64,000 nt of DNA from Oleiharenicola lentus (GTDB taxonomy: Bacteria; Verrucomicrobiota; Verrucomicrobiia; Opitutales; Opitutaceae). The position numbers were made by a program, and so were the translations under genes. The stretch is taken from NCBI RefSeq assembly GCF_004118375.1, contig NZ_SDHX01000002.1, forward strand, positions 186,001 to 250,000. Direction: 5' to 3'. The notes beneath the pieces were generated by a model. The model was given only the letters and a program-made list of their open reading frames with translations. It searched no databases and was not told the origin of the DNA. Positions 1-64,000 of this stretch are shown here, one piece after another; position 1 is the first letter of the stretch, and each line of letters starts with the position of its first letter.

Positions 1-2
1 CC

Positions 3-407
3 GGCATCGAATTCGGGTCGCACACGGTCAGCCACCCGATTCTCGTTCGCCTGGGCTGGCCCGAGATCGGACGCGAACTGCACGACTCCCGGCAAATGAT
101 CGAACAGCATCTCGGCGCCAGCGTCACCAGCTTTGCCTACCCCTACGCGTTTCCCTCGGCCGACCGGGACTTCACCGCCCGCCTGCGCGAAATGATCGGA
201 GAGGCCGGTTACGCCACCTGCGCCACCACCGAAATCGGCACGGTGACCGCGGGCGACGATCCGCTGCAGCTGCGCCGGCTGCCGGCCAACGGCTGCGACG
301 ACTTCCCGCTGCTCCGGGCCAAGGTCTCCGGCGCCTACGACTGGCTTCATTCTGTCCAGAGCGTCTTCAAGCGGCTCAAACCCCGTCCGGCGCGCCCCGC
401 CGCCTAA
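3..407 (+). CDS. Polysaccharide deacetylase, C-terminal part (5' end outside window)
   Basis: The frame is open from the first bases of the window, so only the C-terminal ~134 residues are visible. A SHTVSHP motif (about bases 18-38) matches the second metal-binding motif of NodB-type (carbohydrate esterase 4) deacetylases, and FAYPYAFP further on fits the conserved strand of the same fold. Such enzymes remove N-acetyl groups from polysaccharides outside the cytoplasm. The next gene, a glycosyltransferase, starts about 100 bp downstream on the same strand, so this is probably an exopolysaccharide-modifying enzyme. The first catalytic Asp motif lies outside the window. Confidence 0.8.
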   Translation, partial: GIEFGSHTVSHPILVRLGWPEIGRELHDSRQMIEQHLGASVTSFAYPYAFPSADRDFTARLREMIGEAGYATCATTEIGTVTAGDDPLQLRRLPANGCDDFPLLRAKVSGAYDWLHSVQSVFKRLKPRPARPAA

Positions 408-505
408 TGGTGGATTGCATCCCATGCGACACGGCATTTTGAATGCGTCCCGCCCGGGCCTTCCTCCGGATCGCGCGCCCATCTCCTGACCATCGCACCC
501 GCCCC

Positions 506-1381
506 ATGAACGGACACCCGCAATACATCGTGATCACCCCCGTGAGGAACGAGGAGGGAAATTTCCCGCACACCATCGTCTCGTTCGAGCGGCAGACAGT
601 CCGTCCCGCCCTCTGGGTGATCGTGGACGACGGTTCGACGGATCGCACCGCAGCGATTATCGACGAGGCGGTCGCACGCCACGACTGGATCAAGGTGGTG
701 CACCGCCCGGACCGGGGCTTCCGGCAGCCCGGCACGGGCGTGGTGCAGGCGTTCAACGACGGTTTCGCCCTGGTGGGGGCACGGGCTTGGGACTATCTGG
801 TTAAGTTCGACGGCGACCTTGCCTTCGAACCGGATTATTTCGCCAGCTGCTTCGCCCATTTCGACCGGGACAGCCGCCTCGGCATCGGCGGCGGCCTCAT
901 CTGCCAGAACACCCCGGCGGGGCTGGTCGGCGAGACCCTGGGCGATCCGGCCTTCCATGTGCGCGGCGCCACCAAGATCTACCGGCGGGCCTGCTGGGAG
1001 CAGATCGGCGGCCTGCACATGGCCCCGGGTTGGGACACCCTCGATGAATTGAAGGCCAACCAGCAGGGCTGGGTCACCCGGACCTTCCCCGAATTGAAGA
1101 TTCACCAGCTCAAGGACACCGGCTCGGCCGACGGCCGCTGGCGCAACCTGGTGAAGAACGGCCTGGCCAACCACATCACCGGCTACCACCCGCTCTTCAT
1201 GCTGGCCAAATGCGCCAAGCGCACCTTCGCCCCGCCCTACTTGGTGGCCTCCGCCGGGCTGGGCTGGGGCTACTTCAAAGGCTGGCTGCAACGCGTGCCC
1301 CGCGTGCCCGATCCTGATCTGATCCGCTACGTCCGGGGCCAGCAATTGCGCAAGCTGAGCGGCCGGAGCAGCATCTGGTAA
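506..1381 (+). CDS. Family 2 glycosyltransferase
   Basis: This 291-residue protein has a GT-A fold. It opens with YIVITPVRNEEGNFPHTI, followed by the nucleotide-sugar-binding VDDGSTDRT and a metal-binding FDGD (DXD-type) motif near residue 105. It should transfer a sugar from a nucleotide sugar onto a growing lipid-linked glycan on the cytoplasmic side of the membrane. An in-frame ATG exists at 443, but the extra 21 residues do not look like a GT2 N-terminus, so the ATG at 506 is preferred. A C-terminal hydrophobic stretch (about residues 235-255) may attach it to the membrane. Donor and acceptor cannot be read from the sequence. Confidence 0.88.
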   Translation: MNGHPQYIVITPVRNEEGNFPHTIVSFERQTVRPALWVIVDDGSTDRTAAIIDEAVARHDWIKVVHRPDRGFRQPGTGVVQAFNDGFALVGARAWDYLVKFDGDLAFEPDYFASCFAHFDRDSRLGIGGGLICQNTPAGLVGETLGDPAFHVRGATKIYRRACWEQIGGLHMAPGWDTLDELKANQQGWVTRTFPELKIHQLKDTGSADGRWRNLVKNGLANHITGYHPLFMLAKCAKRTFAPPYLVASAGLGWGYFKGWLQRVPRVPDPDLIRYVRGQQLRKLSGRSSIW

Positions 1382-1461
1382 TCCACCTCCGCGCCCCCAT
1401 GTGCCCCCTGTCCCGGATACCATGTCCTCAAACTGCCGGCACCAGGCCGGATTGAGCATCC

Positions 1462-2418
1462 ATGTCGTCACCCGACGTATCCATCATCATCGTCAACTGG
1501 AACTCCAAGGACTACCTGCGCGCCTGCCTGCAATCCTTGGGCCGACACCACCCGCCCGGGCTGAAGCTTGAGATCATCGTGGTGGACGGCGCCTCCTTCG
1601 ATGGCTGCGACCGTATGCTGGCGGCCGAATTTCCCGAAGTGCGGTTCATCCAAAGCCGGGAAAACATCGGCTTTGCCCGGGCCAACAACCTCGGTGCCCG
1701 CCACGCCGGCGGACGCAACCTCCTGCTCCTGAATCCCGACACGGAATTCATCGAGGATTCTCTCTCCCTCCTGGGGGCCCGGCTCGAATCCCTGCCCAAA
1801 GCCGGTGCGGTCGGGTGCCGTCTGCTGAACACGGACCGCTCGCTGCAGACCACCAGCATCCTGAATTTCCCGACGATATTGAACCGCGTGCTGGATTCCG
1901 AATACCTGCGCCGGAGGTATCCGGATTCCTCGCTCTGGGGCAACGCCGCGCTCTTTCGCCAGGGCACAACCCCGGTGGCAGTCGAGGCCCTGTCCGGTGC
2001 CTGCATCCTGATCCGGAAGGACTGCTTCGATCTGATCGGCGGGTTCACGGAATCCTACTTCATGTATGGCGAGGATGTGGACCTGGGCTACAAGCTCAGG
2101 AAGGCCGGCTGGCTGGCCTATTACATTCCGGAGGCGCAGCTGGTCCATCATGGTGGCGGCAGTTCGCGCCAGACCGTCAGCAATTTTTCCACGGTCATGA
2201 TGCGCGTGTCGTGCCATCATTTCATGCGGCTCCACCGGGGCCTGGCTGCCGCCACGGCCTACCGAATCGCCATGGGAGGCTCCGCCCTGCTCCGGCTTCT
2301 GCTGATCATTCCCTTGCTGCCTTTTGGCAACCAGTTTGTGCGCCACGGCCGGGCCTCGCTCGGCAAGTGGCTTGCCGTTCTGCGCTGGTCGGTGGGAGGT
2401 AAACCGGGCAGGACCTGA
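1462..2418 (+). CDS. Family 2 glycosyltransferase, rhamnosyltransferase-like
   Basis: The 318-residue protein begins SIIIVNWNSKDYLRACLQSL and has VVDGASFDG, NIGFARANNLG, LLLLNPDTEF and YFMYGEDVDLGYKLRKAGW. This set of motifs is typical of the WbbL/rhamnosyltransferase-like GT2 subgroup. The ED in GEDVDL is the likely catalytic-base region. A hydrophobic segment near residues 275-292 may be a membrane anchor. It lies 80 bp after the first glycosyltransferase on the same strand. It probably adds a sugar to the exopolysaccharide or O-antigen repeat unit; the rhamnose assignment is only by resemblance. Confidence 0.88.
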   Translation: MSSPDVSIIIVNWNSKDYLRACLQSLGRHHPPGLKLEIIVVDGASFDGCDRMLAAEFPEVRFIQSRENIGFARANNLGARHAGGRNLLLLNPDTEFIEDSLSLLGARLESLPKAGAVGCRLLNTDRSLQTTSILNFPTILNRVLDSEYLRRRYPDSSLWGNAALFRQGTTPVAVEALSGACILIRKDCFDLIGGFTESYFMYGEDVDLGYKLRKAGWLAYYIPEAQLVHHGGGSSRQTVSNFSTVMMRVSCHHFMRLHRGLAAATAYRIAMGGSALLRLLLIIPLLPFGNQFVRHGRASLGKWLAVLRWSVGGKPGRT

Positions 2419-2428
2419 CCCGCGCAGC

Positions 2429-3706
2429 ATGAATCTCCTCGGGTTCCTCATTCTGACGGTCGTGCTTTACCTGGTGCTCTCCGGCTCCCGCAGCCGTGCA
2501 GCCATAGGCATGGTAGCCGGAATTCTCTACTTAACTCAAAATCAGCAATTCAATGTTGCTGGGTTCAATATCTTCACCTTCCGGATCGTAGAGTTGGCTG
2601 GTTTCCTGAGGGTGGTTACTCGCCGCGAATTTGCCTTCTCTTACTTAACTCGTATCGACAAGGCGCTGATCATTTTCATAATATATACCGTTGTTGTCTT
2701 TATTGTGCGAGGCGGCGATGGCATCGCATACCGTATTGGCTGGGGAACAGATGCATTTCTATGCTACTTTTCTTTTAGAGGATTGATTCAAAATCGCGAT
2801 GACATCTATCAATTACTAAAATCAACAGCTCTGCTGATTATTCCATTCGCGATTTTATCGCTGATAGAAAGCATTTATAAATTCAATATTTTCTCGTTAA
2901 TCGGAGCACGATCCGGCGGATCTGACATGATTCGGGGCGATAGACTAAGGGCTATCGGGAGCTTTCGGCATCCAAGTCTGATGGGGACATTTGGTGCATG
3001 TATGTTGCCAACCTATATCGCTTTTATTCGCAACCAGAGTATTCGGAACAGTGGAATCCTAGGCACTATAGCTTGCTTGATGATTGTATACGCATCCAAT
3101 TCTGGTGGTCCATTGAGTTGTGTAGGAGTTGCGTTTGTAGGCTGGATATTCTGGATATTGAGATCCCAACTTCGTGCGGTTAAGATTATCGCCTTTTTGC
3201 TGCTGGTAATCGTCGGCTCCCTGATGAAGGCTCCTATCTGGTATATTCCCGCAAAAATCAGTTCGATAAGCGGTGGTGATGGTTGGCATCGATCCCATTT
3301 AATGGAGCAGGCGTTTAAGCATATAGAAAGTTGGTGGCTTGCCGGAATGCCTACAGTAGAGACTCAGACTTGGTTTGCGTATTACATACACGCTACAGGA
3401 AGTGCCGACATAACAAATCAATATATATCATACGGTATTGCGGCCGGACTTGGATCGATGATTCTATTCTTTCTCTTACTAATTAAGTCATTCAATTCAC
3501 TCGGTACTGCGCTAAATAAATTTCCGGAAAGCGATAATATGCCAATACATGATCAACATTTAGGTTGGGCACTTGGTGTCACAATTGTTGTGCACATGTT
3601 CAATTGGATAGGGATATCATACTTCGACCAAACGTATGGAGTTTGGTATATGCAATTAGCATTGATTTCGGCATTTCAATTGCCTGCCACTGCCAGGCCC
3701 AATTAA
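2429..3706 (+). CDS. O-antigen ligase/polymerase-like membrane protein
   Basis: The 425-residue protein is almost entirely hydrophobic, with about ten predicted membrane segments and one larger extracytoplasmic loop (about residues 270-330). This is the layout of Wzy polymerases and WaaL-type O-antigen ligases. An upstream in-frame ATG at 2324 overlaps the preceding gene; the ATG at 2429, 10 bp after that gene's stop, gives a proper membrane N-terminus (MNLLGFLILTVVLYLVL). From about 2520 the DNA becomes clearly AT-richer, with many A/T-ending codons unlike the first two glycosyltransferases, which suggests an exchanged segment. Sequence alone does not separate polymerase from ligase. Confidence 0.75.
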   Translation: MNLLGFLILTVVLYLVLSGSRSRAAIGMVAGILYLTQNQQFNVAGFNIFTFRIVELAGFLRVVTRREFAFSYLTRIDKALIIFIIYTVVVFIVRGGDGIAYRIGWGTDAFLCYFSFRGLIQNRDDIYQLLKSTALLIIPFAILSLIESIYKFNIFSLIGARSGGSDMIRGDRLRAIGSFRHPSLMGTFGACMLPTYIAFIRNQSIRNSGILGTIACLMIVYASNSGGPLSCVGVAFVGWIFWILRSQLRAVKIIAFLLLVIVGSLMKAPIWYIPAKISSISGGDGWHRSHLMEQAFKHIESWWLAGMPTVETQTWFAYYIHATGSADITNQYISYGIAAGLGSMILFFLLLIKSFNSLGTALNKFPESDNMPIHDQHLGWALGVTIVVHMFNWIGISYFDQTYGVWYMQLALISAFQLPATARPN

Positions 3707-3709
3707 TCC

Positions 3710-4903
3710 ATGAAAAATCCTTCAGGCATTGATATACAGATAATTACAACAATTAAGGAATTAGAATCTATAAAGTTGTTCTGGCTAAGAAACCAATGGC
3801 ACCCAAATGCCGATTTCGACTTCTATAATTTAATTATTAGAAGCAGACGAGAAATTATCAGCCCTTGTATTTTTGTTATTAGGAAGAACGAGGAAATCAT
3901 TTCGCTGATTGTGGGCCGAATCGAGAATTCAATTAGGAAGATCTCATTAGGATATCTCAAGATTGGGTCAGTCAAATTGAAGCAACTGGTTCTAATAGAT
4001 GGCGGCGCACTGGGTGAATTGACTAAAGATGCTTGGGCCGGACTTTTCCCGATAATCGATGATTTCATTCTCAACCGGAGTCTAGATTGTGCACAGTTTT
4101 CTCAAATTAGGGCAGATTCCATTGTTATTGAGCAGGGTAAATTGGCAATCGGCGGTGTCCGATATGGCATGCTCAATAAATTGAGCAAACATTGGCAGTT
4201 AAAACTACCTATTTCAGCAGAAGAGTTTCTTAAATCTCGAAGTCGAAAACATCGTCATTGGATTAAACGTCTTTCAACAATACTAGACAGGGATTTCCCA
4301 TCCCTATGGGAAATAAAAACATTCCAATCATACGAAAGTGCAGATGAATTTTGCTCGGAAGCCGAGAAGGTTGCATCTACGACTTATCACCGTAAATTAG
4401 GTGCGGGGTTTCGTGGATCTCAAGAGACACTCCAGCGGCTGAAAGTTGAGGCGGCTCGCGGTGGTCTACGAGGTTACATATTATATATTGAAGGGAAACC
4501 ATGCGCGTTTTGGCATTGTCATCAATATGGCGATATTCTCCACATGGCTTCAACTGGTTACATTGATAAATATCGAAAATACGAACTTGGCACCGTGCTA
4601 CTTGTTCGGGTTTTTTCTGATCACTGCGGACAAAAATCAGTGACTGTAGATTTCGGGTTGGGCGAGGCATCATACAAAGAACGCTTCGGAAACGAATTCT
4701 ACGAAGTAACTAATATGATACTGTATGCACGAAATCTGCGAGGATCCTTAATCTGCATGATTTTTACCGTGCATAAATTCATTAACGCCGTAGCACGAAC
4801 ACTAATCCAGGCAACTGGTAGTATGGATCGCTTGCGAACGTTGTTTCGTCGCAAGCTTATCAATTCAAATCCTAATTCAGAATCCAAAGAGCCAAATTCA
4901 TAG
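3710..4903 (+). CDS. GNAT-fold acyltransferase, BcsL/CelD-like
   Basis: The 397-residue protein resembles the acyltransferase family of polysaccharide loci often labelled CelD/BcsL or FemAB-like. Typical features are the middle stretch KSRSRKHRHWIKRL, the substrate-side GLRGYILYIEGKPCAFWHCHQYGD, and the late segment FGLGEASYKERFGNEFYE. It begins 3 bp after the polymerase-like gene and shares its AT-rich codon use, so the two probably arrived together. A role in acylating the polysaccharide or a precursor is inferred from context. The acyl donor and exact acceptor are unknown. Confidence 0.65.
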   Translation: MKNPSGIDIQIITTIKELESIKLFWLRNQWHPNADFDFYNLIIRSRREIISPCIFVIRKNEEIISLIVGRIENSIRKISLGYLKIGSVKLKQLVLIDGGALGELTKDAWAGLFPIIDDFILNRSLDCAQFSQIRADSIVIEQGKLAIGGVRYGMLNKLSKHWQLKLPISAEEFLKSRSRKHRHWIKRLSTILDRDFPSLWEIKTFQSYESADEFCSEAEKVASTTYHRKLGAGFRGSQETLQRLKVEAARGGLRGYILYIEGKPCAFWHCHQYGDILHMASTGYIDKYRKYELGTVLLVRVFSDHCGQKSVTVDFGLGEASYKERFGNEFYEVTNMILYARNLRGSLICMIFTVHKFINAVARTLIQATGSMDRLRTLFRRKLINSNPNSESKEPNS

Positions 4904-4974
4904 ATAATATTCATCCAAAGTGTTCAAAAGTATACTCCTGAAGCGACTAAAGTGTTTAGAGTGCTCTATATTCC

Positions 4975-5877
4975 ATGCATGAAATTTTGATGATCACCTT
5001 CAAGCGGGCAGTCTTCACCCGTGTGGCCCTCGGACGCCTGCTTGAATCCTGCGATGATCAGATGCGCGTGTGGGTCTGGCACAATGGCGACCATGCCGAG
5101 ACCCTTGAGGTGGTGCGGTCCTTCCAGGGGCATCCCCGCTTCCACAAACTGCATGTCAGCCCGGAAAACGTGAAACTGCGCGCCCCGACCAATTGGTTCT
5201 GGGCCAATTCGGAAGGCGAATACCTGTCTAAGGTGGACGACGACTGCCTCCTGCCCGACGGCTGGGGCGCCACGCTGCGGAGCGCCCTCGCGGCGGAGCC
5301 CAAGCTGGGCGTGATCGGCTGCTGGCGTTTTTACGACGAGGATTTCATGCCCGAAGTAGCCGGCAAAAAGATCCGGACCTTTGCCGGCGGCCACCGCATC
5401 ATGACCCACGGCTTCGTGCAGGGCAGCGGGCATGTGCTCAAGCGGGAGATTTACCGGCAGCTCGGTCCCATCCGCGAAGGGGAATCCTTCACGGGCTATT
5501 GCATCCGCGCGGCCTACCATGGCTGGATCAACGGCTGGTATTTCCCCTTCATCCACGAAGACCACATGGACGACGCCCGCTCTCCCCACTACCCCATCAA
5601 GACCGATGCGGATTTCCAAAAAAACCTTTCCCTCAGCCAGATCAATTTTGGCGTGAAGTCCCTCCACGATTGGCAAAGGTTCGGCCGAGTTCTCGCCCGC
5701 CACCTCCAAGCCGACATCATTGATCCGCGGGATCACTTTGGCTGGCGAGGTTGGCTCAACAAAATCGGCAACCTTTTCTCAAGGAAGCGTAACTTCCTAG
5801 AAGAGCATGCCCATCTAATCCAACCCGTAACGCCTCCCGGTCAATTATCCTCGATAGGAGGACGACAACCTCGTTGA
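4975..5877 (+). CDS. Family 2-like glycosyltransferase
   Basis: The 300-residue protein starts MHEILMITFKRAVFTRVALGRLLES and has SKVDDDCLLPDGW near residue 85, a DDD metal-binding motif typical of GT-A glycosyltransferases. Codon use is GC-rich again after the AT-rich pair upstream, marking the right edge of that island. It sits in the glycan locus and probably adds a further sugar. The C-terminal 60 residues are basic and variable. Confidence 0.8.
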   Translation: MHEILMITFKRAVFTRVALGRLLESCDDQMRVWVWHNGDHAETLEVVRSFQGHPRFHKLHVSPENVKLRAPTNWFWANSEGEYLSKVDDDCLLPDGWGATLRSALAAEPKLGVIGCWRFYDEDFMPEVAGKKIRTFAGGHRIMTHGFVQGSGHVLKREIYRQLGPIREGESFTGYCIRAAYHGWINGWYFPFIHEDHMDDARSPHYPIKTDADFQKNLSLSQINFGVKSLHDWQRFGRVLARHLQADIIDPRDHFGWRGWLNKIGNLFSRKRNFLEEHAHLIQPVTPPGQLSSIGGRQPR

Positions 5878-6113
5878 ACCGATAAATTCGAGGTGCATTC
5901 CGGAATCGACCATTCACTCATAAAGAACCGGAGCGAATGACTTCAACAAGGCCCGCTAGATAGCCTTACTATCTACTCCAGCCTTCGCCAAATAACGCTA
6001 TAGTCATATTGCTCATCATTTGGTGCAATATTCACGTTCTATTCAAGAGCCCCAATTTATGGTCCCTTGTCTAAGTTCAGGCATAACCTAACTGCATACA
6101 GTCTAGATATATC

Positions 6114-6770
6114 ATGACCACCAAAGAAGTCGCATTGCTTCAACGTTATCTGCTAAAAGCTGACTCCTACTTGGAGTATGGTAGCGGGCGTTCTACTGCT
6201 CTCGCCTCCTCCATTTCATCTATCCGTCATATTGTATCGGTCGAATCTGATGTGAAATTTGTAGAAGAGCATGTGGCAATCCATCCTGAGGTTAAACAGG
6301 CTATTGCCGATGACCGCTTGCGTTTCGACTTTGTCAACATTGGCCCCACCGGATTATGGGGACACCCGACGGACAAGTCTAAGCGACATATGTGGCCTTC
6401 TTACCCATTGGGTTGCTTGCAGGAACGCCGTTGGAATCTTGTCTTAGTGGACGGACGTTTCAGGGTAGCATGTTGCCTTGCCGCTGCCTTGGAGTTGCCT
6501 CCGGAGAGCATAATTCTCTTACATGACTTCTACCGCCCAGAATACCATTTCGTCCTCAAATTCATGGAGCAGGTAACGCGGGAAGATAATTTAGTGCAAC
6601 TTCGGCTTCGTGCGAACGCCAATCGAGCTGCTGTTCAGTCCGCAATTGGCAACTATCAATACATTCCAGGTGATTGCACCAAATCTCGGGTAATTTTTAG
6701 AAAAATTAAACAGAAACTAGGAATGAAAGACTACCAGAATGCGCCAACACGAGAGTCTCAGCAAGGTTGA
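6114..6770 (+). CDS. SAM-dependent methyltransferase-like protein
   Basis: This 218-residue protein has YLEYGSGRSTALAS near residues 19-32, which looks like the glycine-rich SAM-binding loop (motif I) of class I methyltransferases. It is followed by an acidic SVESD turn (end of strand 2) and NLVLVDGRFR (motif IV-like). It lies in the polysaccharide locus, converging on the flippase gene. The substrate may be a sugar of the repeat unit, but this is a guess. It could also be a non-catalytic Rossmann-fold protein. The 235 bp upstream are AT-rich and show no other gene. Confidence 0.6.
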   Translation: MTTKEVALLQRYLLKADSYLEYGSGRSTALASSISSIRHIVSVESDVKFVEEHVAIHPEVKQAIADDRLRFDFVNIGPTGLWGHPTDKSKRHMWPSYPLGCLQERRWNLVLVDGRFRVACCLAAALELPPESIILLHDFYRPEYHFVLKFMEQVTREDNLVQLRLRANANRAAVQSAIGNYQYIPGDCTKSRVIFRKIKQKLGMKDYQNAPTRESQQG

Positions 6771-6795
6771 GAACCTACGCTAGCGCGGTGGCTAT

Positions 6796-8286
6796 TCACC
6801 GTTCAGATAGACCGGTAATTAGGGATTTCCACAAGGGGCGATCAAGCGAACGCGTCGCAACTACGACAATCACTAACGCAATACTGGTAGCGGCAGCTAA
6901 AGAAATATACGCATTTGAGAAATACTGCCATAGGCCCGCCAACTTGATCAAATATTGGCTACCGAACACTATACCTGCAGTCAGAAATGATGGAAGTACG
7001 GCTCTTGCTACAGTAATCAGGGACAAGTTCGTTACCCGTTTAATTTGTAACAACATGATGGGAGTCAAAAAACCGCAGAATACTACAACCCTTGCGAAAG
7101 AAATTCCCATCATTCGGACAGAATCATTCGCTTCGTGTAACAGAGTAGCGACCGCAGTGATTGCCAAAGCGTTGGCGACCGCACCCGCCCAAGTCATTAT
7201 CGATACGATTCCTGGCTGAGAGACCGCCTGTAAGGTTGGGCCAACAAATAGAATTATGGCCTTTGCCATGCCGACTATGGCTAGCATTGCCATCACCCCT
7301 TCTGCTTCTCCCCATTCCGGACCAAAGACACTTAACACCAGCGATCCTGCGCCAGCCAAAAACGCTAGTCCAGGAAACGATCCAAGGCTGTTGAGTTTGA
7401 CGCCAAAAACAAAATTTCGATTTAGTTCCGCGTGATCGTGTTGCAGTCGGGAAAAATGCGAGAGAGAGACGGACTGAAGTGCTCGCGGAAACAAGCTTAG
7501 ATTCAGTTCGACCAGTCGTTCAGCCAATCTGTAGAGCCCAAGGGCTGTAGGGCCCAGAAAAAGGCCTATGGCGATACTGTCGAATTGGTTTTGAAAAAAC
7601 GTCCCAAACTGCCCCACGACGGCTTTGCCAGCGAAATTGAATAGCTCGCAGACCGATGCCCACGAAAACGACATCCTTGGCCGCCAGTCGCTTTGCCCCC
7701 AAAGCAAGAGCACACTGACTAATTCGCGAACCAGATGTTGTGCAACCAGCGCCCACACCCCAAAACCCAAAAAAGCAAGAGTCAGACCTAGCACTCCGCC
7801 GATCATCACCGCTATCGTGGAACGGATTGCCAAGGCGCGAAAAGCCATATTCCGGTTCATCACAGCTACCTGAACTACGGTCAGTCCTTGGATGGGAAGA
7901 AGCAGTGCAAGCCAACCCAAAATCGGCTGCACCTCCGGAGCCTTGGCAAGTGCAGCAAATAAACCACTGCCAAACCATATCAGCAGCATCAACGCGCTTG
8001 ATAGAGCAAGATTGAGCCAGAATACCGAGTTTAAGTGATGATCATTAATTCGCTGATTCTGCACCAAAGCGGAATTAAACCCCATCCCGGCGATGATTTC
8101 AAAAAATGTAACCGTCAGGTAAGCCAGTGCTACGGTGCCAAACGCCTCAGGCCCCAATAAACCGGCCAACAAAAACGTAACTACGGCCGACATGCCCTGA
8201 TTAGTTACTCTGGCCGCTGCCGACCATTTCGCAGCATGGAGCATCTCCGCTTTAGTTTGGCTTTTGGGTGAAATTTTGAGGCTCAC
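6796..8286 (-). CDS. Polysaccharide flippase, MOP superfamily (Wzx-like)
   Basis: The protein has about 12-14 membrane segments and the N-terminal pattern of oligosaccharide flippases (KWSAAARVTNQGMSAVVTFLLAGLLGPEAFGTVALAYL, which contains the typical LGPEAFG turn). Such proteins flip lipid-linked repeat units across the inner membrane. The frame is open back to an ATG at 8430, but the extra 48 residues are polar and unlike the family. A GTG at 8286 gives a normal 496-residue protein, and an ATG at 8244 is a further alternative. It is the only - strand gene in the glycan locus, and its 3' end lies about 25 bp from the methyltransferase gene's. Confidence 0.85.
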   Translation of the reverse strand: MSLKISPKSQTKAEMLHAAKWSAAARVTNQGMSAVVTFLLAGLLGPEAFGTVALAYLTVTFFEIIAGMGFNSALVQNQRINDHHLNSVFWLNLALSSALMLLIWFGSGLFAALAKAPEVQPILGWLALLLPIQGLTVVQVAVMNRNMAFRALAIRSTIAVMIGGVLGLTLAFLGFGVWALVAQHLVRELVSVLLLWGQSDWRPRMSFSWASVCELFNFAGKAVVGQFGTFFQNQFDSIAIGLFLGPTALGLYRLAERLVELNLSLFPRALQSVSLSHFSRLQHDHAELNRNFVFGVKLNSLGSFPGLAFLAGAGSLVLSVFGPEWGEAEGVMAMLAIVGMAKAIILFVGPTLQAVSQPGIVSIMTWAGAVANALAITAVATLLHEANDSVRMMGISFARVVVFCGFLTPIMLLQIKRVTNLSLITVARAVLPSFLTAGIVFGSQYLIKLAGLWQYFSNAYISLAAATSIALVIVVVATRSLDRPLWKSLITGLSER

Positions 8287-8451
8287 AATTTTTCGCGCTG
8301 CTATGAAATGGTCCAAGTGTGAGTTGGAAGCAGGATGCAAAACCCGAGACCTGTCTGCATGGCCATAAAAAAGTAGAGATCCACGGAGCATTCCGGAAAT
8401 GGAGGCAGGACTATCATTCCTGCGAGCCATGGACCATGCCCCTCATCCAAC

Positions 8452-8470
8452 GCGGAGCTGATAGCTCCGC
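8452..8470. repeat. Small palindrome with triloop
   Basis: GCGGAGCT and AGCTCCGC form an 8-bp stem around a GAT loop. It lies in the divergent spacer between the flippase and pyruvyl transferase genes. There is no T-tract, so it is not an obvious terminator. It resembles the hairpin units of the repeat families further downstream. Confidence 0.5.
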
Positions 8471-8575
8471 CTCCAACCAAACTGAAGCAGCCTTGGCGTT
8501 GGACCTTCCGGGAATAAAATGCCTGAGCACTCTTGTTTTTCAACGCCTGCTCCTCTTAACATCCGCACATTCATC

Positions 8576-9862
8576 ATGCGTGTCCTCTTCCTCGGTATTG
8601 CCGTCAGTTCGTCCAACCGGGGGGTGCTGGCCCTCGGCTCATCTCTCATCGGCCTGACACGCCAATCGGTCCCGACGGCGGAAATCGGCCTTTTGATCGG
8701 CCACAACCGGACCGAGGTTGTTCCGTTCCGCGTGGGTGAAACGCAGCTCCTGGTTCCGGTCATACCCTGCCGGCTTTCACCCCGCTCCTCGCCCAAGGAT
8801 CACCTGCTGTGGATCATGCTGGTGGCCCTAGCCTACAGATTGACCCCCTCGGCCGCTCTGCGGCGGCGGCTGGCCGGGCTGGCCCCCTGGGTCGAGGCCA
8901 TCAGCCGGGCGGATATGGTCGGGGACATCCGCGGCGGCGACAGTTTCAGCGACATTTACGGCCTCAGCCGTTTCCTGCACGGCTTTTTCTTGCAGGCCGT
9001 GGTGCTTCTGGTTCGCGGCGACATCGCGCAGATGCCCCAGACCTACGGCCCTTACAAGAGCGGCCTCGCCCGCGCGCTCGCCCGTTTTCTCCTGCTCAGG
9101 TCCGGCACAATCATTGCGCGTGATCTCGCCAGCCGGCAAGTGGCCCAGACATTGGTCGGTACCCGGAAAAAAATCCTGCTCAGCCCGGATGTGGCTTTCT
9201 CCCTGCAACCGATCCCTCCGCAGGCCATCCACCTTGATCCTCCGCAAGCGGAAGGCGGTGCGGGCAAAATCATCGGCATCAATGTCAACGGCCTGATGTT
9301 CAATGGCGGTTACAACCGCAAAAACATGTTCGGCCTGAAACTCGACTACCAGGCCCTCCTTCCGGAACTCATTCGGACCCTGCTTGACCGGCACCCCGGG
9401 GAAATCTGGCTTATCCCCCACACCTTCGCCCTCCCGGGCAGCCCCGAGAGCGATCCGGAAGCCTCCCGTCTGGTGCGCGAGTCCCTCCCCCCCGAGGCGC
9501 AGGCCCGGGTCAGAATCGTGACCGGCGACTACGACCAACACGAGATCAAGGCCGTCATCGGAAAATGCTCCTTCCTCATCGGTTCGCGCATGCACGCCTG
9601 CATCGCAGCCCTCTCTCAAGGAATTCCCTGCGTGGGGGTGGCTTACAGCATGAAATTCCGGGGAGTGTTTGAATCGGTCGGCATGCAGGACTGGATTGTG
9701 GATGGCCGTGACCATACCCACGGTGACGCGATCAACCGAATTTTGGCTCTCCACCAGCAATGCGACGTGGTGCGCGAGGATCTGAACCGCCGCGCGAACG
9801 AAACCAGGATAGAATTACGCCGAGTATTCGATGAACTCCTGAAATCAGGAAATCCGTCTTAG
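8576..9862 (+). CDS. Polysaccharide pyruvyl transferase family protein
   Basis: The 428-residue protein matches the polysaccharide pyruvyl transferase family (CsaB/WcaK type). It begins MRVLFLGIAVSSSNRGVLALG, contains IRGGDSFSDIYG, and has the signature GSRMHACIAALSQGIP near residues 340-355, followed by VAYSMKFRG. The family adds pyruvate ketals from phosphoenolpyruvate to sugars, giving acidic polysaccharide. An upstream in-frame ATG at 8519 is disfavoured because the extra 19 residues precede an ideal N-terminus. It is divergent from the flippase, and both promoters would sit in 8287-8575. Confidence 0.85.
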   Translation: MRVLFLGIAVSSSNRGVLALGSSLIGLTRQSVPTAEIGLLIGHNRTEVVPFRVGETQLLVPVIPCRLSPRSSPKDHLLWIMLVALAYRLTPSAALRRRLAGLAPWVEAISRADMVGDIRGGDSFSDIYGLSRFLHGFFLQAVVLLVRGDIAQMPQTYGPYKSGLARALARFLLLRSGTIIARDLASRQVAQTLVGTRKKILLSPDVAFSLQPIPPQAIHLDPPQAEGGAGKIIGINVNGLMFNGGYNRKNMFGLKLDYQALLPELIRTLLDRHPGEIWLIPHTFALPGSPESDPEASRLVRESLPPEAQARVRIVTGDYDQHEIKAVIGKCSFLIGSRMHACIAALSQGIPCVGVAYSMKFRGVFESVGMQDWIVDGRDHTHGDAINRILALHQQCDVVREDLNRRANETRIELRRVFDELLKSGNPS

Positions 9863-10081
9863 CGATAGCTCTAAGCAGGAAAGAGCCGCCGAAAGCGGGA
9901 CTTTGACAATTTCCTACAACATACGTTTGGCAGCATCAGGATCATTCATAAAAGACTCTTTGCGCGTGCTATTTGCGGCAGAATCTATCATCGTGTTTGA
10001 GGAGTAACTTTAAGCGAATCCATACTGTCAACATTCGCGGTTTCCATACCAAAGACAGCAGAACCACAGCAACTTTTCACC

Positions 10082-13000
10082 ATGAATACGAAATGCCCAC
10101 CACTGGCAAAGATGATAAAGATTTGGCTTAGGCTGCTCTTGATGAGCAGTGTCATTTTATGTGGAACCTCCGCTTTTGCTGCAACATTTTACGTTTCACC
10201 AACTGGAAATAACTCTAACTCTGGATCAGCTGGAGCACCTTGGCAGACCCTAAATTATGCACTCGGCTCTTCTTTATTGAAGGCAGGTGACGTTATCGAG
10301 CTCTCGCCTGGTCTCCATACGATCGGCGGTTCTTCAAGCAAGAATGGAACAGATGGCTCACCTATTGCCATTCGGGGAGCAGGCAAAGGCTCCACAATTC
10401 TCACAGGCAAATTAACCCTACGGAATAGCTACTACACAATAACTGGGATAACTTTTGATCAAACAGTTCTAGAGCTCACTACAGCGGGGTGCAGCTATGT
10501 CATTATACAAGACTGTGAATTCATGCGTGGCGTGGCTGGTGTTAACATGAAGTCTGCGAGTAATGACACGTCGTCGCGCCCGAGCAATATTACAATTAAA
10601 CGGTGCGAGTTCCATCATCCAATTGGCAATGGAATGATTTCCCTCACTGGCAACAATCACACCGTGGAAGAAAATATACTCAGAGATAGCAGCGGTAACG
10701 ATGCGATGCGTATTTTTGGTAATAACCACGTTATCAGAAATAACCAATTCATAAGGATTGTGGCGGCAAACACCCCAGGTTTTACCGGCAGATCGACATC
10801 CAATTTAAATGTCGCACTAGGCTCTAAGTCACTTCTCGTTAGTAGTGGTCTAAGGTTTTCACGTTATGACCAAGTTACAGTGTTCTCAGAGAGTGACCCA
10901 ACTAAGGCAATGACCGGCTTTGTTACTGCGTATACAGGTTCATCGCTTGATGTTGAGGTTTCAAAAATTACGGGCTCAGGTTCTGCAGCTGATTGGATTA
11001 TTATCCTAGGTTCTGACAACAGTAACACAAATCACGCAGATATAATGCAAACTTTCGTCAATTCCTACGGCGAACCCACTACGAACCTTTTGTTTGAAGG
11101 AAATTATGCAGAGGATTGCACGTCGCAATGGGGCAACCTTGATCACAACCCCGAGAACAATCTAAGCGGAAATTGGATTTTACGGAACAATCTATTCGTC
11201 AGAAGCCGAATAACATTAAATAACTACCTGCCTAACATAAACATATACAATAATACTTTTTATGATTCTGGCGGTTATACGACAGGACTCGCTGGAAAAT
11301 ATTCAACAACTCGAGGTGCGGCAAACAACATGCGAGTTTTCAATAATCTATTTATTCGAGTCTCGGGCATTTCGACTGGCGACGGAGCCTATGCTTTTAA
11401 CGCCTCAACTACCGGATCTACAGCTGATTACAATATAATCACAAGTCTATCTGACGGGGCATTCAATAACCTAAATGCCGGTGCAAACAGCATAAATGGT
11501 GGAATTGCCCCATCTTCTATATTTGAAAATTTTACGGCTGGAAATTTCCAACTGAAAATTGGTAGCCCAGCGCTTGATAGCGGCACGGATCTTTCATCTG
11601 GATTAACCGGCTTTACTAGCTCTAAGAATGGATCACCAAGACCACAGCGGAGTGGATGGGACATAGGTGCATTTGAGCTACCAGCAGATTTTGCGGGAAC
11701 GAGCCCAGGTATTGCAAGCCATCCCACCAATGCCACCGCAACCACCGGCACAAACGCGACCTTCACCGTGATCGCAAGCGGCACTGCTCCGCTCAACTAT
11801 CGGTGGAGAAAGAATGGCGTTGATCTGTCCAACGGCGGCAACATCGCCGGTGCAACCGCCGATACGTTGACTCTCACCAACGTCTCTTCCAGCGATGCAG
11901 CTACCTACACGGTCGTGGTCAATAATGCCGCTGGGCCGGCAATCACAAGCAACGGCGCTATTCTCACTGTATCGGCACTCACCTTTCCCCCGAGCATTGT
12001 CAACCAACCGGCGAACAATATCACCACCCCGGCGGGCAACACGGTGAACTTCACAGTCGGCGCCTCAGGCACTGCCCCGCTGACCTACCAATGGAAAAGG
12101 AACGGCGTGGATCTCGCCAACGGCGGCAACATCTCTGGCGCCAACACTGCCACCCTCACCCTCGCCAGCGTAGTCATCGGCGACAGCGCAACCTATTCGG
12201 TAGTCGTCAACAATGCTGTGGGGCCGGCCGTCACCAGCGGTGGCGCCACCTTGACCGTAACCCCGGTCCTCTTTCCTCCGGCGATCGTCACCCAGCCCGT
12301 CGACGTCACCACCTTGGCGGGTAATCCGGCCACCTTCACAGTAGTCGCTACCGGCACAGGCCCGCTCACCTACCAGTGGAAAAAAAATGGTATCAACCTC
12401 AGCAACGTTGGCAATGTCTCAGGTGCGACTGCGAATACCCTAACCCTCGCTAGCGTTTCGATCTCGGACAGTGCCACCTACACTGTATCCGTTAATAATG
12501 ACGTGGGGCCGGCAGTGACGAGCAACAGTGCCGGTCTATCTGTAACGGCGCTGCCCGTTGCCCCCGGGATCGCCACCCAACCCAGCAATGCTATCGTCCC
12601 CCCTGGCAGCACTGCCCAGTTCACCGTGGGCGCAACTGGCACCGCACCCCTGACTTACCAGTGGAAAAAAGGCGGCGTTAACCTCACCGATGGTGGTAAC
12701 ATCTCCGGTGCCACTTCCGCCACGCTTGCGGTGTCCAGTGTGAGCGCGGCCGATGTGGGCAACTACTCGGTTGTCGTAAACAATGCGGTCGGACCGGCAA
12801 TCACTAGCAACAGTGCTTCCCTCGCGATGGCTACGGTCGCGCCTATCATCACCCAGCATCCGGTGAACCAAGTCGTGACATCAGGTGCCACAGTAAGCTT
12901 TCTAGTTGCGGCCACTGGCGTGCCAGTGCCAACCACCTTTCAGTGGCGCAAGAATGGCGCCAATATTACAGATGGGGGCAACGTCTCCGGCTCCTCTTCC

Positions 13001-15952
13001 AACCGCCTGACCTTGGCCAATGTGTCTGTAGGCGACGCTGCTAGCTATTCAGTCGTGGTAGAAAACGGGACTGCCCCCGCTGCGACAAGCAGCAATGCCA
13101 CTCTGACGATCAATACCGCTCCAGTGATCACGCTTCAACCAGATGACCAAACCGTTGCCGCTGGATCCACAGTCACCTTCGTAAGCGACGCCACAGGATC
13201 ACCTACACCGACTTTCAGGTGGCAAAAGGATGGGGTTCCCCTGTCAGACGGGGGCAAAATCTCGGGCGCCTCAACGTCCATTCTCGTGTTGACCAATGTC
13301 GCTGAAGCCGATGTTGGAAACTATCTTGTCGTCGCCACAAATGCAGGTGGAACATCCATATCCGAGGATGCTTTTCTCGGAGTTCAAATTCCACCAATCA
13401 TCACGGTCCAGCCAAGCAGCCTAACGGTAGTGCAGGGCACAAGTGCTTCTTTCAGTGTAGCAGCCGAGGGCACACCTACACCAACTATTCAATGGAAGAA
13501 AGGTGGCGTGCCGCTCACAAATGGTGGCAACGTCGTCGGGAGCAATCTTACTACTTTAACCCTATTGAGCACGTCGGCTGCGGATGCCGGCGAATACACG
13601 GCAACTTTGAAAAACTCGCTCGATGAGGTCACTACGCTTAAAGCCGTTCTGACTGTTACCGCACCTCCTCTGGTCAACCAGGCACCGGTTTTCACTACGC
13701 AGCCGGTCTCGCAAAATGCCCTTGTCGGACAGAAAATTACTCTTAGCGCACATGCGGCAGCTTTGCCGGAAGCGACCTACCAATGGAAGAAAAACGGTAT
13801 AGAGCTCATCGACGGCGACCACATCGGAGGCGCACAGACTAACACGCTTATTTTGGACGGCGTCGCGATTGCCGACTCCGGAGAATACTTGGTTGTCGCG
13901 AAAAACTCCATCAGCGAAACCGTTAGTGCAACCGCCGTGCTTTCGGTCTTTGTGAATTCATTGCCCAAGATCACTTCGCAACCGACCAACCAAACGGCCA
14001 ATCTCGGCAATGCCGTGTTTTTCTCGGCCGGGGTCGAGGGATTTCCCACCCCCAGCTTTCAGTGGCGCAAGAACGGTGTCAACCTGGCGAACACCGGCAA
14101 CATCCAGGGCGCCAACAGCCGCACGCTGACCATCTCTCCGGTCGCGCTGACGGATGCCGCCGACTACTCGCTGGTGATCTCGAACCGTCTGGGCTCCGCC
14201 ACCAGCAATGCCGCCACCCTCACTGTCACCACCTCGCCGGTGATCGGCGGACCCTCCATCACCAATCAGCCGCCGCCCGCCACGGTCGTGAACCCGGGAA
14301 CCATTCTCCAGCTGAGCGTGACCGTGGCCGGTGAGCCCACCCCCACCCTGCAGTGGCGCAAAAACGGGGACAACCTGACCAACACCGGCATCATCTCCGG
14401 CACGACCACCTCAACCTTGGTGCTGAACGGCGTGACGGCCGCCGACGCCGGCGACTATTCGGTGGTGGCTTCGAACACCCATGGCACGGTCGTCAGCGAC
14501 AACTACAAGATCACCGTGCTGACCACCAGCGTCGCCAACCAGACCGTCACCACCGGGAAGGATGTCGCCCTGTTTGCCTCCAACGCCAGCGGAGCGGTGC
14601 GCTGGCAGATTTCTTCCGATGCCGGCGCCACCTGGTCCGATCTGGCCAATGACTCCACCTACAGCGGCGTCACCAGCAACACGCTGCACATCGAGAATGC
14701 ATCATCCGCGATGAACAGCCTGCTCTACCGGCTGATCAAGGATGCCGGCGGTCCGGCCGACGTGCTGTTCTCCGCCAAGCTGAATGTCGCGCCGGCCTTC
14801 CTCCCGTTCCCGGTGGGCATCAGCGCCGACAGTTCGGGCCTTCTCCACGTGGCCGACGCTTCGAGCGACATCATCGCCACCATCAACGTCTCGTCGCAGG
14901 TATCGACCCTGGCGGGCACCGCCGGCCAGACCGGCACGGCCGACGGCACCGGCCCGGCCGCCCGCTTCAACGACCCCACGGGCCTGGCCGCCTCGACCGG
15001 TGGATCAGTCGCCGTGGCGGACAAGGCCAACGGCACGATCAGGCTTATAAGCCCCGCCGGCGTGGTCACCACCCTCGCGGGCTCGACCACGTTGCGCGGC
15101 AATGTCGATGGCACCGGCTCGGCCGCCACCTTCTCCTCGCCCGCCGGCATCGCCCGCGACTCCGCCGGCAATTACTATGTGGCGGATGCCATGAACCACA
15201 CGATCCGCAAGGTGACCGCCGCCGGTGTGGTCACCACCCTCGCCGGCTCCGCCGGAATCCCGGGCAGCAGCGACGGCACCGGCCCGGCCGCGCGCTTCAA
15301 CAATCCCTCCGGCATCGAGACCGACTCGGCCGGAAACCTGTTCGTGGCCGACACCACCAACAACCTCATCAGGAAGGTGACGCCCGCCGGCGTGGTCACC
15401 ACCCTGGCCGGTCTCGCCGGCGTAACCGGCACCAGCGACGGCACCGGGAGCTTCGCCCTGTTCAACCAGCCCGGCGGCGTCGCCACCGACAATACGGGCA
15501 ATGTCTATGTGGCTGACACCGGCAACTCCACCATCCGCCGCATCACCTCGGCCGGTCTGGTGACCACGATCGCCGGTCTGTCCGGCATTGCCGGCCACAA
15601 AGACGGCTCCGGCATCGAGGCCTGGTTCAACCAACCGCGCGATCTCACCGTTAGCGCCGCCGGTTTCCTCTACGTGGCCGACACGGGCAATGCCGCGATC
15701 CGGCGAATCGATACCACCGGCTTGGTCACGACCTTGATTTTGAGCGAACCTCCCGCCAGCAATCCGACTCCGACCAACCCGTTGCCGGAAACGCCGCCCT
15801 TGCCGACCACTCCAACGCTGCCCACCTTGCCGACTTCGCCCACCCCGCCCACTTCCAGTGGCGGTGGCGGCGGCGGTGCCCCGAGTGCTGAATTCCTCGC
15901 CGCCCTGCTGACCGTTTGGCTGACGCGCCGGTTTACGTCTAGAAAAGCCTGA
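10082..15952 (+). CDS. Giant secreted protein: beta-helix, Ig-like repeats, NHL propeller, C-terminal Gly-rich anchor
   Basis: This 1956-residue protein has a signal peptide (about 1-33, cleavage after AFA). Residues ~35-540 look like a right-handed parallel beta-helix (FYVSPTGNNSNSG opening, as in DUF1565/polysaccharide-lyase-like proteins). About ten Ig-like repeats of ~90 residues follow (~540-1480), each with a YQWKKNG...NGGNISG core, then a divergent eleventh. About 1575-1885 holds six NHL units (YVADTGNSTIRRI type), enough for a full propeller. It ends with a Pro/Thr linker, SGGGGGGAPS (1926-1935), a short hydrophobic stretch and a basic tail. It is probably a cell-surface adhesin or a polysaccharide-binding or -cleaving protein. 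DNA for the beta-helix is AT-rich, whereas the rest is GC-rich. A terminator follows. Confidence 0.85.
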   Translation: MNTKCPPLAKMIKIWLRLLLMSSVILCGTSAFAATFYVSPTGNNSNSGSAGAPWQTLNYALGSSLLKAGDVIELSPGLHTIGGSSSKNGTDGSPIAIRGAGKGSTILTGKLTLRNSYYTITGITFDQTVLELTTAGCSYVIIQDCEFMRGVAGVNMKSASNDTSSRPSNITIKRCEFHHPIGNGMISLTGNNHTVEENILRDSSGNDAMRIFGNNHVIRNNQFIRIVAANTPGFTGRSTSNLNVALGSKSLLVSSGLRFSRYDQVTVFSESDPTKAMTGFVTAYTGSSLDVEVSKITGSGSAADWIIILGSDNSNTNHADIMQTFVNSYGEPTTNLLFEGNYAEDCTSQWGNLDHNPENNLSGNWILRNNLFVRSRITLNNYLPNINIYNNTFYDSGGYTTGLAGKYSTTRGAANNMRVFNNLFIRVSGISTGDGAYAFNASTTGSTADYNIITSLSDGAFNNLNAGANSINGGIAPSSIFENFTAGNFQLKIGSPALDSGTDLSSGLTGFTSSKNGSPRPQRSGWDIGAFELPADFAGTSPGIASHPTNATATTGTNATFTVIASGTAPLNYRWRKNGVDLSNGGNIAGATADTLTLTNVSSSDAATYTVVVNNAAGPAITSNGAILTVSALTFPPSIVNQPANNITTPAGNTVNFTVGASGTAPLTYQWKRNGVDLANGGNISGANTATLTLASVVIGDSATYSVVVNNAVGPAVTSGGATLTVTPVLFPPAIVTQPVDVTTLAGNPATFTVVATGTGPLTYQWKKNGINLSNVGNVSGATANTLTLASVSISDSATYTVSVNNDVGPAVTSNSAGLSVTALPVAPGIATQPSNAIVPPGSTAQFTVGATGTAPLTYQWKKGGVNLTDGGNISGATSATLAVSSVSAADVGNYSVVVNNAVGPAITSNSASLAMATVAPIITQHPVNQVVTSGATVSFLVAATGVPVPTTFQWRKNGANITDGGNVSGSSSNRLTLANVSVGDAASYSVVVENGTAPAATSSNATLTINTAPVITLQPDDQTVAAGSTVTFVSDATGSPTPTFRWQKDGVPLSDGGKISGASTSILVLTNVAEADVGNYLVVATNAGGTSISEDAFLGVQIPPIITVQPSSLTVVQGTSASFSVAAEGTPTPTIQWKKGGVPLTNGGNVVGSNLTTLTLLSTSAADAGEYTATLKNSLDEVTTLKAVLTVTAPPLVNQAPVFTTQPVSQNALVGQKITLSAHAAALPEATYQWKKNGIELIDGDHIGGAQTNTLILDGVAIADSGEYLVVAKNSISETVSATAVLSVFVNSLPKITSQPTNQTANLGNAVFFSAGVEGFPTPSFQWRKNGVNLANTGNIQGANSRTLTISPVALTDAADYSLVISNRLGSATSNAATLTVTTSPVIGGPSITNQPPPATVVNPGTILQLSVTVAGEPTPTLQWRKNGDNLTNTGIISGTTTSTLVLNGVTAADAGDYSVVASNTHGTVVSDNYKITVLTTSVANQTVTTGKDVALFASNASGAVRWQISSDAGATWSDLANDSTYSGVTSNTLHIENASSAMNSLLYRLIKDAGGPADVLFSAKLNVAPAFLPFPVGISADSSGLLHVADASSDIIATINVSSQVSTLAGTAGQTGTADGTGPAARFNDPTGLAASTGGSVAVADKANGTIRLISPAGVVTTLAGSTTLRGNVDGTGSAATFSSPAGIARDSAGNYYVADAMNHTIRKVTAAGVVTTLAGSAGIPGSSDGTGPAARFNNPSGIETDSAGNLFVADTTNNLIRKVTPAGVVTTLAGLAGVTGTSDGTGSFALFNQPGGVATDNTGNVYVADTGNSTIRRITSAGLVTTIAGLSGIAGHKDGSGIEAWFNQPRDLTVSAAGFLYVADTGNAAIRRIDTTGLVTTLILSEPPASNPTPTNPLPETPPLPTTPTLPTLPTSPTPPTSSGGGGGGAPSAEFLAALLTVWLTRRFTSRKA

Positions 15953-15967
15953 GCAGGGATATTTCTC

Positions 15968-16005
15968 AATCCCACCGACCGAGGCCCGGTTGGTGGGATT
16001 TTTTT
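15968..16005 (+). terminator. Rho-independent terminator after the giant surface protein gene
   Basis: A 13-bp stem (15968-15980 with 15988-16000, one G-T pair) around a 7-nt loop ends in a run of seven T. It begins 15 bp after the stop codon. Confidence 0.92.
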
Positions 16006-16289
16006 GGTCCCGCAGGCCGGTCCCAAATCACAGCGCCGCGTGGGCTAGTCACCGGTTCGGATGCAGGACCGGAAATTGTCCCAACCTCGCGCCGCAATCC
16101 CGCCGGAAGGGCCGAGCGGACCCGTAGCCTGCAGGTTCCGCGTAAGCGTCCGCATGTCGGAGCATGTGATCCTCTCCGGCAAAGCCGGCCCGGCTTATGA
16201 CGCCGGTCGAAGCCCCGCTTTCATTTTCTAGCTGACCGGCCCCAAATTGACTGGCAAACCCACGGCCTCTTCAAAATCATTACTCATCC
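16006..16289. other. Spacer with no recognised feature
   Basis: Between the terminator and the dehydrogenase gene I see no convincing gene or repeat. A promoter for the dehydrogenase gene should lie here but no clear motif stands out. Confidence 0.4.
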
Positions 16290-17576
16290 ATGAAACTTGC
16301 GATCGTCGGTCTCGGTTATGTCGGCCTGCCTCTCTCCCTCCAGTTCGCCCGTTGCCAAGCCAACGTGCTTGGCCTCGACATCGACCGGGCCAAGGTGGAC
16401 TCGCTGAATGCCGGCCGGAGCTACATCAAGCACATCACCGATGCCGCCATCCGGGAGCAGATCGACGCCAAGAATTTTTCCGCCAGCACTGACTTCTCCC
16501 GTGTCAAGGAAGTCTCCGCGATTATCATCTGCGTCCCCACGCCGCTGAACAAAAACCGAGAACCCGACATCTCCTACATCACCGAAACGGGCAAAGCGAT
16601 CGCCCCCCACCTGCAGAAGGGCACGGTCGTGGTGCTGGAATCGACCACTTATCCCGGCACGACCGACGAGGACCTGCGCAAGGTGATCGAATCAACCTCA
16701 GGTCTTAAAGCCGGCACCGACTTCCATCTCGCCTTTTCACCCGAGCGCGAAGATCCGGGTAATCCGCAGAGTGTCGTCGCCACGATCCCCAAGATTGTCG
16801 GCGGCTACACGCCGGCCTGCCTGGAGAAGGCCGTGGCTCTTTACAGCATCGCCATTAGGACTCTCGTGCCGGTCTCGTCCTGCCGCGTGGCCGAAGCCGC
16901 CAAGCTGCTGGAGAACACCTTCCGCGGTGTAAACATCGCCCTCGTGAATGAACTGAAGGTCGTTTACGCCGCCATGGGCATTGATGTCTGGGAGGTGATC
17001 AACGCCGCCAAAACGAAACCTTTCGGCTTCATGGCCTTTTACCCGGGCCCCGGCTTGGGCGGCCACTGCATCCCCATCGATCCATTCTACCTCACTTGGA
17101 AGGCCCGCGAATACGGACAGCACACCCGCTTCATCGAGTTGTCGGGTGAGGTCAACACCGCCATGCCCGAGTATGTCATCCATCGCGTGGCGGAGGCGTT
17201 GAATGAGCATCGCAAGCCCGTCAAGGGTAGCAAAGTCCTCATCCTAGGACTGGCCTACAAGCCAAACGTCGATGACGACCGCGAATCGCCGAGCTACATT
17301 TTGATGGAAATGCTCAAGCACCGCGGTGCCGAGGTTTCCTACCACGATCCTTATGTTCCCGTCATCCGACCCACGCGTGAGCATCCGCAATGGGCGGGCA
17401 CCAAATCCGTAAGCTGGAACAAGGAGACCGTCTCCGCCTTCGATCTGGTCCTCATCGCGACCAATCATGCCTCCGTCAACTATCAGGATCTCGCCAACTG
17501 GGCTACATGCATCGTGGACAGCCGCAACGCGATGAGCACCCTCAAAACCAAGCCCGGACAAGTTTGGAAGGCCTGA
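16290..17576 (+). CDS. Nucleotide-sugar 6-dehydrogenase (UDP-GlcNAc/UDP-ManNAc dehydrogenase-like)
   Basis: The 428-residue enzyme has the N-terminal NAD-binding motif GLGYVGLPL (7-15) and VVLESTTYPGTT. The catalytic-cysteine segment PGPGLGGHCIPIDPFYL has its Cys at residue 260. The C-terminal UDP-binding domain carries VLILGLAYKPNVDD-R-SP. It oxidises the C6 hydroxyl of a UDP-sugar to a carboxylate with two NAD+, giving a uronic acid precursor for surface polysaccharide. Length and the GHCIPIDPFYL form are closer to WbpA/WecC-type enzymes than to UDP-glucose dehydrogenase, but substrate is not proven. It stands alone between two non-coding regions. Confidence 0.9.
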   Translation: MKLAIVGLGYVGLPLSLQFARCQANVLGLDIDRAKVDSLNAGRSYIKHITDAAIREQIDAKNFSASTDFSRVKEVSAIIICVPTPLNKNREPDISYITETGKAIAPHLQKGTVVVLESTTYPGTTDEDLRKVIESTSGLKAGTDFHLAFSPEREDPGNPQSVVATIPKIVGGYTPACLEKAVALYSIAIRTLVPVSSCRVAEAAKLLENTFRGVNIALVNELKVVYAAMGIDVWEVINAAKTKPFGFMAFYPGPGLGGHCIPIDPFYLTWKAREYGQHTRFIELSGEVNTAMPEYVIHRVAEALNEHRKPVKGSKVLILGLAYKPNVDDDRESPSYILMEMLKHRGAEVSYHDPYVPVIRPTREHPQWAGTKSVSWNKETVSAFDLVLIATNHASVNYQDLANWATCIVDSRNAMSTLKTKPGQVWKA

Positions 17577-18126
17577 ACCACGCACCATTCATCGCTGTGC
17601 TTTCGGGGCACGAGTGAAGTGCCCATCGCCGTCAATCTTATCCCTTGGAGTGCCGGTCTCCGCACCGGCCGCTTGCTGATCGCCCCATCCCGGTGGGTCC
17701 GGAGACTGACCTCCACCTCGCAGCCTAACTGCAGGCCAACAGCCCCTCCTCCGTTCTCCCTTTTCCCTGCGCTCCGTTCCCAGTCCCAACTTTGTGCCTT
17801 TTTTTGTGGAGATCAGCCTGTCTGCCGGAGATCGCAGTTAGGTCGCTAATTTCTAGTCGCTAGATGCTGGCTGCTAAGCTCTAATCCCTTGCCGCTAGCT
17901 TTCTAGGCGCTGGGGTCTAGGTTCTAGCGACAAGGTTTCCGTCCTCCGTCCTCCGTCCTCCGCCCTCCGTCCTCCGATCTCAGGTTTGAAGTTTCCTTCC
18001 TCCTTCCTCCTTCCTCCTTTGCCTACGTTTTGGACATCGTCCAAGAACGTCGGACAAACACATTTCCGGCGAGCACGCCGGAACAGTGCCTTCTCCCGCC
18101 CTACCCTAGCACGCTGCACAAGCCCC
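17577..18126. repeat. Repeat-rich spacer: CTAG-rich phrases and CTCCGT polypyrimidine tract
   Basis: No gene is seen. About 17845-17935 is a run of degenerate CTAG-containing phrases. About 17936-18017 is a polypyrimidine tract built from CTCCGTC and TTCCTCC units. 18015-18063 is a reverse-orientation copy of the hairpin repeat found complete at 19388 and 22726. The same types of tract recur in other spacers of the window. Confidence 0.65.
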
Positions 18127-19356
18127 ATGAACACTTTCCTCGCACGTCCGCTCGTGCTTTTGCTGGCGCTAGGGCTCCTGTCCACAGCCAAATCCCAGAA
18201 CGTTATTCTCGCCCCCGAAGCGGAGGCCTTGCTGACGCCCGTTCAACGCAAAGCAGCCCCGCCTCCACCGTTGAGCCGGCCGCCGGCCGGAACCGAAACG
18301 CCCTTTCAACTGGGCGGGATCTTTGTGCTGCACCCACGCCTTGGCTTCAGTCAGATGCGAGCCGATGGGTTGCCCCTCCTTGGGCAGGCTACACGCGGAG
18401 AGAGCGACATCAGCAGCCTTTCCGCCGGACTGACGTTGGATGCAGGCGAAAACTGGTCGCTGGATTACAGCCCTTCCCGGGTCAATTACTCCAATAATGC
18501 GTTGGCGGACTCCACCCAGCATTCCGCACGCCTCCGTGGCGTACTGAATTGGCAAGACTGGTCTTTCAACTTCAACCAGAGCTACAATAAATCCAATCAG
18601 ATCATCGTCGAGACCGCCCAACAAACGGATCGCAAAACCCTCTCCACCCAACTGGGTGGCTCCTACCGTTTCAGCCCCAAGCTCCAGGTCAGCCTGTCGG
18701 GCGGCTGGAATGACCGGACCAGCAGCCTGACGCCGGACCAGCGGACTTACTCGGCCCAGGGCGCGTTGAACTATCTCCTGAGTGACCAAGTAAGTCTGAG
18801 CCTGAACCCGGCCTATGCTTACACGGTAGTGGACGCCGCGCCCGACTACGCCAGCGAATCGTTGAGTGCGCTCATCAGCTGGCAGCCGGCGGAAAAGCTC
18901 AGCTTGAGCCTGGGCGCAGGCTTCGACTCCCGCAGCACGCAAGCTTCCTCCGGCCTCGATCAAACCACCCCGCTGCTGAATTTCGCCCTGAGTTATACTC
19001 CTTTTGAAACCACCAGCCTGAGCATCACCTACGCCCGTAGCGCCGGAGCCTCGTTTTTTACTTCGCAGGCCACGGACAACCGGAATCTGAGCATCAGTCT
19101 GAGCCAGCGCTTGCTGGGCCGGTTCTATTTTTCCGCCACCAACGCCAAGAACCGGCGAACCTATGAATCGTTGGTGAGCACCCTGGCCGTGAACCGTGAG
19201 GATAAGATCGAGGCGCTAAGTTTCCGTTTGTCCACCCGCTTACTCGAGCGCCTCAGCGTTTCCTTGCTGCATCAGGAAAGCAAAAATCGATCGAACCTGG
19301 CCGCCTTAAGCTACACCAGCCGTCAAACGGGTATTGAGCTCAGTTACGCGTATTGA
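18127..19356 (+). CDS. Outer-membrane beta-barrel protein
   Basis: The 409-residue protein has a signal peptide (MNTFLARPLVLLLALGLLSTAKS) and, from about residue 60, regularly alternating polar/hydrophobic strands with aromatic ends (WSLDYSPSRVNYSN, VSLSLNPAYAYTVV, IELSYAY). It ends in a Tyr-containing strand, as outer-membrane beta-barrels do. No enzyme motif is visible. In this setting it may be an export channel or outer-membrane partner of the surface polysaccharide, but that is only inferred from position. The frame is open upstream to 17986, but the ATG at 18127 gives a clean signal peptide. Confidence 0.72.
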   Translation: MNTFLARPLVLLLALGLLSTAKSQNVILAPEAEALLTPVQRKAAPPPPLSRPPAGTETPFQLGGIFVLHPRLGFSQMRADGLPLLGQATRGESDISSLSAGLTLDAGENWSLDYSPSRVNYSNNALADSTQHSARLRGVLNWQDWSFNFNQSYNKSNQIIVETAQQTDRKTLSTQLGGSYRFSPKLQVSLSGGWNDRTSSLTPDQRTYSAQGALNYLLSDQVSLSLNPAYAYTVVDAAPDYASESLSALISWQPAEKLSLSLGAGFDSRSTQASSGLDQTTPLLNFALSYTPFETTSLSITYARSAGASFFTSQATDNRNLSISLSQRLLGRFYFSATNAKNRRTYESLVSTLAVNREDKIEALSFRLSTRLLERLSVSLLHQESKNRSNLAALSYTSRQTGIELSYAY

Positions 19357-19387
19357 GCCACGCGCACAGCGCGCGTGGCCCGGAGAA

Positions 19388-19461
19388 GCACTGTTGCCCA
19401 CTGCTGTGGGCACATGTGTTTGTCCGACGTTCTTGGACTGCGTCCAAAACGTAGGCAAAGG
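19388..19461 (+). repeat. 74-bp double-hairpin repeat (family B), copy 1
   Basis: The unit contains GCCCAC-tgct-GTGGGC (19396-19411) and TTGGAC-tgc-GTCCAA (19433-19447). A second copy at 22726-22800 keeps both stems but has loop CACT instead of TGCT. An inverted partial copy at 18015-18063 keeps the second stem with a different loop. The unit runs into a purine-rich tract at both full copies. Confidence 0.8.
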
Positions 19462-19766
19462 AGAAGGGAGAAAGGAGAACGGAGTTCGGCAATGTTACTT
19501 CGCCGCCACAAGGGCACCCGCTGCCGTCACCCCTCCTCACGTTGTCACTTAATCCGGGGCCAAGTCTTCTGCTTGGCCATCTCCGAGCTCTCGCACTCCG
19601 TCCATAGTTAAAACCTTTTCGTGTTTTCCGTGTTTTTCGTGGTTCATGGTTCGGAGTTAGAAGATTGCTCGCCTGTTCCTAGTCGCTAGTCCCTTATCCT
19701 GGCGCGCCGCGCGCCCCATTCCGTGTCTTCCGTGGGCCAATGGTCAGGGTTCGGGTATCACCGTTT

Positions 19767-19888
19767 GTCATCGCGAGAGGGCGCGAAGCGCGCCGTGGCG
19801 ATCCCACTGTATCGACAAGCTCAAGGTCACGAGCCTGCCGATGGCTGGATTGCTTCGTCTCCCGCACAAGCGGGATCCTCGCAATGAC
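19767..19888. repeat. Palindromic intergenic element (GTCATYGCGAG ends)
   Basis: The element starts GTCATCGCGAG and ends CTCGCAATGAC, giving inverted ends with one mismatch. Inner parts include GGCGATCCC, GGATTGCTTCGTC and a CCCGC...GCGGG hairpin. A related, shorter element lies at 21178-21260. Elements with these end sequences are widespread between genes in many bacterial phyla. Confidence 0.75.
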
Positions 19889-20122
19889 AGTCGTAACTTC
19901 TTTGGGTAATTCTCAATAAATAGAACAAGTCGGCACGCTGCCGCTAGCCTGCCCCCGGTGAAGCAAATTTTGCGGGACCGGACCCACTGCGAAAGAATGT
20001 AGCTTGAGTCCTCGGCCGCTTCCGGCGATTCACTTTTCGTCTTCCCACTCAATGCCTTTCTGTTTTTCAATTTTCCAACGGGCTGAGATCCTGTCCCGCA
20101 TGGCCCAATTCGCTCGTTGAGC

Positions 20123-21007
20123 ATGGACTTCGCCTGGAATGAAATGAAAGTGGAAGAATTCGCGGCCTTTGTTGGCCTATTGGGACCACGTCCGATCCGA
20201 TGCGGTGAAATTTATTGGGGCGAAGTGCGTCGCTACTTTTACCGCCCCCTGCAGCCGTTGCATATTTTTGATCGAGCGAAAATATGTCGGCCGATCGGGG
20301 CGGCATGGGGTGGAGCGCAATATGCTGTATCAGAGGGACCGGACGCCAACTCGTGGCTAAACTGGCTGGCCTTCGATCAAACCCAGAACTACTCCGTTGC
20401 AACCCTTGACAAAAACCGCCGCCGCCAGGTTCGGCTGGCCGCGGCGGACTTCGAAATCCGCCGGCTGACCGATCCGGAGTTGTTTAAACGGGAGGCGCAC
20501 CCGGTTTACTTGTCCTTTCAAAACCGCACCGGCTACAGGGTCGGCTCCGAACGGCGCGATCCCGCAGCTTTTGCGCGGTGGGCCGACCAAGTTTTTGCTT
20601 CACCCAACGTTCTGGTTCTCGGCGGCTATCGGGAAGGTGTGCTGGGTGGCGTGAGTCTGACTTACAAATTCGGCCACACGGTATTCTACGCCACTTTCTT
20701 TTGTGACGACGAATCCCTGCGGCGCTACCTCTCCGACCTCATGCTGCATACGGTGCGCGAGTCTGCGGCCGCGGACCCCGCAGTGCGTTACGTTTACGCC
20801 GGCATGTTCAAGGGCATTCGCGGTCTGGATGATTTCTACCTGCACCGGGGCGCCCGGTTGTTTCGCCAGCCAGCCCGACTCGAGCTGAATCCAATCACAA
20901 GGTTCCTGTTAAAATCTTTTCTGCCGGCGCAATACAACCGCCTCACCGGCCATCTGACGCCCGAACAACTGGCCCAGGCCGGGGTCCCGACTGCGCCTGG
21001 CCCGTGA
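20123..21007 (+). CDS. GNAT-like acyltransferase, unknown substrate
   Basis: I do not recognise the family with certainty. The 294-residue protein has two halves. The second (about 105-260) has features of an acyl-CoA N-acyltransferase fold: VLVLGGYREGVLGGVSLTYKFGHTVFYATFF, then an Arg-rich helix and VRYVYAGMFKGIRGLDDFYLHRGARLF. FemAB- and GNAT-like proteins of this kind occur in exopolysaccharide and exosortase loci. A TTG at 20117 is also in frame; the ATG at 20123 is preferred. Genes on both sides are separated from it by repeat-rich spacers, so it is probably transcribed alone. Confidence 0.5.
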   Translation: MDFAWNEMKVEEFAAFVGLLGPRPIRCGEIYWGEVRRYFYRPLQPLHIFDRAKICRPIGAAWGGAQYAVSEGPDANSWLNWLAFDQTQNYSVATLDKNRRRQVRLAAADFEIRRLTDPELFKREAHPVYLSFQNRTGYRVGSERRDPAAFARWADQVFASPNVLVLGGYREGVLGGVSLTYKFGHTVFYATFFCDDESLRRYLSDLMLHTVRESAAADPAVRYVYAGMFKGIRGLDDFYLHRGARLFRQPARLELNPITRFLLKSFLPAQYNRLTGHLTPEQLAQAGVPTAPGP

Positions 21008-21177
21008 TGGAGGCAGTAGGCGGGAGAAGGGAGCATAGAGGCAGCAGGCTGGAGGCGGAAATTGGAGACTGAAGACGGGAGGCGGGATCACGGGACAACC
21101 TGTGGTGCTAGCGAATCGGAGCCGTCGTCCGTCCTTTGCTCTCTGACGTCTGATTCTGAAACCTTGGCATTTTGCAT

Positions 21178-21260
21178 GTCATTGCGAGTATCCCGCGATT
21201 GCGGGAGACGAACCAATCCAGCTGGATCGCCACGGCCCGTTTTGCAGGCCTGCTAATGAC
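21178..21260. repeat. Palindromic intergenic element (GTCATTGCGAG ends), second copy
   Basis: It starts GTCATTGCGAG, ends GCTAATGAC and contains a CCCGCGATTGCGGG hairpin and GGATCGCCACGG. It is a shorter, degraded relative of 19767-19888. Confidence 0.65.
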
Positions 21261-21297
21261 AAGTCAGTGGGGATCGTTGTGAGGCATTCGATGCATG

Positions 21298-21397
21298 CCA
21301 CACCCCGCCCTGCGGGCACCCCTCTCCAGAGGGGATCTTCGGCGGCGTGGCTTGAGGTCCCCTCTGGAGAGGGGTGGCGCGCAGCGCCGGGGTGTGG
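21298..21397. repeat. 100-bp palindrome with CCCCTCTCCAGAGGGGA arms
   Basis: The left end CCACACCCC and right end GGGGTGTGG are inverted. Inside them CACCCCTCTCCAGAGGGGA pairs with TCCCCTCTGGAGAGGGGTG, and each arm can also fold on itself. It contains no coding frame and is probably a mobile or REP-like palindromic unit. Confidence 0.75.
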
Positions 21398-21478
21398 TGG
21401 CAACGTTGCCAGCTTGTCATTCGACAGAACCATCGAAGACAACCGGCTTCGTCCGCCCTTTCGCGATGACAAAAAATC

Positions 21479-21588
21479 TAACCCGGATGTTTCACCCCAA
21501 TGAAAAACGTTGAATCAGAAATCTCCTTTTTGCCTTCGGCCAAAGCGACTTGGTCGCGGTTCACCCTGACATAGTCGGCCCGACCGGG
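21479..21588 (-). repeat. Five-hairpin element (family A), truncated copy
   Basis: This is oriented opposite to the copies at 30373 and 23919. It keeps one terminal arm and all three triloop hairpins (loops TTC, TTG and ATA as read on the + strand), but lacks the other terminal arm. Confidence 0.75.
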
Positions 21589-21656
21589 AGCAAACGAGCG
21601 CGCACGTCCGACCGTCCACCGTTGTCCACTCTCCAGTCTCCGGCCTCCGGTCTCCT

Positions 21657-21699
21657 GAAAAACAAACGCCGCCGACGCTGCAGCATCGGCGGCGCGTTT
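21657..21699 (-). terminator. Terminator of the small two-gene unit
   Basis: Arms at 21667-21680 and 21681-21694 form a long GC-rich stem. Its one imperfect pair is G-T only when read on the - strand, and TTTGTTTTT follows on that strand. This fits termination of the leftward gene ending at 21731. A T-run on the + side could make it work both ways. Confidence 0.8.
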
Positions 21700-21730
21700 T
21701 TCTGCGCAGCTTCACTCGCTCAACCGGTCC

Positions 21731-22294
21731 TCAGGCATTGGTCCAGGCGACGATCCGCGCGCCGGTATGACCGGGGCGGTCCGTCGCCGTGGCTTGGATC
21801 GTCACCGTCGCCCCGGCGGGGACCACGGCAGTGGCCGCATAGCTCCATCGGCCGCCGCTGAGGACCGCCGGCCCCTGCTCGAGGATCGCGTCGGTCGCAT
21901 CGCGGATCTCGAGGCTCACCGCCTGCACCGCCACGTCGTCCTGGGCTTCCATCCGGATGACATCCCCCGCCTGCCCGTGGTAGTCAGCGAGATCAATCGC
22001 CGTCACCTCGGGCGGGTTCAGGTAGTCGCCCATGATCAGGGCGAACAGCGGGACGGACCGCGCCCGGGCGAGGGCCTCGTAGTCCAGCCGTTGCACCGGA
22101 TCGGCCAGCACCGTCTTGGCGTAGGCCGCGGCGGCGCGGAACCGGTCCCGCACCGCCTGCTGCCCGGCGCTCGGGGGCCCGCTGAATTCGGGCCGGCGAC
22201 CGAGCACCGTCCGGTCGCCGTATTTCCGATACACCCAGTTGTCGATGCGCCCGCTGATGCCTTTGAGCGCGCTGTTGAGGGAGAGCTTAGCCAT
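21731..22294 (-). CDS. Hypothetical protein with Ig-like C-terminal part
   Basis: The family is not recognised. The 187-residue protein begins MAKLSLNSALKGISGRIDNWVYRKYGDRTVLGRRPEF, a pattern of basic residues and short turns. The C-terminal 90 residues (EVTAIDLADYHGQAGDVIRMEAQDDVAVQAVSLEI...) alternate like a beta-sandwich or Ig-like domain. Its ATG overlaps the stop of the preceding small gene (ATGGCTAA), so the two are translationally coupled. A strong terminator follows. The frame extends upstream to 22339, but the coupled ATG is preferred. No signal peptide is seen. Confidence 0.65.
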   Translation of the reverse strand: MAKLSLNSALKGISGRIDNWVYRKYGDRTVLGRRPEFSGPPSAGQQAVRDRFRAAAAYAKTVLADPVQRLDYEALARARSVPLFALIMGDYLNPPEVTAIDLADYHGQAGDVIRMEAQDDVAVQAVSLEIRDATDAILEQGPAVLSGGRWSYAATAVVPAGATVTIQATATDRPGHTGARIVAWTNA

Positions 22295-22532
22295 GGCGGC
22301 GCCCTCCCTTGGTCGTGGCCACGGCCCCCTGCCGCACATCCTTTCTGTATCCCTTCTGCATCCTTGCTGGACGCTTCTGGCACCGGCCGGGACGCGTCCG
22401 CAGCAGGCCGAGGCAGAAGCCGGCCAGCCCCCCGAGCTTGCGCACGGGACTCAGCGCCGGGTTCAGCGCCGCGGCCCCGGAGGCCAGCGCGCCAAGCACC
22501 AGCTTCGTTTGCTTCAGTCGTTTTTGGTTCAT
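22287..22532 (-). CDS. Small basic hypothetical protein
   Basis: The 81-residue protein begins MNQKRLKQTKLVLGALASGAAALNPALSP and has a weakly hydrophobic stretch (about 11-45) followed by a very basic tail. A good ribosome binding site (AAAGGAG, 7 bp before the ATG) supports the start. Its stop lies inside the start of the next gene (ATGGCTAA), forming a two-gene unit with it. Function unknown; the pairing with the Ig-like protein suggests a shared job. Confidence 0.55.
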   Translation of the reverse strand: MNQKRLKQTKLVLGALASGAAALNPALSPVRKLGGLAGFCLGLLRTRPGRCQKRPARMQKGYRKDVRQGAVATTKGGRRHG

Positions 22533-22921
22533 GTCTTTCTCCTTTGCATTGGGTTTTGACCGGTCCCGGAATCGCGAAATGCGACCCTTCGCCGGCCGCC
22601 CCCAGCATAGCGCAGGGCACGCATCCCGCGTTAATGCATAGCCGTGATGCTCAACATCACCGGGCGTGATGGCGCTCCGCGCATCGCGCGGAGCGCCGGG
22701 AGCAGGGAGGAAGAAGAAGGGAGCAGCACTGTTGCCCACCACTGTGGGCACATGTGTTTGTCCGACGTTCTTGGACTGCGTCCAAAACCTAGGCAAAGGA
22801 GGCCGGAGGCGGGAGATTGGAGTTCCGACTTCAGCCTTCAGGTTTCAGGCTTCCGTTCTCCCTATACCCTTCTCCTTTCTCCCTCGCGCCACGCGCGCCC
22901 TCCTCCCTGCTCCTTTCTCCT
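22533..22921. repeat. Repeat-bearing spacer
   Basis: It holds the promoter region of the small two-gene unit, a perfect 12-bp-arm hairpin (22671-22682 with 22686-22697, loop ATC), a complete family B repeat (22726-22800), and a pyrimidine-rich tract (about 22830-22921) made of CTTCTCC/CTCCCT phrases. No further gene is seen. Confidence 0.65.
22726..22800 (+). repeat. 75-bp double-hairpin repeat (family B), copy 2
   Basis: It is nearly identical to 19388-19461. The differences are in the first loop (CACT for TGCT) and a G-to-C change in the CCTAGGC segment. It is preceded by a GC-rich hairpin, as copy 1 is, and followed by a purine tract. Confidence 0.8.
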
Positions 22922-23833
22922 TTATCCTTTATCCCGCCAACGGTGGCTGGCAATGCGGCGGAGGGTGGACAGGAACAACTCCAGCGCCGGGGTAAGCGGA
23001 GGGCGCCAGCAGGCGCTGATCGGCACGGGCTCAAAATGCTCAAGCGGCAGGCTGCGCAGCCCAACCGGTCTGACCTCCTCCGGCAGGATGAGGCCCAACC
23101 CCACGCCGAGCCCCTGGCGCACCAGCGCGTGCATCAGCGCCGCTGAATCGGCCCGGAGGCGGGTGCTCCAGGTCACCTGCAGAGCGCGGAGTCCACGTTG
23201 GAAAACCGCCGGCAGCGGATCGTCAGGCGGTGGGCCGATCAGGCAATGGGTCGGCCGGGCCTGTTGCCAGAACCAGCCCGCGCTCTTGATCGGACAGGCG
23301 GCGCGGACCCAGAGTCCGAGACAGGGCCGGACGAGTATCTGGGAGCGCCAGCCCGGCGGCCGGTAGTGTCCGGTGGTCACGATCAACTGCACTTCACGGT
23401 CGGCCTGCCAAGCACCCAGCTGACTCGGCGTGCCGTTGTGGAGCTCGAATCGGGTGGCGGGAAAGCGTTTCGCAACGGGGGCCAGCACCGCGGACAGCCA
23501 CGCTTCCCCCAAGAGACTGTCGGCGGCGAGGTGCAGGACCTCCGCCGGTTCCGCCTGCAATTCCTGCCAAAGCGCCGGCAGTCTCGCGAAAAAAGGTTGG
23601 GTATGGTTCTGCAGCAGCCGCCCATGGGCCGTGAGCCGAAAAGGCCGGCGTTCGAAGAGCTTCCGGCCGATTTGCCGTTCGAGGGCGGCGATCTGGTTGC
23701 TGATGGCGGGTTGCCCGATGCCATAGGACAGATTCCGCGCCGCAGCACTGATGCCCCGATACCGCGCCACCGCCTGGAAGAGCTCCAGCTGGTGGGGGTT
23801 GAAACAGTGAGCGGTTGAGGATTTCCCGGGCAT
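22922..23833 (-). CDS. LysR-family transcriptional regulator
   Basis: The 303-residue protein has the N-terminal winged helix-turn-helix of LysR regulators (QLELFQAVARYRGISAAARNLSYGIGQPAISNQIAALERQIGRKLFERR, about residues 15-63). The effector domain (~95-295) has the usual two-lobed pattern. It would activate or repress a target in response to a small molecule. Neither neighbour is divergent with a short spacer (the exosortase starts 740 bp away, across repeats), so its target cannot be assigned. The AARNLSYGIGQPAISNQI segment has an unusual Tyr-Gly insertion where Ser/Thr is typical. Confidence 0.9.
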   Translation of the reverse strand: MPGKSSTAHCFNPHQLELFQAVARYRGISAAARNLSYGIGQPAISNQIAALERQIGRKLFERRPFRLTAHGRLLQNHTQPFFARLPALWQELQAEPAEVLHLAADSLLGEAWLSAVLAPVAKRFPATRFELHNGTPSQLGAWQADREVQLIVTTGHYRPPGWRSQILVRPCLGLWVRAACPIKSAGWFWQQARPTHCLIGPPPDDPLPAVFQRGLRALQVTWSTRLRADSAALMHALVRQGLGVGLGLILPEEVRPVGLRSLPLEHFEPVPISACWRPPLTPALELFLSTLRRIASHRWRDKG

Positions 23834-24571
23834 CGCACGGCCCGTGCGCCTAACCAGACACGATCCACCGCCTCCGGCTCCCCCGCGACGGAACCCTCCC
23901 GCGGTTTTTACCGGTTAGTTAACCCGCCTGTTTCACACCCGGAGGTGAGAAATAGGCGCCCGATCGGGCCGACATTGTCGGGGCTAACCGCGACGAAGTC
24001 GCTTTTGCCAAAGGCAAAACGGATAATTCTGATTCAAAGTCTTTTTATTGGTGAAATATTCTGGTTAAGCCCGCGCAGGCCGGAGGGTGTAGACCGGAGG
24101 GCGGAGGCCGGAGGCGGGAGAATGGAGAAGGGGGAAAGGAGAAGGGACAACCTGTGGTGCAAGCGAATCGGGGCTGGCGTCTAGGGTCTAGGGTCCGCCA
24201 CTCAGCGACCCTTGTTACTAGATACTTTCCCCTTGTTACTTCCTTTCGATCTCCCGTCTCCCTCCTCCCTTCTCCTGCGCGCACCGCGCCACCGTCCACC
24301 GTCCGACCGTCCACGCCGCTTAGCGAGTTTAAGTTCGGAGTTGAAGTTGAAGTGTAGCGATACGACCGAGAATCTTGCTTTGGTTGTCCGTTGTCCAATC
24401 TCCGGCCTCCGATCTCCGGTTTCAGGTTTCAGGTTTCCGATCTCCGTTCTCCGATCTCCGGACTCCCTTCTCCCTTTTCCCTGCTACTTTCTCCCGGCGC
24501 GCCGCGCGCTTCGCGCGGCGCCATTCCTGATTGTCGAAGGCCCCGAATCCTGTACAACTGGCCTTATCTGC
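23834..24571. repeat. 738-bp spacer with repeats before the exosortase gene
   Basis: It contains a complete five-hairpin element (23919-24068), a purine tract (24085-24150), CTAG-rich phrases (24178-24235), CCACCGTCCACCGTCCGACCGTCC phrases (about 24290-24318), CTCCGATCTCCGG/TTCAGGTTTC phrases (24395-24480) and a GC-rich hairpin (24501-24519). Exosortase promoter motifs are not obvious. No gene is seen. Confidence 0.65.
23919..24068 (+). repeat. Five-hairpin element (family A), complete copy
   Basis: The 150-bp unit starts TTAACCCGCC and ends CTGGTTAA. Its three central stems are CCGAC-att-GTCGG, GCGAC-gaa-GTCGC and TTTTGCC-aaa-GGCAAAA. Loops differ from those of the copy at 30373 while stems are the same. 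Confidence 0.88.
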
Positions 24572-25471
24572 ATGTCTTCCGTAACCCCGCCCCTCGATGA
24601 ACGCTCCGGACTGCGGCGTTTTGTCATCGCCGCCCTCATCCTGTTGGCGGTCTTCGCCCTGCCGCTCTTCCACGTCGTCCGCTTTTCCCTCCAGAGCGAC
24701 CTTTACTCGTTCATCGTCATCGTGCCGTTCGTCAGCGCCTACCTGGTCTGGATTGAGCGGACCCGGCTCACCCCGGCGGGCACCCCCGTGAACCGACGGT
24801 GGGCCGCCGCCCTCGCGGTCATGGGTCTGGCTCTGGCGACCCTGGCCCTGGTGATTCAGCAGGGAGGAGGCAAACATGCCGGCGTCGATGCCCTGGCCTT
24901 TTCCATGTATGCCTTGGTGGGGCTGTTGGGCGCCGCGGCCTGTTTCTTTCTGGGTCGCGCCACCCTCAAGGTCATCGGTTTTCCGCTCGCGTTCCTCGTC
25001 TTCCTGGCCCCCTTCCCCGTCGCGGTGGAAGTGGGCATTGAAACCGTGCTGCAGCATGGCTCCTCCTGGACCGCCCACCGCTTCTTGGATCTGGCGGGTA
25101 TGCCGGTGTTTCGCGAGGGCACGTATTTTCAACTCCCCGGTTTTGCGATGCAGGTGGCGCCCGAGTGCAGCGGCATCCGCTCCACCCTGGCGCTCTTTCT
25201 CACCAGCCTGGTGGCGGGCCGGATGTTCCTCCGCTCGCCCTCAAACCAGCTGATCCTCGCGGCCGTGGTCCTGCCCCTCGCCCTCGTGCGCAACGGATTC
25301 CGCGTGTTTGTCATCGGCGAACTCTGCGTGAAGATCGGTCCCCACATGATCCACTCCTGGATTCACCGCCAGGGCGGACCGCTTTTCTTTACCCTCTCCC
25401 TCATTCCGTTTTCCCTGATCCTTTTTCTGCTCCTGCGCCGCGACCGCCGCGCCATACCTTCCGCCCCATGA
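24572..25471 (+). CDS. Exosortase
   Basis: The 299-residue integral membrane protein has about eight membrane segments and the exosortase catalytic residues. Cys199 lies in VAPECSGIRS, Arg244 in LVRNGFRVF and His265 in HSWIHRQGG. Exosortases are transpeptidase-like enzymes that process proteins with PEP-CTERM-type C-terminal signals at the inner membrane. The likely substrate class here is VPDSG-CTERM, represented by the gene at 29622. The frame extends far upstream through pyrimidine repeats, so the ATG at 24572 (MSSVTPPLDERSG) is taken as the start. The stop overlaps the start of the next gene (ATGA), so the two are coupled. Confidence 0.92.
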   Translation: MSSVTPPLDERSGLRRFVIAALILLAVFALPLFHVVRFSLQSDLYSFIVIVPFVSAYLVWIERTRLTPAGTPVNRRWAAALAVMGLALATLALVIQQGGGKHAGVDALAFSMYALVGLLGAAACFFLGRATLKVIGFPLAFLVFLAPFPVAVEVGIETVLQHGSSWTAHRFLDLAGMPVFREGTYFQLPGFAMQVAPECSGIRSTLALFLTSLVAGRMFLRSPSNQLILAAVVLPLALVRNGFRVFVIGELCVKIGPHMIHSWIHRQGGPLFFTLSLIPFSLILFLLLRRDRRAIPSAP

Positions 25472-28400
25472 CCGCACTCCGCCGTTCCCTGCCCTGGTTA
25501 GTTGCAACCGCCGGCCTTGCCCTGCTGCTGGCGGGTTGCTCGCCCGCCGGAAAGCAGGAAAAACTCATGGCCGGCGCCGACCGGCATTTCGACGCCCACG
25601 ACTTTGATCGCGCCGAGGTGGAATATCTCAACTTGCTCAAGGCCGACCCACAGAGCGGCCGCGCCATTGCCCGGTTGGGCCTGATCTACTCCGCCCAAGG
25701 CCGCAGCAGCCGCGCCGTCGCTTTCCTCATGCGGGGTCGTGAGCTCCAACCGAACGATCTGGCGGTGCGTCTGCGGGTCGGCCAGCTTAACTTGGTTACG
25801 GGCAAACCGACCGAGGCCCGCGCGGAAGCCAATTTCATCTTGGATCGCCAACCGCAGGACGCAGAAGCCCCGTCTTTGCTGGTCGCCACACTAACCAAAC
25901 CGGAAGAGGCCGAAACCCTTCGTCAGCGCCTGCTGCGCCTGCCCGCGCCAGCCCCGGACCGCGCGCCGGTGCTGACCGCCCTCGCCACCCTGGAACTTCG
26001 CCTTGGGAAACCGGCCGAAGCCGAGGCGTTTCTCGCTCGCGCCAAGGCGGCCGATCCGGCTTTTGCCAACCTCTACAACCTCCTGGCCGCGCTTGCCCTG
26101 GCCCGCAAGGATCTCTCCGCGGCGGACGCTGCCTTCAAGGAAGCAGCCCGACTCTCCCCGCCCCGATCTCCCCAACACCTCCAATACGCCCAGTTCAAAG
26201 TCCGCTCAGGCGACCTGCCGGGAGGCATAAAACTCCTGGAGCAAATCACCACCAAGACACCGGATTATCTGCCTGCTTGGCTTGCGTTGGCGGAGATCAG
26301 CCTGATGCAAAACAAGCTGGACGACTGCGCCGCCCAGCTTGAGCGGGTGCTTGGCCGCGATGCCCAGAATCTTGAGGCCTCGATTCTTCAGGGGCGTCTG
26401 CTCGCGCTGAAGGGCGACCCGGCCAAGACCATCGCCCACTACGAACGACTGGCCGGGCAGTATCCCCGCCTCCCGCTGATCCAGCAGGAGCTAGGTCGTG
26501 CCTATGCCGTAAGCGGTGAGGCCACCAAGGCGATCAACACGCTCAACCAAGCCCTGGCGCTGGCCCCGAATTCACCCGAAATTGCCCTGATGCTGGCCCA
26601 GCTCCAAAACCGCAAAGGCGACCGCAACGGCGCCATAGCGCTACTGCGCCGCACCGTGGAGCAACGGCCCAACTTTACCCCGGCTTTGGTGCTGCTTGCG
26701 GACATCTATCGCGCCCAAGGCAACCTGGACGAGTCCCTGAGCATTTATCAGCAGCTGGAAAAGCAGGCTCCCGAAAACGCTCCGCTCACCCTGGCCTTGG
26801 GTCAGGTGCTGACCCAGCAACGCCGGATTCCGGAAGCCCGCGCCGCCTTCGAGAAAGCCTTTGCGCTGACCCCCGACAGTCCCGCCCCGCTCGAGCAACT
26901 CGTAAACCTGCGTCTGCTGGAAAGAAAGTTCCCCGAAGCCATTGCGTTGGTGAACACGGAGGTCGCCAAAAATCCCACCCTCGCAGGCAACGGCCAGCTG
27001 CTGCAGGCCAAGATCCAGCTGGCCCAAAACAACCAGAGCGCCGCCGAAACGCACCTGAAGCAGGCCATTGAGCTCATGCCCGAGTCGCCGACGGCCTATT
27101 TCCTTCTCGCCGGGATTCTCAGCCGCACCAACCGGCAAGAAGAGGCCCTCCAACAGCTCAACGAGGTCCTGACGCGCAATCCCAAGGAGGTGACCGCCCT
27201 GATGCTGGCCAGCGTGATCCAGGACCAGAAGGGCAACTACCCGGCCGCCCGCGAAGGTTACGAAAAGCTGCTGGCGATCAATCCGCAGTCGGTGATAGCA
27301 CTCAACAACCTGGCCTACCTGCTCTCGGAACGATTCAAGGAATGGGACAAAGCCTACGACTATGCCCAGCGCTCCCGGCAGCTGGCACCGGACAATCCAC
27401 ATAACGCCGACACTCTCGGCTGGATTTTGGTCCGCCGGAAGCAATACCTCCGCGCCCGAGGCCTGCTGGAAGATGCCGTCGCCAAGCTCCCGGAAGACGC
27501 CGAGGTCCGGTTCCACCTCGGGTTGGCCTGCTACCTGATGGGCGACGAACCCGCGGCCCGCACCGCGTTGGAACTGGCGCTCAAACAGCATCCGGCCGAC
27601 GCAGCCTGGAAACCCGCCGCGCAGAAAGCCCTGGCCCTGCTCTCTCTCAACCCCGAGGCCGTCACCGCCGCGGACCGGCCGCGCCTGGACCAAGCCTTGG
27701 CGGAAAAACCCGATGACCCCGTCGCCCTGATCCGCCTCGCCGCCCTGCTGGAACGCGAGGGCAAAATCGACCAGGCGGTGGCGACCCTGGAGACCTCCCT
27801 CAAGACCCATGACCAAAGCGCCGGCACCCTCATGTTGCTCGCCCGCCTGGAAAGCCGCCGACAGAATGCGGCCAAGGCGATGGAACATGCTCGGGAGGCC
27901 CGCAAACTGGCGCCCGATGATCCCGAGGTGGCGCGTTCCCTGGCGCGCTTCGCGTTTCAGAACCGGGATTTCACCTGGGCCGCGAGCCTCCTGCAGGAGG
28001 CCGCTCGGCGCATAACCGATTCCCCGGATCTCCTCTACGAGCTCGGTCTGGCCGAATACAGTGTCGGCCGGGTGACGGAAGCCCGGGAGGCCCTACGCAA
28101 GGCTCTCGACCTCGCGGCCCAAAGCCCGCTCAACCTCTTTGCCCAGAAAGCGGAGGCCACCCGCTGGTTGGAATTTATCACCCGCACCGACCCGGCCGTG
28201 GCCGCGCGCGAGCAGTCCTCGATTGACGCCGCCTTGTCCAACGAGCCTCGGTTCGCCCCAGCATTGGCGGCCCGGGCGGCGCTGCAACTCAGCCGGGGGG
28301 AAATCGCGGCGGCCCGCGAAACCTGTCAGACCCTCCTCACGATCTATCCGGATTTTGTTCCCGCCCAACACCAGCTCGTGATCATGGGGGCGAATTTACG

Positions 28401-28710
28401 GGAATACAACCAGCCCCTCTTCGATCTGGCCCTGAAAATCCGCCCGCAATTTCCCCGCGATCCGGCGGTGGCCAAGACCCTGGGCCTCCAATCCTGCCTG
28501 AAGAAGGAATATGCCCGCGCCGTGCCGCTGTTGAAGGAAACGGTGGCGGCGAATCCGGCCGACGCCGTCGCCTGGTATTTTCTGGCCCAGGCCCAACGCG
28601 GGCTGAATTCCGCAGACTTTACTGCCTCGCTGGAGAAAGCACTCTCCTCCGGCCTCTCGGAACCCAGCCTGCTCACCGAAGCCCGCAAGCTCCAGGCCCA
28701 GGGCAAGTAG
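25468..28710 (+). CDS. prsT: PrsT-like TPR-repeat lipoprotein of the exosortase system
   Basis: The 1080-residue protein has a lipoprotein signal (LLLAGC, Cys24) followed by tetratricopeptide repeats over nearly its whole length (for example AEVEYLNLLKADPQSGRAIARLGLIY, and many AxxxLxxALxLAPNSPE units). PrsT proteins are long TPR lipoproteins found beside exosortases in loci that export exopolysaccharide and sort PEP-CTERM proteins. They may scaffold envelope complexes. The start overlaps the exosortase stop by 4 nt. An open frame begins upstream at 25165, but it lies inside the exosortase gene and lacks a signal sequence. The symbol is by resemblance and context. Confidence 0.82.
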   Translation: MTALRRSLPWLVATAGLALLLAGCSPAGKQEKLMAGADRHFDAHDFDRAEVEYLNLLKADPQSGRAIARLGLIYSAQGRSSRAVAFLMRGRELQPNDLAVRLRVGQLNLVTGKPTEARAEANFILDRQPQDAEAPSLLVATLTKPEEAETLRQRLLRLPAPAPDRAPVLTALATLELRLGKPAEAEAFLARAKAADPAFANLYNLLAALALARKDLSAADAAFKEAARLSPPRSPQHLQYAQFKVRSGDLPGGIKLLEQITTKTPDYLPAWLALAEISLMQNKLDDCAAQLERVLGRDAQNLEASILQGRLLALKGDPAKTIAHYERLAGQYPRLPLIQQELGRAYAVSGEATKAINTLNQALALAPNSPEIALMLAQLQNRKGDRNGAIALLRRTVEQRPNFTPALVLLADIYRAQGNLDESLSIYQQLEKQAPENAPLTLALGQVLTQQRRIPEARAAFEKAFALTPDSPAPLEQLVNLRLLERKFPEAIALVNTEVAKNPTLAGNGQLLQAKIQLAQNNQSAAETHLKQAIELMPESPTAYFLLAGILSRTNRQEEALQQLNEVLTRNPKEVTALMLASVIQDQKGNYPAAREGYEKLLAINPQSVIALNNLAYLLSERFKEWDKAYDYAQRSRQLAPDNPHNADTLGWILVRRKQYLRARGLLEDAVAKLPEDAEVRFHLGLACYLMGDEPAARTALELALKQHPADAAWKPAAQKALALLSLNPEAVTAADRPRLDQALAEKPDDPVALIRLAALLEREGKIDQAVATLETSLKTHDQSAGTLMLLARLESRRQNAAKAMEHAREARKLAPDDPEVARSLARFAFQNRDFTWAASLLQEAARRITDSPDLLYELGLAEYSVGRVTEAREALRKALDLAAQSPLNLFAQKAEATRWLEFITRTDPAVAAREQSSIDAALSNEPRFAPALAARAALQLSRGEIAAARETCQTLLTIYPDFVPAQHQLVIMGANLREYNQPLFDLALKIRPQFPRDPAVAKTLGLQSCLKKEYARAVPLLKETVAANPADAVAWYFLAQAQRGLNSADFTASLEKALSSGLSEPSLLTEARKLQAQGK

Positions 28711-28739
28711 TCGAGTCGCCCCCGCCCACGCCAAGACTG

Positions 28740-28784
28740 TAGCCCGCCTGTTTCACACCTCTAGGGTGTGAAGAAGGCGGGTTA
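28740..28784. repeat. Mini-hairpin made only of family A ends
   Basis: TAGCCCGCCT and AGGCGGGTTA, with TTCACACC and GGGTGTGAA inside, form a long interrupted stem with a small TCTA loop. These are the terminal repeats of the 150-bp element without its core. It also lies just after the PrsT-like gene, where it could serve as a transcript end. Confidence 0.7.
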
Positions 28785-28897
28785 GAGCGGTTTTGTAGCC
28801 GCGATTGAGTCCCGCATCCGCGGGACGAAAGCGTGGTGAATGGACAGCCAGGTCGTCGCTGCGCTGCTACGAAGCGACGGCTTGATTTAACCCGCCC

Positions 28898-29047
28898 TAA
28901 CCCGGATATTTCACCCCAAGAAAAGACGTTGAATCAGAAATATCCGTTTTGCCTCCGGCAAAGTGACATCGTCGCGGTTAGCCCCGACAAAGTCGGCCCG
29001 ACAGGGCGCATCTTTTCTCACCTCTGGGTGTGAAATATGCGGGCTAA
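28898..29047 (-). repeat. Five-hairpin element (family A), complete inverted copy
   Basis: The 150-bp unit is in the opposite orientation to 30373-30521. Stems on the + strand read TTTGCC-tcc-GGCAAA, GTGAC-atc-GTCGC (one wobble pair) and CCGAC-aaa-GTCGG. Confidence 0.87.
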
Positions 29048-29211
29048 CGCGATCTGAACGATTCTGTGGCCGGATCTAAAAAAGTAGGACGTAGATTCGC
29101 TGCTCTAAGAATGACACATCTCGAAACTTATTTCCCAAGGCTGTCATCCAGCAGCGCAGCGAAGGATCCAGTTTCCGCGCATGGAGAGCGACTAGAGCAG
29201 TTTAAATAGAA

Positions 29212-29290
29212 GTGTAGCCGCTTTGGAGCGCAGCGACAAAGTGGTCGTCCCCTGACCACGCTTTCGCCTGCGGCTCAAGCGCGGCTACGC
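29212..29290. repeat. Palindromic element with GTGTAGCCGC ends
   Basis: GTAGCCGC (29214-29221) pairs with GCGGCTAC (29281-29288). Inner sequence includes GTGGTC...GACCAC. No coding frame. Confidence 0.6.
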
Positions 29291-29559
29291 CTTTTATGAA
29301 AAAAGCTCTAGGGTTCACCCTATTGACTGTAAGAAACACTCCAGTCCGCGTTGCTGTTTTCAACTTAAACTTCGCCCTTAAACTGGCTTCGAAGAAGCCA
29401 TCCGTGCCCCGAAACCTGTAAGCCCGGGCAATATTTCGTCGGATAATCTTACAAATCATCCCGCCCATCGGATGCATACAGAATAATATGAAATTCAAAA
29501 TGATCATTTATCATTCTCTATCTGATTCTTACATTACTTCACCACACATTAAACCCAAC

Positions 29560-29576
29560 TTGGCCCGGCCATTGCT
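29560..29576 (+). promoter_or_regulatory. Sigma-54 promoter of the VPDSG-CTERM gene
   Basis: TTGGCCCGGCCATTGCT has the -24 GG and -12 GC exactly 12 bases apart, as the sigma-54 consensus (TGGCAC-N5-TTGCW) requires. Transcription would start near 29587, giving a 35-nt leader before the ATG at 29622. The sigma-54 activator PrsR is encoded 3 kb downstream. Confidence 0.82.
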
Positions 29577-29621
29577 TACTCAATGGAGTCAGAAGTAACT
29601 TAATCAGTAAACACTACACCT

Positions 29622-30242
29622 ATGAAACTGAACTCACTCCTTAGCTCCCTCGTTCTCGGAGCTACTTTGTCCACTGGCAGCGTTCTCGCCAACACTGTCG
29701 TAGTTGACACTACCCCATTCTCCTACGGAAACGGTGGAGAATTTCTGGCTCAGACCAGCAATCATGGTGATTTTCTCACCTTCTGCGTCGAGAAGAACGT
29801 ATTTTTCACCGAAGGGGCGAATTATTATTACAATATCGACGAAAATACCGTGCTTTCTCAAGGTGATGTAATTTCCAAGGGCACCGCTTACCTCTTTAAT
29901 GCCTTCAGCCGAGGCACTTTGGCGGGCTATTTTGGACCAAACCGCCTTGCTAATGCCGGCCTGCTCCAAAATGCGTTTTGGATGCTCGAAGGTGATTTAA
30001 CCTATGATAACAGCAATCCTTACATTGCGCTGGTCGAGGGGATCTATGGACCGAATGTTATGTCCGATGTAGGCTCTTCTAATGTCAAAGTCGTCAACAT
30101 TTGGAATAATTATAATGCCCAGACCGGCGTATATTCCGGCGACAAGCAGTCGATGCTTATCAGAATTCCCGACTCCGGCATGACCGCCCTCCTGCTCGGC
30201 CTCGGTCTCCTCAGCCTCGTTGCTTTCCGCCGCAAGCTCTGA
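29622..30242 (+). CDS. VPDSG-CTERM surface protein with candidate Cys-Gln thioester domain
   Basis: The 206-residue protein has a signal peptide (1-23, cleaved after VLA) and a C-terminal sorting signal: IPDSG (182-186), a hydrophobic helix (TALLLGLGLLSLVAF) and RRKL. That is the VPDSG-type variant of PEP-CTERM described in Verrucomicrobiota. The body has TFCVEKN (Cys55) and AGLLQNAFWMLEGD (Gln116). This matches the Cys and Gln motifs of thioester-forming surface domains (FC-V/I-D/E and Q-x-A-I/F-W). If the bond forms, the protein could attach covalently to amines or other nucleophiles outside the cell. A sigma-54 promoter precedes it and a terminator follows, so it is a single-gene unit next to prsK-prsR. 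Confidence 0.82.
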   Translation: MKLNSLLSSLVLGATLSTGSVLANTVVVDTTPFSYGNGGEFLAQTSNHGDFLTFCVEKNVFFTEGANYYYNIDENTVLSQGDVISKGTAYLFNAFSRGTLAGYFGPNRLANAGLLQNAFWMLEGDLTYDNSNPYIALVEGIYGPNVMSDVGSSNVKVVNIWNNYNAQTGVYSGDKQSMLIRIPDSGMTALLLGLGLLSLVAFRRKL

Positions 30243-30269
30243 GTCGCTACTCCTTCCGTAGTGTTTAAG

Positions 30270-30301
30270 ACCACGCTCCCTCGGGAGCGTGGTTCTTTTT
30301 T
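30270..30301 (+). terminator. Terminator of the VPDSG-CTERM gene
   Basis: ACCACGCTCC pairs with GGAGCGTGGT around a 4-nt loop (CTCG), followed by TC and a run of six T. It starts 28 bp after the stop codon. Confidence 0.92.
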
Positions 30302-30372
30302 GCCCCCTGCTCGTCAAGCACCGTAAGCACTCAGCTGACCGTAGCAGCCGACTTGAGGAGGCTGGAAGCAAC

Positions 30373-30521
30373 TAGCCCGCATATTTCACACCCAAAAATG
30401 AGAAATATGCGCCCTGTCGGGCCGACTATGTCGGGGCTAACCGCGACCAAGTCGCTTTTGCCGAAGGCAAAACGGATATTTCTGATTCAACGTCTTTCAG
30501 TCGTGTGAAATATCTGGGCTA
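30373..30521 (+). repeat. Five-hairpin element (family A), reference copy
   Basis: The 149-bp unit has inverted ends (TAGCCC...GGGCTA, then ATATTTCACAC...GTGTGAAATAT). Inside are five stems: GCATATTTC/GAAATATGC (30379-30387, 30402-30410), CCGAC-tat-GTCGG (30422-30434), GCGAC-caa-GTCGC (30443-30455), TTTTGCC-gaa-GGCAAAA (30456-30472) and GATATTTC/GAAATATC (30475-30482, 30507-30514). It encodes no protein. It looks like a MITE or REP-type element that folds as single strand. Confidence 0.9.
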
Positions 30522-30607
30522 GCCCGCATATTTCACACCCAAAAATGAGAAATATGCGCCCTGTCGGGCCGACTATGTCGGGCTAACCGCGACCAAGTCG
30601 CTCCACC
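30520..30607 (+). repeat. Five-hairpin element (family A), truncated tandem copy
   Basis: It shares the TA at 30520-30521 with the preceding copy and repeats its first ~80 bp almost exactly, then breaks off in the second triloop stem. Confidence 0.8.
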
Positions 30608-30814
30608 CGAAGGGCGGACGGACCATTGGCTGATTGGATAGCTCACCCGTGTGAATGTCCGGGATAGAGCCTAGTGACTAGAAACTAGCGCCTAGCCCCC
30701 TTGCTTTCATTTCGTGTGTTTGGTGTGTTTCGTGGTGACCCCTGAATGGTTTGCCATGACTCTTTCCCTGGCCCTTAGAATAACCGAGCTGAACCTACCC
30801 GCCGCCATCCCCTC

Positions 30815-32923
30815 ATGAGCCTGGAAATCATCCTCGATTATGTCGGCGTCCTGCTGGCCGGCCTGCTGGGCTGCGCGGCCCTCCTCCGGGCCAACGGCTC
30901 CGCGGATCGCTGGGCTTTTGCCGTCGGCATGCTGCTCCTGGCCGCGGAACGGCTCTGCGCCGGCCTCGCGGTCCAGCGCGCCGACCTCCCGCCGGAAGTT
31001 TTCAAGTGGCAGGTGTGGCGCCTGCACCTGGTGGCGTTGCTCCCGGCCCCCTGGCTCGCCTTCAGTCTCACCTACGCCCGGGGCAACGCCCGCGAATTCC
31101 TCCGCAAATGGCGCTTCGGCCTGCTCGCCGCCGCGCTGCTGCCCCCGGTGGTGGCGCTGGCTCTGCGCCAGGACCTCATCATCTCCAGCCACGCCCTGGG
31201 CGACAGCCAGACCCTGTTGCTGCGGCTGGGCCTCGCCGGAACCGCAATGCAGCTGGCCCTGCTGGCCGCCGCCATCCTCATCCTGGCCAACCTTGAGCAC
31301 ACCTTCCGCTCGGCCATGGGCACGGTCCGCTGGCGGGTCAAATTCATGCTCATGGGCGTGGCCGTCATCTTCCTCGTGCGGCTGTTTACCACGAGCCAGC
31401 ATCTCCTCTTCCGCAGTCTCGACCCCCGATGGGACGTACTCAACGCCGGTGCCCTCCTCGTGGGCATGACCCTAATGGTCCGCTCCCTCCTGCGCACGGG
31501 CCGCTTCCACCTCGACATCCATCCGTCCCACTCGGTGCTGCACGGCTCGATGACGGTGGTCCTGGTGGGCGTCTATCTCCTGCTCGTGGGCGTGCTGGCC
31601 CGGATCGTGTCCACTCTGGGCGGCGATGCCTCGTTCACGCTGAAGTCCCTCATCGTGCTGCTGCTGCTCGTGCTGCTCGGCATCCTGCTGCAATCCGACC
31701 GGCTCCGCATGTATCTGGGCCGCTTCGTCAGCCGCCACTTCCAGCGCCCGGAACACGACTACCGCACCGTCTGGCGCAAGTTCACCGAGGGCACGGCCTC
31801 CCGGGTGGAACCGGCGGAATACAACCGGGCCGTTGTGAAACTGGTCGCCGAGATCTTCCAGTCGCTCTCGGTCTCCCTGTGGGTGGTGGACGAACGGCAG
31901 GAATTCCTCCGCCTCGGGGCCTCGACCAGCCTCGACGAACACCTGGTGCGCGAGATCCAGCCGACCGCCACCGAGTCCGCCGTGATTCTGGAACAAATGC
32001 GCACCCATCCGGCCCCGGCCGACTTTGAAAAGGAGCCCGGGGCCTGGGCCGGGGTGCTGCGCCGTTGCCATCCGGATGAATTTCACAAGGGCGGCACCCG
32101 GGTGTGCGTGCCGGTGATGTCCGGCCGCGAGGTGCTGGCCCTGCTCGTGCTCGGCGACCGGGTGGGCGGCACGGCCTTCACGCTCCAGGATCTTGATCTG
32201 ATGAAATCTATCGGCGACCAGGTCGCCTCCGGCCTGCTCAACGTCCGCCTCTCGCAGCGCCTGCTGCAGGCCCGCGAGCACGAGGCTTTCCAGACCATGG
32301 CGACGTTTTTCGTCCACGACCTCAAGAACGCCGCCTCCACCCTCAACCTGATGCTGCAAAACCTGCCCGACCACTTCGATGATCCGGAGTTTCGCCAGGA
32401 TGCGCTCCGCGGGGTCGGCAAGTCGGTGGCGCACATCAACCACCTCATCAGCCGCCTCACGCAGCTGCGCTCCGAGCTGAAGATCACCCCGGTCGCCTCG
32501 GACCTGAACGATCTGGTGCGCGGCATCCTCGGCTCCTTCGCCGCGGAAAAGGAATTCGTGGTCGAGCCCCGGCTCGAGGATCTGCCCGCGCTGCCCCTCG
32601 ATCGCGACCAGTTCGGCAAGGTCATCACCAATCTCGTGCTCAACACCCGCGAGGCCGGCGCCACCCGCCTGACGCTGTCCACGCGCCGCGCCGGCGCCTG
32701 GGCGGTGCTGGAAACCGCCGACAACGGCGGCGGCATCCCGCCGGAATTCCTGAGCCGCTCGCTGTTCCGGCCGTTTCAATCGACCAAGAAAAACGGGCTG
32801 GGCATCGGCATGTTCCAAAGCAAAATGATCATCGAGGCGCATGGCGGGCGGATTTCGGTTGAAAGCACCGTTGGCCAAGGCACGTCTTTCCGCATCTTTC
32901 TCCCGCTGACACCCCTGACCTGA
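30815..32923 (+). CDS. prsK: PEP-CTERM-system sensor histidine kinase PrsK
   Basis: The 702-residue protein has an N-terminal membrane region (about eight helices within residues 1-290), a GAF-like domain (about 325-480), a dimerisation/phosphoacceptor segment FFVHDLKNAAS (His501), and a C-terminal ATPase domain (DNGGGIPPEF and NGLGIGMFQSK). Membrane region, GAF and HDLKN in this order match PrsK of the exosortase/PEP-CTERM system. It should phosphorylate the response regulator encoded next, with which it overlaps by one base (TGATG). The signal sensed is unknown. Confidence 0.9.
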   Translation: MSLEIILDYVGVLLAGLLGCAALLRANGSADRWAFAVGMLLLAAERLCAGLAVQRADLPPEVFKWQVWRLHLVALLPAPWLAFSLTYARGNAREFLRKWRFGLLAAALLPPVVALALRQDLIISSHALGDSQTLLLRLGLAGTAMQLALLAAAILILANLEHTFRSAMGTVRWRVKFMLMGVAVIFLVRLFTTSQHLLFRSLDPRWDVLNAGALLVGMTLMVRSLLRTGRFHLDIHPSHSVLHGSMTVVLVGVYLLLVGVLARIVSTLGGDASFTLKSLIVLLLLVLLGILLQSDRLRMYLGRFVSRHFQRPEHDYRTVWRKFTEGTASRVEPAEYNRAVVKLVAEIFQSLSVSLWVVDERQEFLRLGASTSLDEHLVREIQPTATESAVILEQMRTHPAPADFEKEPGAWAGVLRRCHPDEFHKGGTRVCVPVMSGREVLALLVLGDRVGGTAFTLQDLDLMKSIGDQVASGLLNVRLSQRLLQAREHEAFQTMATFFVHDLKNAASTLNLMLQNLPDHFDDPEFRQDALRGVGKSVAHINHLISRLTQLRSELKITPVASDLNDLVRGILGSFAAEKEFVVEPRLEDLPALPLDRDQFGKVITNLVLNTREAGATRLTLSTRRAGAWAVLETADNGGGIPPEFLSRSLFRPFQSTKKNGLGIGMFQSKMIIEAHGGRISVESTVGQGTSFRIFLPLTPLT

Positions 32924-34281
32924 TGAAACCCACACTGCTGATCGTCGATGACGACGAGGAAATCCGCACGCAGATGAAATGGGCGCTGACCCGTGACTAC
33001 GAGATCGTCCAGGCGGGAGACCGGGCGGGCGCGCTGGAAGCCGCCCGCACCGCGCGGCCCGCGGTCGTGCTGCTGGATCTCGGTCTGCCCCCGCATCCCA
33101 ACTCGCCCGACGAGGGCCTCGCCACGCTGACAGAACTGCTCGCCGCCGACCCGCAGACGAAGGTCGTGATCATCTCCGGCCAGGGGGAAAAATCCAACGC
33201 CCTGCGCGCCGTGGGCGCAGGCGCCTATGATTTCCTCGGCAAACCGGTGGAAATGGAGGAGCTGAAGCTCCTCCTGAAACGCTGCTTCCACGTCGCGCTG
33301 CTCGAGCGCGAATACCGCGAGATCCAGCAGAAGATCCTCGGCGAATCCTTCGACGGCATCCTGGGCGGCAGCACGCGCATGCAGGCCACGTTCGAAGCCA
33401 TCCGCAAGGTGGCGACCGTGGACGCCCCGGTCTTGATCCTCGGCGAAAGCGGCACCGGCAAGGAGATGACCGCCCGCTCCATCCACCAGCGGAGCGCGCG
33501 GCGCAACGGTCCGTTCGTCGCGATCAATTGCAGCGCGATTCCCGAGTCGCTGATGGAAAGCGAACTATTCGGCCACGAAAAAGGCGCCTTCACCGGCGCC
33601 CATGCCCAGCGCAAGGGCCGCATCGAGAGCGCGCACGGCGGCACCCTCTTCCTCGACGAAATCGGCGAAATCCCGCCCCCCATCCAGGTGAAGCTCCTCC
33701 GCTTCCTGCAGGAGCGTGTCATCGAGCGCGTGGGCGGCCGGCAGGAAATCTCGGTGGACACCCGCGTCCTCGCCGCCACCCACGTGGACCTGAAGAAGGG
33801 CATGGCCACCGGCTCGTTCCGCGAGGACTTGTTCTACCGCCTGGCCGTCGTGCAGATCGTACTGCCGCCGCTGCGTGAACGCGAAAATGACATCGTCCTC
33901 CTCGCCAACGCGTTTCTCCAGCAGTCCGCCAAGGAGACCAGCAAGAACGGTCTGGCCTTCTCCCCCGAGGCCACCCGCGCCATCCTGCGGCATGCCTGGC
34001 CGGGCAACGTGCGCGAACTCCAGAACCGGGTCCGCCGCGCCGTCATCATGGGCGGCACGAAACGTCTCACCGCCCAGGATCTGGAACTTGAAGCCGCCGC
34101 CCCCAACGGCTCGACCCTGAAAGAAGCCCGCGAAGCCCTGGAGCGGGAGATGCTCCAGCAATCACTCCGCCGTCATGCCGGCAAAATCACCGCCGCCGCC
34201 AACGAGCTCGGCATCAGCCGCCCCACCTTCTATGAGCTGATGGACAAGCTCGGCATCCAGAAACCCGAGAAGCCGGAGTGA
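32923..34281 (+). CDS. prsR: PEP-CTERM-system sigma-54 response regulator PrsR
   Basis: The 452-residue NtrC-type regulator has a receiver domain (VDDDEE near the start, phospho-Asp in VVLLDLGLP), an AAA+ domain with Walker A GESGTGKE, and the sigma-54-contacting GAFTGA loop (221-226). A Fis-type helix-turn-helix closes the C-terminus (AANELGISRPTFYELMDKLGI). It activates sigma-54 promoters when phosphorylated, presumably by PrsK. The sigma-54 promoter of the VPDSG-CTERM gene 3 kb upstream is the natural candidate target. A perfect 18-nt GC palindrome (34287-34304) follows the stop codon. Confidence 0.92.
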   Translation: MKPTLLIVDDDEEIRTQMKWALTRDYEIVQAGDRAGALEAARTARPAVVLLDLGLPPHPNSPDEGLATLTELLAADPQTKVVIISGQGEKSNALRAVGAGAYDFLGKPVEMEELKLLLKRCFHVALLEREYREIQQKILGESFDGILGGSTRMQATFEAIRKVATVDAPVLILGESGTGKEMTARSIHQRSARRNGPFVAINCSAIPESLMESELFGHEKGAFTGAHAQRKGRIESAHGGTLFLDEIGEIPPPIQVKLLRFLQERVIERVGGRQEISVDTRVLAATHVDLKKGMATGSFREDLFYRLAVVQIVLPPLRERENDIVLLANAFLQQSAKETSKNGLAFSPEATRAILRHAWPGNVRELQNRVRRAVIMGGTKRLTAQDLELEAAAPNGSTLKEAREALEREMLQQSLRRHAGKITAAANELGISRPTFYELMDKLGIQKPEKPE

Positions 34282-34818
34282 CGCGGGCGCGTCGCGCGAC
34301 GCGCGACACGCGGGAGAAAAGACAAAGGAGGAGGGAGAAAGGAGTTTAATCCCTCGAAACTTGTCATCCTGAGTGTAGTGAAGGATCCAAAATGATGTCC
34401 GCGGGCGGTCATGCTGCTGGATCCTTCTCCCGCAGGCGCGGGATCAGGATGACGGCATGAAAGCTCGATAATAACCGCACCTGGAAAAGCTCCGTTCAAG
34501 TCCTCAGCATCTCCGAACCAACTGGACGCAAACGCGCACGTACCGCGCCACCGTCCACCGTCCGACCGTCCACCGCTATCCGGTCTCCCGTCTCCGGTCT
34601 CCAATCTCCGGCCTCTCTTCTCCCGGCGCCCCGCAATCCGGCGTCGTGGGGCCGAAAGCGTGGTCGCAGGCCCTGCTGTCAGCCTGAGCCATGCGATCCA
34701 GCAGCATAATCGTCTGCGTACATCCGGGTGGATCCTTCACTTCGTTCAGGATGACAGTTTTCGTAGGTGCGATATCATTTCGCTCAAGCCGGGCGGAAAC
34801 TGCGCCGTTGTTTCAGGC
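34282..34818. repeat. Repeat-rich spacer after prsR
   Basis: It contains an 18-nt perfect palindrome (34287-34304), a purine tract (34310-34345), a GTCATCCTGA palindrome (34363-34453), CCACCGTCCACCGTCCGACCGTCC phrases (34548-34575), CTCCGGTCTCC phrases (34580-34625), and half of another GTCATCC element (about 34680-34762). Apart from the small gene that follows, no coding region is seen. Confidence 0.65.
34363..34453. repeat. Palindromic element (GTCATCCTGA ends)
   Basis: GTCATCCTGA at the left pairs with TCAGGATGAC at the right. GAAGGATCC and GGATCCTTC form a second inverted pair inside, and CCCGCAGGCGCGGG is a small hairpin. Fragments of the same unit occur near 29144 and 34680-34762. Confidence 0.75.
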
Positions 34819-35007
34819 ATGAACTCGCCCTACCCCTTCTTCGGCTCGGCGACCGGTGCGGCGGTGCGCCGGCCGCGCGACATCACGTGGGATCGCATCC
34901 TCTTCCAGCCGCCGGTGCTCAATCCGCGCATGGTGTTCGATCCGCTCCCCTTCCGCACGCAAACCCTGCCCCGCCCGCAACGCAGCCGGTCTCCGTTTCA
35001 TCGCTGA
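34819..35007 (+). CDS. Possible small protein, 62 residues
   Basis: The frame MNSPYPFFGSATGAAVRRPRDITWDRIL... is Pro- and Arg-rich and has no recognised motif, signal peptide or membrane segment. A good terminator 25 bp after its stop suggests that something on this strand is transcribed here, which is the main support. An open frame begins upstream at 34660 in repeat sequence. It could equally be non-coding. Confidence 0.35.
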   Translation: MNSPYPFFGSATGAAVRRPRDITWDRILFQPPVLNPRMVFDPLPFRTQTLPRPQRSRSPFHR

Positions 35008-35031
35008 GACCTGCGCATTTCCGCTTTCTTG

Positions 35032-35063
35032 AAAAACCCGGCCCTGATCAGCCGGGTTTTTTA
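35032..35063 (+). terminator. Rho-independent terminator
   Basis: AAAAACCCGGC pairs with GCCGGGTTTTT around an 8-nt loop and runs into TTTTTTATT. It serves rightward transcripts from the small 34819 frame or from prsR. Confidence 0.88.
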
Positions 35064-35097
35064 TTGTCCGCTTCAGCGCAGGCGAAAATCCGGACAC

Positions 35098-35122
35098 AAA
35101 AAAGGCAGCCTGACGGCTGCCT
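35098..35122 (-). terminator. Terminator of the chemoreceptor gene
   Basis: Read on the - strand, AGGCAGCC-gtca-GGCTGCCT is followed by a T-run. It lies 180 bp past the chemoreceptor stop at 35302, facing the rightward terminator at 35032-35063. Confidence 0.85.
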
Positions 35123-35204
35123 GGGATAAGCATGGAATGAAGCGCTTACTCTACCGGACTCACGCATACGATACGACTCCTGGGTGCAACCGAGGGAACA
35201 AAAT

Positions 35205-35281
35205 GGTGGAGCGCGTTGCTCCCCAACGCGCTGAGGATGTCCGCTGCGCTGCCAGCGCCCTGAGGAGCAGGTCGCTCCACC
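35205..35281. repeat. Palindromic element between the chemoreceptor gene and its terminator
   Basis: GGTGGAGCG (35205-35213) pairs with CGCTCCACC (35273-35281). Inside, AGCGCGTT and AACGCGCT (35210-35217, 35225-35232) form a second hairpin. No coding frame. Confidence 0.65.
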
Positions 35282-35301
35282 TCAACGGCATGATCCCGAG
35301 T

Positions 35302-37224
35302 TCAGTCGTTCCACTCCATCGCAGCGACGGGAGCCGCGGCGCCGATCACGGGTTTCTGGATCGCAGCGGACGGTTCGGTCGCCCGCACGGGGGCGGACTT
35401 GACCGGACTGACCACCGCCGTCTCCTCGGCCACCTCGGCGTAGCCCTGCACCATGCGGATCAGGTCGTTGACCGCAGCTTTGACCTGGGCCGACTGGGCC
35501 TTCATGTCCTCGGCGGAGCTGGCGGATTGCTGCGCCAGCGCGGCGTTGGACTGGGTGATCTTGTCCATGCCGGCGACGGCCTGGTTGAGCTGGCCGATGC
35601 CTTCGCTCTGCTCGGTGGAGGCCTGGGCAATGCCGCCGACCATCTCGTCGAGCTGACGGATGCGCTCGACGATCTTGTCGAGGCTGGCGGCGACCTGCGC
35701 ACTGATCGTGGCACCCTGCTCGCTCTTGGCGGAGGCGTCGGCGATCTTGGCGGCGGTTTCCTTGGCAGCCTGCGCGCTGCGCTGGGCGAGGTTGCGGACC
35801 TCCTCGGCCACGACCGCGAAACCGGCACCGGCCTCGCCGGCGCGGGCGGCCTCGACGGCGGCGTTGAGCGCGAGGATGTTCGTCTGGAAGGCGATTTCGT
35901 CGATCGTCTTGATGATCTTGGAAATTTCGGAGCTGGAGGACTTGATGGCGGTCATCGCCTCGCGCATCGCGGTCATGTCGCGGGTGCCGGCATCGGCGGT
36001 GGCCCGGGCCTCGGCCGCGAGGCCCTTGGCCGCCTGCGCGCTCTCCGAGTTGCGGGAGGTCATGCTGGCCATCTCGTGCAGGGAGGCGCTGCTCTCCTCG
36101 AGCGAGGCGGCCTGGCGGCTGGCGCCGTCGGCCATCGACTGGCTGGCGGTGGACACCTGGAGCGCGGCGGTATGGGTCTGGGCGGACTCAACCGCGAGCT
36201 GCTTGGCGATCTTGAAGATCGGGCGCGTGATGCCGCGAATGATCAGCCAGGCGACCACGAGGCCGAGCACGCCGGCACCGATGGTGCAGCTCAGCACGAT
36301 CATCTCGCTGCGCGCCTGGTCGGTCGAGCCGCTCTGACCGAGCTGGCTCTGGAAATTGGTCACGGCTTGGCGCAGGCGCACCAGGGCGGCGGTGAACTGC
36401 GGGGCGATGGCCTCGAGTTCCTCCTCCAGGATCTTGTTGCGCTGCTGCTTGAGCGTAGTGATCTGCTCCAGCCCGGCGGTGTAGGCGGCGGTGGCGGCCG
36501 CGGTCTTCACGAGCAGGGCATCCTTCGCCGCGTCCTTCAGCGTCTCGTCGAGTTTCACGAGTTCGGCCTGGTCCTTCTGCAGCTGTTGGACCGCATCGGC
36601 CACCAGTTTGATGTGCTTCTTGGCCGCCTCGGCATACTCCGGCTTGGAGGTGAGCAGGTAGGAATTAACGTCGCTGCTGGACTCGAAAAAGCTCTTGAGC
36701 GCGCTGGAAACCTGGAACGCCCCGTTCATGTCGCCGTTGTTGCGGGCGCCGGTCAGGATGGTCTCCAAGCCCTTGGAAATCTCCTGCCCCTCCGGAGTCA
36801 GCTTTTCGCGAACGATGACATCCATCTGGGCGGTGACGGTCACGACGCTCTGGAAAGACGCGTCATACTTGCCCAGCAGCGTGACCGCCTCGCGGAGTTC
36901 GCCGGCGCGGGCCGGGTCGGTGATGGACTTGAGGGCCGCCTCAATCTGCCCGTCGAGCGCGGCCTTGGCCTGCCGGTAGGCATCGGTCTTGGCGGCGGCG
37001 CCGCTGGCCAGGAATTCGTTCACGCTGAGCTTCACGCCCAGCATAGCCGACTCGACCCCGGCGACGTTGTTGGTCTCGGCGGTGCTGCCGGCGTAGAGCG
37101 TGAGCCGGCGACCCGAGGAACCCAGGGCCAGCCAGGCCGTCGTGGCGACCGCCGCGAGCAGGACCAGAACCAGACTGAAACCGAGCGCGATGCGTCGGCC
37201 GATGGTGAGTGAACTGAATTGCAT
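35302..37224 (-). CDS. Methyl-accepting chemotaxis protein
   Basis: The 640-residue receptor has an N-terminal membrane helix (about 12-32) and a largely helical periplasmic sensor region (four-helix-bundle type, ~35-300). A second membrane helix (~308-328, [17 protein letters not shown]) is followed by a HAMP-like linker. The signalling domain has the conserved hairpin tip ([44 protein letters not shown], around residue 450-480). It passes ligand signals to CheA/CheW, which are not encoded in this window. The C-terminus (PVAAMEWND) is not a clear CheR-binding pentapeptide. Confidence 0.93.
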
Positions 37225-37266
37225 GACAGAGTGGGGAGAGGTGAAAGCGGGGAACGGAGGGGAAAA

Positions 37267-37605
37267 TCAGCCCTTGTGGGTGAACTGGATCGGGATGTTC
37301 ACGCGCATGGCGACGGCCTCGCCGCCCTGCTTCGCCGGCTTGAACTTCCACTTGGCCAGTGCATCCATCGCGGGCTGCGAGAAAGCCTCGTGGGTGGTCT
37401 TGACCACCTTGGGCTCCTGGACGTTGCCCTTCTCGTCGATGAGGATGCTGACCGTCACAACGCCGGAAATGCCGTCGCGACGAAGGTCCTCAGGGAACAC
37501 AGGGGGCACGGTGCGCACGGGAACGGGCGGCTCGTCGGCGGCAAGCCCCACGATTTGACCGAATCCCAGCGTGATGATGATGAGTAGGATTAATTTGGTT
37601 TTCAT
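37267..37605 (-). CDS. TonB C-terminal-domain protein
   Basis: The 112-residue protein has an N-terminal signal or anchor (MKTKLILLIIITLGFGQIVGLA) and a complete TonB C-terminal fold: RTVPPVFPEDLRRDGISGVVTVSILIDEKGNVQEPKVVKTTHEAFSQPAMDALAKWKFKPAKQGG. It lacks the long Pro-rich spacer of classical TonB and no ExbB/ExbD genes are nearby, so it may be a periplasmic TonB-like protein rather than an energy transducer. The ATG at 37605 is preferred over an upstream start at 37701 because it gives the signal sequence directly. It lies just upstream of the chemoreceptor on the same strand. Confidence 0.8.
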   Translation of the reverse strand: MKTKLILLIIITLGFGQIVGLAADEPPVPVRTVPPVFPEDLRRDGISGVVTVSILIDEKGNVQEPKVVKTTHEAFSQPAMDALAKWKFKPAKQGGEAVAMRVNIPIQFTHKG

Positions 37606-37750
37606 GACTGCACCGTCACGCTTCGTCACAAATTCCCTGCAATTGAGCCCATTGGTGAGTTTTTGACGCCCCGTTTGCACGGACCGGCCGATCACCGGCA
37701 AAAATGGCTTAACATTCTTTCAGAAAATCCGATACGATTGGATTAGACTG

Positions 37751-40700
37751 ATGCCGGCCTCCCCCACTCCTCACGCGCCGCGTTTCGGGCGCACGGAAAA
37801 ATTTCTGCACTGGACCAGCCGTGCTGCCACCGTGGCGGTGCTGGCCTGCGGTTTGACCGCGCTGGCCGGGTGGTGGACGGGCCTGCCCCTCCTTGCCGCC
37901 CTGCACCCGGGCTGGCCGCCGTTGCAACCGGTCAACGCGCTCGGCTTCGTCCTTTGTGCGATCAGCCTGATGCTCCAGGGGTCCAGACACCCGGCTTCCC
38001 GCCGGACCGCGCTGGCGCTGGGCGGAGTGGTGCTGGCCGCCGGCCTGGTCGGTTTCATATCGGAGTATCGGGGTGCGGGCGCCCAATGGCAGGATTGGAT
38101 CTCAACCGCGCTCACCGGAAACGCCGGACTCGCCCCCGCCCCGCAGCCGGGCATCACCCCGCATGCGGTGCTGGTGTTGTCGGCCCTGGCGGTGCTCAAG
38201 CTGGAGCAGTCGCGCCGCGTCTGGCTGAGTCCATCCGCGCTGTTCGGCATGATTCTGATGACGCTCGGCCTGCTGGGTGGCATCACCCGCCTCAGCATGA
38301 CGCCCGATGTCGCCCCGGGCCTCTCCGGTTTCGGTTCCCTCGCCACTTTCTTCCTCGGGCTCGCCTTCTCCACGGTGCATCTCGACTCGGGCCTGGTGCG
38401 GGCGCTCAAGTCCGACAGTGCCACGGGAATCGTGGGCCGCCGTCTGCTGATCCTGGCCGGCGTGTTGCCGCCGGTGCTCTACCTCATCCAGCTGCGGGTC
38501 GAGGGCGGCGTGGCGGGCGACAGCCTGGAACGCGTGGCCCTCATCACCGGGGCCTTCGCCTTCGCCTCGATCGCCGTGCTGGTGTTCTCGCTGCACCGCC
38601 TCGAACAGCTGGACGTCGAGAAAACCCACGCCGAGCAGGAACGCGACCGGCTCCTCCAACGCGTGCAGCACCAGGCCGCCTCGCTGCAGCAGGAGGTCGC
38701 CACCCGCACGAAGGAGCTCAAGCTGCTCAACGACCGGCACCGGCTGGCCCTGCGCAGCTCGAACTACGGCGTCTGGGACTGGGACGTTCTCCGCCGGGAA
38801 ATGGTGTGGGACGCGGCCATGCTCGACATCTTCGGTCTGGCGCCGGCGGCGTTCTCCGGCACCGAGGAGGACTGGTTCCGGCGCATCCATCCCGACGATC
38901 TCCCGGTGGTCCGCCAGCTCGACTGGAACGCGCTGGAGCCGGATGAGGCGCTGATTTTCGAATATCGCATCATGCGCCCCGATGGCACCCTCCGCCATCT
39001 GCGCGCCCAGGGCCAGCCTCAGTTCACCCCCGAGGGCCGCATCGGCCGCATCGTGGGCCTCGTGCGCGACCAGACCCAGGAAAAGGAACGTGAACGCGAG
39101 CTGAACACGCTGACCGAGCGGCTGCAGTTTGTCGTGTCGGCCGCGGGTTACGGCGTCTGGGAATATGATTTTCGCGCCGACCGCCTCTACTGGGACGACC
39201 ACCTGCTCAAGATCCACGGGCTGCAACGCGGCGATGTCAGCGGCGGCATCGACGGCTGGCGCCAGCGGGTGCACCCGGAGGACTGGGCCGATGTGCAGCA
39301 CCACCTCAACGAGGTCATGGTGGGCCGCCGCGAGCAGTTCGAACCCGAATACCGCGTTATCCGCCCCGACGGGGTCGTGCGCTACATGCAGATGCGCAGC
39401 TACCTGATCCGCGACGGCGAGGGCACGCCCACACGGCTCGTCGGCCTGAACCGCGATGTTACTTCCGCCCGCGAGCTGCGGGAGCAGCTCCGCATCTCCG
39501 AGGAGCGCTGGCGCCTCGTCGTCAGCAGCAACAACGACGCCGTCTGGGACTGGGATGTCGTCAACAACCATGTCTATCGCGACAAGCGCTACGCCGAGAT
39601 GCTGGGCCTGAACCCCGCCGGTCTTTCAGTCTCGGGCCAGGAATGGAGCTCGCGGGTGCATCCCGACGACATGCCCGCGGCCAGTGTCGCGCTCCAGACC
39701 CACCTCGACGGCCGCTCACCCTATTACCAGTGCGAGTTCCGCATGCGGCACCACGACGGCCATTGGATGTGGATGATGGACCGCGGCAAGGTCGTGGCCC
39801 GCGACAGCCACGGCAAGCCGTTGCGCATGGTCGGCACGCAGACGGACATCACCACCCGCAAAACCCTCGAGGAGAAGCTCCGGCACAACGAGCAGCTCTC
39901 GCTCCAGCTCAACCGGCTGGCCCAGATCGGCGCCTGGGAGGAGGACACGGTCACAGGCCGCATCACGTGGGCGCCCGAGGTTTACCGCATCCACGAAGTG
40001 GAGCTGGGGTTCATCCCCACGGCGGAATCCATCCAGCCCTTCTATCCCCCGGAATCGCGCGTGGTGCTCGACGAGGCCTTCCGGCGCGCGCGCCTCGACG
40101 GCACGCCGTTCGACCTCGAGCTACCCTTCATCAGCGCCCGCGGCAACCAGCTCTGGATCCGCATCCTAGGTCAGGCCGAGCAGAACCAGGGGCAGGTCGT
40201 GCGGCTCTTCGGCGGGTTTCAGGACATCACCGCCCGCCGCGACGCCGAGGAGATGCGCCGCCAGCTCGAAAGCCAGCTGTTCCAGGCGCAAAAGATGGAG
40301 ACGCTCGGCACCCTCGCCGGCGGCATCGCCCATGACTTCAACAACCTGCTCACCGGCATCCTCGGTTACCAGGATCTCGCCTTCGACGGCCTGCCGGAGG
40401 GACACGAGTCGCGGCCGTACCTCGAGGCCTCCCGCGAAGCGAGTCTGCGCGCCCGGGAGCTGGTGGACCAAATTCTCACCTTCAGCCGGCAATCGTCCGC
40501 GAAAAAAATCCCGGTGGATCTCAAGGCGATCGCCGAGGATGCGCGACGTTTCCTGCGGGCCACCGTGCCGGCCACGATCCGCATCGAGCTCACGGCGACC
40601 GAGGAGTGTCCGCCGGTGCTGGCCGACGCCAGCCAGATCCACCAGGTGCTGCTCAACCTCGGCAGCAACGCGGCCCACGCCATGCACCAGACGGGCGGCG

Positions 40701-41425
40701 TGATGCGGCTCACGCTCTCGCCGGTCACCATCGCCGAGTCCACCACCTTCAACCAGCTTGCCCCCGGGCGCTATGTACGGGTGGATTTCAGCGACACCGG
40801 CTGCGGCATCGATGAGGCGACACGCAAGCGCATCTTCGACCCGTTCTTCACGACCAAAGAGGTGGGCCAAGGCACCGGCCTCGGCCTTTCGATGGTGCAC
40901 GGCATCATCCAGGCCCACCAGGGCGACATCACCGTGGAAAGCGAGGAGGGCCGCGGCACCACGTTCACCCTTTTCCTCCCCGCGGCCGAGGTGCAGGAGG
41001 CCGCCATCGCGCCGGCCCAGCCCTCCACGCCGCGCGGCCAGGGCGAACTCGTCGCCATTGTGGACGACGAGGATCTCGTCCGCAGCTTTGCCCAGATCTC
41101 CCTTGAGCGCGCCGGCTACCGCGTGGTCTCCTTCGACCGGGCCTCCACCTGCCTGGAGGAAATCCGCGGCCACATCGGCGATTTCGCCGTGCTGCTGACC
41201 GACCAGACCATGCCGGGCATGAACGGAATCGAGCTGGCAGCGGAAATCCGCTCCATCGCCCCCACCCTGCCCGTGATCATCATGTCGGGCTACTACTCGC
41301 GCATCGCCCCCGAGATGCTCCAACAGATGGGGTTTGTCTCCCTGATCTCGAAACCCTTCACCAACGAGGAACTCGCCTCGGCCGTCCACCGCAGCGTGGA
41401 GGACAGCCGACAGCAGATCGGCTGA
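37751..41425 (+). CDS. Hybrid sensor histidine kinase/response regulator with four PAS domains
   Basis: The 1224-residue protein has a membrane region of about seven or eight helices (1-290) and a coiled coil. Four PAS domains follow, starting near residues 326, 454, 581 and 713, each with a GVWDWD/GAWEED-type opening and a VHPDD/IHPDD motif (PAS_3 type). Next come a HisKA domain ([15 protein letters not shown], His861), an ATPase domain ([33 protein letters not shown]) and a C-terminal receiver domain ([10 protein letters not shown], phospho-Asp 1151 in [10 protein letters not shown]). No output domain is present, so the signal would pass to a separate protein. It is divergent from the TonB-domain gene. 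Confidence 0.93.
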
Positions 41426-41499
41426 CGGCGGCGCTCGCGACTAAGCCCGCCCGAGTTTGGCTTTGTTGTAGCGGCGGTCTGTGACCGCCGGTTCACGCC

Positions 41500-41564
41500 T
41501 TTGCCGATGGCAAAACGGATATTTCTGATTCAACACCTTTCGTTGGGGTGAAATATCCGGGTTA
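41500..41564 (+). repeat. Five-hairpin element (family A), 3' fragment
   Basis: Only the last triloop stem (TTTGCC-gat-GGCAAA) and the right terminal arm (GGATATTTC...GAAATATCCGGGTTA) remain. It lies between the hybrid kinase gene and the flagellin terminator, and is the copy nearest the flagellar cluster. Confidence 0.7.
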
Positions 41565-41587
41565 GAGCGGGCATCCCAGGTTAACAA

Positions 41588-41622
41588 TAAAAAGGCCGGG
41601 CTCCCTGAGGGAAGCCCGGCCG
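41588..41622 (-). terminator. Flagellin terminator
   Basis: On the - strand a GCCGGGCT...AGCCCGGC stem extended by CCC/GGG around TCA is followed by TTTTTATT. It sits about 20 bp after the flagellin stop and ends the whole leftward flagellar cluster. Confidence 0.92.
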
Positions 41623-41641
41623 GAAGTTCAGGTGCGGCGGT

Positions 41642-42520
41642 TTACTGCTGGAGCAGCTGGAGCACGCTACGCGGGGTCTGGTTGGCCTGGGCCAGCATCG
41701 CCGTGCCGGACTGGACGAGGATGTTGTATTTGGCGAACTGCGTGGATTCCTCGGCCACGTCCACGTCGCGGATGCGCGAGATGGCGGAACCCAGGTTCTC
41801 GAACTCGATCTGCAGCGTGGTGGCCGCCAGCTCGAGGCGCGACTGGGAGGCGCCGAGGGAGGCGCGCTCGGTGGCGACGTGCTGGATGGCGTCGGTGATC
41901 GCCTCGATCGCATCGGTGTCGGTCAGGCTCAGCGAGTAGGCGCCGGAGCCGTCCTGGTCGATGATCTCGAGCATGTCGCCGGTGCGCAGGTTGGAGTCGC
42001 CGATGGTCATCTCCTGGCCCACGGCCTGGCCGATGGTCACGGTGAGACCGGTCGCGGTGGAACCGAAGAGCGCGATGCCGTTGAAGGCGCCGAGCGGGGC
42101 GTCGATGTCGGCGGTGCCGCCGATGTCGGCGCTCGTGCCACCGATGGTGGCGCGGAGCTGGTCCTGCAGGGCGGTGAACTCCTGCGAGTACAGGTCGATG
42201 TCGGTCGAGTTCTTCGTCACGTCCTTGGCGAGGATCGCGAGCTCGCTCATGCGCGAGAGGATCTTCGTCATGCCGGACATGAAGCCGTCGGCCGTCTGCA
42301 CATAGGAAACGGCGTTCTGGACGTTGGTGATGGCCGCTTTGACGCGGCGGCCCTGCGCGTCCAGTTTCTCGGACACGGCGAGGCCGGCGGCGTCGTCGGA
42401 CGGGTTGACGATTTTGGAACCGGACGAGAGGCGGGACAGGGAACGTCCAAGCATCTCCTGGGAGGCATTGAGGTTACGGGCGGCCGCGATGGCCTGGATG
42501 TTGGTATTGATGACGCTCAT
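41642..42520 (-). CDS. fliC: Flagellin
   Basis: The 292-residue protein has both conserved flagellin ends: N-terminal SVINTNIQAIAAARNLNASQEMLGRSLSRLSSGSKIVNPSDDAAGLAVSEKL and C-terminal ASLGASQSRLELAATTLQIEFENLGSAISRIRDVDVAEESTQFAKYNILVQSGTAMLAQAN. The variable middle is short, so the D2/D3 domains are reduced. It forms the filament. It is last in the cluster, 24 bp after csrA, with fliW upstream of csrA. FliW and CsrA control flagellin translation in other bacteria. No GGA-type Shine-Dalgarno is seen in the csrA-fliC spacer. Confidence 0.95.
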   Translation of the reverse strand: MSVINTNIQAIAAARNLNASQEMLGRSLSRLSSGSKIVNPSDDAAGLAVSEKLDAQGRRVKAAITNVQNAVSYVQTADGFMSGMTKILSRMSELAILAKDVTKNSTDIDLYSQEFTALQDQLRATIGGTSADIGGTADIDAPLGAFNGIALFGSTATGLTVTIGQAVGQEMTIGDSNLRTGDMLEIIDQDGSGAYSLSLTDTDAIEAITDAIQHVATERASLGASQSRLELAATTLQIEFENLGSAISRIRDVDVAEESTQFAKYNILVQSGTAMLAQANQTPRSVLQLLQQ

Positions 42521-42544
42521 GGTGGTGGCGTGGTTGACTGTGGT

Positions 42545-42847
42545 TTAAGCCGCCGCGCCGTTGCGGCGACTGGCAGGTTTGACGCCATCCATGGGAGGTG
42601 AACCCGGGCCGGAATCCTTGGCCCGAGTGATTTTGGGAAGTGAAGGCAGCACCTGCCCGGAGGCGGGCATGGCGGCGGCCTGGTTGCTGGCCACGATCGC
42701 GGTGTGGACCTCCTTGCGGAAGATCGGCACGTCACGCGGGGCGATGATGCCGATCTTGACCACATCGCCTTCGATGCGGTTGATGCGGATCTCGATGCCG
42801 TCGCCGATGACGATCGCTTCGTTGACCTTGCGGGATAAGACGAGCAT
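42545..42847 (-). CDS. csrA: Carbon storage regulator CsrA with C-terminal extension
   Basis: [51 protein letters not shown] is a complete CsrA core. This RNA-binding dimer recognises GGA-containing hairpins near ribosome binding sites. At 100 residues it is about 35-40 residues longer than typical CsrA. The extra C-terminal part is Pro/Ser/Ala-rich and probably disordered. It is preceded by fliW, whose product antagonises CsrA by binding it, and followed by flagellin, its best-known target in FliW-bearing bacteria. The frame is open to 42907, but the ATG at 42847 gives the canonical MLVLSRK start. Confidence 0.93.
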
Positions 42848-42861
42848 GGGAAGGGCTCCGG

Positions 42862-43326
42862 TTAGGCGGTCGCGCGGGTCTGCGTGGACGGCTCCACCAG
42901 CGGCCAATGGGCGCTGTAGTGGGAATAGTTGGCGATCACCAGCTGGCGGGCGATGCGCGTGCGGCGGTTCATCACGATGGGACCGACGAGATTGACCTTC
43001 GCCTCGAGCGGGTTCTGGTGCTGGAGGGTGACGATGTTGAGGAGCATGGCCTCGCTCGCATCCTTCAGGTCGAGCGCCTCGGCGTCGGCGTCGAACAGCT
43101 CGGGCGCGTAGCCGGGGACGAGACCGCCCGGCTCGATCACGATGAAGTGAACCGCCTCGCTGCCGCGGTGTAGCTTCAGCCAGAGGAACGGCAGGTGGTC
43201 GGGCATGTAGAGGAGTTCGGCGCGGGTGTAATCCTTGAAGCCGATCAAGCCCTGCGGGAGCTCGAAGTGGTTGGCGACGGGCGGCAGGGGAATGTCGGCG
43301 ATGGGCGGGGCGGACAGGACTTTCAT
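42862..43326 (-). CDS. fliW: Flagellar assembly factor FliW
   Basis: The 154-residue protein has [42 protein letters not shown] and [11 protein letters not shown]...[36 protein letters not shown], the FliW pattern. FliW binds flagellin and CsrA in turn: free FliW sequesters CsrA, so flagellin is translated only when export is running. Its position directly upstream of csrA (14 bp) and flagellin is the classic arrangement. Confidence 0.93.
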
Positions 43327-43350
43327 GGGCGGAGGTGGTGCGGGGTGAGT

Positions 43351-44247
43351 TTAACGGATGTAATCGAGGAGGGAGATTTTCATGATGCTCGCGGAGGACT
43401 GGAGCGCGGCCTGGTAGGCGAGCTGGGCCTGGTTGAGCCGGACGATGGCGTCGGGCAGGTCGACGTTGGTCTCGCGGCCGAGGAGCTCGACGATGCTGTC
43501 ACCGCGACCCTGCTGCTGGGCGCGGTTGACCTCGATGCGGGTCTGGACGGCGCCGTTGGCGGCGAGGGCCGTGACGAGCACGTTCTCCCCGTTGATAAGA
43601 CTGCTCTGGGCGGTCGCGAGGGCGGCGCCGTCGTTGGACGCCAGCGCATCGCGCAGGCTCACGAGCTGGTTGAGGAGATCTCGAATGGCGAGGTTGGTGT
43701 CGGGATTGGAACCAGGGGCGACGCTGGCCACCTCGGAAAGGGGGATGCTCGCCAAGCTGTTGTTGCCATCGTAGGTCACGGCGGTGACGTTGCCGTTGGC
43801 ATCGCGGGTGGCGGAATACGCCGGGGCATCGACGGCCGTGCCGGCGAAGAGATAGTCGTTGCCAAGGCGGGTGTTGCCGACCTGCAGGAGCTGTTCGATG
43901 AGCTGGTTGACCTCGGCGGAATACGCCCCCAAGGCCTCGGGGCCGCTGGGCGCACGGCCCAGGGTGGCCAGCTCGGTGGCGCGGTCGGAAATTTCCTTCA
44001 CATCGCGGAGGCCGGCAAAGGTCGCCTGGCTGATCTCGATGGCCCGGGCGGCGTTCTCGTCGAACTGGTCCACGCGGCGCAGCTCGCTCTGGTGGTTGAG
44101 CACGCGGGCGGAGGCCGCGGGATCCTCGTCGGCCGAGAGAATGCGCTGACCGGTCGCGACCTGCGTCTGGAGCTTGGAGGTCTGCGTGCCGAGCAGCTGG
44201 ATCTGGCGGACAACCGTGTCGTGAATGGTGTTGGTGGCGATGCGCAT
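43351..44247 (-). CDS. flgL: Flagellar hook-filament junction protein FlgL
   Basis: The 298-residue protein has a flagellin-like N-terminus ([46 protein letters not shown]) and C-terminus ([37 protein letters not shown]), as FlgL (HAP3) does. It joins hook and filament. It lies 8 bp after flgK, in the usual order. Confidence 0.93.
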
Positions 44248-44255
44248 GGCGGGGA

Positions 44256-45650
44256 TCAGCGACCGAGCTGGGTGACGATGGTTTCGAGCAGATCGTCCAC
44301 GATGGAGAAGACGCGGGAGGAAGCCTGGAAGGCGCGCTGGAACTTCACGAGGTCGGCCATCTCCTCGTCGAGCGAAACACCGCTCACGGTGTCGCGCTGG
44401 TTGCGCACGAGCTGCTGGATCTTGTCCTGGTCCTCGGCGCGGGCGGTGGCGGTGGACAGGGCCTGCGCGAGGTCGCTCACGGAGCGGGAGTAGAACTGGC
44501 CGAGCGTGCCGTCGATGAGGTCGCCGGAGCCGGTCGAGAAGGAACGGGTGGCGAGCTGGGCAACCGCGATGGCGATCGAGTTGTCGCCGGCCGCGCCGCT
44601 GCTGCCGGTCACGAGCGTGGCGCCGGTCAGGCCGCTTTCCAGCGAGATGGTGGCGGCGGTGAGGCCCGCGGGGTCGAAGAAGTCGGCACCGGCCGTGCTG
44701 CTCGGGTTGTAGGCGGCGTTGACCGCGGTCACGAGCTGCTCCGCAAAAGTGTCGAGACTGTCCCGCAGGGTCTGCACGGCGCCGTCGCGCACGGCAAGGG
44801 CGCCGTGGATCGCGCCGGAACTCAGGGCGATGGCGGTGGCGGGCGAGCCGCCGGTGAGGCCGGTACCCGTGAAGGCCACGCTGCCGTTCACGGTCTCGCC
44901 GTTCAGGAGCACGATGTCGGCGTTGCCGGCGTCCTTGACGGAAAGGCTGATCTGGCCGTTGCCGAGATCGGTCACGTTTACCGGCAGAATGGCGGCGAGT
45001 TCCTCGAGGCGGGCCTGACGCTGGTCGCGCAGGTCCACGGCGACGCCCGGACGGTTGACCTCGAAGCGGCCGATCTGCGTGTTCAGCTCGGCGATCGTGC
45101 TGATCAGGCGGTTGACCTCGGAGACATCGGCGGTGATCTCGGTGCCGAGATCGGTCTGCACCTGGGCGAGCCGGGTGTCGGTCTCGCGCATGGTGTCGGT
45201 GAGGATGCGGGCCTGCTGGAGGAGGGCCTCGCGCGTGCCCATGTCGGTGGGCCGGGCGGCGAGACTCTGGAAGGCGTTGAAAAACTGGTCGAGCGAGGCG
45301 GCGAGGCCGCCCGTGGCGGTGCCGCTGGCGGAAATCGCCTGGCCGAGACCGGCCTGGGCGCGCTGAAGGGCCTGCTCCTGCGCCTCAAACGAACCGCTGA
45401 GACCAATCTCGCGGAGCAGCTGCCGGTCGAGGAGCTGGTCGCGCATCTGCTGGACCGCGAGCACCTCGAGGCCGAAGCTCTGCACGCCCTGCGCCGTCTC
45501 CACCGTGCCGCGGTCCCCGTAAAGCACGCGCTGGCGCGCGTAGTTCGGGTTGTTGACGTTGGCGAGGTTGCGTCCGCTGGTCTCGATGGCCCGGCTGTGC
45601 GCGTTGAGCGCCATCGTGGTCGAGTTGAGGGTGGTGAAGAGACCGGACAT
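44256..45650 (-). CDS. flgK: Flagellar hook-associated protein FlgK
   Basis: The 464-residue protein starts SGLFTTLNSTTMALNAHSRAIETSGRNLANVNNPNYARQR (the ANVNTPGY-like rod/hook motif). It ends GVSLDEEMADLVKFQRAFQASSRVFSIVDDLLETIVTQLGR, diagnostic of FlgK (HAP1). It forms the hook side of the hook-filament junction. The 98-bp spacer before it carries AT-rich inverted phrases. Confidence 0.94.
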   Translation of the reverse strand: MSGLFTTLNSTTMALNAHSRAIETSGRNLANVNNPNYARQRVLYGDRGTVETAQGVQSFGLEVLAVQQMRDQLLDRQLLREIGLSGSFEAQEQALQRAQAGLGQAISASGTATGGLAASLDQFFNAFQSLAARPTDMGTREALLQQARILTDTMRETDTRLAQVQTDLGTEITADVSEVNRLISTIAELNTQIGRFEVNRPGVAVDLRDQRQARLEELAAILPVNVTDLGNGQISLSVKDAGNADIVLLNGETVNGSVAFTGTGLTGGSPATAIALSSGAIHGALAVRDGAVQTLRDSLDTFAEQLVTAVNAAYNPSSTAGADFFDPAGLTAATISLESGLTGATLVTGSSGAAGDNSIAIAVAQLATRSFSTGSGDLIDGTLGQFYSRSVSDLAQALSTATARAEDQDKIQQLVRNQRDTVSGVSLDEEMADLVKFQRAFQASSRVFSIVDDLLETIVTQLGR

Positions 45651-45652
45651 GG

Positions 45653-45748
45653 GATTTTGGATTTACGATTTAAGACTTACGATTGGGTGGAGTCGCGTGG
45701 GAGATGGCTGGTTGGTTCAATCGTAATTCGTAATTCTGACTTCGTAAT
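45653..45748. repeat. AT-rich inverted phrases between flgN and flgK
   Basis: ACGATTG and CAATCGT, plus repeated GATTTACGATTT / TCGTAATTCGTAATTC phrases, form an imperfect inverted repeat. It resembles other phrase-repeat spacers in the cluster. Confidence 0.5.
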
Positions 45749-46249
45749 TCAACCCGCGGCCTGGAGGGCGCCGGTGGTGCGGGCGGCGGTGGTGAGCGTG
45801 CGGCGGCCGGCGGCCGAATAGGTGTGCTGGAACGCATCCGGGCGCAGCGTGCGCATCAGCTCCTGCTGGGCCTCGACGGTGCGGGCGAGCAGCGTGTGGT
45901 TCTGGCGGGTGAGCCGGCGCACGCGGTGGATCAGGACGTTGACCTCGGCGATGAGCGCCTCAAGGAGCGGGCGGGCCTCCGCGGCGATGAAGGGCAGCAG
46001 CGAACGCAGCGTGGCGCGGGCGGGCTGCCCCTGGGAGAGGGCGAACTCGGCCACGATCTGCTCGCGGCGCTGGCGGTGCTCCGACATCGCGCGGGTGTGA
46101 GCCTCGATCTCGCCGCTGAGGCGCAGCACGCTCTCGGTGTCGCGGGTGAACAGGCTCTGCTGCTGCTGCTCGAAAAGGTTCAGGAGGCCGCCGAAGCCGG
46201 CGATCTCGGTGCGGAGGGATTCCGCGATGATGGTCCAGGGTTCGCTCAT
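45749..46249 (-). CDS. flgN: FlgN-like flagellar export chaperone
   Basis: The 166-residue, helix-rich protein (SEPWTIIAESLRTEIAGFGGLLNLFEQQQQSLFTRDTESVLRLSGEIEAHTRAMSEHRQRREQIV...) has the length and heptad pattern of FlgN, which delivers FlgK and FlgL to the export gate. It stands directly upstream of flgK. Its start overlaps the stop of the flgJ-like gene (ATGA). No flgM is seen between flgJ and flgK, where it often lies. Confidence 0.82.
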   Translation of the reverse strand: MSEPWTIIAESLRTEIAGFGGLLNLFEQQQQSLFTRDTESVLRLSGEIEAHTRAMSEHRQRREQIVAEFALSQGQPARATLRSLLPFIAAEARPLLEALIAEVNVLIHRVRRLTRQNHTLLARTVEAQQELMRTLRPDAFQHTYSAAGRRTLTTAARTTGALQAAG

Positions 46250-46569
46250 GAGGTTCCTTTCGGCGCCACGTCGGCGCGCGGAGTGAGTTGCTGCTGCAGC
46301 ATGCCGGAGAGGCCGAGGCCGCCACCTTCGCTGAGCTTGTTGGCGATCACGTCGGTGAGCAGGTAGCCGTAAACGTTGCCCGAGGGGCCTTCGCCGGCGA
46401 TCTTGCCGACGCTTTCCTGCAGCATCTGGCGGAGGATGATGGCCTCGAACTGGCCGGCGGCCGCGCGAACCTGGTCGGCCTGCGGCAGATTGCGGAGGGC
46501 CTGGGGCTTGCCGGCGACGGCGAGGCTCGCGGCGGCGGAAGCGGTGGCGTTGACGGGGGTGACGCTCAT
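46246..46569 (-). CDS. flgJ: Rod-binding protein (FlgJ N-terminal domain only)
   Basis: The 107-residue protein has QVRAAAGQFEAIILRQMLQESVGKIAGEGPSGNVYGYLLTDVIANKLSEGGGLGLSGMLQQQL, the rod-binding/cap half of FlgJ. The C-terminal muramidase domain of enterobacterial FlgJ is absent, so a separate enzyme must open the peptidoglycan. It lies 3 bp after flgI. Confidence 0.9.
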   Translation of the reverse strand: MSVTPVNATASAAASLAVAGKPQALRNLPQADQVRAAAGQFEAIILRQMLQESVGKIAGEGPSGNVYGYLLTDVIANKLSEGGGLGLSGMLQQQLTPRADVAPKGTS

Positions 46570-46572
46570 GGC

Positions 46573-47679
46573 TCAGTTGATGATCAGCTCGGCCTGGAGG
46601 GCGCCGGAGCGTTTGAGGGACTGGAAGATCGCCATCATGTCGCGGGTGGACACGCCGAGGGAATTGAGCGCGGCGGCAAGCCGCTCGATGCTCGGGGGAT
46701 CGTTGAGGATGGTGAAGCCGCCCTTGCCCTCGTTGACCGCGGTCTGCGTGCTGGGCACGGCGACGGTCTGGCCGCCGGGCGCGAACGCGTTGGGCTGGCT
46801 GACGCCGACGTTGGAGGTGACGGTGATCGTCAGGGAGCCGTGGGCGATGGCGACCTGCGAGAGGCGGACGGTGGAGGTGGCCACAATGGTGCCGGTGCGC
46901 TCGTTGATCACGATGCGGGCGAGCGTGTCGGGCTGCACTTCGACGGTGCCGAGGTCGGCGAGGAAGGCGACATCGCGGCCACGATATTCCTCGGGCAGCG
47001 CGACCTTGATCGTGGCGGCATCGACGGCGTGGGCCGAACCGGCGTAACGGGCGTTGATGGCCTCGGCCATGCGGGCCGCGGAGGTGAAATCGGGATTGTG
47101 CAGCAGGAGGCGGAGGGTGTCGTCCTGCACGAAGGTCGCGACGATCTCACGCTCGACGATGGCGCCGTTGCTGATGCTGCCGACCGTCGGGTGATTCTTC
47201 TGCACGGTGGCGCCGCCGGCACCACCGGCACCGCCGAGGAAGCCGCCGATGGCGACCGGACCCTGGGCCACGGCATAGACGCGGCCGTCGGCACCGAGCA
47301 GCGGAGTCTGGAGGAGCACGCCGCCCTGGAGGCTCTTGGCGTCGCCCATGGCCGCGACGGTCACGTCGATGCGGGCACCGGGCTTGAGGAAGGCGCTGAT
47401 GTCGGCCGTGAGCATGACGGCGGCCACGTTCTTGGCCTTGATGTCGGTGGATTCCACCGTGAGGCCGTGGCGCTGGAGAATGTTCGAAACCGCGCGCAGC
47501 GTGGAGGCGGCGTTGCTGTCGCCGTCGCCCGCGAGGCCGACCACGAGACCGTAGCCGACCAGCTGGTTGTCACGACCGCCCTCGACGAGGGTCAGATCCT
47601 TGACGCGCGAGGCGTGGACCGCGCCGGTCGAAAGGACCGCGAGGCAGAGAGCGAGCAGACGGGGCAACATCCGTGTCAT
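46573..47679 (-). CDS. flgI: Flagellar P-ring protein FlgI
   Basis: The 368-residue protein has a signal peptide (MTRMLPRLLALCLAVLSTGAVHA) and the FlgI pattern SRVKDLTLVEGGRDNQLVGYGLVVGLAGDGDS, with the conserved ends IVINERTGTIVATSTVRLSQVAIAHGSLTITV and LNSLGVSTRDMMAIFQSLKRSGALQAELIIN. It forms the peptidoglycan-level bushing around the rod. An open frame continues upstream, but the ATG at 47679 (or 47670) gives the signal peptide. Confidence 0.94.
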   Translation of the reverse strand: MTRMLPRLLALCLAVLSTGAVHASRVKDLTLVEGGRDNQLVGYGLVVGLAGDGDSNAASTLRAVSNILQRHGLTVESTDIKAKNVAAVMLTADISAFLKPGARIDVTVAAMGDAKSLQGGVLLQTPLLGADGRVYAVAQGPVAIGGFLGGAGGAGGATVQKNHPTVGSISNGAIVEREIVATFVQDDTLRLLLHNPDFTSAARMAEAINARYAGSAHAVDAATIKVALPEEYRGRDVAFLADLGTVEVQPDTLARIVINERTGTIVATSTVRLSQVAIAHGSLTITVTSNVGVSQPNAFAPGGQTVAVPSTQTAVNEGKGGFTILNDPPSIERLAAALNSLGVSTRDMMAIFQSLKRSGALQAELIIN

Positions 47680-47693
47680 GGCGTCGGTGTGGG

Positions 47694-48323
47694 TTAGAAC
47701 GGGCGGAGCTTCTCGTAGAGCTTCGAGAGCCAGCCGCGCTTCTGGGCCTCGGTCAGGGTGCCCTCGCTGAGGAACTCGACGCGGGCATCGGCCACGTTGC
47801 TGGAGAGCACCGTGTTGGCGGCGGAGACATCGTGCGCGCGAACCACGCCGCGGAGGACCACATGCTGGGTCTCGCCGGAGAAGGTGACCATGCGGGCGCC
47901 CTCGATCACGAGGTTGCCGTTCGGCAGCACGTCGGTGACGAGCACGGCCGCGCGGGCGGTGAGGGTCTGGGAATTGTTCACCTGGCCGCCGCCGCTGTAG
48001 GAGGACTTGCCGCTGGCGCTGCTGGAAGGCAGCTCGCCCTTGTGGGTGAACCGGCCGGAAACGGCGGCGCTGTAGATGAACTGGCCGATCGCGTCCTCCA
48101 GGCTGGAGTCGCGGTTGGCGGACTTGGTCTGCGCGCTGCTGGCGGTGGCGGACTCGGCCACGACGACCGTGAGAATGTCGCCCACGCGGGAGGCGCGGCG
48201 GTCCGAGGTCATGCCGCGCTGCGATTCGGCCGGCCACAGCGAACCGGCCTGCGCGGCGAGCGCGCAGCCGAGGGCGGCGGAGAGGCAGAGGGCCTTAGAA
48301 GCGGACTTGGACACGGTTTTCAT
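47694..48323 (-). CDS. flgH: Flagellar L-ring protein FlgH
   Basis: The 209-residue protein has SLWPAESQRGMTSDRRASRVGDILTVVVAESATASS and ...NGNLVIEGARMVTFSGETQHVVLRGVVRAHDVSAANTVLSSNVADARVEFLSEG, typical of FlgH, which forms the outer-membrane ring. FlgH is normally a lipoprotein. Here the leader has only a weak lipobox (AALGC) followed by a plain AQA cleavage site, so lipidation is uncertain. Its ATG lies 29 bp inside the end of flgA. Confidence 0.93.
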   Translation of the reverse strand: MKTVSKSASKALCLSAALGCALAAQAGSLWPAESQRGMTSDRRASRVGDILTVVVAESATASSAQTKSANRDSSLEDAIGQFIYSAAVSGRFTHKGELPSSSASGKSSYSGGGQVNNSQTLTARAAVLVTDVLPNGNLVIEGARMVTFSGETQHVVLRGVVRAHDVSAANTVLSSNVADARVEFLSEGTLTEAQKRGWLSKLYEKLRPF

Positions 48324-49002
48324 CGACGACAAAGGCGGTGAAGTCCTTGCGGGATTCGAGATTGCGGAGCGTGACGGCCTCACCCTGGGCGCCGCTCTGG
48401 AGCGCGAGCGCCTTCATGGTGATGGAGAGCGTGCCCTCGGCGGCGCTGACCTCGACCATGTCGCCCTTCTTGACGAGCGGACGGCGGGCGATGTCGCGCC
48501 AGGTGACGGTGCGGCCGGAGTTGACGGCGCGGGCAAAGATGAAGGTCTGGTCGCCAACGGCGGCCGGCAGGGCGTCGCGATCGCGGAACAGGTCCACGCG
48601 GCGGGCCTCGAGCAGGGCGGGGTCAAAGGTGGCGCCGTGCGTGAGGGGCTGGCGGGCGACCCAGGCATCGCGCCAGTGCGAGGCGCGGAGCGTGATGGTG
48701 GCCTCGGTGGCCGGGTTGCCGTCGGCGAGGATGCGGCAGCGCAGCAGCATGGCGGAGGCGGCGACGGAAGGATACTCGGTGATGATCACCTGCCAGTCGC
48801 GGGCGACGAGCTGCGGCGGCGTCCACACGCGGAGCAGTTCGAGCTGCAGGTCGCCCTCGAGGTTGAAATGCGCGGTGAGCTCGCGGGTGAGCGAGGAGAC
48901 AAAGGCGTCCTGCGTGAGCGGACCGGCGACCGAGGCGGCGACGTCGGCGGACAACGGGCGGGCGGCGAGGAGCAGGAGGAAGAGGGGCAGCAGGCGGCGC
49001 AT
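48295..49002 (-). CDS. flgA: Flagellar P-ring assembly chaperone FlgA
   Basis: The 235-residue protein has a signal peptide (MRRLLPLFLLLLAARPLSA) and a C-terminal SAF-type domain (ARQPLTHGATFDPALLEARRVDLF and GRTVTWRDIARRPLVKKGDMVEVSAAEGTLSITMKALALQSGAQGEAVTLRN) as in FlgA. It helps FlgI assemble in the periplasm. It overlaps flgH by 29 bp, which suggests coupled translation. Confidence 0.92.
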   Translation of the reverse strand: MRRLLPLFLLLLAARPLSADVAASVAGPLTQDAFVSSLTRELTAHFNLEGDLQLELLRVWTPPQLVARDWQVIITEYPSVAASAMLLRCRILADGNPATEATITLRASHWRDAWVARQPLTHGATFDPALLEARRVDLFRDRDALPAAVGDQTFIFARAVNSGRTVTWRDIARRPLVKKGDMVEVSAAEGTLSITMKALALQSGAQGEAVTLRNLESRKDFTAFVVDENRVQVRF

Positions 49003-49007
49003 GGGGC

Positions 49008-49790
49008 TCAGCGTTTGAGGTTGGCGACGTTCTGGAGCATTTCGTCGGAGGCCTGGATGGACTTGGAATTCACCTCGTAGGCGCGCTGGGCGACGATGAG
49101 GTTCACCATCTCCTCGACGATGTTGACGTTGGAGGCCTCGACGTAGCCCTGGATGGTGCGGGCGAAGCCGTTTTCACCGGGGTTGCCGGCCTCGGGCGTG
49201 CCGGAGGCGGCGGTCTCCTCATACAGGTTGCCGCCGAGCGAGCGGAGGCCGGCGGGATTGGAGAAGCGGGTGAGCGTGAGACGGAAGGTCTGGCTGCCGG
49301 AGGCGGTCTGCACCGTGACGCTGCCATCCTCGGAGATGGCCACGTTGGTGGCGCCGGCGGGGACGGGCTGGAAGCCGCTGAGCACAGGCAGGCCGTCGAT
49401 GGTCACGACCTGGCCCTGGGCGTTGAGCTTGAAGGAGCCGTCGCGGGTGTAGGCGAGCGTGCCATCGGGGCGCTGGACCTCGAAGAAGCCGTCGCCCTGG
49501 AGCGCGACGTCGAGATTCTCGCCGGTGCTGGTGAGCTGGCCCTGGGTGAAGACCTTGGAGGTGGCGGCGACGCGCGCGCCGTTGCCGACCTCGATGCCGG
49601 TGGGGATGATGTTGCCGCCGCCGGAGTCGGCGCCCGAGGCGCGGGGCTTCTGGTAGAGCAGATCCTGGAACTCGATCTTGCTGCGCTTGAAGCCGGGGGT
49701 GTTCACGTTCGCCAGGTTGTTGGCGATCGTGTTGAGGTTGAGCTGCTGGGCCTCCATGCCGGTGGCGGCGGAGTAGAGCGAGAGGTTCAT
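49008..49790 (-). CDS. flgG: Flagellar distal rod protein FlgG
   Basis: The 260-residue protein begins MNLSLYSAATGMEAQQLNLNTIANNLANVNTPGFKRSKIEFQDLLYQ and ends GYVEASNVNIVEEMVNLIVAQRAYEVNSKSIQASDEMLQNVANLKR, the standard FlgG signature. It forms the distal rod. It starts 231 bp after flgF; that spacer contains GGACCACGGAC phrases. Confidence 0.95.
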   Translation of the reverse strand: MNLSLYSAATGMEAQQLNLNTIANNLANVNTPGFKRSKIEFQDLLYQKPRASGADSGGGNIIPTGIEVGNGARVAATSKVFTQGQLTSTGENLDVALQGDGFFEVQRPDGTLAYTRDGSFKLNAQGQVVTIDGLPVLSGFQPVPAGATNVAISEDGSVTVQTASGSQTFRLTLTRFSNPAGLRSLGGNLYEETAASGTPEAGNPGENGFARTIQGYVEASNVNIVEEMVNLIVAQRAYEVNSKSIQASDEMLQNVANLKR

Positions 49791-50021
49791 GCGCGAGCGG
49801 GGTTGAAAACCATCCGCACCACGACTGGGGCCGGCCCGGCCCCATACCGGGCGCGGCCATGCAGTCGTGATTGCGGTTGTCTGTATGGGGAAGTGGCGAA
49901 AGACAGGGACGACAGGACCACGGACAACAGACCACGGACTTCGCCGGAGGCGGCGGTCGCGGTGTGGCAGTCTGTGTGGTTCGAGGTCATTGGGTCAGTG
50001 GTCGGTGCGGCGCAGCCGCGC
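49791..50021. other. flgF-flgG spacer with GGACCACGGAC phrases
   Basis: The spacer has repeated GGACNACAGGACCACGGAC-type phrases around 49910-49940. No promoter motif or gene is recognised. Confidence 0.45.
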
Positions 50022-50771
50022 TCAGCCGAGCGCCTGCAGGGCTTTTTCCATCTGCTGGTCGATGGTGGTGATCATCTTCTGGTTGGCCTCGTAGGCGCGG
50101 GAGATGAGCACGAGGTCCACCATTTCGCGAAGGGGCTGGACGTTGCTCTGCTCAAGGTAGCCTTGCATCAGCTCGGGCTCCTCGACCTCCTGCATGCCGG
50201 AACCCGGCGTGGCGAGGAACATGCCGCCGGAGGTGGGCATCAGCGCGGCGGTGTTGGCGAACTTCTGGATCGAGAGCTTGCCCAGCGACACGCTGCCCTG
50301 GAAGACCGTGCCGTCCTGGTTGACGACGATGTTGCCGCCGCCGGGCAGCAGCACGAAGGGGTCGCCGTTGGTGTTGAGCACCTCGAGACCGCTGGAGGTC
50401 ACCAGGGTGCGGTCGGGGCGCAGGCGGAACTCGCCGCTGCGGGTGTAGGCCTTGCCGCCGTCGGGCGTCTGGATCTCGAAGAAGCCCTCGCCCTGGATGG
50501 CGATGTCGAGCTCGCGGCGCGTGGGCATGGTCTCGCCGGAGATGAAATTGATGCCGTTGGAAGTCTTGGGGAAGACAGCCGCCACACCGGCCCCCTCACC
50601 GTTCTTGCCCTGCCGGCCGGGGCGGACCTCGCCGGCGGTCTCGGTGCTGAATTGGATGGTGCGCTTCCGGTAACCGGTCGTCTGGGCCGAGGTGATGTTT
50701 TGGGAAACATTGTCCTGCCAACGCTCGAGAGCGGCGAGGGAGGCGGCACTTTGGTAGAGACCGATGTTCAT
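50022..50771 (-). CDS. flgF: Flagellar proximal rod protein FlgF
   Basis: The 249-residue hook-basal-body protein begins MNIGLYQSAASLAALERWQDNVSQNITSAQTTGYRKRTIQF. It ends GYLEQSNVQPLREMVDLVLISRAYEANQKMITTIDQQMEKALQALG. It is shorter and less conserved than FlgG and fits FlgF. A sigma-54 promoter lies immediately upstream; if used, the leader would be only about 4-5 nt. The open frame reaches 50813, but the ATG at 50771 matches the family start. Confidence 0.88.
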   Translation of the reverse strand: MNIGLYQSAASLAALERWQDNVSQNITSAQTTGYRKRTIQFSTETAGEVRPGRQGKNGEGAGVAAVFPKTSNGINFISGETMPTRRELDIAIQGEGFFEIQTPDGGKAYTRSGEFRLRPDRTLVTSSGLEVLNTNGDPFVLLPGGGNIVVNQDGTVFQGSVSLGKLSIQKFANTAALMPTSGGMFLATPGSGMQEVEEPELMQGYLEQSNVQPLREMVDLVLISRAYEANQKMITTIDQQMEKALQALG

Positions 50772-50785
50772 GTTGCCGGCCCTTG

Positions 50786-50802
50786 AGCAACGCCGATGCC
50801 AA
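50786..50802 (-). promoter_or_regulatory. Sigma-54 promoter upstream of flgF
   Basis: Read on the - strand, TTGGCATCGGCGTTGCT has the GG and GC 12 bases apart. The flanks make a 19-nt match identical to the site before flhB. The transcription start would be near 50775, only 4-5 nt before the flgF ATG, which would make the mRNA nearly leaderless. The spacer 50772-51066 is one of the two largest in the cluster. Confidence 0.75.
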
Positions 50803-51066
50803 GGCCAGTACACCCCACCTTTATAGCTTCCCCTCCAGCGACTTAAAAATTTATCAGTTTCGAAGCCTCCGGCCCAATTTCAGCCCCTCCCCCGCCCCGG
50901 CAAAACTTGCCCGCCTGTCGTGAGCCCCCCTTCGCCCGCGTCAGGCATATCCCCCCAGCCGCTTACCCATGCCACACGCCCACTAGTCCGGACAGCACTG
51001 GACGGCAACCCCAGGTTAAGGCAAACCACCGGGATGGGGGCACCCCGGCTCCATGGATAGCCCGGC

Positions 51067-51285
51067 TCAGCCGCCGGCGGGATAGAGACACTCGACCTCG
51101 ACCTTCTCGCCGCAGGCGCAGGTGACGATGATGCGGACGATCTTGTCGCCTTCCTTCACGACATCCACAACGGGACCCTCGGCGGCTGGGCGCACGGCGC
51201 CGTTGGCGGGGGCGGCCTTGTGCACGTGGGGCGGGCGCAGGGAGGAATCCTGGTGCGGACGACGGCCGGAAAGAAAGGGTTTCAT
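51067..51285 (-). CDS. Small Cys-containing protein downstream of motB
   Basis: The 72-residue protein has an N-terminal basic, Pro-rich half and a C-terminal strand pair VVKEGDKIVRIIVTCACGEKVEVECLYPAGG. Three Cys (C-x-C-G and C) suggest a half zinc-ribbon or metal-binding site. It starts 2 bp after motB and is the last gene of its probable transcription unit. Function unknown; the tight link to motA-motB suggests a motility-related role. Confidence 0.65.
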   Translation of the reverse strand: MKPFLSGRRPHQDSSLRPPHVHKAAPANGAVRPAAEGPVVDVVKEGDKIVRIIVTCACGEKVEVECLYPAGG

Positions 51286-51287
51286 GG

Positions 51288-52094
51288 TCAGGGAGTGAGG
51301 ACGGCGACGGGCTTGGCGGCGGCCTCGCCGGGAGTGGTGAGCGGCTCGAGTTTTGCCCGGTTCTTGGAACTGAGCGCAAGGCTGAGCGTGATACGCTGGT
51401 TGGCCTCGGCGGCCGGATCTTCCTTGGGCAGGGGACGGGTGGCGGCGTAGCCCGTGACCCGCTCGATCAGCTCGGGCTCGACGGCGTAAAGCACGAGCTT
51501 GCGCCGGGCGGCGTTGGCGCGGTCGGAGGAAAGCTCCCAGTCGGTGTAGCCCTCGTCGGGCAACTTGAGCCCGGCCTTGGTGTGGCCGTCGATGGTCACG
51601 CGGAAATGATGCCGGTCGATGAGCCAGGCGAGGGACTGGATCATGTTGATGCCCCAGTCGGTGAACTCGGCGCTGTTTTCCTTGAAAAGCGGATTGGAGG
51701 AGCGGTCGAAGAGCGTGAGGCGCAGGCCGTCGGAAGTGACCTGGATATCAATCGGCTTCTGGTCGAGCGTCTGGTCAAGGTGCAGCAGGCGGTAGAAATC
51801 CGCGGCCACGGAGTTGAGGAAGCTGAGCTCGATCTGCTTGTTTTTGTCGGCGGCTTTGTCCTTGCCGCTGGAATCCTCGGAGCTGGAGCTGTTCTCGCTG
51901 CTCTGTTTGTTGAAAGGCATGACGCCGGAGTGGTCCTCCATCGGCGAGCTGAAGGGACTCTGGAAATACTTGGAGGTGGCGATCAGGATTTTTTTGTCCT
52001 GGGCGGAGATCCACAGCACGAGGAAAAGCGCCATCATCGCGGTCATGAAGTCCGCGAAAGCCACCTTCCATGCACCACCGCCGCCGGCTGCCAT
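51288..52094 (-). CDS. motB: Flagellar stator protein MotB
   Basis: The 268-residue protein has one N-terminal membrane helix with the proton-binding Asp (WKVAFADFMTAMMALFLVLWI, Asp15). After a Ser/Lys-rich linker comes an OmpA-like peptidoglycan-binding domain (RVTIDGHTKAGLKLPDEGYTDWELSSDRANAARRKLV). MotA4B2 stators couple proton flow to rotation and anchor to the wall through this domain. It is preceded by motA. The C-terminal domain carries the GHT motif instead of the more common GHTD. Confidence 0.92.
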   Translation of the reverse strand: MAAGGGGAWKVAFADFMTAMMALFLVLWISAQDKKILIATSKYFQSPFSSPMEDHSGVMPFNKQSSENSSSSEDSSGKDKAADKNKQIELSFLNSVAADFYRLLHLDQTLDQKPIDIQVTSDGLRLTLFDRSSNPLFKENSAEFTDWGINMIQSLAWLIDRHHFRVTIDGHTKAGLKLPDEGYTDWELSSDRANAARRKLVLYAVEPELIERVTGYAATRPLPKEDPAAEANQRITLSLALSSKNRAKLEPLTTPGEAAAKPVAVLTP

Positions 52095-52197
52095 AATAAG
52101 AGTTTAAGTTGAAAGTTTAAGTTTAAGAGTGGTGCCGGGTGCCAAGGCGAAAGCTGGTCTCTTAAACTTCAACTTTTCGCTTCGACTGGCGCTGCGC
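52095..52197. repeat. Inverted TTTAAG phrases between motA and motB
   Basis: AAGTTTAAGAG (about 52119-52129) pairs with CTCTTAAACTT (about 52160-52170), flanked by further GTTTAAG copies. It could fold as a hairpin in the motA-motB mRNA. Confidence 0.5.
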
Positions 52198-53061
52198 CTA
52201 TTTGCCGGTGCCGAGACCCTTGACGGCGGCCTCCAGCTCCTCGGCGCCGGGTTGGACGGCCGAGTCGAGGGAGCGACGGGCCACCTCAATCGCGGTGAGC
52301 GGGGCGAGGCCCTTGGCGAAGCCGGCGACCGCGTGCATGATGCAGTTGAAGCAGAGCATGTCGGAGGCGTTGTTGGAGCGGACCCGGCCGGCGATCGGGT
52401 TGACAAAACCGTAGGCGCAGAAAATGCCCAACATCGTGCCGGTGAGCGCAGCGGCGACCTTCTCGCCGACGACCTCGGGGCCCTCGGCGATGGCGGACAT
52501 GGTGTTGATGATGCCGAGCACGGCGGCCACGATGCCGATGGCGGGGAGCGAGTCGCCGATCATCTGCATGGCATGCACGGGGTGCTCCATCTCGATCTCC
52601 TTGGCCTTCAGCTCGGCGGCCATGAGGTCCTCGAGCTGGTCGGGCTTGATCTTGCCGTCGATGACGGGCTTAAGGCCGTTGACGATGAACTTCCGGCGCT
52701 CCGGGTGATTGAGCACGCTGGGATAGCGTTTGAAAAGGGCGCTTTGCGTCGGGTCCATGACGTGCTCCTCGAGCGCGATGAGCCCGTTGCGGCGGCCGGT
52801 CATGAAAAGTTCATACAGCAGCTTCAGGATGTCGAAGAACTCGGCCTTGCCGGGGGTCTTGCCGAACATCGCCCCCTGCACCTTGTGGATGATCTCCTTG
52901 ATGACATGCATCGGCGTCGCGATGATCAGCACGCCGGCGGCGATGCCCAGGATCACGATGAACTCCGAGAGATGCAGCAGCACCCCGGGGTGTCCTCCGG
53001 CATACATGAAACCGCCAATGGTGGCGGCAAAAACGACGGCTGCTCCGATGAGTATCAGCAT
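52198..53061 (-). CDS. motA: Flagellar stator protein MotA
   Basis: The 287-residue protein has four membrane segments (MLILIGAAVVFAATIGGFMYAGG; EFIVILGIAAGVLIIA; IGDSLPAIGIVAAVLGIINTM; LTGTMLGIFCAYGFVNPIAG) and the cytoplasmic loop with charged residues (HPERRKFIVNGLKPVID). The PAIGIVAAVLG and GTMLGIFCAYG helices line the proton path. It starts 158 bp after fliA; that spacer is full of GGACCA phrases. The ATG at 53061 is preferred over 53109. Confidence 0.94.
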   Translation of the reverse strand: MLILIGAAVVFAATIGGFMYAGGHPGVLLHLSEFIVILGIAAGVLIIATPMHVIKEIIHKVQGAMFGKTPGKAEFFDILKLLYELFMTGRRNGLIALEEHVMDPTQSALFKRYPSVLNHPERRKFIVNGLKPVIDGKIKPDQLEDLMAAELKAKEIEMEHPVHAMQMIGDSLPAIGIVAAVLGIINTMSAIAEGPEVVGEKVAAALTGTMLGIFCAYGFVNPIAGRVRSNNASDMLCFNCIMHAVAGFAKGLAPLTAIEVARRSLDSAVQPGAEELEAAVKGLGTGK

Positions 53062-53219
53062 GGCGGGGCCGCGCAACGCGGAGACGAGGGACCATGGACC
53101 AGGGACCACGGACCGATAAGGTATCCGGGATGAGGGTCAGCAATGGTCGGGTGGTTGATCATGGGATGTGTTCTTTGGTCTTTCGTCTCTGGTCTTTGGT
53201 CTGCGCGCCGGCGGGCCGC
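53062..53219. repeat. GGACCA / TGGTCT inverted phrases between fliA and motA
   Basis: Three GGACCA-type units near 53088-53113 face three TGGTCT-type units near 53173-53205, forming a long imperfect inverted repeat. No motA promoter motif is clear. Confidence 0.55.
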
Positions 53220-54026
53220 TCACTTGTTGCGGGCGCGCCCGAGGAAACCGCGCAGGCCCAGGATGGTCTGCGAGTGGATCTGGCAAATGCGGGATTCCGT
53301 CAGGCCAAAGACTTCGGCGATTTCGGCGAGACGCATGTTTTCAAAGTAATACATGGCGAGTATCTTCCGGGGTATATCGGGCAGATCGGCCATCCTTTGA
53401 GTGAGAAGTTTTAACAACTCCTCCTTCTCGAGGTTCTCGCGGCCGGTCACGTCGTTGTCGTCGGCCAGAAACTCGTGCAGCGAAGCGCCTTCCGAATCTT
53501 CGCCGGCGGCGTGCGAATCGAGGGCCACAAAGGTCACCGGACGCGATTCGTCGAGCCACTTGCGGTATTCGGCCTGGGAAACGCCCAATTCCTCGCAGAT
53601 CTCGTCCTCGGTGGCCGTGCGGCCGATGCGCTGCTCGAGGTCGTTGATGGACTCCTTCATCTTGCGGGCGCGGGCGCGCGTGCGGCGCGGGCACCAGTCA
53701 AGGCGGCGGAGTTCGTCGAGCACGGCGCCGCGGATGCGGGTGGCCGCGTAGCCGGCGAAGGTGTTGCCCTGCTCCGGATTGTATTTGCGGACAGCGGCGA
53801 TGAGGCCGGTGACGCCGACACTGTAGAGGTCGTCGGCATCGATGTGTGGCGGGAGGGTGAGCTTGATGCGGTCCACGACATTGCGGACCAACGGGAGGAA
53901 GCGCTCGATCAAATCCTTTTCATCGATGGCTCCGGAGGAAACGCCCTGATAGACACGCCAGGCGGCGCTCGCGGGCTTTGCATCCATGCCGCAGTCTTTT
54001 TCTTTGAGGACGGCAGCGGTTTTCAT
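53220..54026 (-). CDS. fliA: Flagellar sigma factor FliA (sigma-28)
   Basis: The 268-residue protein has sigma-70-family region 2 (FLPLVRNVVDRIKLTLPPHIDADDLYSVGVTGLIAAVRKYNPEQGNTFAGYAATRIRGAVLDELRRLDWCPR), region 3 (NDLEQRIGRTATEDEICEELGVSQAEYRKWL) and region 4 (LTQRMADLPDIPRKILAMYYFENMRLAEIAEVFGLTESRICQIHSQTILGLRGFL). This is FliA/WhiG type. It would transcribe late flagellar and chemotaxis genes. No clear TAAA-N15-GCCGATAA promoter was found for genes in the window, and no anti-sigma FlgM gene is present. Confidence 0.94.
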   Translation of the reverse strand: MKTAAVLKEKDCGMDAKPASAAWRVYQGVSSGAIDEKDLIERFLPLVRNVVDRIKLTLPPHIDADDLYSVGVTGLIAAVRKYNPEQGNTFAGYAATRIRGAVLDELRRLDWCPRRTRARARKMKESINDLEQRIGRTATEDEICEELGVSQAEYRKWLDESRPVTFVALDSHAAGEDSEGASLHEFLADDNDVTGRENLEKEELLKLLTQRMADLPDIPRKILAMYYFENMRLAEIAEVFGLTESRICQIHSQTILGLRGFLGRARNK

Positions 54027-54062
54027 GATTCAGGTGTGGTTGTAGGTTGGGTTGCAGAAAGT

Positions 54063-54305
54063 TTACTTGGCCTTGGCGGCGGAGGCGGCCGCCTGGGCGG
54101 CGACCGCGGCACGCTGGCGGGCGACGACCGTGTCGCGGAGACCCGCGAGCACGATGGTCCAGAACCAGCGGAAAAGAACGGCGCCGGCCAGACAGCCGAC
54201 GGCCGCGTCGAGAAACACTCGGTCGGGCGCATGATTGAGCGCCCAGCTCGTGACGAGGCCGACGAGGAAGCCCATGAGGCCGCCGCTGAGAAAAACGAAT
54301 TTCAT
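54063..54305 (-). CDS. Small membrane protein between flhF and fliA
   Basis: The 80-residue protein has two hydrophobic segments (FVFLSGGLMGFLVGLVTSWAL and AAVGCLAGAVLFRWFWTIVLAGL) and an Ala/Lys-rich coiled tail. Its start overlaps the stop of flhF by 4 nt, so it is translationally coupled to it. In many bacteria flhG (a MinD-type ATPase) holds this position; here it is absent. Function unknown; a role with FlhF in placing the flagellum at the membrane is a guess. Confidence 0.65.
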   Translation of the reverse strand: MKFVFLSGGLMGFLVGLVTSWALNHAPDRVFLDAAVGCLAGAVLFRWFWTIVLAGLRDTVVARQRAAVAAQAAASAAKAK

Positions 54306-55417
54306 GCGGCATCCTCCCCGGAGTCATCAGAACCGTCGGCGGCAGATTCATCGCCCACGGGCAGGGTGCGGCGGGTGAGCGCCTCGAAGACCTCCTCGTC
54401 GCACTCACCGGTCAGCGAAGAGCCGGTGGAGAGGAAGAGCGGCTCGAGACCGCCGTCGATGAGGTAGTCCCAGAGGCGGCCCCACTGCGACAGTTCGTCG
54501 AGATGGGTGAAGACGACGTGCGTGGCGCCCAGCTCGCGACCGCGGGCGTAGCCGGCGCGGAGCGCGGCGTGGCCATAGGCGGCGTTGAGCACGAGCACGC
54601 GCTCGGTGATCTGCTCGCGGTCGAGAAAGGCCGCGAGCGGCGCGTTGGCCTCGGGATCGCGGAGCGAGAGCGCGGGCAGGTCGAAATAGACGAAGCCGCC
54701 GGGCGTGGCCGGACGGGTCGAGGCCGGGAAGTGGGCAACCGGCACGCCCAGCGCCTCGCAGAAGACGGGCAGCGGACCGCGCGACATCGGCTGGTCAAAC
54801 TCGGCGGTCACGACGTGGCCGATCCGCGCGCGGCGCGAGACCTCGGCGCCGAGCCACTTGCAAAGCGCGGTGGTGCGGCCGGTGCCGGCGGGACCGAAAA
54901 AGGCCGCGCGGGTGAGCGGTGCCGCCTGCCGGCGGTTGCCCGCGACGCGCCGCAGGTAACGGCCGGTCTCGACCAGCGCACGGTGCAGCGGCATTTCCTG
55001 GAGCGAGGCCCAGACGGGAGATTTTTCCAGACGCACCATGATGGCCTCGGAGAAGCCGGAGCGGCGCAGCAGTGGCGCGAGTTCCGGGCGGGCGTTCGGG
55101 GAAAGCGAGGTGATGAGCCGGCGCGGCGACTGGACCACGGCGCGGGGCGCGGGCGCGGGTTCGGGAGCGACCGGGGAAGCGACTTCGTCGCTCGTCGCGA
55201 GCAGGCTCGCTCCCACCGGGGAGGCGGCCGCAACGGCCACCGGCGCATCCATCGCCGCGATGACCTCGATCTTGGGCGAGGCCCAGAGACCGCGGAGGCC
55301 CGTCGGCTCGACCGTGCGCACCGAAAGCACGCGGGCGTGTTCGCCGAGCCGCTCGCGAATAACCGAGGCGGCCTCGTGCGCGTTGTTGACGGTGAACTTG
55401 TAGCAGGGGGAAGACAT
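54302..55417 (-). CDS. flhF: SRP-type GTPase FlhF
   Basis: The 371-residue protein begins YKFTVNNAHEAASVIRERLGEHARVLSVRTVEPTG (FlhF basic domain). After an Ala/Pro-rich linker it has an NG domain with P-loop FFGPAGTGRTTALCKWL (near 172-187), then THVVFTHLDELSQWGRLWDYL, where HLDE stands where SRP GTPases have TKLDE. FlhF sets flagellar number and pole position. The P-loop GPAGTGRTT departs from the usual GxTGVGKTT (Arg for Lys), so GTP binding may be altered. Confidence 0.85.
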   Translation of the reverse strand: MSSPCYKFTVNNAHEAASVIRERLGEHARVLSVRTVEPTGLRGLWASPKIEVIAAMDAPVAVAAASPVGASLLATSDEVASPVAPEPAPAPRAVVQSPRRLITSLSPNARPELAPLLRRSGFSEAIMVRLEKSPVWASLQEMPLHRALVETGRYLRRVAGNRRQAAPLTRAAFFGPAGTGRTTALCKWLGAEVSRRARIGHVVTAEFDQPMSRGPLPVFCEALGVPVAHFPASTRPATPGGFVYFDLPALSLRDPEANAPLAAFLDREQITERVLVLNAAYGHAALRAGYARGRELGATHVVFTHLDELSQWGRLWDYLIDGGLEPLFLSTGSSLTGECDEEVFEALTRRTLPVGDESAADGSDDSGEDAA

Positions 55418-55449
55418 CGGGGTTTCGATTTTTGATTCTCGAGTTTCGA

Positions 55450-57609
55450 TCAGGCGGCCGCCTTAAGGGGCAGCTGCTGCAGGTGCGCGGGAAGGGTGAC
55501 GATGCCGGCATTCTCGATCTCGGTGGCGGTCGGCAGCTCCTGGTAGGCGAGCACCGTGAGGCGCGGGAACGAGGGCTCGAGGAAGCGGCGCACCGGAAGC
55601 CGGTTCTCGGTCGAGACGACCAGCACGGCGGGCGAACCCGAGGCGGTGAGCTGGCCGGTCTTGCGGTTCAGCTCCTCGATGAGGTGGCGGCCGGTGGCCG
55701 GATCAAGGGCGAGCCCCACGTCGGTGGCGGAGCGATGGACCTTGGTGCCGAGGATCTGCTCGAAGCGCGGGTCGAGCGTGATGGCCCGCAGGGCGCCGGG
55801 CCGGCTCTCCAACTCCGGTACGAAGTAGAGCCCGAGGCGGCGGCGCACGAGTTCGCTGAGATCGTCGGGATTCTTGGAGAGAGACGCGAAGTCGGCGATG
55901 CCCTCGAGGATGACCGGGAGATTGATGATCGCGATGCCCTCGCGCAGGAGGTTCTGCAGCACGCGCTGGATGATGCCGAGGTTGACCAGGTCGGGCAGCA
56001 ACTCGGCGATAAGCGCGGAGTGCGAGCCCTTCAGGTGGTCCACCAGCGCAGAGACATCCTGGCGGCCGATGAGCAGGTGGGCGTTGGCCTTGAGCGTCTC
56101 GGAGAGGTGCGTGATGAGGACCGAGGACGGGTCCACGACGGTGTAATTGTTCAGCTCGGCGGTCTTGCGCTCGCCCTCGTCGATCCAGGTGGCGTCGAGG
56201 TTGAAGACCGGCTCGCGCGTGGGCTGGCCACGGAGCTTGATGGTGCTGCCGGCGACGTTCATCGCGAGCAGGCGGCCGGGGAGAATGGTGCCGCGGGCGA
56301 CGGGTTTGCCGCGGAGCAGGAAGCGGTAGTCGTTGGCCTCGAGCTCGAGGTTGTCGCGCACGGAGACCGGCGGCACGACGATGCCCTTCTCACGGGCCAG
56401 GGTCTTGCGGACGCCGGTGACGCGGGCGAGCAGGTCGCCGCCGTTGCGGGCCTCGGCGAGCGGGAGCAGGCCGTAGCCGATTTCGATCGAGAAGGTGTCC
56501 ACTTCGGTGAGCTTGCGCACGTCCTCGGTGGGAGGAGCGATCGGAGCGGCGGGCGCGCCGGCTTCACCGGGTTTGCCGGTGGCGGACGCAGCGCCCTTGG
56601 CGCCGGGCTTGGCGGCCGAGGTCTCGGTAACCGCTTCCCCACCCTCGGTATCCTTGAAAGACCGGGCGGCGAACATGGCCAGGCCGGCGAGGCCCATGAA
56701 GGGAATCAGCGGCATGCCGGGCATGAGGCCGAAGACCGCCATGCAGCCGGCGGCGAGCTTCAGCGCGCGGGGATAGCGGGCGATCTGGCCGGCGACCTGG
56801 GCACCGATGTTGTTGTTGTCCGAAGCGCGGGTGACGAGGAGACCGGCGCCGATGGAGATGATGAGCGCGGGGATCTGCGAAACGAGGCCGTCACCGATGG
56901 AGAGGAGGGTGAACTTCTGCAGCGACTCGCCGAGTGACATGTCCATCTGCAGCACGCCGATGGCGAAACCGCCGAGCACGTTGACAAGGGTGATGAGGAT
57001 GCCGGCGACGGCGTCGCCGCGCACGAACTTCGAGGCGCCGTCCATCGCGCCGTAGAAGTCGGCCTCTTTCTGCACCTTCAGGCGGCGGGCGGTGGCGGAA
57101 ACCTCGTCGATGATGCCGGCGTTCAGTTCGGCATCGATGGCCATCTGTTTGCCGGGGAGGGCGTCGAGGGTGAAGCGTGCGCTCACCTCGGCGATGCGGC
57201 CGGCACCCTTCGTGATCACCACAAAGTTGATCAGCACGAGGATGATGAAGACCACGGCGCCGACGATGTAGTTGCCCTGGATGACGAAGTGGCCGAACGA
57301 CTCGATGATCTCGCCGGCATAACCGGTGGAGAGAATCTGGCGGGTGGAGCTGATGTTCAGCGCGAGGCGGAAGAGGGTCAGGCCCAGCAGCATCACCGGG
57401 AAGCCGGAGAACTCGGGCGGGTCCTTCACATAGACGATGGCGAGCAGCACCAGCAGCGAGAGCCCGATGTTGAGGGCGAGCAGCACGTCGATGATGAACG
57501 GCGGCACCGGCAGCACCAGCAGGAGCACCGTGCCAAACAGGCCGACGGCGAACAGCAGGTCGGCGCGCTGCAGCAGGCGGGTGATGGAGTTGGAGCTGGA
57601 AACAGGCAT
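55450..57609 (-). CDS. flhA: Flagellar export-gate protein FlhA
   Basis: The 719-residue protein has eight N-terminal membrane segments (LLFAVGLFGTVLLLVLPVPPFIIDVLLALNIGLSLLVLLAIV...). It carries the conserved SGFPVMLLGLTLFRLALNISSTRQIL, the FHIPEP-type loop region (GKQMAIDAELNAGIID and EADFYGAMDGASKFVRGDAVAGILIT), and a large cytoplasmic domain. It is the main platform of the flagellar type III export gate. The frame extends to 57672 through repeat phrases; the ATG at 57609 is preferred. Confidence 0.95.
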   Translation of the reverse strand: MPVSSSNSITRLLQRADLLFAVGLFGTVLLLVLPVPPFIIDVLLALNIGLSLLVLLAIVYVKDPPEFSGFPVMLLGLTLFRLALNISSTRQILSTGYAGEIIESFGHFVIQGNYIVGAVVFIILVLINFVVITKGAGRIAEVSARFTLDALPGKQMAIDAELNAGIIDEVSATARRLKVQKEADFYGAMDGASKFVRGDAVAGILITLVNVLGGFAIGVLQMDMSLGESLQKFTLLSIGDGLVSQIPALIISIGAGLLVTRASDNNNIGAQVAGQIARYPRALKLAAGCMAVFGLMPGMPLIPFMGLAGLAMFAARSFKDTEGGEAVTETSAAKPGAKGAASATGKPGEAGAPAAPIAPPTEDVRKLTEVDTFSIEIGYGLLPLAEARNGGDLLARVTGVRKTLAREKGIVVPPVSVRDNLELEANDYRFLLRGKPVARGTILPGRLLAMNVAGSTIKLRGQPTREPVFNLDATWIDEGERKTAELNNYTVVDPSSVLITHLSETLKANAHLLIGRQDVSALVDHLKGSHSALIAELLPDLVNLGIIQRVLQNLLREGIAIINLPVILEGIADFASLSKNPDDLSELVRRRLGLYFVPELESRPGALRAITLDPRFEQILGTKVHRSATDVGLALDPATGRHLIEELNRKTGQLTASGSPAVLVVSTENRLPVRRFLEPSFPRLTVLAYQELPTATEIENAGIVTLPAHLQQLPLKAAA

Positions 57610-57739
57610 CGGGGGGACGGGACTACAGACTACGGACCACGGGACCACTGACCTCAGCGAAGAGGCGGGCATGTGTGGCGGTTGTCTGATCGGCAGTCAT
57701 GTAGTCTGTGGTCCGTGGTCTTGTGGTCTGCGGCGTGTA
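57610..57739. repeat. Long imperfect inverted repeat between flhB and flhA
   Basis: GACTACAGACTACGGACCAC (about 57621-57640) faces GTAGTCTGTGGTCCGTGGTC (about 57700-57720), forming a stem of roughly 20 bp with mismatches and a 60-nt loop. The GGACCAC unit is the same phrase seen at 49910 and 53088. Confidence 0.6.
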
Positions 57740-58843
57740 TTACGCCGCGGTCTCCAACCGGCGGGTCTTGAGCTGGTGGAAGTAGAAGCGGTGCGTGCGG
57801 TAAACGACGGCCAGGATCTCGGCGACGGCCTGGTAGAGACCGGGCGGGATGGCCTCGCCAACCTCGCCCATGGCAAAGAGCAGGCGGGCAACCGGCTTGT
57901 TCTCGACCGTCGGCACGCCGTGCTGGGCGGCGAGGGCCTTGAGGCGCTGCGCAAAACGGTTCTCGCCCTTGGCGAGCACGATCGGGGCCTTGTCCACGCC
58001 GCGCTCATACTTGAGCACGACGGCAAAGTGCGTCGGGTTGGTGACGACGACGTCGGCCGTGGCGACGGAGTCGAGCATCTGCTTCTGGAGGAGGCGGCGG
58101 GCCATGCGGCGCATGGCGCCCTTCACGTGGCCGTCGCCTTCCTGGTTCTTGTGCTCATCCTTGACCTCCTGGCGGGTCATCATGAGGTCCTGGCCGGTCT
58201 TGTATTTTTCCCAGGCGTAGCTGAGCGCGGCGATGACACCCAGCGAGAGAAGCAGGCGGCTGAAGAAACTCAGCGCGGCGTTATTGAGGAAGGTGCCCAG
58301 GTAAGCGGCCTCGACCGGCGCGGAAAAGAGCGGGTCGCCCAGCAACGTGCGGGCACCGAGGAAGAGCGTGAAACCGATGGCGATGAGCTTGAGCAGGTCG
58401 AGGCCCGCGCGCACCAGCGTGGCCTTGGAGAAGATGCGGCCGAAACCGGCCACGGGGTTGAGCGACTCGAGCTTGAAGCCGATCGCCTTGGGCGAGGCGC
58501 GGAAACCGCTCTGGATGCCACCGACCAGCAACGCGGCGACCGCGCAGGCGAGCAACACCGGGAGCAGACCCTCGCCCACGGTGAGGAACACGTCGTGCAG
58601 GTAGCCGGGCACCGTGGCGAGTTCGACCGGGCTGCGGCCGAACGTGGAGAAAATGCCGACGGTATACTCGGCGACATGACGCGCCGTGCTGCTGGCCGTG
58701 AAACCCAGCACGCCCAGCGCGGCGGCGAGGCTGAACAGCACCGACATCTCCGGACTCTTCGCGAACTGGCCCTTGTCGGCCGCCTCATTCAGGCGTTTGC
58801 CTGTGGGCTGTTCGGTTTTTTGGTCTTGGTCGGTGTCGGACAT
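57740..58843 (-). CDS. flhB: Flagellar export switch protein FlhB
   Basis: The 367-residue protein begins with a polar tail (SDTDQDQKTEQPTGKRLNEAADKGQFAKSPEMSVLF), has four membrane segments, and carries the autocleavage motif VVTNPTHFAVVLKYERG (NPTH) in its cytoplasmic domain. Self-cleavage at NPTH switches export from hook to filament substrates. It begins a probable transcription unit with a sigma-54 promoter just upstream. Confidence 0.95.
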   Translation of the reverse strand: MSDTDQDQKTEQPTGKRLNEAADKGQFAKSPEMSVLFSLAAALGVLGFTASSTARHVAEYTVGIFSTFGRSPVELATVPGYLHDVFLTVGEGLLPVLLACAVAALLVGGIQSGFRASPKAIGFKLESLNPVAGFGRIFSKATLVRAGLDLLKLIAIGFTLFLGARTLLGDPLFSAPVEAAYLGTFLNNAALSFFSRLLLSLGVIAALSYAWEKYKTGQDLMMTRQEVKDEHKNQEGDGHVKGAMRRMARRLLQKQMLDSVATADVVVTNPTHFAVVLKYERGVDKAPIVLAKGENRFAQRLKALAAQHGVPTVENKPVARLLFAMGEVGEAIPPGLYQAVAEILAVVYRTHRFYFHQLKTRRLETAA

Positions 58844-59226
58844 CGGGAGTGTGCCTCAATTTAGCAACGCCGATGCCAAGGATTCCTCTCACGCCGCTAA
58901 CCACTGGATGCCAACGATTAGAAATTTTAGTATCCGCCGGTCATTTTCCCGAATTCTTGAGCGAAAAATCGCGCGTTTTTTCCGGCAATTTTTGCCGGGA
59001 AGCCGCTTCCCGAGCGTGGCATGCGCAATCTGGGCGCTGCCCCGGGGCTAGAGCGTGGGCGAAAAAGTCTGGCTTGCGTGGACCAGCGCGCCTGGCCGCG
59101 CGGCATTTGCCTTGGAGCGCGACCAAGGTCGCTGGCCCACATGGAACTGAGCGAGCGTTATTCGAATCCGCTCTTCCCCTCCCTGCTGCTGCGCACTTTG
59201 CGACCGTCACGCGGGGACGGGTCTTC
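58844..59226. other. 383-bp spacer between fliR and flhB: promoter region
   Basis: Besides the sigma-54 site at 58863-58879, it contains an A/T-armed dyad GAAAAA...TTTTTC (58963-58968, 58977-58982) and a perfect hairpin CCGGCAA-ttt-TTGCCGG (58982-58998). Both lie about 85-120 bp upstream of the promoter, where activator-binding sites for sigma-54 promoters usually sit. The rest (59000-59226) shows no gene or clear motif. No fliR terminator is evident. Confidence 0.5.
58863..58879 (-). promoter_or_regulatory. Sigma-54 promoter upstream of flhB
   Basis: Read on the - strand, TTGGCATCGGCGTTGCT has the correct 12-base GG-to-GC spacing and is identical over 19 nt (with flanks) to the site before flgF. 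The transcription start would be near 58853, about 10 nt before the flhB ATG. It lies in the largest gap of the cluster. Confidence 0.78.
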
Positions 59227-59979
59227 TTACCGCGCGACCAACTGCAGCATCTGCGTCGGGATTTCGCCGAATTCGACGAAAAGATACCGGGCGATCAGCG
59301 CGCCCGCCGTGGCCAGCAGGGCCAGGCCGAGAAAGGCGCGCACGGAAAAGCTGAGGATGAAGACATTCATGCGCGACACCGCGCGGCCCAACACCGAAAA
59401 GGCGAGCGTCACGAGAAAGTTGAGGGCAATGAACGGCGCGGCGATGCGCACGCCCAGTTCAATGACCCGCGACGTCGCGAGCGTCACCTGCTCCATGGCC
59501 CCCTGCCCCAGCACGGGCATGCCCGGCGCAGCGAACTCAAAGCTCCGCGCAAAGGCGGTGATCACGGTCAGGTGGGCGCCAAAGAGGAAAAACAACAACA
59601 CGGCCAGGGCCATGACGAAAGCCGCCAGCGGCTCGGAGGCCACTTCCGGCGCCCCGAAACCGGGGGTGGCGGCCAGACCGATTTCGGAGGAAATCATGCG
59701 GGCCGCCATCTCGACCGCGGCAAAGGTCACCCGCACCATGAAACCCATGGCCAGTCCGAGCACGACCTCTCCGGCGGCGGCCAGCGCCAGGCCACTCAGG
59801 CTGGCGGGCATGCGGCCCTCGGGCACGATGCCGCTCACGAGAATTGTCAGGCAAAGGGCAATGGCCACCCGCACCATCGGCGGGATGCTGCGATCGTTAC
59901 CCAACGACGGCAGCAACAGCACGATGCCGATGCCCCGCAGGAACACCATCAGGAAGGCGTAGAGGTAGCCGGCGGTCAT
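59227..59979 (-). CDS. fliR: Flagellar export-gate protein FliR
   Basis: The 250-residue membrane protein ([49 protein letters not shown]...) has about six hydrophobic segments, the [25 protein letters not shown] motif, and the order FliP-Q-R. It is part of the export-gate core with FliP and FliQ. Confidence 0.93.
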
Positions 59980-60016
59980 GGCGGGACGTGGAACCGGGCG
60001 GGCCGCGCGGGCGGTC

Positions 60017-60286
60017 TCAGTGCGCGAGGCCCGGCATGCGGTTGATGACCGAGATGGCGAACTCCGTCAGCGACCGCAGCAGCCAAGGCGTGAGCAGCAG
60101 GGCGAGTCCGGCCAGGGCGATGAGTTTCGGAGCAAAGGTCAGCGTCGGCTCCTGCAGCGAAGTCACCGACTGGAGCAGGCTGGAAACCAGGCCCACGACC
60201 ATGAGCGTGAGCAAGAACGGCGCCACAATGTAGAGCGCGAACATGACCGTGGTCTTGAACAGATCGATGGCGATTTCCGGATTCAT
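60017..60286 (-). CDS. fliQ: Flagellar export-gate protein FliQ
   Basis: The 89-residue protein has two membrane helices ([64 protein letters not shown]) and the conserved [16 protein letters not shown] loop of FliQ. It lies 7 bp after fliP. Confidence 0.95.
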
Positions 60287-60293
60287 GAAGGCG

Positions 60294-61094
60294 TCAGCTG
60301 AAGCTTTGCACGAGCGACTGCACGATCAGGCGCCAGCCGTCCACAAGGACGAACAGCAGCAGCTTGAAGGGCAGCGACACGACGTTGGGCGGCATCATCA
60401 TCATGCCCAGCGCCATCAGCACGGAGGACACGAGGAAGTCGATGACGAGGAAGGGCAGAAACAGCAGGAAGCCCATCTGGAAGGCGGACTGGAGCTCGCT
60501 GAGCACAAAGGCGGGAATCACGACGCGCATCGGCAGGTCCTTGACCGGCGTCGGGCCGTAGCCGCCGAGCTGCAGGAAATACTCCAGGTTGCTGGTCCGT
60601 GTCTGCTTCAGCATGAAGTCGCGCAGCGGCGCGGCGCCCTTGTCAAAGGCCTCGGCCGAGGTGATCTGCTTGTTCATGAACGGCTGGACCGCCTCGGTGT
60701 TGATGCGGTCGAAGGTCGGCCCCATGATGAAGAAGGTCAGGAAAAGGGAGAGTCCGATGATGATCTGGTTCGACGGGGCGCTGGGCACACCGAGCGCGGT
60801 GCGCACGAAGCCCAGCACGATCACGATGCGCGTGAAGCTCGTCATCAGCAGCACCAGCGAGGGCGCCACCGACAGGAGCGTCATCATGAGCACCAGCTGC
60901 ACGGCCACGCTCAGGTCGGCCGGACGGTCGGTGCCCTCGAGATTGATGTTCAGGCGCAGCGGGCTGTTTGCCGCGGTCGCGGCGGGGGCCGGGGCGGCCG
61001 GCGGGGTCGCAGTCGCCGCTTGCGCGAAAACATCCGTCGCCAGCAGCAGGCTGGCGACGAGCAGGAGCAGGAAAAGGCGGTAACGCGGCTTCAT
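60294..61094 (-). CDS. fliP: Flagellar export-gate protein FliP
   Basis: The 266-residue protein has a cleavable signal (MKPRYRLFLLLLVASLLLATDVFA) and FliP motifs: VQLVLMMTLLSVAPSLVLLMTSFTRIVIVLGFVRTALG, SNQIIIGLSLFLTFFIMGP, and FQMGFLLFLPFLVIDFLVSSVLMALGMMMMPP. It forms the export channel with FliQ and FliR. Its ATG overlaps the fliO stop (ATGA). A longer upstream open frame is an artefact of GC-rich sequence. Confidence 0.95.
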   Translation of the reverse strand: MKPRYRLFLLLLVASLLLATDVFAQAATATPPAAPAPAATAANSPLRLNINLEGTDRPADLSVAVQLVLMMTLLSVAPSLVLLMTSFTRIVIVLGFVRTALGVPSAPSNQIIIGLSLFLTFFIMGPTFDRINTEAVQPFMNKQITSAEAFDKGAAPLRDFMLKQTRTSNLEYFLQLGGYGPTPVKDLPMRVVIPAFVLSELQSAFQMGFLLFLPFLVIDFLVSSVLMALGMMMMPPNVVSLPFKLLLFVLVDGWRLIVQSLVQSFS

Positions 61095-61471
61095 TTCCCC
61101 GGGGTCTCGGTGCCGTCCAAGGGCGTGAGCATCGCGATGCTGCCGGGGCAGACCCCGAGCAGAAACTTGCGTCCGTCGTAGTCGGCCACGACGAGATATT
61201 GGCGGGAGCCGAGCGAGCGGCTCTCCACGATATTCAGGCGCGCGGCCTGGCCGGAGACACCGGCGGCGCGGCGCTTCTGCCAGAGCCACCAGCCCGCGGC
61301 GGCGGCCACGGCGGCGGTGCCCAGCAGGAGAAAAGTGTTGGTGCGACCGGACTCCGTCGCCGAGGGCGCGCCGGCGGGCGCGGTACCGCGCGGGTAGATG
61401 ACGTCGTCCTTCGACTGCGCCAGCAGCGGCAGGGCGAGGGCCAGGCCGAGAATGATCGTTGCCGCCCTCAT
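61091..61471 (-). CDS. fliO: Flagellar protein FliO
   Basis: The 126-residue protein has a signal or first helix (MRAATIILGLALALPLLA), a membrane helix (TFLLLGTAAVAAAAGWWLW) and the FliO domain RLNIVESRSLGSRQYLVVADYDGRKFLLGVCPGSIAMLTPL. It helps FliP assemble. It overlaps fliN and fliP by 4 nt each. Confidence 0.87.
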   Translation of the reverse strand: MRAATIILGLALALPLLAQSKDDVIYPRGTAPAGAPSATESGRTNTFLLLGTAAVAAAAGWWLWQKRRAAGVSGQAARLNIVESRSLGSRQYLVVADYDGRKFLLGVCPGSIAMLTPLDGTETPGK

Positions 61472-61719
61472 GGCTGGCCGCTGCCGACCAACTCGGTGAT
61501 CTTGATGCCGAAGTGGTCCTCGACCACGACGACCTCGCCGTAGGCGACGAGCTTGTCGTTGACGTAGAGACCGACGGGGTCGTTGGCCTGTTGCGTGAGC
61601 TGGACGACGGAGCCGGGCGACAGCTCAAGCACGTCGCGCATCGGCAGATGGCAGGAGCCAAGCTGCACGGTCACTTTGACCTTCACGTCGAGGACGATAT
61701 CAAGGGTTTTTTCTTCCAT
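61468..61719 (-). CDS. fliN: Flagellar switch protein FliN
   Basis: The 83-residue protein is essentially one SpoA domain (LDIVLDVKVKVTVQLGSCHLPMRDVLELSPGSVVQLTQQANDPVGLYVNDKLVAYGEVVVVEDHFGIKITEL), the part of FliN that forms the C-ring base. It is shorter than E. coli FliN, lacking the N-terminal extension. Its start lies 20 bp inside the end of fliM. Confidence 0.93.
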   Translation of the reverse strand: MEEKTLDIVLDVKVKVTVQLGSCHLPMRDVLELSPGSVVQLTQQANDPVGLYVNDKLVAYGEVVVVEDHFGIKITELVGSGQP

Positions 61720-62773
61720 GGGGAGAGGGGGCGGTGATGGGTTTGCTGTCGGCGTCGAGTTTGGCCGTGAGTTGCACGGCGACGCGGTCGGAATCGAGGC
61801 CGACGGTGCCGGCGAACTTGGGCACGCCGTTGAGCAGGACGTTGGTGCGGCGGATCTGGTCGGCCGGCATCTCGACCACGTCACCCACGCGCAGGCTGGT
61901 GATCTCGCGCAGGCTGACGGTGAAACCGTCCCATTCGGCGCGGACCGGCATGGTGATGTTGTCGTAGGACTCCTGCCAGGTGGCGCGCTTGGCGGCCGGC
62001 GCAGCGACGGTGGCGTCCTTCTGGCGGCGGGCCTGCATCTTCCGCACGAGCGGTTCGATCGTGTAATAGGGCACGCCGATCTGGATCTGCTCGGAGCAGT
62101 CGCCGAAGCTGGCCTCGAGCGTCATGGCCAGCACGACGGCGTCGCGGGGCGAGGTCTGGAGGAAGCGGCCGCTGTTCTCGTGGCCGACGATGAGCGGGGT
62201 GAGTTCCTGCTCGGCCTTCCACTGGTGGCACCACTCCTCAAGGATCATGAGCACGACATCGTCCATCAGGGCCACCTCGATCTCGGTGAGGTAGCGCTCG
62301 GACTTCACCGAGTGGCCGCGGCCGCCCAGGAGACGGTCGGCGATGGTGAGGGCAAGGCGGGGATTGATGTCGATGATGCTGACACCCGTGAGCGGCTCGG
62401 CCTTGAACAGGCAGATGTGCGTGGGGCTGGGCAGCGACTCGGTGAACTTGGCGTAATTGGCCGTGGTGAGCTTGGCCATCTTCAGGCCGAATTCCATGCG
62501 CAGGAACAACGACAGGCGCGCGCTCAGGTAACGGATGAAGTCCTCGTGCACGAGGCGCAGGCGGCGCAGCTCGAACTCCGAGAGAAAGGCCGGGTTGCGG
62601 AAGTCATAGGGCTCGACCTTGGGCGCGGGCGCGCCGGCCGCGGGGGGACGACCGTCCGCGCGGATGAGCATGCGCTTCGCCGGACCATCGGCGGCGACGC
62701 CCTGCGAAAGCAGTTTGTCGATCTCGGACTGGTCGAGAAAGTCGCTCGCGGCCTTGTTTTTGTCGTCTGCCAT
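61700..62773 (-). CDS. fliM: Flagellar switch protein FliM
   Basis: The 357-residue protein has the CheY-binding segment near its N-terminus (FLDQSEIDKLLSQG), then the FliM middle domain (FEL-RLRLVHEDFIRYLSARLSLFLRMEF, LLGGRGHSVKSERYLTEIEVALMD) and a C-terminal SpoA-like domain. It links CheY-P binding to motor direction. It overlaps fliN by 20 bp. Confidence 0.94.
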   Translation of the reverse strand: MADDKNKAASDFLDQSEIDKLLSQGVAADGPAKRMLIRADGRPPAAGAPAPKVEPYDFRNPAFLSEFELRRLRLVHEDFIRYLSARLSLFLRMEFGLKMAKLTTANYAKFTESLPSPTHICLFKAEPLTGVSIIDINPRLALTIADRLLGGRGHSVKSERYLTEIEVALMDDVVLMILEEWCHQWKAEQELTPLIVGHENSGRFLQTSPRDAVVLAMTLEASFGDCSEQIQIGVPYYTIEPLVRKMQARRQKDATVAAPAAKRATWQESYDNITMPVRAEWDGFTVSLREITSLRVGDVVEMPADQIRRTNVLLNGVPKFAGTVGLDSDRVAVQLTAKLDADSKPITAPSPHGRKNP

Positions 62774-62785
62774 GGCGTGCCGGGC

Positions 62786-63388
62786 TTACTGGACCACGAA
62801 GTCGGAAAAATAGATCTGCTCGGCGACGCGGGAGCCGAGCGCCTGGTTGTAGGCGGCCACAAGCTTCTCGCGCAGGATGTTCTTCGCGCCGGGCTCCTCG
62901 AGGTCGGCGAGGCTGACCGAGGAAAGCACGCCGAGCGTGACATCGGTGAGCTTGGCCTTGTTCTCCTCGAAGGCGTCCTTGATCGTGTCGGGCTCGACGC
63001 CGGTGATGACGAAGCTGGTCTTGAGGTAGCGCGTGCCCATCGTGCCGGAAAGGTTCACGACGACGTTGGTGAACTCGTAGGTGTCGGTTCCGGCGGGCGC
63101 CTCCTTGCTGCCGTGGCCGCCGGAGGCTTTCTCCTTCTTGGCGGGCTTGGCCGGCTTGGCGGCGGGGGCCGGGTGCTCGCCGCTGTGAACGGCGGCGAGC
63201 CGGGCCTCGAGCTTGGGCAGCAGCACAAACTGGGCGACGGCCCAGCTGGCGGCGGGGGCCGCGATGACCGCGAGCGCCACCGGCAGCCAGGTCTTGATCG
63301 CGCCGCCCTTGGGGGCGGGCGCGGCCTCTTTCTCCGCGGCCGCCGGGGGCGTCGCGGGAGCTTCCTTGGCGTCTGCTTTGGCGGCCAT
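62786..63388 (-). CDS. fliL: Flagellar basal-body protein FliL
   Basis: The 200-residue protein has an Ala/Lys/Pro-rich N-terminus, one membrane helix (TWLPVALAVIAAPAASWAVAQFVLL), an Ala/Pro/Lys linker and a FliL domain (YEFTNVVVNLSGTMGTRYLKTSFVITGVEPDTIKDAFEENKAKLTDVTLGVLSSVSLADLEEPGAKNILREKLVAAYNQALGSRVAEQIYFSDFVVQ). FliL surrounds stators in the periplasm. It is followed 12 bp later by fliM. Confidence 0.92.
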   Translation of the reverse strand: MAAKADAKEAPATPPAAAEKEAAPAPKGGAIKTWLPVALAVIAAPAASWAVAQFVLLPKLEARLAAVHSGEHPAPAAKPAKPAKKEKASGGHGSKEAPAGTDTYEFTNVVVNLSGTMGTRYLKTSFVITGVEPDTIKDAFEENKAKLTDVTLGVLSSVSLADLEEPGAKNILREKLVAAYNQALGSRVAEQIYFSDFVVQ

Positions 63389-63408
63389 GGCGCGAAATCA
63401 GTTCAGGG

Positions 63409-64000
63409 TTAGCTGCGCTTCAGGTTGACGATGTCCTCGAGCACGGAGTCGGAGACGGTCACAAGGCGGGAGGCCGCCTGGAAGCTGCGCTGGGTGGTGA
63501 TGAGCTCGGCGAACTGCTCGGTGAGGTCCACGTTGGACTGCTCGAGCGCGCCGGACTGGATCTTGGTGCCCGCGACGGGGGCGGCCGGGACCGGCAGCGT
63601 GGCCGACACGGAGCCGAAGTCGAAAAGGTTGTTGGCCTGCTTGAGCAGCTTGGACTCGTCGTCCACGGTGATGACGCCGATCTGCTGGGAGGTGTCGTCG
63701 GGCGTGCCGTCGTTGTAGAAAGCGGTGATCGTGCCGTCGAGGCCGATGCTGATGTTGCTCACGGCGCTGAAATTCGGGACGACAATGGGGGCGTTGGAGG
63801 CGCTGAGCACGGCCTTGCCCTGGGCGTTCACGAGGGCGCCGGTGCTGTCGAAGTGGAAGGCGCCGTCGCGCGTGGCGAAGTCGTTGGCGCCGTCCTGCAC
63901 GACGAAGTAGCCCTTGCCGGCGATGCCGAGGTCGGTGGCCTTGCCGGTGCTGGTGAGCGCGCCCTGCGAGTAGTGCGTGGCGATGTTGGCGAGCTGCACG
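63409..64000 (-). CDS. flgE: Flagellar hook protein FlgE, C-terminal part (5' end outside window)
   Basis: The frame runs off the right edge of the window. The visible 197 residues have GKATDLGIAGKGYFVVQDG, FATRDGAFHFDSTGALVNAQG and the C-terminal GALEQSNVDLTEQFAELITTQRSFQAASRLVTVSDSVLEDIVNLKRS. This is a FlgE/FlgF/FlgG-family ending with the FlgE-type TTQRSFQAASR. As the first gene of this cluster before fliL, the hook protein FlgE is most likely. Confidence 0.88.
   Translation of the reverse strand, partial: VQLANIATHYSQGALTSTGKATDLGIAGKGYFVVQDGANDFATRDGAFHFDSTGALVNAQGKAVLSASNAPIVVPNFSAVSNISIGLDGTITAFYNDGTPDDTSQQIGVITVDDESKLLKQANNLFDFGSVSATLPVPAAPVAGTKIQSGALEQSNVDLTEQFAELITTQRSFQAASRLVTVSDSVLEDIVNLKRS

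Follow-up and report, generated by a model that had tools for sequence, protein, structure and literature searches.

A two-part sigma-54 promoter before VPDSG-CTERM genes of Oleiharenicola lentus, a probable target of the response regulator PrsR

Results

The exosortase locus

The window, i.e. the whole 64,000-nt stretch analysed (Oleiharenicola lentus, GCF_004118375.1, contig NZ_SDHX01000002.1, positions 186,001-250,000), carries genes for an exosortase, the TPR protein PrsT, a VPDSG-CTERM protein and the regulators PrsK and PrsR (Table 1). The preliminary description of these as one locus is borne out by the model matches, with the reservation that the exosortase exceeds the cut-off of the general exosortase model and falls below that of the XrtC model. 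As had been described, prsK and prsR lie downstream of the substrate gene on the same strand and PrsR contains GAFTGA (residues 221-226). PrsR also has a Walker A motif (GESGTGKE at 174) and Pfam receiver, sigma-54 interaction and Fis-type HTH domains; by the presence of GAFTGA, Walker A, the interaction domain and the HTH it is a sigma-54 activator (bacterial enhancer-binding protein). The genome has one rpoN and one PrsR above the model cut-off.

Table 1. Features of the locus, in window coordinates
Feature	Position	Strand	Evidence
XrtC-like exosortase, start codon assumed	24530-25471	+	TIGR04151 272.3 bits (below cut-off 300); TIGR02602 113.2 (cut-off 105.55)
PrsT, TPR protein, start assumed (open frame begins upstream)	25483-28710	+	TIGR02917 361.6 (cut-off 312.2)
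17-nt box CGTCGGATAATCTTACA, candidate PrsR (enhancer) site	29437-29453	+	12/13 consensus bases
Sigma-54 (-24/-12) promoter TGGCCCGGCCATTGCT	29561-29576	+	11/12 consensus bases; 107 nt after box
VPDSG-CTERM protein, presumed exosortase substrate, 206 aa	29622-30242	+	TIGR03778 28.5 bits (cut-off 22); PF18205 25.0 (cut-off 25)
Intrinsic-terminator-like stem-loop after substrate gene	30269-30294	+	11 pairs, 7 G-C, T-rich tail
PrsK sensor histidine kinase	30815-32923	+	TIGR02916 366.3 (cut-off 300); GAF + HATPase domains
PrsR response regulator, sigma-54 activator	32923-34281	+	TIGR02915 601.9 (cut-off 502.6)

The label 'thioester' previously given to the substrate gene was not upheld, as the sorting signal PF18205 and a weak match to PEP-CTERM were all that Pfam returned at E<=5. 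The stem-loop 3' of this gene suggests a one-gene transcript, and the gene is probably transcribed in this way; terminator-like sites in the region number 4 against 2.9 in shuffles, and the stem in question is the longest of them. A repeat copy was observed at about 29014-29046.

A sigma-54 site and a second, upstream element

The sequence TTGGCCCGGCCATTGCT at 29560-29576 places TGGC from 29561 and TTGC up to 29575, with the GG/GC spacing of sigma-54 promoters, and agrees closely with the sigma-54 consensus TGGCACG-N4-TTGCW used for scoring, so that the exact spacing previously reported is confirmed. Transcription from sigma-54 promoters starts about 12 nt past the -12 C, and with 46 nt between this C and the ATG (29576-29621) the leader would be about 35 nt, also as previously given. 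The window contains 8 copies of the string TGGC-N7-TTGC where 3.55 would be expected; 4 of 100 shuffles also reach 8. Genome-wide there are 404, compared with 178 for the reversed pattern. On the window count and the shuffles the string is near chance, and by itself it was rejected as evidence. The sigma-54 site is unremarkable alone and significant in combination with a 17-nt box that lies 107 nt upstream of it, an element absent from the preliminary description.

Aligned over 32 sites, the box has the consensus YGTCGGAANNNYTTACR (18.0 bits), with the 3' end YTTACR, which reads CTTACA in the window. The promoter consensus from 31 sites is TGGCAY-N6-TGCT (15.4 bits, with GG and GC imposed by the search). 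Near-duplicates occur among these promoters (L117/L120 and L113/L131). In several cases the substrate ATG lies only 13-25 nt past the -12 C, so that those transcripts would be almost leaderless. The spacer between box and promoter ranges from 84 to 129 nt over the 31 promoters and exceeds 92 nt in 23 of them; spacers of 80-132 nt only were searched in the 506-ORF test described below and in 22 relatives. The spacers are grouped in steps of approximately one helical turn, with a nominal p of ~3e-4 at a period of 10.5 and 2e-5 at 11.5, values that are post hoc and come from related sequences. L120 and L131 were removed as near-duplicates in one spacing simulation.

Joint occurrence in the O. lentus genome

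The box (at least 10/13 bases) was found at all nine VPDSG genes above the family cut-off and the box-promoter pair at eight of them, compared with one of 261 control genes (Fisher 1.3e-13) and none of 10 PEP-CTERM genes (1.2e-4), in a test that is partly circular because the consensus was derived from the same VPDSG genes. Ten of the 11 PEP-CTERM genes were covered (C2:1373, at a contig end, was left out), as were ORFs with at least 330 nt upstream, and the second ATG was taken as the start of C1:3043281. The remaining VPDSG gene, C1:1083089, has a box and no correctly spaced promoter, and the sub-cut-off VPDGG gene C1:1309353 has neither element on its strand. The enrichment of sigma-54 sites that had been predicted before sorting-signal genes was thus found for the VPDSG class and not for the PEP-CTERM class, and the absence of the pair from the latter makes the regulon narrower than 'all VPDSG/PEP-CTERM genes'.

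Genome-wide, all six of the 65 relaxed boxes with a summed score of at least 19 belong to VPDSG genes. Two strong boxes without a promoter, at C1:1504505 before a Fur-like-looking frame and at C1:1310141 divergent from the VPDGG gene above, are unexplained or due to chance. A 17-position box model was dropped as too short (150 of 486 candidates were scored, and none except the box of the window itself reached E<=10) and replaced by the pattern YGTCRGN6TKACR, which matches only six of the nine VPDSG boxes and may therefore miss regulon members.

It is very improbable that 29622 is transcribed by a housekeeping sigma factor and that the sigma-54 match is accidental. The near-chance frequency of the isolated string in the window is what such a reading would expect, but the pair's distribution between VPDSG and control genes runs against it, as does a simple sigma-70 scan of 28700-31000, which gave three sites, none of them upstream of 29622.

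Occurrence in other genomes

With the O. lentus consensus left as it was, a search of stretches from other genomes identified the pair at 22 of 506 ORFs (those with at least 250 nt upstream; L142 was left out as inferred to be the same contig as G177). Each of the 22 terminates in a sorting-signal-like tail, a judgement made by eye for seven of them. Five of 20 regex-defined substrates in these stretches failed the pair test. The promoter pointed to the candidate variant tags VADGG, VPESG, VPDDA, VPDRG, TPDAA, TPDGG, APDAT and VPDTGPG. In five further genomes there were 48 boxes, and all eight with a promoter of at least 9/12 precede sorting-signal-like genes. None of the three VPDSG matches of genome G177 passed the pair test, and in genome G223 the box stands at only three of 34 VPDSG matches, with a promoter at just one of these, at an unusual 201 nt; 10 other VPDSG matches of G223 have a sigma-54-like string without a box.

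Substrates occur in families, with a repeat-like expansion in G223. Together with the near-duplicate promoters, this might suggest that box and promoter are without regulatory function and were passed on as part of a gene family that arose by duplication. Such an origin is rated as highly unlikely, given that the upstream regions within O. lentus are (by eye) unlike outside the two elements, that the proteins differ beyond the tag, and that the spacers vary by helical steps.

PrsR and VPDSG genes above strict thresholds occur in the same five of 288 Verrucomicrobiota genomes. The recognition helix SRP[TA]xY was present in all 14 PrsR sequences read; the literal GAFTGA was not found in L145. 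In a Syntrophaceae genome with PrsR the same box stands upstream of PEP-CTERM genes, in one case with a spacing of 63 nt. These observations bear on whether the VPDSG genes might form a sigma-54 regulon in which the box is bound by an activator other than PrsR. The PrsR model has five further matches in O. lentus at E<=1e-30, all below cut-off, which indicates that other activators of the PrsR type exist in the genome, but the shared presence of PrsR and VPDSG genes, the Syntrophaceae box and the conservation of a DNA-reading helix that differs in three comparable O. lentus activators make this alternative improbable.

Discussion

Proposed regulation

The preliminary proposal that PrsK/PrsR/RpoN logic operates here with a VPDSG substrate is supported in silico by the distribution of the pair in O. 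lentus, by the 22 ORFs of other genomes and by the co-occurrence of PrsR with VPDSG genes. From these sequence comparisons it is considered highly probable that the substrates of the adjoining exosortase form a regulon activated by PrsR and RpoN. PrsK would perceive a signal and phosphorylate PrsR, which would bind the 17-nt box 84-129 nt upstream of the TGGCAY-N6-TGCT promoter; through DNA looping, its GAFTGA ATPase domain could then open the promoter held by RpoN polymerase. Transcription of VPDSG-type substrates, namely 29622 and seven genes elsewhere in the genome, would follow, and the XrtC-like enzyme would presumably process their products. With its phased spacing, the promoter offers a direct test of activation by PrsR through looping.

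On balance, we lean towards a broader reading in which PrsK/PrsR, the XrtC-like exosortase and the two-part promoter have been inherited together as one unit in Verrucomicrobiota, with the promoter marking sorted proteins beyond the present tag model and the regulon excluding the PEP-CTERM class that the same cell also has. As the two-part promoter was found almost exclusively upstream of genes for sorting-signal proteins, it can be used in the search for substrates missed by tag models.

Comparison with known systems

In the open-licence PMC literature, no described regulation of the VPDSG-CTERM system and nothing on PEP-CTERM with RpoN in Verrucomicrobiota was found, which does not prove absence. 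The available excerpts of Haft et al. 2006 (PMC1569441) describe a system in Proteobacteria in which PEP-CTERM genes are under PrsK/PrsR/RpoN control, with a 17-nt 'motif 1' ending in TTTACA as the presumed PrsR site and a spacer of 32-92 nt (mean 62.8) to the sigma-54 site; the motifs occurred only in Proteobacteria among the genomes of that study. As far as those excerpts go, the present system is alike in having PrsK, PrsR and PrsT above their model cut-offs, a box similar to motif 1 (compared by length and 3' end only), a -24(GG)/-12(GC) site before exosortase-substrate genes, long upstream regions and a probable one-gene transcript. It differs in its phylum, in targets with a VPDSG-type rather than a PEP-CTERM tag (all 10 PEP-CTERM genes covered in O. 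lentus lack the module) and in its spacing, 107 nt in the window and beyond the published maximum at most promoters, whereas the Syntrophaceae box at 63 nt matches the published mean.

For pepA of Aquincola tertiaricarbonis, the accessible text of PMC9850573 reports a start mapped by primer extension and an RpoN1-dependent TGGCAC / CTGCTT promoter. That system shares with the present one the sigma-54 promoter, a prsT adjoining the substrate and an upstream enhancer-like sequence, and is unlike it in being a betaproteobacterial PEP-CTERM system, for which this text reports no PrsR dependence. Control by PrsK-PrsR and RpoN in Zoogloea is recounted in PMC9012009. With the XrtC/VPDSG-CTERM system (TIGR04151, TIGR03778), the locus has in common the best-matching exosortase model and a tag above cut-off, and it departs from that system in the sub-cut-off score of its exosortase. 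The kind of system is already known, while the phylum, the sorting tag and the longer, phased spacing are new, extending the regulator-substrate pairing of proteobacterial PEP-CTERM genes to another phylum, tag and promoter geometry.

The window locus

As the preliminary description had it, a sigma-54-type site precedes the VPDSG-CTERM gene, and the genes for the XrtC-like exosortase, PrsT, this substrate, PrsK and PrsR lie together on one strand of the window. Taken alone, the sigma-54 string is near chance there (8 seen versus 3.55 expected). Comparison of the upstream regions of the nine own-genome VPDSG genes over the TIGR03778 cut-off revealed a second common element, a box approximately 100 nt above the sigma-54 site. 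The substrate gene is probably a separate transcript, since it is followed by a terminator-like stem-loop. Repeat elements at 28740-29051 and 30372-30622 flank the gene and its promoter on both sides and may be a small mobile element, one that either carried the gene or borders it; the repeat core was not found in the other own-genome stretches examined.

Features around the substrate gene (window coordinates)
Feature	Position	Details
Upstream box	29437-29453	CGTCGGATAATCTTACA; common to upstream regions of own-genome VPDSG genes
Sigma-54-type site	29560-29576	TTGGCCCGGCCATTGCT; 46 nt upstream of the ATG
VPDSG-CTERM gene	29622-30242	same strand as XrtC-like exosortase, PrsT, PrsK and PrsR genes
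Terminator-like stem-loop	30269-30294	11 pairs; 3' of substrate gene
Perfect direct repeat	copies at 30372 and 30519	64 nt
Inverted copies	28897-28962 with 30457-30522	66 nt, 88%; one example
Inverted copies	28947-29015 with 30403-30471	69 nt, 84%; another example

Specificity within the genome

A box with at least 10 of 13 consensus bases was present at 9/9 VPDSG genes and at none of the 10 testable PEP-CTERM genes (11 found), for which the best forward score was 9. The module of box and sigma-54 site (summed score of at least 19, gap 80-132) occurred at 8/9 VPDSG genes, 0/10 PEP-CTERM genes and 1/261 control genes from 19 stretches (380 kb in total), a test that is, like the genome-wide search below, partly circular because the consensus was derived from the same VPDSG genes. 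The anticipated enrichment of sigma-54 sites before sorting-signal genes thus holds for the VPDSG class and fails for the PEP-CTERM class. The one VPDSG exception, C1:1083089, has a box without a correctly spaced promoter. Of the two sub-cut-off VPDGG genes, 1303169 carries a module of lower score (9/13 and 9/12), and 1309353 lacks one on its own strand. Genome-wide, a relaxed box gave 65 sites versus 26 with the pattern read backwards; a sigma-54-like site lay downstream of 12 of the 65, and six of these pairs, all at VPDSG genes, summed to at least 19, the remaining six to 16-18.

One VPDSG protein (C2:57818-57970, minus strand; 54 aa) is hardly more than signal peptide and sorting tag, with full box and promoter. 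At C2:57818, C1:1161730 and C1:3043281 (second ATG), among others, an ATG lies just 13-17 nt past the -12 C, and the transcripts would therefore be nearly leaderless if the promoter is as presumed. Two more exosortase homologues, C1:892042 and C1:2183547, of which one exceeds the model cut-off and the other falls below it, may serve the 11 PEP-CTERM proteins, at which the module is absent where testable.

Independent test on other genomes

The unchanged consensus was applied to 51 stretches of other genomes (506 ORFs), comprising 44 of 45 XrtC-relative loci, mostly Verrucomicrobiota, and seven stretches from G223, G139, G168 and G177. The module marked 22/506 ORFs: 15/20 with a regex-defined VPD tag versus 7/486 others (Fisher 1.1e-19), and all seven of the latter carry sorting-like tails by eye (VADGG twice, VPESG, VPDDA, VPDRG, TPDAA and TPDGG). 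The five regex substrates failing the test were in L114, L116, L133, L162 and L166, that of L114 being a near miss (9/13 and 11/12).

A box pattern search in five further genomes (G288-G292) returned 48 boxes. Eight were followed by a sigma-54 site scoring 9/12 or better, in every case upstream of a sorting-signal-like gene; three had an 8/12 site, before a PEP-CTERM gene, an unrelated frame and no frame, respectively. The search found no boxes in G292, of which locus L107 was module-positive with the unchanged consensus via a box outside the search pattern. In G288, a Syntrophaceae bacterium, the box lies upstream of PEP-CTERM genes.

Across 31 promoters (9 own, 22 relatives, the latter taken from gaps of 80-132 nt only), the spacer was 84-129 nt (mean 100.9), clustering at 84-88 (8), 96-101 (12), 107-110 (7) and 120-129 nt (4), with none at 89-95, 102-106 or 111-119 nt. 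Equal periodicity (10-12 nt) arose in 0/20000 uniform and 1/20000 normal simulations, a post hoc result on related sequences; an activator bound to one helix face would give such a pattern.

Co-occurrence with PrsR

PrsR (E<=1e-145) was found in 5/288 Verrucomicrobiota genomes, and exactly these five also had VPDSG genes (E<=1e-4); neither was found in four further genomes from the genus to which the window belongs. At E<=0.001, one extra genome of 24 searched (G140) had a single weak VPDSG match, without PrsR or module. The module was present at 2/2 VPDSG genes in G139, 1/1 in G168 and 0/3 in G177. G223 has 34 VPDSG matches, mostly an expanded, partly fragmentary family: three have a box, one of these with a promoter (spaced 201 nt), and in ten others a sigma-54-like string occurs but no box. 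In two VPDTGPG paralogues found there by inspection, 98 nt separate a box (11/13) from a promoter (11/12). In its stretches L284 (C1:534001-552000) and L285 (C1:1924001-1943000), VPDSG matches are often truncated and partly arrayed; a hairpin, AACCCTGATAG..CGATCAGGGT, occurs in five copies upstream of L284 VPDSG genes, which together look like a duplicating or cassette-like family.

PrsR lay within the same stretch as the XrtC relative at 11/45 loci, many stretches ending at contig ends. Its recognition helix, SRP[TA]xY, occurred in all 14 PrsR sequences compared and was not matched by three other comparable activators of the window's genome.

Relation to known PrsK/PrsR systems

These patterns are best explained by PrsK-PrsR-RpoN control of the exosortase substrates as a regulon, as initially proposed, with binding and transcription inferred. 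Precedents are Aquincola, where the pepA start was mapped and is RpoN1-dependent (PMC9850573), and Zoogloea, as told in PMC9012009. The window box agrees in printed length, 3' end and downstream sigma-54 promoter with 'motif 1' of proteobacterial PEP-CTERM genes, described by Haft et al. 2006 (PMC1569441) as 17 nt ending in TTTACA, followed by a sigma-54 promoter, and presumed to be the PrsR site. One G288 PEP-CTERM gene has two box copies, of which the nearer, slightly degenerate one is separated from the promoter by 63 nt, matching the mean spacing of proteobacterial PEP-CTERM promoters in Haft et al. The O. lentus system departs from the described one in its phylum, its tag and the length of its spacer; since the spacing and tag features of the described system were absent when tested, it is classed as a variant rather than a plain member.
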